NCBI GenBank assembly: GCA_017560945.1
Contig: JAFZDY010000006.1
Coordinates: forward strand, 1 to 32,336
Direction of reading: 5' to 3'
Length of the DNA stretch: 32,336 bases
Origin: Bacteroidaceae bacterium
GTDB taxonomy: Bacteria; Bacteroidota; Bacteroidia; Bacteroidales; Bacteroidaceae
The translations under genes were made by a program, and so were the position numbers. A model generated the notes under the pieces. It was not told the DNA's origin, searched no databases, and worked only from the letters and a program-made list of their open reading frames with translations. Positions 1-32,336 of the stretch are shown here, one piece after another. The first letter of the stretch is position 1; each line of letters begins with the position of its first letter.

Positions 1-60
1 CCTCCATAGAGGGCGATTGCGAGCTGGCACAGCAATCGGGGAGCCTTAGCGACGGAGGCC
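1..60. repeat. Inverted-repeat segment downstream of the HU-like gene
   Basis: The window opens inside a folded repeat. An inner stem pairs CGATTGC (14-20) with GCAATCG (32-38), and an outer stem pairs CCTCC (1-5) with GGAGG (55-59). It lies just past the stop of the minus-strand HU-like gene and could terminate it. The opening CCTCCATAGAGGG also occurs at 2224-2236, so this may be part of a dispersed family. The left end is cut off by the window edge. Confidence 0.4.
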
Positions 61-82
61 AGGTAAGGGGGAGGGTCCCTTC

Positions 83-613
83 TTACAGCGGATTTCCCCC
101 TGTGCCGCTACCGCCGTCGTCGCCGCCGGTGTCGTTGTTGTCGTCATCCCCACTGTTGTCGGTGATTTCGCCGATGGCCATACGGTAGTTCTTGACACTG
201 CCGTAGGTGATGCCGTCGGCAATGACGCCGCCGCACTCGAAGGTGAGATTGTTGATGACCGCCTCGCGGAACTCCTTCGAGGGGGTGAACATGATGCGCG
301 GCTCCTTAATCATCTCACCGGCGTGGAAGTCGGTAATCTTCTCCGCGCCACTGCTCTTGAAGGTCACGCGCAGGGTGCCGAAATAAGGGATGGTGGCGAT
401 GTGTCCCTGCAGGAGCTGCTTCTCGGCATAGCGGCGCAGGATGTAGCACGAGCCGTCCATCTCCGTAGGGCCGGTGGAGGTATTCTCCGTAGCCGCACGC
501 GTCGTGGCCGTGGCCGACAGGGCTTTCTCACTGATGGGGGTTGCATACCATTTCTTGGGGGCAGTCTTATCCGCCGGATTGCTACTCTTCTGCATTAACT
601 TGAATTTTGCCAT
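83..613 (-). CDS. HU-like DNA-binding protein (HU/HIG family)
   Basis: This 176-residue protein matches the Bacteroidetes HU-like family, larger relatives of the histone-like HU/IHF proteins that bend and compact DNA. The N-terminal half is basic (MAKFKLMQKSSNP). The core has the alternating helix and strand pattern of the HU fold, with IATIPYFGTLRVTFKSSG followed by IMFTPSKEFREAVIN, the arm and dimer region in this family. Residues from about 152 are an Asp/Gly/Asn-rich, probably disordered acidic tail. The gene stands alone on the minus strand, with a four-copy 23-bp repeat 70-160 bases upstream. Genes of this family often sit beside a cell-wall amidase; none is visible here because the window ends. 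The family call is by pattern recognition. The DNA sites bound are unknown. Confidence 0.75.
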   Translation of the reverse strand: MAKFKLMQKSSNPADKTAPKKWYATPISEKALSATATTRAATENTSTGPTEMDGSCYILRRYAEKQLLQGHIATIPYFGTLRVTFKSSGAEKITDFHAGEMIKEPRIMFTPSKEFREAVINNLTFECGGVIADGITYGSVKNYRMAIGEITDNSGDDDNNDTGGDDGGSGTGGNPL

Positions 614-684
614 AACTTGCTATCTTTTAGATTGTTAACATGGTTTACACTTTCGTTTTCACCTTCCTCCCGATGTCGTTAGAG

Positions 685-771
685 ATGAGACCGAGACCTC
701 ATGCCTGATGAGACCGAGGTGTCATGCACCATGAGACCGAGACCTCATATATGGTGAGACCGAGACCTCAT
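685..771. repeat. Four-copy 23-bp tandem repeat
   Basis: Four 18-base units start at 685, 708, 731 and 754, an exact 23-base period with 5-base variable spacers. The consensus is ATGAGACCGAGACCTCAT. Its ends (ATGAG/CTCAT) are inverted, and it contains GAGACC twice. The second unit differs at three adjacent positions and the fourth at its first base. The array lies upstream of the HU-like gene, where it could be a multimeric protein-binding site or a length-variable tract. Confidence 0.85.
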
Positions 772-1079
772 TTTTCCTCCCTCCGTGGCGTCATTTTCAG
801 ACCTCCGTCCGGAGGGATTCTGCACGTCCTCTTCGGATAGGTTCCGGGTGGTTTGGTGTGCCGTGCTACAGATTTCCACTCCTTTCGGCGGACTTGGCGG
901 CGGGGTTCAACAATATAGTTAACAGTTCTCTCTCATAATCATTTTCTCATCGCCACACCACAGCCTTGCCGTTCACGATGTAGGGCAAATACCATTGCAA
1001 GTAGTCGTTGTTTCATAATCATTAGGTTTTAAATGTTAATATTCTATCTTCTATAACACTGGTGTCCGTATCTACACCG
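772..1079. other. Intergenic region, no gene recognised
   Basis: No convincing gene is seen between the HU-like gene and mrp. The stretch holds a 14-base palindrome, CCTCCG-TC-CGGAGG (802-815). It also holds an 11-base direct repeat, TCATAATCATT, at 933-943 and 1013-1023. Between the two copies, the minus strand reads a short open stretch ending in a stop, which could be the decayed end of a gene. No consensus promoter for mrp or the HU-like gene was found here. Confidence 0.5.
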
Positions 1080-2186
1080 TCACTTCTGCACCTCCACGAT
1101 GCGTGTAGGAGCCTGGTTGGCATTGCGCAAGCGGGTCTGCTCCACCACATTGGCAGCCAGCTGGATGAAGGCGCGGCCGGTGATGGTGTCCTCGTCCAGC
1201 GCCACAGGCAGGCCATTGTCGCCTCCCTCGCAGATGCTCTGCACCAGGGGAATCTGTCCCAACAGAGGTACATTCATCTCCTCGGCCAAGCGCTTGGCAC
1301 CCTCGCGACCGAAGATGTAGTAACGGTTCTCGGGCAGTTCGGCAGGGGTGAACCACGCCATGTTCTCCACGAGTCCGAGGATGGGGACGTTCACCTTGTC
1401 GTTGGTAAACATGTTGATACCCTTGCGTGCATCGGCCAACGCCACCTGCTGGGGAGTGCTCACTACCACGGCTCCGGTGATGGCAAGGTTCTGCACAATG
1501 GTGAGGTGAATGTCGCTGGTTCCTGGGGGCAGGTCGATGAGGAAGTAGTCCAGGTCGCCCCAGTCGGCATCGGCAATGAGTTGCTTCAGTGCATTGCTGG
1601 CCATACCTCCGCGCCACAAGGTAGCCTGGTCGGGGTCCACAAAGAAACCGATAGAGAGGAGCTTCAGCCCATATTTCTCCACGGGGATTATCATGTCGCG
1701 TCCATCGATGGTCTCGGCATAGGGACGTGCATCCTCTACCTGAAACATCTTGGGCACACTGGGACCGAAGATGTCAGCATCCAAGAGTCCCACCTTATAG
1801 CCAGCCTTGGCAAGTGCCACAGCCAGATTGGCGGCTACGGTACTTTTGCCCACACCTCCCTTACCGGAGGATACGGCAATGATGTTCTTTACCTGAGGAA
1901 GCAGGTATCCCGGCTCGGGACGTGCCTGTTGGATGGTCTTTACCGAAATGTTTCCGACGATGTCCACGTCCTTTCCCACGTAGGTAAGGATGGCCGTCTC
2001 AGCAGCCTTGATGATGGACTTCATGAATGGGTCGGTGGGTTTCTCGAAGATGAGGGAGAAGGAGACCTTCATACCGTCGATGCGGATGTTGTCCTCCACC
2101 ATGCCGGCCTCCACGAGGTTCTTTCCTGTACCAGGGTAGCGCACTGTAGCCAGTGCATCGAGTATTAGTTTGGGATATAGTGTCAT
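1080..2186 (-). CDS. mrp: Mrp/ApbC/NBP35-family iron-sulfur cluster carrier ATPase
   Basis: This 368-residue protein is of the Mrp/ApbC family, cytoplasmic ATPases that carry and deliver Fe-S clusters to apoproteins. Residues 1-90 form the MIP18 (DUF59) domain common in bacterial Mrp. A deviant Walker A, GKGGVGKST, is at 108-116, followed by the LLDADIFGPSVPKMF switch region and DLPPGTSDIHLT, all typical of the family. The CxxC pair that holds the bridging cluster in E. coli Mrp/ApbC is absent: the equivalent stretch reads WFTPAELPENRYYIFG, and the only nearby cysteine is in SICEGG. This looks like a lineage variant and not damage, because the frame is intact. The gene follows trmB on the same strand, 93 bases away. 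Confidence 0.92.
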   Translation of the reverse strand: MTLYPKLILDALATVRYPGTGKNLVEAGMVEDNIRIDGMKVSFSLIFEKPTDPFMKSIIKAAETAILTYVGKDVDIVGNISVKTIQQARPEPGYLLPQVKNIIAVSSGKGGVGKSTVAANLAVALAKAGYKVGLLDADIFGPSVPKMFQVEDARPYAETIDGRDMIIPVEKYGLKLLSIGFFVDPDQATLWRGGMASNALKQLIADADWGDLDYFLIDLPPGTSDIHLTIVQNLAITGAVVVSTPQQVALADARKGINMFTNDKVNVPILGLVENMAWFTPAELPENRYYIFGREGAKRLAEEMNVPLLGQIPLVQSICEGGDNGLPVALDEDTITGRAFIQLAANVVEQTRLRNANQAPTRIVEVQK

Positions 2187-2220
2187 GATTAATTAAGAAT
2201 GAAAAAATTAAGTATCTACT

Positions 2221-2240
2221 CCCCTCCATAGAGGGAGGGG
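2221..2240. terminator. GC-rich hairpin between trmB and mrp
   Basis: CCCCTCC (2221-2227) pairs perfectly with GGAGGGG (2234-2240) around a six-base loop. It lies between two minus-strand genes and could weaken read-through from trmB into mrp. There is no clear T tract, so it may instead be a repeat. It shares CCTCCATAGAGGG with the start of the window. Confidence 0.4.
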
Positions 2241-2279
2241 TTGGGGGTGGGTCTGAATGGGTTGTGGGTTTGGAGTCTT

Positions 2280-3038
2280 CTACTTGCTTGTCTGCAACCC
2301 GCTACGCTTGCTACGATTGTAACTCCGGTAGTCGTCGAGTTCTATCTCCACATCGGGTTCCTCCAATGCGCCTTCTTGAGGCAAGCGGAACTTCAGATAC
2401 TTGATGTTCAGTCCTCGGTCGAGCCACTGTTGTTCATAGTAGGTACGTATGGAGAGGATGTCATCCACAAGGCCGCTATGGTAGAGGTCGTCGGTACAAA
2501 ACTCCACGGGCAACTGATTGTGCTCCACCATGTATTTGGTGTAGGTGAACATGAAGTTGCTATCGGTCTTGAGGTGGATGATGCCGCTATCGACAAGGAA
2601 TCGACGATAACGATTCATAAAGTAAGTGGAAGTCAGTCGTTTGGTAGCCTTCTTCATCTGCGGATCGCTGAAGGTAAGCCATATCTCACTCACCTCGCCC
2701 GGTGCAAAGAAGCGGTCAATGATTTCGATGTTGGTGCGTAGGAATGCCACATTCGTCATCCCTGCCTTCAACGACTCGGTAGCCCCGCTCCACATACGTG
2801 CACCCTTGATGTCCACACCTATGAAGTTCTTGTCGGGGAAGAGGCGACCCAATCCTACAGTGTATTCGCCACGTCCACATCCGAGTTCCAACACTATGGG
2901 GTTATCGTTCTTGAAGAAGTCGCGATGCCAATTCCCTTTCATTTCAAAGGGGACATCCTCCATCACCGAGAATGGGTATTCAAATACATGGGGATATTCT
3001 GCCATGTCGGCAAACTTTGCCAATTTTCCTTTGCTCAT
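2280..3038 (-). CDS. trmB: tRNA (guanine-N7)-methyltransferase TrmB
   Basis: TrmB uses S-adenosylmethionine to make m7G46 in the tRNA variable loop. The 252-residue protein has the class I methyltransferase motif [17 protein letters not shown] (49-64), then motif [13 protein letters not shown] (73-83). The family substrate motif, usually FPDPWPKKRH, appears as the Bacteroidetes-like [16 protein letters not shown] (120-135). The C-terminal 30 residues are charged and probably specific to the lineage. It is in line with ilvE upstream and mrp downstream on the minus strand. A large hairpin lies between it and ilvE, so trmB may have its own promoter, though no consensus one is seen. Confidence 0.93.
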
Positions 3039-3058
3039 GTCTTTACTAAATTAAAAAA

Positions 3059-3169
3059 GAAGATAATAAGGAGATAAAGAAAGACATCGCTTCGCTTTTG
3101 GGGGAGATAAAAGCCAATAGCCTTGCTATGCATTTGGCCTTTATCTTCATCTATCTCCCTATTATCTTC
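3059..3169 (-). terminator. Long imperfect hairpin after ilvE
   Basis: Outer arms 3059-3076 and 3152-3169 pair over 18 bases with one wobble. A second pair of arms, 3106-3117 and 3134-3145, nests inside with one mismatch. The hairpin sits immediately downstream of ilvE on the minus strand, so it is best read as a terminator or a 3' RNA-stability structure. Confidence 0.55.
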
Positions 3170-3191
3170 CTTTATCTCCTTAAAAGATGTA

Positions 3192-4220
3192 TTACTCTAC
3201 CACAGTTACCCAACCATGCGTATCGGCCTCGTCGCCGTACTGGATAGCACGCAACTTGGTGTAGAGTTTTGTACTGATAGGTCCAGGCTTGCCATCCTTG
3301 GCAATAACGTAAGAGTGATTGTTCTCAGGGTCATCAATGCGTTGGATAGGGCTGATAACTGCAGCTGTACCACATGCGCCAGCCTCTTCAAACGTAGCCA
3401 ATTCTTCCTCAGCAATAGCACGACGCTCAACCTTCATGCCCATGTCCTCGGCCAACTGCATCAAACTCTTGTTGGTGATAGAGGGCAGGATGCTGGTGCT
3501 GAGCGGAGTGATATAGGTATTGTCCTTGATACCGAAGAAGTTAGCCGCACCGCACTCGTCGATATACTTCTTCTCTTTCGCATCGAGGTAGAACTCAGCC
3601 GAGTATCCGGCTTCGTGAGCCTCCTTACTGGCACGAAGGCTGGCAGCATAGTTTCCACCGACCTTATAGACACCTGTGCCAAGGGGAGCCGCGCGGTCGT
3701 ACTTACGAGTAATCACATACGGAGTAGTGGCAAAACCTCCCTTGAAATAAGGGCCTACGGGTGTAACAAAAATCAAGAACAGATACTCTTCTGCAGGCTT
3801 TACACCCACCTGAGGACCTGTACCTATCAACAACGGACGGATATAGAGTGATGCACCACTTTCATAGGGAGGCACAAAGCGTTCGTTCAACTTGATAGCC
3901 TTCTTCACCATCTCGGCAAACAACTCGGTAGAAACTTCTGGCATCAAGATACCACGACAAGTGCTCTGCAAGCGAGCAGCATTCTCCTCCAAACGGAAGA
4001 TGCGAATTTTTCCATCCTTACCACGGAAAGCTTTCAATCCCTCGAAAGCCTCCTGTCCATAGTGCAGGCATGTAGCAGCCATGTGCAAGGGGATGGTCTC
4101 TTCACTACAAACTTCTATTTCGCCCCACGCACCATTGCGGTGGTAGCAACGTACATTATAATCTGTCTTACGATAGCCAAATGATAGGTTGGCCCAATCG
4201 ATTTCATTCATATTTTCCAT
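3192..4220 (-). CDS. ilvE: Branched-chain amino acid aminotransferase
   Basis: IlvE is a PLP enzyme that interconverts leucine, isoleucine and valine with their 2-oxo acids, using 2-oxoglutarate/glutamate. The 342-residue length and motifs fit the larger class (BCAT II type). They are HYGQEAFEGLKAFRG near residue 53, LYIRPLLIGTGPQVGV near 125, and the PLP lysine K186 in GTGVYKVGGNYAAS. ECGAANFFGI then corresponds to the conserved E-x-G-x-x-N segment that contacts the cofactor. The start at 4220 gives MENMNEIDW; an ATG three codons later is also possible. The -7 box TACTTTTG on the minus strand (4252-4259) supports this start region. Confidence 0.95.
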   Translation of the reverse strand: MENMNEIDWANLSFGYRKTDYNVRCYHRNGAWGEIEVCSEETIPLHMAATCLHYGQEAFEGLKAFRGKDGKIRIFRLEENAARLQSTCRGILMPEVSTELFAEMVKKAIKLNERFVPPYESGASLYIRPLLIGTGPQVGVKPAEEYLFLIFVTPVGPYFKGGFATTPYVITRKYDRAAPLGTGVYKVGGNYAASLRASKEAHEAGYSAEFYLDAKEKKYIDECGAANFFGIKDNTYITPLSTSILPSITNKSLMQLAEDMGMKVERRAIAEEELATFEEAGACGTAAVISPIQRIDDPENNHSYVIAKDGKPGPISTKLYTKLRAIQYGDEADTHGWVTVVE

Positions 4221-4251
4221 ATCTCTATTGTTTTTAGTTTCAAATTGGCAG

Positions 4252-4259
4252 CAAAAGTA
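4252..4259 (-). promoter_or_regulatory. -7 promoter box for ilvE
   Basis: On the minus strand this reads TACTTTTG, matching the Bacteroidetes TAnnTTTG element about 32 bases before the ilvE start. No good TTTG is seen at 19-21 bases upstream, so the promoter may be weak or activated. Confidence 0.5.
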
Positions 4260-4363
4260 CGAAAATAATTACACTTTACCAACTATTCCGCCAAAGAAAC
4301 TACAATTATGTATCACTTTGATAACTTTTTCGTCTACCAATGAAAGAAAGGCTGAATGTCACC

Positions 4364-5866
4364 TTATCCACAATGGAAGTAACGATTCACCAATTTCAAC
4401 ATTTCTTCCTGATTACCATTGATGTCAGCACGCAGAGTCTTGTCACCATACGAGCGAAGTTTCTTGATGATGCCATCAATCATAGCAGGGCTAAAGACAT
4501 TGTACTTCTCAAAGGCGGCACGTTGGCGCTCGATACAATCGGCGGAAGCCTCGCAACTATCTGGCAAGCAAGCCAATGAATTCAGTTTGTCTGCATTTTC
4601 CTTTTGGTGGATATTTACGTTTACGTATGTCTTCTCAGCAATCTCCAACGCATTCTCCAACTCAAATCCATAGCGACAAGCCACGGCCAATCCTGCAATA
4701 AGTTGATAGATGTCTGCTGATCCGTCTGGCGAGCGCATCTCCACGGTTTGCTTTTGAGTGGTATCATAGTTGCTTTCAACCTCCAACGGATTGGCAATCT
4801 TGCACATATCGCTCTTGGCTGCCCATCCAAGTGGCACACGCACGAGCACTGAGCGGTTACGATCACCCCAACAGATATTGGTAGGAGCCTCCTGATGAGG
4901 AACCAGACGGAAATATGATGTAGGATTGGTATTACCAAATGCGGTGATTGAGGGAGCCAACTCCATCATACCTGCAATGGCGCGACGAGCCGTGGCAGAA
5001 AGTACGCCTCCGTCCAACATCTGATTTTGTCCATCCTTCACAATTCGCATGTGTACGTGCAATCCTGAGCCAGCCTTTCCTGCAGTAATCTTTGGTGCGA
5101 AGGTGACGTCGTATCCCATCTGGTAGCCCAAGTTACGGATTATCCACTTGGCTATCATCAATTGGTCAGCCGCATCCTCGGCATTCACAGGGAGGAATTC
5201 AATTTCGTTTTGCTCGTATATCTTACCATCGATGGTAAAGTTACCCACCTCGGAGTGTCCATATTTGATTTGTCCACCAGCTTGTGCTATGTAGGCCATG
5301 CAACGGGTGCGGAATTCATTGAACTTGGCATAGGGAGCCGACTCGTGGTAACCCTTCTGGTCGGTTGCGGGAAACATTCCTGCATCGGGGGCTATTACGT
5401 AGTACTCCAACTCACCCATCGCTTGAAACTCCATACCTGTCACCTCGTTGAACGCACGACAAGCCTTGCGGAGGGTGTTTTCAGGAGAACTTTCGAGGGG
5501 CTCGCCATCCTTGTTGAAGTATGAGCAGAGCATAGAGATTGTAGGTATCTCAGCAAACGGGTCGAGGAATGCAGTACTGAAACGTGGCAACACGTAAAGG
5601 TCGCTACTTCCTGCCTCGATGAAGGGGAACAGGCTACTACCATCCACACGCTCGCCACAAGTCAGGATAGCATCCAAGTATGCAGCATTGTTGATTACAA
5701 AGTTCAAAGTCTTCAAACGTCCGTCACCAGCCGGATACATGAAGTTGACCATGCGGATATCATTCTGCTTGATATAACCGATGATGTCCGATTTGGTAAA
5801 TTCCTTACTCGGTTTTCCAAGTGCTGCCACCAACTTATTGGGGCACATTTCCAATTCTTTGTTCAT
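4364..5866 (-). CDS. glnA: Glutamine synthetase, type I-like
   Basis: This enzyme makes glutamine from glutamate, ammonia and ATP. The 500-residue protein has the GS beta-grasp N-terminal domain (about 30-120) and the catalytic barrel. Visible metal and substrate motifs are GELEYYV (151-157), HSEVGNF and QNEIEFLP (204-226), GSGLHVHM (266-273, the GSGxHxH motif) and the signature TSYFRLVPHQEAPTN (316-330) with WGDRNRS after it. RSPDGSADIYQL near residue 400 fits the conserved RxPD region. It is far shorter than the roughly 730-residue GSIII that is also common in Bacteroidales, so this is the GSI-like form; whether the genome also has GSIII cannot be seen. The tail from about 415 to 500 is rich in cysteine and charged residues. 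It has a consensus promoter at 5922-5952. Confidence 0.9.
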   Translation of the reverse strand: MNKELEMCPNKLVAALGKPSKEFTKSDIIGYIKQNDIRMVNFMYPAGDGRLKTLNFVINNAAYLDAILTCGERVDGSSLFPFIEAGSSDLYVLPRFSTAFLDPFAEIPTISMLCSYFNKDGEPLESSPENTLRKACRAFNEVTGMEFQAMGELEYYVIAPDAGMFPATDQKGYHESAPYAKFNEFRTRCMAYIAQAGGQIKYGHSEVGNFTIDGKIYEQNEIEFLPVNAEDAADQLMIAKWIIRNLGYQMGYDVTFAPKITAGKAGSGLHVHMRIVKDGQNQMLDGGVLSATARRAIAGMMELAPSITAFGNTNPTSYFRLVPHQEAPTNICWGDRNRSVLVRVPLGWAAKSDMCKIANPLEVESNYDTTQKQTVEMRSPDGSADIYQLIAGLAVACRYGFELENALEIAEKTYVNVNIHQKENADKLNSLACLPDSCEASADCIERQRAAFEKYNVFSPAMIDGIIKKLRSYGDKTLRADINGNQEEMLKLVNRYFHCG

Positions 5867-5921
5867 AAGTCTTTATGGTTGATTTTTCCTTTAAGTTTTT
5901 TCTTGGCATTCTTTTGGAAGG

Positions 5922-5952
5922 CAAAGATAATGCATGACAAGCAGGAGACAAA
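5922..5952 (-). promoter_or_regulatory. Consensus promoter of glnA
   Basis: On the minus strand TTTG (5949-5952) is followed after exactly 19 bases by TATCTTTG (5922-5929), the full Bacteroidetes primary-sigma pattern. Transcription should begin near 5915, giving a leader of about 50 bases. Confidence 0.75.
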
Positions 5953-6024
5953 ATAAAATGAATATTTTTTTCACATCCGTGGTCGTTTTTTTACCCCATC
6001 ACCCTTGTGATTGAGAAAAAATAG

Positions 6025-6051
6025 AGGCAAGGAGTTTTTCTTTCCTTGCCT
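6025..6051 (-). terminator. Hairpin terminator downstream of the EamA gene
   Basis: A perfect 9-base stem (6025-6033 with 6043-6051) around a 9-base loop is followed on the minus strand by CTATTTTTTC. It lies about 150 bases past the EamA stop, in the 330-base gap before the glnA promoter. I saw nothing else gene-like in that gap. Confidence 0.7.
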
Positions 6052-6197
6052 GAAAAATTTTACGCGCCCACTGGGAAAAAAGTTTTCTCCTGTAGGGGGA
6101 AAAATCAGGTTCTCGCGAGGACACATTTTTCATTGCGGGAAATGGCCCACCTCAAGACTTTAAAACAGCATTTTTAAGGTACTATCTCTTTACATTA

Positions 6198-7118
6198 TCA
6201 CTTTCCCTTGTTTATGATATAAATGCCTGCCGTAGCCAATATGGCCGCCACGATGTATTTCCAATAGAAGGGCTCGTTCAGGCAAAGGCACGAAGTGATG
6301 GCTCCTACCACAGGGATGAGCGAATTGAAAATGGCCACCTTACCCACAGGGTTGCAACTGAGCAACTTGTTGTAGAGCGTAAATCCCATGGTGGAGATGC
6401 AGATGAGCAATCCTAAGATGACGAGTCCCTCCACCGTCACTCGTGGCAACGTACCACCCATCAGTAAGCCAGGCACTATCAGCAACAATCCACCTATACC
6501 CAAACTATATCCTGTCCCTACGAACACATCCACTCGAGTACGAAGGCCGCGCGTCATCAAACTGGCCGAAGCGGAGCAAAGGGCATTCAGGATAATCATA
6601 CCATCGCCCATCCATGTAAATTGTCCACTCTTTCCTCCCCCAATATTCAAGGTCAGTATGCCTATGAAGCCTATGACGCATCCTACGATTTTTTGCATCG
6701 TCAACCTGTCACTTTTGTAAAACAGACAAGCCAACAATACCAACAGAAACACCCCCATCGAGTTGAGGATGGCAGCCCTTGCCCCCTCGCTATGCGACAG
6801 GCCTATGTAGAAAAAGGCGTAGTGCAACGTGGTGTTCAACAAAGCAAACGCCAACAAGAACCACCAATTGCGAGGTCGTGTGACTCCAAAACTGATTCCC
6901 CTTGTGCGTGCGATGGTCAACACTATCAATCCCGACACAGCAAATCGGATACCAGCGAACAACATCTTGCTACCCGTCATCTCTTGGGTAATGGAAAACT
7001 CTCCAAATCCCAATTTGATCAGAGGATAAGCCCATCCCCACGCGATGGCGGCCACCAATGCAAACGTCACCACCCACACAGGGCGCTGAAATATACTTAC
7101 CTTTGTCTCGCTATTCAT
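6198..7118 (-). CDS. EamA-family (DMT superfamily) membrane exporter
   Basis: This 306-residue protein has about ten hydrophobic helices arranged as two five-helix EamA repeats. The first starts with VTFALVAAIAWGWAYPLIKLG (18-38); the second starts near FTWMGDGMIILNALCSASA. LNEPFYWKYIVAAILATAGIYI near the end is the typical last-helix signature. Members export amino acids, purines or other small metabolites, but substrates cannot be read from sequence. It runs on its own on the minus strand, with a -7 box at 7140-7147 and a hairpin terminator at 6025-6051. Confidence 0.88.
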   Translation of the reverse strand: MNSETKVSIFQRPVWVVTFALVAAIAWGWAYPLIKLGFGEFSITQEMTGSKMLFAGIRFAVSGLIVLTIARTRGISFGVTRPRNWWFLLAFALLNTTLHYAFFYIGLSHSEGARAAILNSMGVFLLVLLACLFYKSDRLTMQKIVGCVIGFIGILTLNIGGGKSGQFTWMGDGMIILNALCSASASLMTRGLRTRVDVFVGTGYSLGIGGLLLIVPGLLMGGTLPRVTVEGLVILGLLICISTMGFTLYNKLLSCNPVGKVAIFNSLIPVVGAITSCLCLNEPFYWKYIVAAILATAGIYIINKGK

Positions 7119-7139
7119 CGTTTTTCAATTTCCAGATTG

Positions 7140-7147
7140 CAAAAATA
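7140..7147 (-). promoter_or_regulatory. -7 promoter box for the EamA gene
   Basis: The minus strand reads TATTTTTG, matching TAnnTTTG, 22 bases before the ATG at 7118. No TTTG at the expected -33 distance is seen. Confidence 0.5.
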
Positions 7148-7231
7148 CGAATAATGGGGGAAATATACGGCATTATGAATGCAAAATATAGAGTAATAAG
7201 TGCTTGAAACTTAAAAGAAGGCTCAAAAAAA

Positions 7232-7262
7232 TTGCCTATGGTGGAAAAATGAGTTACCTTTG
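7232..7262 (+). promoter_or_regulatory. Promoter of the M3 peptidase gene
   Basis: TTG (7232-7234) is followed after 20 bases by TACCTTTG (7255-7262). This is a good Bacteroidetes promoter and gives an untranslated leader of about 70 bases before the ATG at 7340. Confidence 0.7.
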
Positions 7263-7339
7263 CCGCCTAATTACAAAACTCCACCTAAAGGTGAAGGAAG
7301 CAAACTGAAATATTACAAATCAAACAATATTACACAAGA

Positions 7340-9430
7340 ATGAAAAAAGCAATTATTGGAATGGCTATTGTAGCACTTACTGCTTGTAATGGGCAGCACG
7401 AGAATCCGTTGCTGAACGACTCTACCCTCCCCTACGGAGCACCAGAGTTCAGCAAGTATGAATCGACTCACTACGAAGAGGCTTTCTTGGAAGCCTTCAA
7501 GGAACAAAAGGCAGAGATTGACGCCATCGTAGCAAATACTGAAGAACCTACATTTGACAACACCATCGGCGCCCTTGAGCGTAGCGGTCGCCTGTTGAGC
7601 AAGGTGGTGGGCGTATTCTTCAACTTGAACGAGACAGATGCCGACGATGTGATGAAGGAGACAGAGCGTAAGATCACTCCTCTGATGACCGAACACAACG
7701 CCTACATGACTATGAACGAGGCACTCTTTGCCCGCATCAAGGCCATCTATGACAACAAGGACAACCTCGGCTTGACACGCGAGCAGGAAATGGTACTCGA
7801 CAAGTACTATCGCACATTTGTGAACGGTGGTGCATTGCTCAATGCCGAGCAGAAGGAAAAATTCATGGACATCGAGAAACAACTCTCATTGGCCATGATC
7901 AAATTTGGAGACAACGCATTGGCAGAAACCAATGCCTTTGAATTGGTAATCACCGACGAGAAGGACCTCTCAGGCCTTCCTCAAAGCGCCATCGATGCAG
8001 CTCGCGAAGACGCTCAGTCTGCAGGCAAAGAAGGATGGCTCTTCACTCTGCAAAAGCCCAGTTGGACACCCTTCTTGCAATATGCCGACAATCGTGATTT
8101 GCGTAAAAAAATGTACCTTGGTTACATCAATCGTGGCGACAACAACAACGAAAACGACAACAAGGAGGTGATTGCCGAAATCTTGAAACTTCGCCAACAA
8201 AAAGCCGAGCTCTTTGGCTTCAACAACTTTGCCGAATATCAGTTGGAGGACAAGATGGCAAAGACTCCTCAAGCGGCTTACGACCTGCTGATGACCATTT
8301 GGAATGCGGCTCTTCCCAAGGCTAAAGCCGAAGCAGCAGAGTTGCAAAAGTTGATGGATGCTGAGGGCAAGGGAGAAAAGTTGGAAGCATGGGATTGGTG
8401 GTATTACACAGAGAAATTGCGCGAGCAAAAGTATGCCCTGAGCGAAAACGAACTGAAGCCTTACTTCTCACTCGACAACGTGCGCAATGGCTCTTTCATG
8501 GTAGCAGAGAAACTCTTCGGAATCAACTTCCGCCAAGTAGAGAATGTGGACATCTACCATCCTGAGGTGAAGACTTTCGAAGTACTCGATGGAGACACTG
8601 CTCACACCGCCCTCTTCTATGCCGACTACTTCCCCCGCGCTACCAAACGTGCTGGTGCTTGGATGAACAATGTGGTTGAGCCCACCAATGTGGATGGAGA
8701 GAACAAGCGCCCCATGATTGTGAACGTGTGCAACTTCACACGCCCCACTGGCGATACTCCTTCATTGCTGAACATCGACGAGACACGCACCCTCTTCCAC
8801 GAGTTCGGACACGCCCTTCATGGTTTCCTCACACAAACAAAATACCCCTCAGTAGCAGGTACTAACGTTGCACGTGACTTTGTAGAACTTCCCTCACAAA
8901 TCATGGAACATTGGGCCATTGAACCTGAGGTAATGAAGCTCTATGCTCGCCACTATCAGACAGGAGAGGTCATCCCCGACGAACTCATTGCCAAGATGCA
9001 AGCAGCCTCATCGTTCAACTCTGGCTTTGAGACAGTAGAACTCGTAGCCGCTGCCCTCCTCGACATGGAGTACCACATGCTTTCCGATTACACTAATTTT
9101 GAAGCAAATGCCTTCGAGAAGGCCATAGCAGAAAAGATTGGTCTTATCCCTGAAATCACTTTCCGCTATCGTAGCACCTACTTCAACCACGTCTTCAATG
9201 GTGGCTATGCGGTAGGTTACTACAGCTACTTGTGGGCCGAGGTGTTGGATGCCGACGGATTCGAAGCCTTCAAGGAGAACGGTATTTTCGATGAAGCAAC
9301 AGGACGTAGTTTCCGTCAAAACATCCTCGAAATGGGAGGTAGCGAAGAGCCAATGACTCTCTATCGCCGATTCCGTGGTGCAGAGCCCAATCCTGAAGCC
9401 CTGCTCCGCAATCGTGGATTGATCAAGTAA
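7340..9430 (+). CDS. dcp: M3-family metallopeptidase, peptidyl-dipeptidase Dcp-like lipoprotein
   Basis: Dcp removes dipeptides from peptide C-termini and is a zinc enzyme of family M3 (thimet oligopeptidase clan). The 696-residue length fits the family. The zinc motif HEFGH is at 487-491 within FHEFGHALHGFL, and the downstream glutamate ligand lies in the VELPSQIMEHW region. The N-terminus MKKAIIGMAIVALTAC is a lipoprotein signal with the lipid-bearing cysteine at C16, so the enzyme is expected to be membrane-anchored outside the cytoplasm. Many Bacteroidetes Dcp homologues have such signals. It has its own promoter and a strong terminator. A role in peptide nutrition or recycling is inferred. 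Confidence 0.93.
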   Translation: MKKAIIGMAIVALTACNGQHENPLLNDSTLPYGAPEFSKYESTHYEEAFLEAFKEQKAEIDAIVANTEEPTFDNTIGALERSGRLLSKVVGVFFNLNETDADDVMKETERKITPLMTEHNAYMTMNEALFARIKAIYDNKDNLGLTREQEMVLDKYYRTFVNGGALLNAEQKEKFMDIEKQLSLAMIKFGDNALAETNAFELVITDEKDLSGLPQSAIDAAREDAQSAGKEGWLFTLQKPSWTPFLQYADNRDLRKKMYLGYINRGDNNNENDNKEVIAEILKLRQQKAELFGFNNFAEYQLEDKMAKTPQAAYDLLMTIWNAALPKAKAEAAELQKLMDAEGKGEKLEAWDWWYYTEKLREQKYALSENELKPYFSLDNVRNGSFMVAEKLFGINFRQVENVDIYHPEVKTFEVLDGDTAHTALFYADYFPRATKRAGAWMNNVVEPTNVDGENKRPMIVNVCNFTRPTGDTPSLLNIDETRTLFHEFGHALHGFLTQTKYPSVAGTNVARDFVELPSQIMEHWAIEPEVMKLYARHYQTGEVIPDELIAKMQAASSFNSGFETVELVAAALLDMEYHMLSDYTNFEANAFEKAIAEKIGLIPEITFRYRSTYFNHVFNGGYAVGYYSYLWAEVLDADGFEAFKENGIFDEATGRSFRQNILEMGGSEEPMTLYRRFRGAEPNPEALLRNRGLIK

Positions 9431-9448
9431 AAAGCCTTCTATAATTTT

Positions 9449-9529
9449 TAGGCACGGATTACACGAATTTCACGGAAAGATTATACTCTTTTAGGTATAA
9501 AACCGTGTAATCCGTGTAATCCGTGCCTA
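9449..9529 (+). terminator. Large hairpin terminator after dcp
   Basis: Arms of 27 bases (9449-9475 and 9503-9529) pair with two mismatches, and TTTTATTTAT follows on the plus strand. The arm contains the tandem GTGTAATCC sequence often seen in Bacteroidales intergenic hairpins. It terminates dcp transcription 19 bases after the stop. Confidence 0.8.
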
Positions 9530-9586
9530 TTTTTATTTATGACACCCCCTTTTCCCTATGATAGATTCACAAAGTTACTGAAAAAC

Positions 9587-9617
9587 TTTGGATTATTGAA
9601 ATCTCTCACTATTTTTG
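9587..9617 (+). promoter_or_regulatory. Consensus promoter of the carboxylesterase gene
   Basis: TTTG (9587-9590), 19 bases, then TATTTTTG (9610-9617) matches the full consensus. It places the transcript start near 9624. The in-frame ATG at 9539 would therefore not be transcribed, and the start at 9656 is favoured. Confidence 0.75.
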
Positions 9618-9655
9618 CAACATCTTTATTTACAAAGTTTAATATCCATACATTT

Positions 9656-11224
9656 ATGCTGAAGTTCAAACACATGTTCCTTTGCTTACTTACCTCTGTA
9701 AGTATGTTAAACTCTTCTTGCCAAGCAGAAGATTCCCTTGTAGTCAAAATCGAATCAGGTAAAATTAAAGGTATAGAGCAAGAGGGCACTATGGCCTTCC
9801 TCGGAATTCCTTATGCCAAGGTAGAACGTTTCATGCCACCTTTGCCCGTTGACAAATGGGATACTGTGCGAGTATGTGACCATTGGGGGCCACAAGCCAT
9901 GCAGCAGACAAGCGGACGCCCACTGAGCGAAGATGAAATGTCAGAAAAGAACTCATGCGTATTGAACGTATGGACGACCAATCGCAAAGCAAAAAAACCA
10001 GTAATGCTATGGATTCATGGTGGAGGATTCGACTCAGGTACATCAGCATGGAATCCGGGTATGGGATTGGCAAAGAAAGACGTAGTGGTAGTTAGCCTCA
10101 ATCACCGATTGAATATACTCGGTTTCCTCGACCTATCCGCTTGCTCCGAGGAATATAAGTACTCAGGAAATGTGGGAATGCTCGACATTGTAGCAGCTCT
10201 ACAATGGATAAAGGAGAACATCGACCAATTTGGTGGCGATCCTGACAACGTGACCATCTTTGGCGAATCAGGTGGTGGAGGAAAGGTAGGAACACTTATG
10301 TGTATGCCTGCTGCTAAGGGACTCTTTCACAAAGCCATCATCATGAGCGGTACCATTTTGAATGTCAACACACGAGAGATGACACAATCATTGGGAAAAG
10401 CGGTACTCGATGAACTCGGTATTGAACCGACCGAGATTGAGCGCATCAAGGAGGTTTCTTACCGAGATTTATACAATGCAGGCCAACGTGCTTTGGCTGC
10501 AAGCGTAGGAACACGTCGACCAGGTACACCTATGATGTGGGGATTTGGTCCTACACCCGATGGAGAGACCGTATTGCAACAACCCTTCCAACCTGACTTT
10601 GCAGACATTTCTTCAAACATTCCCCTTATAATGGGAACCACTTTCAACGAGTTACAACGTGGTGCTTACAACCGTCCTATGACCGAAGAGGATGCACGTA
10701 ACGAACTACTGAGAACCTTTGGTGAAGAAACAGATGAATACATGAAGGCCTTCCGCGAAGCATACCCCAATCACCTACCGCAAGACTTAATGAGTATCGA
10801 TTGGCTATTCCGCCCAAAGACTCTCATCACAGCAGATGCTATCGGAGGTAAGCGTGAGGCTCCATTGTACACTTATATGTTCACATGGCGCTCACCAGTA
10901 ACAAAGGTATCCGCTCATGGAAGTGAACTAAACTTCTGCTTCAACACCTTGTCTATGTCGTCACGCGAACTTCCTGAAATTACCGCACAAGACCAAGAAC
11001 TTAGTAATCTAATGAGCCGCGCCTGGGCACAATTTGCCCACACTGGAAATCCCAATGTAGAAGGTATTCCTCAATGGGATGCCTACACCGCAGAAAATGG
11101 CGAAATGATGGTATTCGATCACTCTTGTTACACAACAAACAACCACGACCGACGCTTGCAAGAGATTATCGATCGCCATTGCTTCAAACAACTTGACGAG
11201 TTTCGCAAAAAGCAAGAGAAATAA
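9656..11224 (+). CDS. Secreted type-B carboxylesterase (alpha/beta hydrolase)
   Basis: This is a carboxylesterase family protein (COesterase, type B) that hydrolyses esters. The 522-residue protein from 9656 starts MLKFKHMFLCLLTSVS, a signal peptide; LNSSC at C22 may be a lipobox, though it is imperfect. The oxyanion loop HGGG is at 121-124. The catalytic serine is S205 in FGESGGGGKVG, where the usual GESAG is GESGG. The acid is probably E332 in GTTFNELQRG and the base H421 in VSAHGSELNF. The fold is complete to the C-terminus. An in-frame ATG exists at 9539, but the promoter lies between it and 9656. The natural substrate is unknown: plant-cell-wall esters and lipid-like esters are both possible. 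Confidence 0.88.
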   Translation: MLKFKHMFLCLLTSVSMLNSSCQAEDSLVVKIESGKIKGIEQEGTMAFLGIPYAKVERFMPPLPVDKWDTVRVCDHWGPQAMQQTSGRPLSEDEMSEKNSCVLNVWTTNRKAKKPVMLWIHGGGFDSGTSAWNPGMGLAKKDVVVVSLNHRLNILGFLDLSACSEEYKYSGNVGMLDIVAALQWIKENIDQFGGDPDNVTIFGESGGGGKVGTLMCMPAAKGLFHKAIIMSGTILNVNTREMTQSLGKAVLDELGIEPTEIERIKEVSYRDLYNAGQRALAASVGTRRPGTPMMWGFGPTPDGETVLQQPFQPDFADISSNIPLIMGTTFNELQRGAYNRPMTEEDARNELLRTFGEETDEYMKAFREAYPNHLPQDLMSIDWLFRPKTLITADAIGGKREAPLYTYMFTWRSPVTKVSAHGSELNFCFNTLSMSSRELPEITAQDQELSNLMSRAWAQFAHTGNPNVEGIPQWDAYTAENGEMMVFDHSCYTTNNHDRRLQEIIDRHCFKQLDEFRKKQEK

Positions 11225-11266
11225 CTCACATTTCCACCATAGGGACCACAACGAATAATCCTTAAT

Positions 11267-11315
11267 AATTGAGAGCGAGGTATACCTTTCTAACAGGTGT
11301 ACCTCGTTCTCAATT
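11267..11315. terminator. Bidirectional hairpin terminator
   Basis: A 21-base stem (11267-11287 with 11295-11315) pairs fully when two G-U wobbles are allowed, around a 7-base loop. It lies between the convergent esterase and phosphate-transporter genes and is suited to ending both transcripts. Confidence 0.75.
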
Positions 11316-11354
11316 TATCTATTACAGACTACCCTTAAAAATATGAAGGAAATT

Positions 11355-11420
11355 CGTCCATCCGCATTTCGAAATGCGGGTGCCTCGAGTATAAGCATTT
11401 ATAATGCGCTTATACTTATT
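11355..11420. repeat. Dispersed nested-palindrome repeat, diverged copy
   Basis: A hairpin at 11359-11382 has arms CATCCGCATT/AATGCGGGTG around a short centre. A second hairpin, AGTATAAGC with GCTTATACT, follows. The layout and the phrases CGTCCATC and AGCATTTATAATGCGC match the copies at 26467 and 31729. Stem changes are compensated (CCGC/GCGG here, CTGC/GCAG at 26467). Confidence 0.6.
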
Positions 11421-11459
11421 AAAGAACCCGCATAAGCAGAAGCAGAACTATGGAGATAA

Positions 11460-13712
11460 TCACTTTGTCACACCTTGGAATTTATCGTTAGCACGAAGTA
11501 TATGGCGAAGCGAACTTGCAAGTTCCTCTGACTCTTGCAGAAGATTGAGGTAAACCAATGAAATCTCAATACTTCCTGAATTACCTTCGTGCACACGATC
11601 GAATTGACGCTGACGCAATTGCGAGAACTCACGTTTCAACTCACTACACTCTTGACGAATGCGGTCAGCCTCGCCATAAATGCCTGATTTGATGGCATTC
11701 TCCGCACGGGTCATAAGCACTAACAATGTATCGCGTAAAGGAATAAACTCATTGACACAAACCTCAGGAAGTGGTTGAAAGTGGTTATCCACATGCTCCA
11801 AACATGGTTCAGCCATACGTTTGAGACAGTAAAGCATCTGTTCACTACTATTGCTTCCGAGGTGAAACCATGTATTCTTTTCCATAGCTAACACTTTGTC
11901 TATTTTACGAATACCTATCAACTCACGACGACGCAGGCGCTTGTGCATCTTACGTTCTTCCTCAACTTTGGAAAGTGACTTACGCAGATGTTTAAGGTTC
12001 TCTTCCATAAATCCATTTGTGATACGAGTATAATTCTTCACTACGAAATCTATACCGCCACTCAAATTTTGCATCACATGAAGGCTGAGCAATTGCCAGG
12101 CCTCCTCCTTATTTCGCGTATTTTGCAAGCGTTTGAAAAGATCATCATCTGCCAAATCTTGTTGTTTCTTTCGATAAGCGATATTACTACGCACAAGTAA
12201 AAATACAGCAAGAGCAATCATACATCCCATTGCGATGAAACCTCCGTAATACATAATAACAACTACCAACGCACTGAGTATAAATGCTGCACCAGCAGTA
12301 ATGAACCATCCTCCAATGACGCTGAGCATACCAGTGATACGAAAAACAGCACTTTCACGTGTCCAAGCACGGTCGGCCAACGAAGTACCCATGGCAACCA
12401 TAAAAGTCACATAAGTAGTAGAGAGGGGTAGTTTCAACGAAGTACCCAAGGCAATGAGCAATCCAGCCAACACCAGGTTTACAGACGCACGCACAAGGTC
12501 AAAGGCTGCACCATCGGCCAGGATGACTTCATCCTTATTGAAGCGGTTATTTATCCACGTACGTACATTTTGTGGGACAAGATGTATTATAGCATTCACT
12601 CCATTGGTGGTGGAGCGCACCAAGCTACGAGCCACAGCTGAAGAGCCAAACATCTCCTCACCCTCGTCCTGACGACTGAGGTTCACCGATGTTTTAATCA
12701 CATTCTTAGCCTTCTTACTGGTTGCTAACGATGTCACCATGATGACACCTGCTCCAATGAGAAATACCAACGGAGTCTTGGCTGAACCATTGAGCGATTC
12801 CATCAAAAAACCCTTGGGATTACCTGCGCCATTGGCTATAAAATCTTGATAAGCATCCAATCCTGCCAAAGGAACACCAATAAAGTTTACCAAGTCATTA
12901 CCCGCAAAAGCCATGGCAAGGGCGAAGGTGCCCATCAATACTATAACCTTAAACACATTCACCCTGCACCAATGCAAAATCTGCATCAATATGGTGAAGA
13001 ACAGGAAGCAACATGAGACAATCATCCACGTATTTTCGGCCACCCAACCTTTGTTTTCGGGTGTCATAAATGATGAGTCCTTCAATCCCTTGATGAGCAT
13101 AAAATATATGATAGCCGTAGCCGCTACACCTCCAAAAAGACCGATAGTCCACTTCAAACGTGGCCTATAATTAAAGGTAAAGAGTATGCGCGAAAGCCAT
13201 TGTACAAGTGTACCAAAGAAGAACGCAATGGCTACACTAAGGAAGATACCAAAAATGACGGAAAGAGCTTTTTCCGTATTGAGAAGGTCATCAAACCCGA
13301 GCATACCTGTCTCATCGGCAGCAATCTTCAGAAGAGCCAATACAAAAGTACCTCCCAACAATTCAAACACCATTGACACGGTGGTAGAAGTTGGCATTCC
13401 TAACGTATTGAAGACATCGAGCAACACCACATCGGTCACCATCACGGCCAGGAAGATACACATGATGTCATTGAAATAGAACTGCTCGGGACGAAAGATG
13501 CCATGGCGGGCTATATCCATCATACCATTACTCATAGCCGCTCCGCAAAATACACCAATAGCAGCTACCAGAATAATTGTCTTCACACGTGCAGCCTTGG
13601 CTCCTACGGCCGAATTGAGGAAGTTTACCGCATCGTTGCTCACTCCCACACTGAGGTCGAAGATGGCAAGCACAAACAGGAAAATGATAATTCCCAAATA
13701 GATTGTTTCCAT
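11460..13712 (-). CDS. pit: PiT-family inorganic phosphate transporter with C-terminal PhoU-like domain
   Basis: PiT proteins are low-affinity phosphate:cation symporters. The protein starts METIYLGIIIF and is 750 residues long, against about 500 for classic Pit. The two family repeats are visible as GVSNDAVNFLNSAVG (23-37) and FAGNDLVNFIGVPL (269-282), and there are about ten to twelve membrane helices to roughly residue 530. The remainder is a soluble charged helical region (NLSGGIDFVVKNY to the end) that resembles a PhoU-like bundle, so regulation is probably built into the chain. A longer frame could begin at 13757, but its first codons lie at and upstream of the -7 box at 13744-13751, so 13712 is chosen. 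It is divergent from the response regulator, with Pho-box-like repeats between them. Confidence 0.9.
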   Translation of the reverse strand: METIYLGIIIFLFVLAIFDLSVGVSNDAVNFLNSAVGAKAARVKTIILVAAIGVFCGAAMSNGMMDIARHGIFRPEQFYFNDIMCIFLAVMVTDVVLLDVFNTLGMPTSTTVSMVFELLGGTFVLALLKIAADETGMLGFDDLLNTEKALSVIFGIFLSVAIAFFFGTLVQWLSRILFTFNYRPRLKWTIGLFGGVAATAIIYFMLIKGLKDSSFMTPENKGWVAENTWMIVSCCFLFFTILMQILHWCRVNVFKVIVLMGTFALAMAFAGNDLVNFIGVPLAGLDAYQDFIANGAGNPKGFLMESLNGSAKTPLVFLIGAGVIMVTSLATSKKAKNVIKTSVNLSRQDEGEEMFGSSAVARSLVRSTTNGVNAIIHLVPQNVRTWINNRFNKDEVILADGAAFDLVRASVNLVLAGLLIALGTSLKLPLSTTYVTFMVAMGTSLADRAWTRESAVFRITGMLSVIGGWFITAGAAFILSALVVVIMYYGGFIAMGCMIALAVFLLVRSNIAYRKKQQDLADDDLFKRLQNTRNKEEAWQLLSLHVMQNLSGGIDFVVKNYTRITNGFMEENLKHLRKSLSKVEEERKMHKRLRRRELIGIRKIDKVLAMEKNTWFHLGSNSSEQMLYCLKRMAEPCLEHVDNHFQPLPEVCVNEFIPLRDTLLVLMTRAENAIKSGIYGEADRIRQECSELKREFSQLRQRQFDRVHEGNSGSIEISLVYLNLLQESEELASSLRHILRANDKFQGVTK

Positions 13713-13743
13713 AAAGTTTTGTAATAGGTTATAAATTTTGGTG

Positions 13744-13751
13744 CAAAAGTA
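13744..13751 (-). promoter_or_regulatory. -7 promoter box of pit
   Basis: The minus strand reads TACTTTTG. No -33 TTTG is present. The Pho-box-like repeats at 13772-13800 occupy that position instead, as expected for an activator-dependent promoter. Confidence 0.6.
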
Positions 13752-13771
13752 TAACACTTATATGATGGAAG

Positions 13772-13800
13772 TGTTACAAAGATGTTACAAAAATGTTACA
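13772..13800. promoter_or_regulatory. Pho-box-like operator (three 11-bp direct repeats)
   Basis: TGTTACA occurs at 13772-13778, 13783-13789 and 13794-13800, an exact 11-base period. On the minus strand the units read TTGTAACA, close to the E. coli Pho-box half-site CTGTMAY, which also repeats every 11 bases. The site ends 21 bases from the pit -7 box and lies about 60 bases before the response-regulator -7 box. Confidence 0.75.
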
Positions 13801-13859
13801 TCTTCACCCTCACATAAAAAAGTCAGGGAAGAAGATGTCGAATATTGAATATTAAGTAC

Positions 13860-13867
13860 TATCTTTG
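13860..13867 (+). promoter_or_regulatory. -7 promoter box of the response-regulator gene
   Basis: TATCTTTG matches TAnnTTTG. It overlaps a possible TTG start at 13865 and so argues for translation from the ATG at 13904. No clear -33 element is seen. Confidence 0.55.
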
Positions 13868-13903
13868 TCACAGATTCTTTTACTTCAAGAAAAAACAGAT
13901 ACA

Positions 13904-14623
13904 ATGACAAATAAACGTATCCTTGTGGTGGACGACGAGGAAGACCTTTGCGAAATTCTCAAGTTCAACCTCGAGACGGAAAACTACATTGTGGACACGG
14001 CTTCCTCGGCAGAGGAGGCTCTAAAAATGGACATCAGTAGTTACCACCTGATATTACTCGATGTGATGATGGGCGAAATCTCAGGCTTTCGCTTGGCGAG
14101 TATATTGAAAAAACAACCTGAAACAGCATCTATACCTATCATATTCATTACAGCACGCGATACGGAAAACGATACTGTAACAGGATTCAACCTCGGTGCC
14201 GATGACTACATATCCAAGCCCTTCTCCATACGAGAGGTGATGGTACGTGTAAAGGCTGTTATTCGTCGCACTTCATCAAATATACCAACTATAGAAACAC
14301 CGACAAACATAGACGAAGAAACCAAAGCCTCTAACCTGTTGACATACGAATCCCTTGTATTAGACACCGAATTAAAGCAAGTAACCATCGATGGTGAGCC
14401 CATCTCACTCACCAAGAAAGAGCTGGAGATTCTCACCCTACTGCTCTCTCATCCCAAGCGTGTGTTTTCCCGCGAGGAAATACTTGAACGCATCTGGGAA
14501 GAAGATGTTTTAGTCCTCGACCGTACGGTGGATGTCAACATCACCCGCTTACGCAAGAAAATAGGAGAATATGGCAAGTACATCGTCACTCGACAAGGCT
14601 ATGGATATTGTTTTAAGTATTGA
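13904..14623 (+). CDS. phoB: OmpR/PhoB-family response regulator
   Basis: This is a two-domain DNA-binding response regulator of 239 residues from the ATG at 13904. The receiver has the acidic pocket VVDDEED (8-14), phosphoacceptor D53 in LLDVMMG, T83 in ITARD and K105 in ISKPF. The C-terminal winged helix (about 140-239) includes LTKKELEILTLLLSHPKRVFSREEILERIW in pieces and ends TRQGYGYCFKY, typical of the OmpR class. It is followed directly by a histidine kinase gene. The PhoB name rests on the divergent phosphate transporter and the Pho-box-like repeats between them, and is an inference. Sequence alone only gives the OmpR subfamily. Confidence 0.9.
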   Translation: MTNKRILVVDDEEDLCEILKFNLETENYIVDTASSAEEALKMDISSYHLILLDVMMGEISGFRLASILKKQPETASIPIIFITARDTENDTVTGFNLGADDYISKPFSIREVMVRVKAVIRRTSSNIPTIETPTNIDEETKASNLLTYESLVLDTELKQVTIDGEPISLTKKELEILTLLLSHPKRVFSREEILERIWEEDVLVLDRTVDVNITRLRKKIGEYGKYIVTRQGYGYCFKY

Positions 14624-14643
14624 TAAAGAATGATGCAAATTAT

Positions 14644-15645
14644 ATGAACTCACTCCTCATTACCCTCCGCCTATTTATTGTCATCATTTTTGTGGTAGCC
14701 ATCTATGCCGCATGGAGTCATGAACGCAGTGTGTGGATAATCCTTGTTGCCAGTCTCATCATGACCTTCATATTCTATCACCACATCATTCGACAAAAGA
14801 AGTCCATCACTCAACTTCGTCGTTTTGCCAAGAAGGTAGGAAAGAACGAATCATTCGACTTGAACGAAGAAACCTCTGCCTTTCCTGAAGGCGAACTGGG
14901 AGAGATTTCGCGACACATCGTCCAACTCTACCAAGATTTAAAGCAAAGCCAAGAGGATCAAATTCGTCTAAAACGACAACTCACACAAAACATTTCACAC
15001 GAACTAAAGACACCCATAAGTAGCATACAGGGATACATCGAAACTCTCCTCAACAATCCACATATTGACGAGGGGAAACGGCTACAATTCCTTCAACGAT
15101 GCTACGCACAGACACAAAGATTGACTAATCTACTGAATGAGATTTCCACCCTCAATCGTATGGACGATGAAGTGGGACTCCGCACCATCGGCCAAGACCA
15201 TGTGAGTATTTCCAAATTGGTAAACGACATCGTGCAAGAGGTATCGTTGCAATTGGAAGAGCGACGTATGACCTTAGCCAACCAATTGTCGGAGGACATC
15301 ATCGTGAAGGGAGATGCTTCCCTACTCTACTCCATTTTCCGTAACTTGACGGACAATGCCATCTCGTATGCCGGTGAAGGTACCACCATCACCATTCGTG
15401 CTACTCGAGATACACATTTTTTCCATTTCACCTTCTCCGACAATGGTGTAGGCATTCCCTCCGAACACCTTCCACGTATCTTCGAACGCTTCTATCGAGT
15501 GGACAAAGGACGTAGTCGCAAATTGGGCGGTACAGGCCTTGGCCTTTCCATTGTAAAGAATGCCGTTGTCCTCCACGGAGGAAATATTTCTGCCTCGTGC
15601 GGAAAAAATCATGGCCTTGTCTTCCAATTTTCATTGAAGCGATAA
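14644..15645 (+). CDS. phoR: Sensor histidine kinase, probable PhoR
   Basis: This membrane histidine kinase has 333 residues from the ATG at 14644. A TTG start at 14620, overlapping the regulator stop, is the alternative. Two helices (about 5-24 and 30-48) are separated by only a few residues, so there is almost no extracytoplasmic sensor, as in PhoR-type kinases. The dimerisation/phosphotransfer motif is NISHELKTPISSIQG with H119. The ATPase domain shows NLTDNAISYAGEG (N box), DNGVGIP (G1), FERFYRVDKGRS (F box) and GGTGLGLSIVKN (G2). It forms an operon with the upstream regulator. The PhoR assignment depends on context. No PAS domain is obvious. Confidence 0.85.
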   Translation: MNSLLITLRLFIVIIFVVAIYAAWSHERSVWIILVASLIMTFIFYHHIIRQKKSITQLRRFAKKVGKNESFDLNEETSAFPEGELGEISRHIVQLYQDLKQSQEDQIRLKRQLTQNISHELKTPISSIQGYIETLLNNPHIDEGKRLQFLQRCYAQTQRLTNLLNEISTLNRMDDEVGLRTIGQDHVSISKLVNDIVQEVSLQLEERRMTLANQLSEDIIVKGDASLLYSIFRNLTDNAISYAGEGTTITIRATRDTHFFHFTFSDNGVGIPSEHLPRIFERFYRVDKGRSRKLGGTGLGLSIVKNAVVLHGGNISASCGKNHGLVFQFSLKR

Positions 15646-16067
15646 CTATGAATGGGAGTAAACCTACATTGTGACTAAGTTAAAAACAGGTCAACGTGAA
15701 TTAAAAATAAAGTTTAACTCAGTCAACCTTGGCTATAAATAAGGCTAAATGTAGTCAACGGAAATCGTTAACATACAACCCATCTTCGGTAACTTAAGTT
15801 CGTTCATATCGTACCTTTATGTTACTGCCACGGGGATGTCAGTGTGCTGCCTTGCCTTTGGCAATGTACTGCCTCCATGGTGGCAGAGGTCTGCCAAAGT
15901 ACCTTGGCAGAGACAATGAAGTACGTGTCAAGCAAAATCTTTTAGGAAGTAACATTCTTTTTCACTGAATGGGTATGACGAAGTGATTCGGGCATTACTT
16001 TAGGACAAAGTTTGCAGGGTTACTAAATTATTTACACCACAACGAGAAACAATCAAAAACTTTTATG
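15646..16067. other. Intergenic region upstream of beta-galactosidase
   Basis: No gene is seen here. GTCAAC occurs three times at exactly 32-base spacing (15690, 15722, 15754). Three successive TGCC/GGCA palindromes lie at 15852-15911. CTACATT (15664-15670) and AATGTAG (15748-15754) form a distant inverted pair. The contents look regulatory. Confidence 0.5.
15852..15911. promoter_or_regulatory. Three tandem TGCC/GGCA palindromes
   Basis: The palindromes are TTGCC-TTT-GGCAA (15852-15864), CTGCC-8-GGCAG (15869-15886) and TCTGCCAA-6-TTGGCAGA (15890-15911). Together they also fold as nested pairs. They lie about 160 bases before the lacZ -7 box and may be operator sites or an RNA fold. Confidence 0.55.
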
Positions 16068-16075
16068 TATATTTG
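16068..16075 (+). promoter_or_regulatory. -7 promoter box of the beta-galactosidase gene
   Basis: TATATTTG matches TAnnTTTG and gives a leader of about 50 bases before the ATG at 16131. The absence of a -33 TTTG suggests dependence on an activator. Confidence 0.6.
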
Positions 16076-16127
16076 CCCCATCTTCACACAAAGAATGGAA
16101 AATATTAAAATTTAAATACTTGTTTGA

Positions 16128-19220
<3,093 letters not shown>

Positions 19221-19300
19221 GGTGGAGGAATGGGAATTCCCCTATCCTTAGGCACGAATTTCTTGCCTACTTCATAGGTGCTTCGTCATTCCCCTCCTGA

Positions 19301-19370
19301 TTCAAGGTTTAATGTTCAATGTTCAAACGACCTTCCGTTGAATTTTTGAATATTAAACCTTGATTTTTTT
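19301..19370 (+). terminator. Terminator after beta-galactosidase
   Basis: Arms 19302-19319 and 19346-19363 pair over about 17 bases around TTCAAGGTTTAA/TTAAACCTTGA, and TTTTTTT follows on the plus strand. The rest of the 350-base gap to tamB holds only the tamB promoter region. Confidence 0.75.
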
Positions 19371-19527
19371 CGTAATATATTCGCATCATTTATCAGTTTT
19401 ATATATCCCTTGCACACTCTCTCATTCTTTTCGAATAATTCGAAACAAAACATCGAAACATACGTTTTTGAATAGAAAAAGAAGAAAAAATAGGGCGGTT
19501 TTCTGCCTTTATCTGATAGGATTACAT

Positions 19528-19535
19528 TATCTTTG
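19528..19535 (+). promoter_or_regulatory. -7 promoter box of tamB-tamL
   Basis: TATCTTTG matches TAnnTTTG, 35 bases before the tamB ATG. The upstream -33 element is poor (TTCTG at about 22 bases). Confidence 0.5.
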
Positions 19536-19570
19536 CTTACCCAAACGCTTTTCCCTGATACGTAGTAGGA

Positions 19571-22500
19571 ATGAATAGTTGCAAACGTAAATACATAGGA
19601 CGAATAGTGGTGCTGATGTTGTCGGCACCCATTGTATTGTTTGTCGCCCTATTGACATTGCTCTATCTGCCACCTGTGCAAGAATTTACTGTGAGGAAAG
19701 CAGCTCAAGTGGCTTCGAATGCCACTGGTATGAGCATACACGTGGGTCGTTTGCGTTTGGCCTTCCCACTCGACTTGGCACTGAACGAAGTGGTGGTGTG
19801 CGATGGTGTGCGTGCGGATACATTGGCCTCCATTGGCGAATTTCGGATAGGGATAAGCCCTTGGCCTCTGTTGCGTGGCAATGTGCAAGTCAAAAGCATA
19901 AACTTGACGAATGCAACGGTTCATACAGGCAAACTCATCCCTTCGGCCGAGGTAAATGGAAGAATAGGAAGGTTGACCCTAAGGCATAGTGACATTGACC
20001 TTACAAGTGAAATTGCAAGCGTCAAAAACCTGATGTTGCAAGAGGCCGACGTGTCACTTACCCTGCATCAAAAAAATAGCCAACAGGGAAAAACTTTTTC
20101 TCCCGTAGGCTGGAAAATTTTCTTGGGTAGGGCAAAAATCGAGCAGGCAAATCTACGATTGCTCATGCCCTCCGACACATTGGACATGTCCGCTGGATGG
20201 GAGACATCAGAGGTTAGGAATATGGCCATCGACTTGGAGGCTCAGGCATACGACGTGTCTCATATTGCATTGAACGGTGGTACTTTTTCCTATGCCAACA
20301 CCACCCTTCCGATAGCAAAGGGATTCGACCCTCGCCACGTTCAGATTTCCAACATTTCAGTGGCAATGGATTCGCTACATTACAAGCAAAAAGAGGCAGA
20401 CATCATCCTTCAACAACTGACCTTGGAAGAGCGTTCGGGCTTCCAATTGACACGCTCGGAGGGAAGGATGCGTATGGACAAAGCGGGGATAAGCCTACCC
20501 TACCTGTCGCTTGAGAGCAACTCCTCGTACATACAAGCCAAGGGGCACTTGCCATGGAGTGCAAGGAAGGAGGATAGCAATGAGCGAATGAGTGCGTGGG
20601 TGGATGGAAGGTTGTCGTTCACAGACTTAGCCTTGCTAAATCCATCCATCATCGTTCACAAGTCGCCAATGAACATTCGTATATCCTTGCAGGGAAATGC
20701 CACACATCTGCAATTGGACGACTTCGCCCTGCAGATGGATAGTGTGGTAAACTTGAAGGCTCAAGGAAAAGCAAGTTATCTGACCGACAACAAGCATCGT
20801 ACAGGTGAAGCGAAGTGGGAGGCTGTAGTTCATAATTCCCCAGTTATCACCTCCTTGGTAGCCACATACCTCCCTTCGATAGAAATACCTCAAGGGATGA
20901 ATATGAAGGGCTTGGTGGCGGTGGACAAAACTCGCTACGATGTACACCTTGACATCCTCGAGAAAGAGGGATACTTGAGTGCAAAAGGGTTTTACAACAC
21001 CCTTTCGCAGGAGTATTCGCTACACTTGCGCACCGATAGTTTCCCCCTACATCGATTCTTACCACACACACCACTCGGTCACCTGACCGCCCATAGCGAA
21101 GTAGAGGGCAAGGGAATTGACCCCTATGACCAACGTACCCATTTACAAAGCAACGTATTCATAGATAGCCTATTATACGACTCGAAAACCATTTCCAACG
21201 TCGGCATAAATGCGTCATTGCAAGAGCACCAAGCGAAGGTGGAGTGCGAGAGTCACAATCCCCTTATGGAAATGCAAGCTCACATCGAAGGACTTATCCA
21301 TCGCGACTCGTTGAAGGCTCAGGCAACGATGAACGTAGAGAAGACCTCACTATCCGCCTTGCGAAAAATCAGGCTACCCATGAAGTCGTCTGCTATGGTT
21401 GACATAAAGCCCGACTCCCTCTACACCCAACTATCAATGGGCGACCTCGAGATAACGCTAAACGGAGGCGATGACCCAAAGGCCCTTGTCGAAAGTATGA
21501 AGGCCTTCACAATGGCCATAAAAGCCCAATTGAGTGAGCCAAAGATTGACATCGAACAGGCCACTAAACATCTGCCAAACGCACAACTGACATTGAAGGC
21601 GGGCAAGAAGAATCCCATCGTGGATTATCTCTACCACACAAAGAGGCTCGATATGGAGGAGGTGGATGTAAATCTTCGCACATCTCCCCACACAGGCTTG
21701 TTTGCCAATGGACATATATACTGCCTACAAGCCGATAGTTTGGAGTTCGACACAGTGAATTTGAATGTGTCAACGATAAAGGATTCTACCCTCGTAGCAA
21801 ACCTTACCGTGAGCAATGCGCCCAATAAACGAAAACCCGTCTTCACCGCCTCTCTTCGTAGTGAAGTGAGCAATAGGAGCATCAGCACCCTCGTACAATT
21901 CTACAACGACAAGCAGAGGTTGGGCTTAGAGTTGGGGGCTAATGCAAACATCGAGAAAAGGGATGTGCGCCTCTCCTTCTTCCCTGAAAACCCCACCATA
22001 GGATATCGCACTTTTACGTTGAACGAAGGCAACTACATTGCCCTTAGCGACTCAGGAAAAGTGGAAGCCCATGTGGAGATGCTTGACAAATTTGGCACAG
22101 GACTTCGCCTCTACTCGACCCCCAACGAAGAAGCCAAGCAGGACTTAACCATTGACCTCACTCAGTTGAACCTTACGGAGATATTGGGCATGCTACCCTA
22201 TGCACCCGACATCTCCTGCATCATGGACGCAGAGTTTCACTATTTGAAGACAACGGAAGAGTCAAATACCTTCTCAGGTACTTTACGAACAGAGGACCTT
22301 ACGTACGAAGGGTATGCAATGGGTGCTCAAGAGCTGGAAGCCGTGTATCTGCCAATCTCAAAGGACAGACATCTCATAAACCTGCAATGGCTAACGAATG
22401 ACAAGGTTACCACTACCATTGACGGAAGTTATTGGAAGAGAGAAGGTTCAGAAGAAGAAGGTGAGATACAAGCCAACGTAAGATTGGACAAATTGCCTTT

Positions 22501-24031
22501 GGACATGGCCAATGCATTCTTACCACACGAAGTGGTAAAGGTTGTTGGCTCGCTCAACGGAGAACTCTCGATAAAAGGCCACATCGATAACCCATACATA
22601 GATGGAGAGATTCACTTCGACTCAACAAAGATACACTCTCCCCTCTATGCGGTTGATTTCAGTTTTGACGAAAATCCCATCCGCTTTGCACAAAACAGAT
22701 TATCCCTCAACGATTTCCACATCTACAGTAAGGGAAGAAATCCGTTCATCCTTTCGGGAGACATTGACTTCAAAAACTTTTCGCAACCCGAAGCCAATCT
22801 GCAAATGCAAGCCACAGAATACGAATTGCTGAACGCAAAGAAAAGCAAAAACTCCGTACTGTACGGCAAAGTACTCGTCAGCATCTCTTCCACCATCAAG
22901 GGGGAACTCACAAATCCCATTATACGCGGTAATATGAATGTATTGGGAAGCACAGATGTGACATACGTACTGAAGGAATCGCCACTGACGGTGGAAGATC
23001 GACTCGGTAGCATGGTGACATTTGTAAACTTCAACGACACCACCACCATCGTCAGGGACAAGAAAGACATTTCTATCGGAGGAATAGACCTGTTATTGAA
23101 TATACAGATTGACCCAGGTGCACAGGTACAAGCCGACTTGGGAAGCGACAATTATGTGGAAGTTCAGGGTGGCGGACACCTCTCCATGCAATACACCCCA
23201 CAAGGGGAGTTGCTATTGATTGGACGATACACCCTCAATAGCGGAGAGATGAAATACTCTCTTCCCGTCATTCCATTGAAGACCTTCCACATTGCAGAGG
23301 GGAGTTATGTGGACTTCTCAGGAAATCCGTCGAACCCCTACCTGAACATTACCGCCACTGAGCGCGTACGAACCTCGGTCACAGAGGATAACAACTCACG
23401 CTATGTCAATTTCGATGTAGGCATCACCATCACTCAGACATTAGAGGACATGGGGCTTACATTCACACTCGAGGCACCCGAAGACGTCACATTGCAAAAC
23501 CAATTGGCCTCCATGTCTGCCGAAGAGCGTGGAAAGCTGGCCGTAACCATGCTGGTAACTGGTATGTATATGGGCGGACAAGGGGGAAGCGAGAAAGGAT
23601 TCAACACCAACAATGCGCTGAACTCCTTCCTGCAAAACGAGATTTCAAACATAGCCGGCAATGCATTGAAGACCATGGACGTCAGCATAGGGGTGGAGGA
23701 CAATTTTGCCTCCGATGGTTCATCACAGGGAGGTACCGACTACTCCTTCCGTTTTGCCAAACGCTTTTGGGACAATCGACTGAGTGTCATCATCGGTGGA
23801 CGCATCTCTACGGGCAACGATGCGAAAGTCGAAGAAAACGAATCGTTCATTGACGACATCTCATTGGAGTGGCGCTTGGACAAGAGCGGCACACGCTATG
23901 TGAAACTATTTCATACCAAGAACTACGAAAGCATCCTTGAAGGTGAAATAGTAGAAACTGGCGTGGGCCTTGTACTTCGTCGCAAAGTGGACAAGTTGGG
24001 GGAATTATTTATTTTTAGAAGAAGGAAATGA
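19571..24031 (+). CDS. tamB: TamB-family translocation and assembly module protein (AsmA-like)
   Basis: TamB is a long beta-taco protein that spans the periplasm and supports outer-membrane protein insertion or phospholipid transport. The 1486-residue protein has one N-terminal membrane helix (about 11-33) after a basic MNSCKRKYIGR. A very long repetitive beta-rich region with AsmA-like features follows (IGISPWPLLRGNVQVKSINL near 90). The C-terminal DUF490/TamB domain occupies about the last 400 residues, with GEFRYTL-like GRYTLNSGEMKYSLP and many [LI]xIxGxL-type strands. Its stop overlaps the ATG of the next gene (ATGA), the classic tam pairing. Length is in the normal range for Bacteroidetes. 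Confidence 0.9.
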   Translation: MNSCKRKYIGRIVVLMLSAPIVLFVALLTLLYLPPVQEFTVRKAAQVASNATGMSIHVGRLRLAFPLDLALNEVVVCDGVRADTLASIGEFRIGISPWPLLRGNVQVKSINLTNATVHTGKLIPSAEVNGRIGRLTLRHSDIDLTSEIASVKNLMLQEADVSLTLHQKNSQQGKTFSPVGWKIFLGRAKIEQANLRLLMPSDTLDMSAGWETSEVRNMAIDLEAQAYDVSHIALNGGTFSYANTTLPIAKGFDPRHVQISNISVAMDSLHYKQKEADIILQQLTLEERSGFQLTRSEGRMRMDKAGISLPYLSLESNSSYIQAKGHLPWSARKEDSNERMSAWVDGRLSFTDLALLNPSIIVHKSPMNIRISLQGNATHLQLDDFALQMDSVVNLKAQGKASYLTDNKHRTGEAKWEAVVHNSPVITSLVATYLPSIEIPQGMNMKGLVAVDKTRYDVHLDILEKEGYLSAKGFYNTLSQEYSLHLRTDSFPLHRFLPHTPLGHLTAHSEVEGKGIDPYDQRTHLQSNVFIDSLLYDSKTISNVGINASLQEHQAKVECESHNPLMEMQAHIEGLIHRDSLKAQATMNVEKTSLSALRKIRLPMKSSAMVDIKPDSLYTQLSMGDLEITLNGGDDPKALVESMKAFTMAIKAQLSEPKIDIEQATKHLPNAQLTLKAGKKNPIVDYLYHTKRLDMEEVDVNLRTSPHTGLFANGHIYCLQADSLEFDTVNLNVSTIKDSTLVANLTVSNAPNKRKPVFTASLRSEVSNRSISTLVQFYNDKQRLGLELGANANIEKRDVRLSFFPENPTIGYRTFTLNEGNYIALSDSGKVEAHVEMLDKFGTGLRLYSTPNEEAKQDLTIDLTQLNLTEILGMLPYAPDISCIMDAEFHYLKTTEESNTFSGTLRTEDLTYEGYAMGAQELEAVYLPISKDRHLINLQWLTNDKVTTTIDGSYWKREGSEEEGEIQANVRLDKLPLDMANAFLPHEVVKVVGSLNGELSIKGHIDNPYIDGEIHFDSTKIHSPLYAVDFSFDENPIRFAQNRLSLNDFHIYSKGRNPFILSGDIDFKNFSQPEANLQMQATEYELLNAKKSKNSVLYGKVLVSISSTIKGELTNPIIRGNMNVLGSTDVTYVLKESPLTVEDRLGSMVTFVNFNDTTTIVRDKKDISIGGIDLLLNIQIDPGAQVQADLGSDNYVEVQGGGHLSMQYTPQGELLLIGRYTLNSGEMKYSLPVIPLKTFHIAEGSYVDFSGNPSNPYLNITATERVRTSVTEDNNSRYVNFDVGITITQTLEDMGLTFTLEAPEDVTLQNQLASMSAEERGKLAVTMLVTGMYMGGQGGSEKGFNTNNALNSFLQNEISNIAGNALKTMDVSIGVEDNFASDGSSQGGTDYSFRFAKRFWDNRLSVIIGGRISTGNDAKVEENESFIDDISLEWRLDKSGTRYVKLFHTKNYESILEGEIVETGVGLVLRRKVDKLGELFIFRRRK

Positions 24032-26343
24032 GGTATATAGTTCGTGTTTTAGTAGTTGTGTTTTGCTTCATGTTACTCGTAGCTTGTAGCACCACTCGCC
24101 ATTTACCCGAGGACGAGACACTGTACACAGGCATCAAGCAGATTGCATATGTCAACGATAGCGCATTGCACCACGCTGAAGCCGCCCGAAGTGAAGTGGA
24201 AGCCGCATTGAGCTATCCACCGAACAATGCCATATTCGGAAGTTCTACATACCGTTTCCCCCTACCCTTCGGGTTATGGGTTTACAATGCATTTGCACAC
24301 AAGCAACAGGGCGTAGGAAAGTGGATTTTCAATCACTTTGCCAGCGAACCTGTATACATGTCCACCGTCGACCCCGAGATACGTAGCAAAGTGGCAACCA
24401 ACCTGCTTCACGACTACGGATTCTTTCGAGGCGAGGTCTCCAGTGAAATCATTCCCCAAAGGAATCCACGAAAGGAAAAAGTAAAGTACCAGGTGAACGT
24501 CGGTCACCTGTTCACCATAGATTCCATCCGCTATCACCATTTTCCCCTACTGGCCGACACACTGATACGCCAAACCGAAAAGGAGGGATTGATAAAGAAT
24601 GGCACCCCATTCAGCATAACCTTATTGGAGAGCGAGCGAAATAGGCTGACCACGCTCTTGCGAAACAATGGGTATTATTACTATCGAAACAACTACATCA
24701 CCTTCATGGCCGACACCATACAACGGCCAGGGAAAGTGTGGTTGCAGATACAACCCGTGGAAGGAATACCCGAACAAGCCAACAAACCTTGGTACATCGG
24801 CGACATCACCATCAATCTCCACAAGGACACTCCACACCACCCCTTGAAAGATTCCCTGCAAATACGCCGTGTGAAGATAAACTACACTGGCGAAAAATCT
24901 CCCTTGAGGCCCCGTGTACTATTCCACAATCTCCGTTTGCGACATGGCGCACCATACTCACAAGAAAGCCAACGAATGACTCAGGAGAACATGGCTCGAA
25001 TGGGTGTATTCAGTACCGTGGACATGCAATTCGTACCACGCAACACCCCGTCCTCACTATACGACACGTTGGACGTAGTCCTGAATGCCACCTTTGACAA
25101 GTTGTTGGATGTGGAAATGGAGATGAATGCCATCAGCAAAAGCAACGACCAGGCTGGGCCAGGTCTATCCTTCGGACTCTCAAAGAAGAATGTCTTCCGA
25201 GGAGGCGAGACATTCTCAGTAAAGTTAGACGCATCGTACGAATGGCAGACAGGAGGTCCCACCACGGGAAAGAGTACCGACATCAACTCGTGGGAGTTAG
25301 GTCTCTCCACCTCACTCACATACCCACGCCTGGTGTTACCCGGATTGAGCACGCGCCGTTCTCGTTTCCTTTCGCAGACGGAGTTCAAGTTGTATGCCAA
25401 CCAATTGAATCGGGCTGGTTTCTTCCGCCTCCTGTCATTTGGCGGAAATGCCACATACACTTTTCAGACGACTCAGACATCGCGACACTCATTCACCCCC
25501 TTTAGACTGACATTCAACATGGTGCAGGACCACAGTGCCAAGTTCGACTCCATCATGCATCAGAATCGAGCCTTGGCCATCAGTTTCCAAGATCAATTCA
25601 TCCCCTCCATGAGTTACACCTACACCTTCGACGATGCCTCCCTCACCTCGCGTCGCCACCACACCTGGTGGAGCACCACCGTCACCTCTGCGGGCAATGT
25701 CACTTCAGCCTTCTACGCACTCTGTGGTCAGCAATTCGACAAGCGCGACAAGAACCTCTTGGGAAACCCCTTTGCACAATTCATCAAAGTCACCACCGAA
25801 CTACGCAACCTACTGAAGGTACGAGGCCGCACCCACGTAGCCACACGCCTGATGGCAGGGGTGGTGATACCATACGGCAACTCACAATACACCCCCTATA
25901 GCGAACAGTTCTACATAGGTGGGGCCAATAGCATCCGCGCCTTCACGGCACGCACCATCGGCCCCGGTAGTTATCACCCCTCCGAGAGTAACTATGCCTA
26001 TCTGGATGAAACAGGAGACCTCAAACTGGAGGCCAATGTCGAACTCCGTTTTCCCATTGTTGGTAACCTCTACGGAGCCACCTTCCTCGATGCAGGCAAC
26101 GTATGGCTACTCCGTCCGCAGGCCGATCGTCCTGGGGGCGACATCACCCTGAAAGATGTGTGGAGCGACATCGCCCTTGGCACAGGACTCGGTCTTCGTT
26201 ACGACCTTCAGTTCCTTGTCCTTCGTCTCGACCTTGGCATTGCCCTGCACGTACCATACGACACCGGCATCAGCCACTATTACAACATCCCTCACTTCAA
26301 GGATGGCCTCGGCCTACACCTTGCCGTGGGGTATCCGTTTTAG
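24028..26343 (+). CDS. tamL: TamL-like BamA/TamA-superfamily outer-membrane lipoprotein
   Basis: This is an Omp85-family outer-membrane protein of 771 residues and the partner of TamB. The N-terminus MRYIVRVLVVVFCFMLLVAC is a lipoprotein signal with C20 as the modified residue; lipidated TamA homologues (TamL) are characteristic of Bacteroidetes. POTRA-like domains occupy about 35-370. The 16-strand surface-antigen barrel follows, with the Omp85 loop-6 motif GGANSIRAFTARTIGPG and a terminal phenylalanine in AVGYPF that serves as the outer-membrane signal. It overlaps tamB by four bases, so the two are translationally coupled. The loop-6 motif has RAF where RGF or RGY is usual. Confidence 0.92.
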   Translation: MRYIVRVLVVVFCFMLLVACSTTRHLPEDETLYTGIKQIAYVNDSALHHAEAARSEVEAALSYPPNNAIFGSSTYRFPLPFGLWVYNAFAHKQQGVGKWIFNHFASEPVYMSTVDPEIRSKVATNLLHDYGFFRGEVSSEIIPQRNPRKEKVKYQVNVGHLFTIDSIRYHHFPLLADTLIRQTEKEGLIKNGTPFSITLLESERNRLTTLLRNNGYYYYRNNYITFMADTIQRPGKVWLQIQPVEGIPEQANKPWYIGDITINLHKDTPHHPLKDSLQIRRVKINYTGEKSPLRPRVLFHNLRLRHGAPYSQESQRMTQENMARMGVFSTVDMQFVPRNTPSSLYDTLDVVLNATFDKLLDVEMEMNAISKSNDQAGPGLSFGLSKKNVFRGGETFSVKLDASYEWQTGGPTTGKSTDINSWELGLSTSLTYPRLVLPGLSTRRSRFLSQTEFKLYANQLNRAGFFRLLSFGGNATYTFQTTQTSRHSFTPFRLTFNMVQDHSAKFDSIMHQNRALAISFQDQFIPSMSYTYTFDDASLTSRRHHTWWSTTVTSAGNVTSAFYALCGQQFDKRDKNLLGNPFAQFIKVTTELRNLLKVRGRTHVATRLMAGVVIPYGNSQYTPYSEQFYIGGANSIRAFTARTIGPGSYHPSESNYAYLDETGDLKLEANVELRFPIVGNLYGATFLDAGNVWLLRPQADRPGGDITLKDVWSDIALGTGLGLRYDLQFLVLRLDLGIALHVPYDTGISHYYNIPHFKDGLGLHLAVGYPF

Positions 26344-26466
26344 TTTGTTCACTTCATCAACCTCCACCCCTCCTCAATGCTCTTCCTGTCCACCTCATCC
26401 ATCTTGATGCCGCACTCCACGCAGGTCATCGCGGCAAGGATTTTAGCGAATATTTTGTGCCCCTCC

Positions 26467-26608
26467 CTCCGTCCATCTGCATTTGCAATGCAGATGTATC
26501 AAGTATCAGCATTTATAACACCCTTAATATCACGTTATTGCGTTTTATTTAAGCACATTGCAGATCTTATACTCACTACCTTCGCGTTGCAAACGCGAAG
26601 GGATGGAG
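26467..26608. repeat. Dispersed nested-palindrome repeat, longest copy
   Basis: The ends are inverted: CTCCGTCC at 26467-26474 and GGGATGGAG at 26600-26608. A left hairpin at 26474-26496 has 10-base arms CATCTGCATT/AATGCAGATG. A right hairpin at 26579-26601 has 10-base arms CCTTCGCGTT/AACGCGAAGG around GCA. About 80 bases of AT-rich centre include AGCATTTATAA and GTTATTGCGTTTT. It encodes nothing. Related copies lie at 31386 and 31729. Confidence 0.8.
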
Positions 26609-26726
26609 AAGCTATCTTCTCCAGCACTTGAAGCAATCTTACTTTTCCAAAGAAGTTATCTTGTTTGGCCTACGAAGTATATCTAACCTACCAACGCAAG
26701 CCATCGCCATAGCCAACAACCATAGT

Positions 26727-26765
26727 GGCGAAGCCTAATCTTAGCCTCGCCCTCTATTTTTCTGT
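26727..26765 (+). terminator. Possible terminator downstream of tamL
   Basis: GGCGAAGCCTAA and TTAGCCTCGCC (26727-26751) form an imperfect hairpin, and CTCTATTTTTCTG follows on the plus strand. It is nearly 400 bases past the tamL stop, so it may end a long 3' tail or belong to the repeat region. Confidence 0.4.
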
Positions 26766-26825
26766 TTTACAACATATTTTGTGAAATAATTCACAATTCA
26801 TATTTAATAATTCATAATTAAAACG

Positions 26826-26833
26826 TACCTTTG
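26826..26833 (+). promoter_or_regulatory. -7 promoter box of the accessory cluster leader
   Basis: TACCTTTG matches TAnnTTTG at the end of an AT-rich stretch with repeated AATTCATAATT-like phrases. No -33 TTTG stands at the correct distance. It is 390 bases before the next gene, implying a long leader. Confidence 0.5.
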
Positions 26834-26839
26834 CGTTGT

Positions 26840-27110
26840 CCGAGGGGAGAAATCCTTGGATGCAAGGATGCGTTTCTTGCTTTATCCTATATAGCTAAAT
26901 CGCCAAAATATCTGTAGAGGGATAGAGTCAATGCAACGCTCATTCTGTGTATATATTGTCGGTACAGCCCGCGCTGTACGCTGTTTTCATATATACCACA
27001 GCGTGGGGTGTTTGTTTCTCTGTTCATTTCTACAATGGTGTTTGGCGATACCAGCTATATGATGAGCAGGACAGGTCTTCACGCTTTTCTTGTAGCCATT
27101 AATAATCAGT
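26840..27110 (+). ncRNA. Candidate structured leader RNA or small RNA
   Basis: This stretch lies between the -7 box at 26826 and the first gene of the accessory cluster at 27224. A first hairpin forms from GAAATCCTTG and CAAGGATGCGTTTC. A second has the perfect stem GTACAGC/GCTGTAC (26962-26979), extended outward by TGTGTATATAT (26946-26956) pairing with ATATATACCACA with one bulge. A 43-codon reading frame, 26931-27062, starts MQRSFCVYIVG and overlaps the second hairpin. It has no recognised domain and could be chance or a leader peptide. Neither the RNA nor the peptide is established. The region is unlikely to be featureless. Confidence 0.35.
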
Positions 27111-27223
27111 TAAATTTAATACCCAATAGAAGCCTTGGGATAATAAATAAACTTAGAGTATCTTTTTGAAGTCTGTTGAGCTTATAATATAACGTTAAAA
27201 GGAATATCTATTTTGAGAATAAC

Positions 27224-28096
27224 ATGAATAAAAAGGACTTAACAACTATAAATTCTTGGATTGGAAGTGTACTTCAATTAAATAAGAATAATGAGTGCAT
27301 TAAGTATGATAAAAGAATAGAATCTCTTATAAACACAGCATTAGCAGATGGAATATTGACAGAAAAGGAGAAACAAATCTTATTCAAAAACGCTCAAATA
27401 GAGGGTATAGACTTGGATGAGTTCGAAATGGTACTTGATGCTCGTTTAGTTGAATTGGGTAAAGAGGAAATTGCAACATCATCGACAAAGTCAAATAAAT
27501 TAGGAGAAGTCATAAAATGTCCAGCTTGTGGAGCATATGTCAATAGTTATCAAAGGAAATGTCCAGAGTGTGACTATACATTTGAAAAAATTATAGTAAA
27601 TTCTTCCGTATCTCAATTTTCTGAAATATTGAGAAAGTCTAATTTCTTTGATAAGAAGAAAATGGTATCGTCATTCCCGATTCCTAGTAGTAAAAGTGAT
27701 TTGATTGAATTCATCACAATTCTGCATCCTTATGTGTTCAATAATGATGAAACATTCGATACAGAATGTTCAGAAACATATATATCAAAGTATAAAGAAT
27801 GTGTTGAAAAAATAAAAGTGTATTTCCCAAACGATGAAATCTTGAGTAGATATATTAAAGAGTTTGAGAAAGCCGTAAAATTCGAGAAAATTAAAAAATC
27901 CTCAATGGATATAGAAATATGGAGTTGTGTCGGTGGATATTTTGTGGGTATTGCCATAATGATGTACGTGGCCTATCTCAATGATTATAGTATTTGGGGA
28001 TACATAGGTATGTTTTTTGTTGGTGTTTTTTTGGGATTGTTTATTGGTTATACATTAGAAATAGTGTTGAAGATAATATATAAAATGTATCTATGA
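27224..28096 (+). CDS. Membrane protein with TerB-like region and zinc ribbon
   Basis: This 290-residue protein has no firm family name. Residues 30-77 (ESLINTALADGILTEKEK and on) resemble the acidic helical TerB-like module found in stress-response proteins. A zinc ribbon follows, with C99-x2-C102 and C113-x2-C116 (CPACG, CPECD). The middle is helical and charged. Two membrane helices close the protein (about 232-255 and 258-286) with a short basic tail, so the N-terminal domains face the cytoplasm or lie at the membrane. The gene is clearly more AT-rich than the chromosomal genes before tamL. It is the first of five co-oriented genes, after a long leader. A membrane-stress role is inferred from domain company only. 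Confidence 0.75.
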   Translation: MNKKDLTTINSWIGSVLQLNKNNECIKYDKRIESLINTALADGILTEKEKQILFKNAQIEGIDLDEFEMVLDARLVELGKEEIATSSTKSNKLGEVIKCPACGAYVNSYQRKCPECDYTFEKIIVNSSVSQFSEILRKSNFFDKKKMVSSFPIPSSKSDLIEFITILHPYVFNNDETFDTECSETYISKYKECVEKIKVYFPNDEILSRYIKEFEKAVKFEKIKKSSMDIEIWSCVGGYFVGIAIMMYVAYLNDYSIWGYIGMFFVGVFLGLFIGYTLEIVLKIIYKMYL

Positions 28097-28154
28097 TATT
28101 CTCAATATTAAAAAATCAAAGATATAAGACATAACATAAAAAAGATGTAGAATT

Positions 28155-29519
28155 ATGGGATTCTTTAGTAGTAAAAAAGAAGGTGGATTAATGGATGTTA
28201 TCCGCTGTGATGAACAAGAATATCTTATATGGAAGTGGCGTCCTTCGGGAGGGACTAATTCCACGAAGAAAGAAAACTCCATACGATATGGAAGTTCACT
28301 GCGTGTAAAGGATGGTGAAGTGGCTGTATTTGTCTATACACAGGATGATGGTACGTCACAAGACTTCGTTGTAGGCCCCTTTGACAAGAAAATAGAGACA
28401 GCAAACTTCCCCGTGTTGACCAGTATTGTCGGACTTGGATGGGGAGGTAAATCTCCTTTTCAGGCAGAAATCTATTTCATAAACTTAGCAGGTGTCATAC
28501 AAGTTAAATTTGCTATCCCCTACTTTGACGTGTATGATCCCCGCTTCTTGGATTTCGGAGTTCCCGTAGCGGTTCATGGCTCATTGACCTTCAATATCAC
28601 GGATTATCAGGCTTTCATCAAACTTCATAGAATGATAGATTTCGAGCAATCACGCTTTGAGAAAGAAATCAAGGAGACCGTAGCAAGACGTGTGAAGGGT
28701 GTCGTGACAAATGTACCGTCAGACTTGCAGATACCGGTGGTACAGATTGAACGGAAAATCATGGAGATAAGTGATTTAACGGAGAACTACTTGTGCCAGG
28801 ATTTGTCAGATACTTTCGGCATAAATGTAAAGCGGATAGACATCTCTTCCATTGTGATAGACAAGGAAAGTGAAGGATGGATGAAACTCAGGAAACTGAC
28901 AGCTGGCCTTCAAGAGAAGACACTTGAGACCCAAACAGAAGTCAACCTGAAAAATATGCAAGATATGCAGCGTATCAATGCAGAAAATATGGAAGAGAGT
29001 CTGCGTGTACAACGTGAAGAGCTGCAGCGTTCACAACGTTTGCAATCAGAGCAAAGTTTCCTTGGTGCCCACTCTATTGACCAGCAAGCAGCAGTATTGA
29101 AGGCTGCAGCCGAAAACTTAGGCCAAATGAGCCAAACGAACCTTGGCGAAGGAGATGCAGGAGGGATGAATCCTGCAGGTATGATGACTGGTATGATGAT
29201 GGGAGGTGCTATGGGACAACAGATGGCCAGTATGATGAACAGTATGGGGCAACAGGTGCAACAATCAATGGGGGCACCCCCACCGATGCCTACAACAGCG
29301 TCTTATTACATTGCCATCAACGGGCAACAATGTGGCCCATGTAACATGACCCAGCTGCAACAGATGGTGCAACAGGGACAAATGACCTGTGACACCCTTG
29401 TGTGGAAACAGGGTATGCCAGCATGGAGTACAGCCAGCACAGTAGCAGAACTTGCCAGTCTGTTTGCTACACCTACGCCTCCTCCCATTCCTGGTGTGCC
29501 TCCTATTCCTAATCCCTAA
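28155..29519 (+). CDS. SPFH-domain protein with C-terminal GYF_2 domain
   Basis: This 454-residue protein belongs to the SPFH (stomatin/flotillin-like) group related to Bacillus YdjI. The short N-terminal region MGFFSSKKEGGLMDVIRCDE is followed by the SPFH fold (about 20-245; VKDGEVAVFVYTQDDG, VGPFDKKIETANFPVL). An alpha-helical coiled coil follows (about 250-315, rich in Q/E/R). Next is a Met/Gly/Gln-rich linker (about 335-380), then a GYF_2 domain from 384 (YYIAINGQQCGP, WKQGMPAWSTA) and a proline-rich end (PPPIPGVPPIPNP). GYF domains bind proline-rich peptides, so the tail may engage the domain in cis or in a neighbouring subunit. Its base composition is nearer the rest of the chromosome than that of the gene upstream. 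YdjI acts with PspA-type membrane stress, but no PspA is seen here. Confidence 0.85.
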   Translation: MGFFSSKKEGGLMDVIRCDEQEYLIWKWRPSGGTNSTKKENSIRYGSSLRVKDGEVAVFVYTQDDGTSQDFVVGPFDKKIETANFPVLTSIVGLGWGGKSPFQAEIYFINLAGVIQVKFAIPYFDVYDPRFLDFGVPVAVHGSLTFNITDYQAFIKLHRMIDFEQSRFEKEIKETVARRVKGVVTNVPSDLQIPVVQIERKIMEISDLTENYLCQDLSDTFGINVKRIDISSIVIDKESEGWMKLRKLTAGLQEKTLETQTEVNLKNMQDMQRINAENMEESLRVQREELQRSQRLQSEQSFLGAHSIDQQAAVLKAAAENLGQMSQTNLGEGDAGGMNPAGMMTGMMMGGAMGQQMASMMNSMGQQVQQSMGAPPPMPTTASYYIAINGQQCGPCNMTQLQQMVQQGQMTCDTLVWKQGMPAWSTASTVAELASLFATPTPPPIPGVPPIPNP

Positions 29520-29536
29520 AAATAATACAGAAAATT

Positions 29537-29866
29537 ATGAATAACGATTTCACTTCTATTGAAAAGCTGATGGAGCTGGGCTTAGGCCTTTCCATTGCCC
29601 AACAGATGGTTGCAACAATGAACCATACCATGGGCAACATGATGGTACCGGGTGTCTCTGTTACACCTCCTGCGGTGAATCCTGTAGGCTATTATGCCGT
29701 AGTGAATGAAGCACAGATAGGGCCGATGAATGAAACGGAACTTTCTATTTTGATTGATAAAGGTTCTGTTGCTGAAAATACATTTATTTGGTTCTCAGGT
29801 ATGACTGGGTGGAAATATGCCAAAGATATACCACAAGTTTATAAACTTATATTATTAAAAAAATGA
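29537..29866 (+). CDS. Small GYF_2-domain protein
   Basis: The protein has 109 residues. Residues 1-40 are helical and rich in Met/Gln (LSIAQQMVATMNHTMGNMM). Residues 52-109 form a GYF_2 domain (YYAVVNEAQIGPMN, WFSGMTGWKYAKD). The order is the same as in the last third of the preceding SPFH protein (GQQMASMMNSMGQQV then GYF_2), which suggests partial duplication or a module swap. It starts 17 bases after the SPFH stop and overlaps the next gene by four bases, so it is operonic. A role as an adaptor binding proline-rich tails is inferred. Confidence 0.75.
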   Translation: MNNDFTSIEKLMELGLGLSIAQQMVATMNHTMGNMMVPGVSVTPPAVNPVGYYAVVNEAQIGPMNETELSILIDKGSVAENTFIWFSGMTGWKYAKDIPQVYKLILLKK

Positions 29867-30210
29867 AAATAGATATCGTAAAGAGCATTATAGCTCTTGC
29901 ACTCAGTGCTTTGTTGGCGTATGCCTGTTATGCAATCTGCAAGTATGATGAAATCAGGTGGTTGCTGACCATTGTTTCGTTTGTAATGTTCGGTTCATTA
30001 TCGGTCATGACATTCGGTCTAAAAGCAAAACTGGAAAGGACTTCGGTGGTACTCAGTGTGTTATCTGGTACATTATTGACGGTAGCCATCATCATGAATT
30101 TCGTCTTTGCCTTTTTCAATTTCAGTATACCAGTTTACATTATCCTAAATGGAGTCGTGTTGTTAGCCTATCTGATGACTTATGCTTCTGTTTATAAGGC
30201 AAAGCAATAG
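29863..30210 (+). CDS. Small four-helix membrane protein, unknown function
   Basis: This 115-residue protein is almost entirely hydrophobic, with four predicted membrane helices at about 6-27, 32-52, 61-85 and 90-111 and only short loops. No family is recognised. Its ATG overlaps the stop of the GYF protein (ATGA), so it is translationally coupled. It is probably an integral partner of the same assembly. Confidence 0.65.
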   Translation: MKIDIVKSIIALALSALLAYACYAICKYDEIRWLLTIVSFVMFGSLSVMTFGLKAKLERTSVVLSVLSGTLLTVAIIMNFVFAFFNFSIPVYIILNGVVLLAYLMTYASVYKAKQ

Positions 30211-30240
30211 AATTGTATACAGGGTTGAATAAATATAAAA

Positions 30241-31266
30241 ATGAGTTATATGCTAAAGCAACTTTATAATATTTTCCTATTGGTAGTGTCTATTATTACC
30301 ATAGCTTTTATCCTTATATTGATTGGGAATATATTAACGATAGGAAGTCATATTGGTAATATTGTACATCCATATATGGAATATGCGTTTTATGCAATAA
30401 TAGTTATATTATCTTTTGTATTTATAATCATTCCTATATTCAAAGTATTAACAATGCCAACACTACCAGAATTGGAAATTCATGAAAGTGATTCTGAAGC
30501 AAAAGTAAGAAAAATGGCAAATAAACTTTTGAATAGTTGTGGATATATTGAAAACAAAGATGAAAGAAAAAAACATTATGATAAACTCCGTAAGAATATT
30601 AATTCCAATTCAACTGATATAAAGAAAATTGTAAAAGAAGAATTGGATATACGTTTTAAATTTGCAAAGAAAGAGATTCTTAAATTTGCAGGAGTCTCTT
30701 TTGCTTCAACGGCTGTATCGCAGAATAGTACTATAGATACTTTATCTGTTTTGATGATTAACTGCAAGTTAATACATCGTATTATTTTATCTACAGGATT
30801 TCGACCTGATATAAAACAAACCCTTAGGATTTATGTAAATGTGATTTTTAGTGCATTCTTTGCTCATATTTCACAATATGGTGTAGATCAGACAGCAACA
30901 ATCTTAATGAAGACATTTGTAGGAGGTGTGAAAAATATACCAGGTGTGGAAATAGTTGCAGGTTCGGTTATCGATGGAACTATAAATGCAGTAATGACAT
31001 TAAGGGTGGGCTTTTTAACCATTTCATATCTTAAAAAAGGAGCTAAAGGACAAATTGATGCAGAAAGTAATAATGAAGCTGTAAAAAATGCGATTAGGGA
31101 ACTTCCCAATATAATCGGTAATAAATCGAGAATTATATTAGATTTTATAAATCGATTCTTCAAGGATAATAAGTCTACAGATAACAAAGATATAAACGAA
31201 TCTGAATCTTATGAGGAAAGTAAAAAGCTGTCATTAAAATTTCCTTTTGTAAAAGTTTCTACGTAA
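30241..31266 (+). CDS. DUF697 / YcjF-like membrane protein
   Basis: This 341-residue protein has two N-terminal membrane helices (about 8-32 and 47-70), a charged helical segment (80-145) and a region that resembles DUF697. That region has LIHRIILSTGFRPDIKQTLR (177-196), a close match to the family's asparagine/leucine-rich helix followed by GxRP, then VKNIPGVEIVAGSVIDGTIN (230-249) and a final hydrophobic helix. E. coli YcjF, the best-known member, is a membrane protein of the phage-shock group, encoded with the GTPase-like YcjX; no such partner is present here. The C-terminal 60 residues are charged and probably cytoplasmic. It is strikingly AT-rich, like the first gene of the cluster. The family assignment is by eye and moderate. 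Confidence 0.65.
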   Translation: MSYMLKQLYNIFLLVVSIITIAFILILIGNILTIGSHIGNIVHPYMEYAFYAIIVILSFVFIIIPIFKVLTMPTLPELEIHESDSEAKVRKMANKLLNSCGYIENKDERKKHYDKLRKNINSNSTDIKKIVKEELDIRFKFAKKEILKFAGVSFASTAVSQNSTIDTLSVLMINCKLIHRIILSTGFRPDIKQTLRIYVNVIFSAFFAHISQYGVDQTATILMKTFVGGVKNIPGVEIVAGSVIDGTINAVMTLRVGFLTISYLKKGAKGQIDAESNNEAVKNAIRELPNIIGNKSRIILDFINRFFKDNKSTDNKDINESESYEESKKLSLKFPFVKVST

Positions 31267-31385
31267 AGATATCCTTCTATGTAAATAGTCACTGAGCCTC
31301 CTTCGTATAGATCCAAATGTTCTATACGTTATCATTGGTGTACGATAATTCAAAATAGTTCTCCTCGCCACAGAACACGAAGAAA

Positions 31386-31423
31386 CTCCGTCCATCTGCA
31401 TTTGCAAACGCAAAGGGACGGAG
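31386..31423. repeat. Dispersed repeat, internally deleted copy
   Basis: CTCCGTCCATCTGCATTTG (the left end of the copy at 26467) is joined directly to the right-end sequence ending GGGACGGAG. CTCCGTCC (31386-31393) pairs with GGACGGAG (31416-31423). It is a 38-base version missing the middle, next to the end of the DUF697 gene. Confidence 0.65.
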
Positions 31424-31451
31424 GCGCACAAATATTTTCTCACCCTATTCT

Positions 31452-31482
31452 TTTGGCTAGTGAATGGAAATACATACCTTTG
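31452..31482 (+). promoter_or_regulatory. Consensus promoter with no gene downstream
   Basis: TTTG (31452-31455), exactly 19 bases, then TACCTTTG (31475-31482) is a full consensus promoter. No gene follows; a set of stem-loops does. Transcription should begin near 31489. Confidence 0.75.
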
Positions 31483-31488
31483 CCGTGC

Positions 31489-31694
31489 GTATTTAATCTT
31501 GTTTTAAAGTAATATGTTTTCATAGTTGTCAGTCCTTATGTCTGTGAAGATGGGAGGATGACTATTATTATTTTTTTAATTGTTTAATAAGGTTTGAAAT
31601 TCCTGTTTGTGAAAATGGGAATTTCTGTTATGGTAAATGATTGATTAATACACTGTCCCCTCCTGTTTGTGAAAAATGGGAGGGGGATTTTTGT
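31489..31694 (+). ncRNA. Candidate small RNA with three stem-loops sharing a loop motif
   Basis: Three hairpins follow the promoter. Hairpin 1 pairs 31528-31536 with 31555-31562 (one bulged base). Hairpin 2 pairs GAAATTCC (31596-31603) with GGAATTTC (31618-31625). Hairpin 3 pairs 31656-31663 with 31679-31686 and is followed by ATTTTTG, a terminator. All three carry the motif TGTYTGTGAARATGGGA in or beside the loop, at 31539, 31604 and 31664 (one extra A in the last). The stems differ in sequence yet still pair, which argues for selection on structure. No start codon opens a protein through the motif. The length of about 200 bases suits a regulatory RNA. The family is not recognised. Confidence 0.55.
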
Positions 31695-31728
31695 ATATAT
31701 ACCCCCCGACTTTATTCAGGTAACCCCT

Positions 31729-31832
31729 GTCCATCTGCATTTATAATGCGCTACAATCATGTTATTGCGTTTTGTTAGGCGCATTGAAAATACTCATACT
31801 CAACACTTTCGCGTTGCAAACACGAAGGGACG
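31729..31832. repeat. Dispersed nested-palindrome repeat, third copy
   Basis: This copy begins GTCCATCTGCATTTATAATG and ends with TTCGCGTTGCAAACACGAAG followed by GGGACG. The centre shares GTTATTGCGTTTT and ATACTCA with the copy at 26467. The left hairpin is lost: its loop is joined to the AGCATTTATAATGCGC phrase seen in the copy at 11355. Confidence 0.65.
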
Positions 31833-31849
31833 AAAAGACAGCGTGTTAA

Positions 31850-32026
31850 TTTGTTAGTTTGTTAATTGTTAGTTTTTCATATTGTCATATTGGGACGAAT
31901 GCAAGGGACTTCTAAGGTATTATAATATTATATATATTATAATAAATATTATTTACACAATTACTACTTTTCTCTCTCCATGCGGGAGTGTGCATTCCTT
32001 AAATTAACAATTAACAAACTAACAAA
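31850..32026. repeat. Long inverted repeat around an AT-rich core
   Basis: Perfect 22-base arms at 31850-31871 and 32005-32026 are built of the phrase TTTGTTAG and TTAATTG. The right arm extends outward with another CTAAC unit. The core contains a run of TATTATAATATTA-like sequence and no gene. It could be a small nonautonomous element or a very long hairpin. Confidence 0.6.
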
Positions 32027-32336
32027 CTAACAAAATACATTAAATCTGCTCGTAGGAGGGGAACGGGAGAGTCATTGCTTATCCTAAAAACGAATTATCC
32101 TTACAAATATCAAAATATCGAGTGTTAAAACAATGTTTTTTTTGGATGGCAAAGGGGCTATGGCAACGGATTCTTATATTATTGCTGTCCGGTAAACCAT
32201 TATAATGCACTGTCCTTGCGTACTTTAAGAACGTACAAGCCCCCCCTCATTCCTACTGACGGTTTCTTGTCACTGCGTTCATACGTGTTGTTGAGTGCAT
32301 TGCACTAAAAATGATAAAGATAACATGAACTTATAG
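32027..32336. other. Window end, no gene recognised
   Basis: No gene is seen in the last 310 bases. GCTGTCCGGTAAACC (from 32190) resembles the outer end of some Bacteroidales insertion sequences, and AGTGC-ATT-GCACT is a small palindrome near 32294. A reading frame that would open near the end, ATGAACTTATAG, stops at once. Confidence 0.3.

What the first reader, a model, noticed from the sequence alone, without database searches (positions are those of the whole stretch)
31475..31694. Three-hairpin small RNA with a repeated loop motif behind a consensus promoter
A full Bacteroidetes promoter reads into about 200 bases with no gene. Three stem-loops each present a 17-base motif (TGTYTGTGAARATGGGA) in the loop while the paired arms differ and still match. 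The last hairpin has a T tract. Conserved loops on changing stems are the pattern expected of an RNA that binds a protein or a target RNA at several sites. I do not recognise the family.
Basis: partly seen in the sequence, partly recalled or inferred. Interest (0 to 1): 0.75.

Follow-up and report, generated by a model that had tools for sequence, protein, structure and literature searches.

The report
Three-hairpin small RNA, shared hairpin cap
A bacterium, probably of the Bacteroidota, appears to carry a small RNA gene that repeats one hairpin tip three times; the same tip, with an unusual fixed G-U pair, also caps single hairpins in related bacteria and in viral sequences, which suggests that something recognises it.

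Summary
The three hairpins, promoter and final T tract are real. The repeated 17-base motif is not a loop: it is the top of each stem, a fixed G·U wobble, three pairs and a GUGA (GNRA) tetraloop, and its Y and R pair with each other. Over 13 such hairpins in this assembly 96.8% of cells pair, 8 of 12 pairs show double changes, and the G·U is present 13 of 13 times. It looks like an RNA gene: a 91% duplicate from promoter to terminator lies on contig C54, three more tandem units on C48, only the + strand folds well, and there is no ORF. No Rfam family reaches threshold; it is neither FopS nor MasB, although MasB and a FopS copy in another genome carry the same cap. Clusters were seen in this assembly only (399 family genomes searched), but single caps recur across the family and in viral contigs. 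There G·U-closed cores are hairpins in 16 of 21 distinct cases, Watson-Crick-closed controls in 2 of 17 (p = 9e-5). Best reading: a multi-site small RNA displaying tandem copies of a cap read by an unidentified factor, the last copy doubling as terminator. Transcription and the factor are unproven.

The parts
31386..31423 (.). 38-nt palindrome just upstream of the unit; a diverged version lies at the same side of the C54 copy
   Evidence: (I1, arms 84% complementary)
31421..31722 (+). approximate extent of the duplicated unit; 31440-31720 is 91% identical to C54:66-349 (-), and similarity drops outside about 31421-31722
31452..31483 (+). Bacteroidota-type promoter TTTG-N19-TACCTTTGC; the spacer is also similar in the C54 unit and in C48 units 2 and 3
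31486..31524 (+). leader after the inferred start (about 31488-31491); 2 substitutions of 37 and 2 gaps against C54
   Evidence: start site inferred, not mapped
31528..31562 (+). hairpin 1; core GUCU-GUGA-AGAU at 31540-31551
31596..31625 (+). hairpin 2; core GUUU-GUGA-AAAU at 31605-31616; no strong T tract
31656..31686 (+). hairpin 3; same core with one extra A (5-nt loop) at 31665-31677; terminator stem
31688..31692 (+). T tract of the terminator

Best explanation
A small RNA gene of about 200 nt, made from its own promoter and ended by its third hairpin. It displays three copies of one hairpin cap: GNRA tetraloop, three pairs, fixed G·U wobble. The cap is most likely a docking site for an unidentified trans-acting factor, probably an RNA-binding protein (Bacteroides are reported to lack Hfq, ProQ and CsrA: passage in PMC12119571; not tested for this genome). 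By repeating the cap, and through five such units with 12 caps between them, the RNA would bind several copies of that factor and hold or titrate it, as CsrB-type RNAs do with CsrA (recalled). Shown: sequence, promoter match, covarying stems, duplication, fixed G·U, recurrence of the cap in other genomes and viral contigs. Inferred: transcription, the factor, titration.
For: Covariation over 13 hairpins: 96.8% of cells paired, 8 of 12 pairs with double changes, covariation score 0.700 against 0.253 shuffled; G·U 13 of 13. The 12-nt core is 90% identical between hairpins, the outer stems 47%. Only 6 of the 13 have a strong T tract (at least 6 T in 7; the other seven have 2-5), so the cap is also kept on hairpins that look poor as terminators. 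G·U-closed cores are hairpins in 16 of 21 distinct viral-contig cases, G-C-closed in 1 of 11, A-U-closed in 1 of 6. In 71 family genomes RTCTGTGAAGAY gives G..T 63 (5 of them own genome), G..C 33, A..T 33, A..C 21 of 150 matches (not filtered for hairpins). Terminator-like hairpins in 400 kb of a same-genus genome do not carry the cap: 0 of 81. MasB, an sRNA with a published structure, has the same 4-bp G·U/GUGA hairpin as an internal hairpin in its Rfam consensus, and a FopS gene in another genome carries the cap on its terminator.
Against: No transcript data. No binding partner known or searched for. Beyond the arrays the whole-assembly search found only the C45 cap at E < 0.01, and the 338-kb sample one GCAA variant near C48:30620, so obvious clients for a sponge are few; the assembly is 82% complete. 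Clusters were not seen in other genomes, and downstream of the 66-aa gene beside the C48 array 0 of 11 readable same-genus loci show the core, so the system is young or species-specific. The 13 hairpins are paralogues, not independent events. The UUU/AAA form, the window's commoner one, is not tied to hairpins elsewhere: 0 of 6 viral hits and 1 clear hairpin of 17 named-genome hits. Of 26 family loci inspected, 4 top model hits are closed by G-C or C-G instead of G·U.
Confidence: 0.45

Rival explanations
1. A base-pairing regulatory RNA of the FopS/MasB kind: the single-stranded leader and spacers pair with target mRNAs, and the hairpins only stabilise the RNA and end transcription.
For: The leader and spacer 1 are nearly unchanged between the two copies (2 of 37 and 1 of 30 substitutions), unlike spacer 2 (7 of 27). 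FopS and MasB are trans-acting sRNAs of Bacteroides thetaiotaomicron (passages), and MasB and one FopS copy share the cap. Weak matches to the FopS 5' region: C48 unit 1 leader p 0.013 or 0.058, window spacer 1 p 0.088 or 0.032, depending on the query.
Against: The window leader does not resemble the FopS seed (p 0.26 or 0.75). Leaders of the C48 units differ strongly from the window's while the cap stays fixed. A pure stabiliser would not need a fixed G·U.
Confidence: 0.3
2. A stack of intrinsic terminators: the cap is merely an efficient local terminator tip, copied by duplication.
For: 6 of 13 hairpins have a strong T tract. Most single caps inspected in relatives are terminator-like and follow genes.
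Against: 7 of 13 hairpins lack a strong T tract and keep the cap. Terminator-like hairpins in general do not use it (0 of 81 in G010). Each of the three C48 units has its own -7 element, odd for a stack meant to stop transcription.
Confidence: 0.17
3. A selfish or passively spreading palindromic repeat (REP/MITE-like) without cellular function.
For: Duplication of a unit of about 300 bp (91%) with a palindrome at one edge and, in the window, a 21-nt direct repeat on either side; clusters seen in one species only.
Against: Outer stems covary instead of being copied; units keep promoters and terminators; no transposase family among the 8 upstream window proteins scanned; the cap recurs on unrelated outer stems in other genomes.
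Confidence: 0.08

Closest known systems
MasB (BTnc201, RF04177), Bacteroides thetaiotaomicron sRNA
   Same: Its consensus holds GUCU-GUGA-AGAU as a 4-bp hairpin with the same G·U closure, not at the terminator; short intergenic sRNA.
   Different: 20.5 bits in the window and 28.3 in C48 against a gathering score of 105; one cap, not three; different outer stem, leader and terminator. Nearest Bacteroidota family by score, not a member.
FopS sRNAs (RF04319) and GibS (RF04182)
   Same: Multicopy Bacteroidota sRNAs with the same promoter type; a FopS in genome G129 (73.3 bits) ends in a hairpin with this very cap.
   Different: FopS has a fixed 5' seed and a single terminator hairpin; the window lacks the seed and has three hairpins. 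This assembly has separate FopS genes above the cut-off (7 listed).
CsrB/RsmZ-type sponge RNAs
   Same: Architecture: repeated hairpins with one conserved element on variable stems (recalled, not fetched).
   Different: Those display GGA in loops for CsrA (recalled); here the loops are GUGA, and CsrA is reported missing from Bacteroides (passage in PMC12119571).
GUCCY-hairpin motif (Weinberg 2010, PMC2864571)
   Same: A hairpin motif listed for Bacteroidetes and Proteobacteria (table row seen).

Membership tests
FopS (RF04319) | score at or above the gathering score of 56 bits | tested here: not met
   not among the 15 matches with E up to 10 at window 31485-31705; genes above the cut-off in this assembly lie elsewhere
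FopS (RF04319) | conserved 5' seed GUGUUUUUCAURGUAUUAGAUUUAAGGUUAA | tested here: not met
   local alignment of the leader no better than shuffles (p 0.26 and 0.75)
FopS (RF04319) | one terminator hairpin after a single-stranded 5' part | tested here: not met
   three hairpins
FopS (RF04319) | association with RbpB | not testable with these tools
   needs CLIP or EMSA
MasB/BTnc201 (RF04177) | gathering score 105 bits | tested here: not met
   20.5 bits; 28.3 bits at C48
MasB/BTnc201 (RF04177) | internal hairpin GUCU-GUGA-AGAU | tested here: met
   aligned residue for residue with hairpin 1
CsrB/RsmZ sponge RNAs | GGA presented in hairpin loops (recalled definition) | tested here: not met
   loops are GUGA, or GUGAA in hairpin 3; GGA lies in the paired 3' arm
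CsrB/RsmZ sponge RNAs | CsrA in the genome | not tested
   no search made; absence from Bacteroides is from a passage of PMC12119571 only
REP elements | near-identical palindromes including the whole stem (recalled definition) | tested here: not met
   outer stems 47% identical with compensatory changes

The most novel reading that the evidence does not exclude
GUYU-GYGA-ARAU with its fixed G·U is a general RNA recognition cap of Bacteroidota and of their viruses (the host link of the viral contigs is inferred; only one contig was matched to a bacterial genome here), placed on sRNAs and mRNA 3' ends and read by an undiscovered RNA-binding protein, a counterpart of Hfq/ProQ. The five multi-cap RNAs of this species are a dedicated sponge for it.
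Probability: 0.25. Interest if true: 0.88.

Novelty: new variant of a known kind. Interest (0 to 1): 0.58.

Why it matters
[quoted passage not shown] A short hairpin cap with a stability-neutral but fixed G·U, found in sRNAs, after genes and in viral contigs, is a concrete bait for finding such a factor, and a natural RNA with three copies is an ideal ligand. If the cap turned out to be only a terminator tip, the unit would still be a new, apparently species-specific sRNA gene family with five members in one genome.

Tried and rejected
FopS membership: rejected on score, seed and architecture. MasB membership: rejected on score. Coding gene: rejected (one 16-codon frame; indels of 1 and 3 nt against C54). 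Generic terminator tip: a survey of 738 kb in two genomes found no general use of the cap (0 of 81 terminator-like hairpins in G010; in G000 6 of 85 with G·U plus GNRA, of which 5 are the arrays and C45, since that sample was chosen to include them). Link to susD: in the same genus 25 matches lie outside the own genome, 15 with the exact core; I searched the upstream frames of 13 of these and 7 follow susD by 63-101 nt, in four groups 42-51% identical to each other; the other six gave mannitol dehydrogenase twice, an iron-sulfur protein once and nothing three times. Among 10 upstream frames from more distant genomes none hits SusD_RagB and one is SusD-like_2, so I do not build the mechanism on it. 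Horizontal origin: only one weak hit each in phage records (23 nt, E 0.08) and plasmid records (53 nt at 79%, E 0.07); the promoter string is absent from viral contigs. Synteny at the window: its DUF697 neighbour was found in 1 of 14 other genus genomes, at 36% identity, so the window locus could not be compared.

Results against the reading: UUU/AAA core 0 of 6 hairpins in viral contigs; host loci found by the bare 12-mer are hairpins in 6 of 30 (shuffled mean 1.7, p 0.004), so many genomic matches are coding, one in the own genome included (C8:53546); of 26 family loci inspected 22 have the G·U (4 of these with a mismatch right under it) and 4 are closed by G-C or C-G, and the model itself favours G·U; C54 hairpin 2 has a substitution that shortens its stem; one of the 11 loci (L226) has a hairpin that fits the loose pattern but not the core. 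Left out of the test: the hits (9, selected for T tracts) and the hits (6, other core form). The G·U set used the patterns and did not include CTG..TAGG. Searches of more than 40 genomes used stricter filters and scored 16-21 candidates a genome, so weak clusters elsewhere could be missed.

Full report
What is there. The window is contig C3 of a 2.35-Mb, 57-contig assembly, 82% complete. Downstream of a DUF697 gene a Bacteroidota-type promoter (31452-31483; 3 such matches in the window, 0.20 expected) reads into about 200 bases with three stem-loops and a final T tract. The stretch folds far better than shuffles (z -6.07) and better than its opposite strand (-60.8 against -32.2 kcal/mol). Only one frame of 15 or more codons lies in it, 16 codons long. 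Rfam 15 has no match at gathering score anywhere in the window.

What the motif is. In each hairpin it is G-U-Y-U / GUGA / A-R-A-U: a GNRA tetraloop on three pairs closed by a G·U wobble, with Y and R paired to each other. Hairpin 3 has one extra A and so a five-base loop.

Relatives inside the genome. A 91% copy of 31440-31720 lies at C54:66-349 on the other strand; the similarity begins upstream of the promoter and ends just past the terminator, at about 31421 and 31722. C48:80370-80915 (-) holds three more tandem units, each with its own TANNTTTGC element, with one, three and two cap hairpins; the last of each has a T tract. A lone cap sits on a terminator at C45:32070-32112. Promoter spacers of the window, C54 and C48 units 2 and 3 are alike although the C48 leaders differ from the window's, which suggests common descent or a shared operator.

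Covariation. Aligned and counted, the 13 hairpins give 96.8% paired cells, 8 of 12 pairs with changes on both sides, 30 such cells (8.3 in shuffles) and a score of 0.700 (0.253 in shuffles; slid versions at most 0.349). The G·U pair is unchanged 13 of 13 times. The 12-nt core is 90% identical between hairpins, the outer stem 47%, the flanks 38%. Six of 13 have a strong T tract. The hairpins are paralogues, so these numbers are not independent events.

Relatives outside. A covariance model of the 13 finds matches in 12 of 15 genomes of the genus at E <= 0.01, 76 of 399 of the family at E <= 1e-4 and 15 of 295 of the order, own genome included each time. No other genome shows clustered hits in these listings; the two large searches used stricter filters. 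Of 26 family loci inspected 22 have the G·U cap and 4 another closing pair; the model favours G·U, so this is no test. Elsewhere the cap is single, mostly on terminator-like hairpins after genes, three times between tRNA genes (L096, L108, L110, all of genus g12 and perhaps one orthologous place), and once on the terminator of a true FopS sRNA (L093, 73.3 bits). Downstream of the 66-aa gene that borders the C48 array, 0 of 11 readable same-genus loci show the core (12 loci examined, one not readable), so the array is recent or local.

Is the cap special? Terminator-like hairpins in general do not carry it (0 of 81 in 400 kb of G010). The sharper test uses viral contigs. With the same inner stem and loop, G·U-closed cores are embedded in hairpins in 16 of 21 distinct cases, G-C-closed in 1 of 11 and A-U-closed in 1 of 6 (pooled p = 9e-5). 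Pairing was scored only at positions that the search patterns did not fix. A wobble that stem stability does not need is thus tied to hairpin context, which is what a recognised RNA element would show. Against this, the UUU/AAA form of the core was a hairpin in 0 of 6 viral hits, and of 30 host loci found by the bare 12-mer only 6 are hairpins (1.7 expected, p 0.004).

How it may work. Shown: anatomy, covariation, duplication, fixed G·U, recurrence. Inferred: that it is transcribed, that a trans factor reads the cap, and that three caps in one RNA (12 over five units) titrate that factor, as CsrB does with CsrA (recalled). The weak point is that this genome shows few other caps to be relieved by a sponge. 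The main rival is a base-pairing sRNA whose leader and first spacer act as seeds; these are well kept between the two copies, but the leader is not the FopS seed (p 0.26), and the first spacer resembles it only weakly (p 0.032 or 0.088).

Compared with the known. It is not FopS, MasB or a Csr-type RNA by the features tested. MasB is the closest: its Rfam consensus contains the identical GUCU-GUGA-AGAU hairpin, but the whole-model scores are far below threshold. Papers were seen only as search listings and found passages (PMC11697453, PMC10994844, PMC7366714, PMC12119571, PMC2864571). Searches for a described cap of this kind returned none that I recognised in the listings; preprints and most subscription journals are not covered, supplements could not be read, and the GUCCY-hairpin of 2010 could not be compared.

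Noticed in passing
L033, L034, L035, L036, L046, L052, L055 (same-genus genomes): Seven single caps lie 63-101 nt after the stop of susD genes from four groups (42-51% identity between groups); possibly a conserved hairpin after susD in that genus.
   Followed up: partly
L203:9860-10040 and the related L196 (viral contigs): Two cap hairpins 135 nt apart (124 in L196); in L203 each has a T tract and similar AT-rich sequence after it, downstream of large viral genes; looks like tandem small transcription units.
   Followed up: partly
L197 (viral contig), 2085 and 2368 (-): Two cap hairpins 283 nt apart; the first lies directly before a tRNA-Arg gene (2271-2345, -), recalling the caps between tRNA genes in L096, L108 and L110.
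   Followed up: partly
window 31383-31403 and 31722-31742: 21-nt direct repeat (86%) on either side of the sRNA unit; the upstream copy overlaps half of a 38-nt palindrome also present, diverged, beside the C54 copy. Possible duplication or insertion scar.
   Followed up: no
G000:C5:23-89 and C7:23-89, C41 (two), C44, C23, C4: Seven FopS genes above the Rfam cut-off, two of them at contig starts, as repeats that break the assembly would give; FopS was above the cut-off in 15 of 15 genomes of the genus.
   Followed up: partly
L100 (G360) and L279: The same cap hairpin lies in about 1 kb of identical sequence shared by a bacterial genome and a contig of the viral collection, so probably a provirus or other mobile element.
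   Followed up: partly
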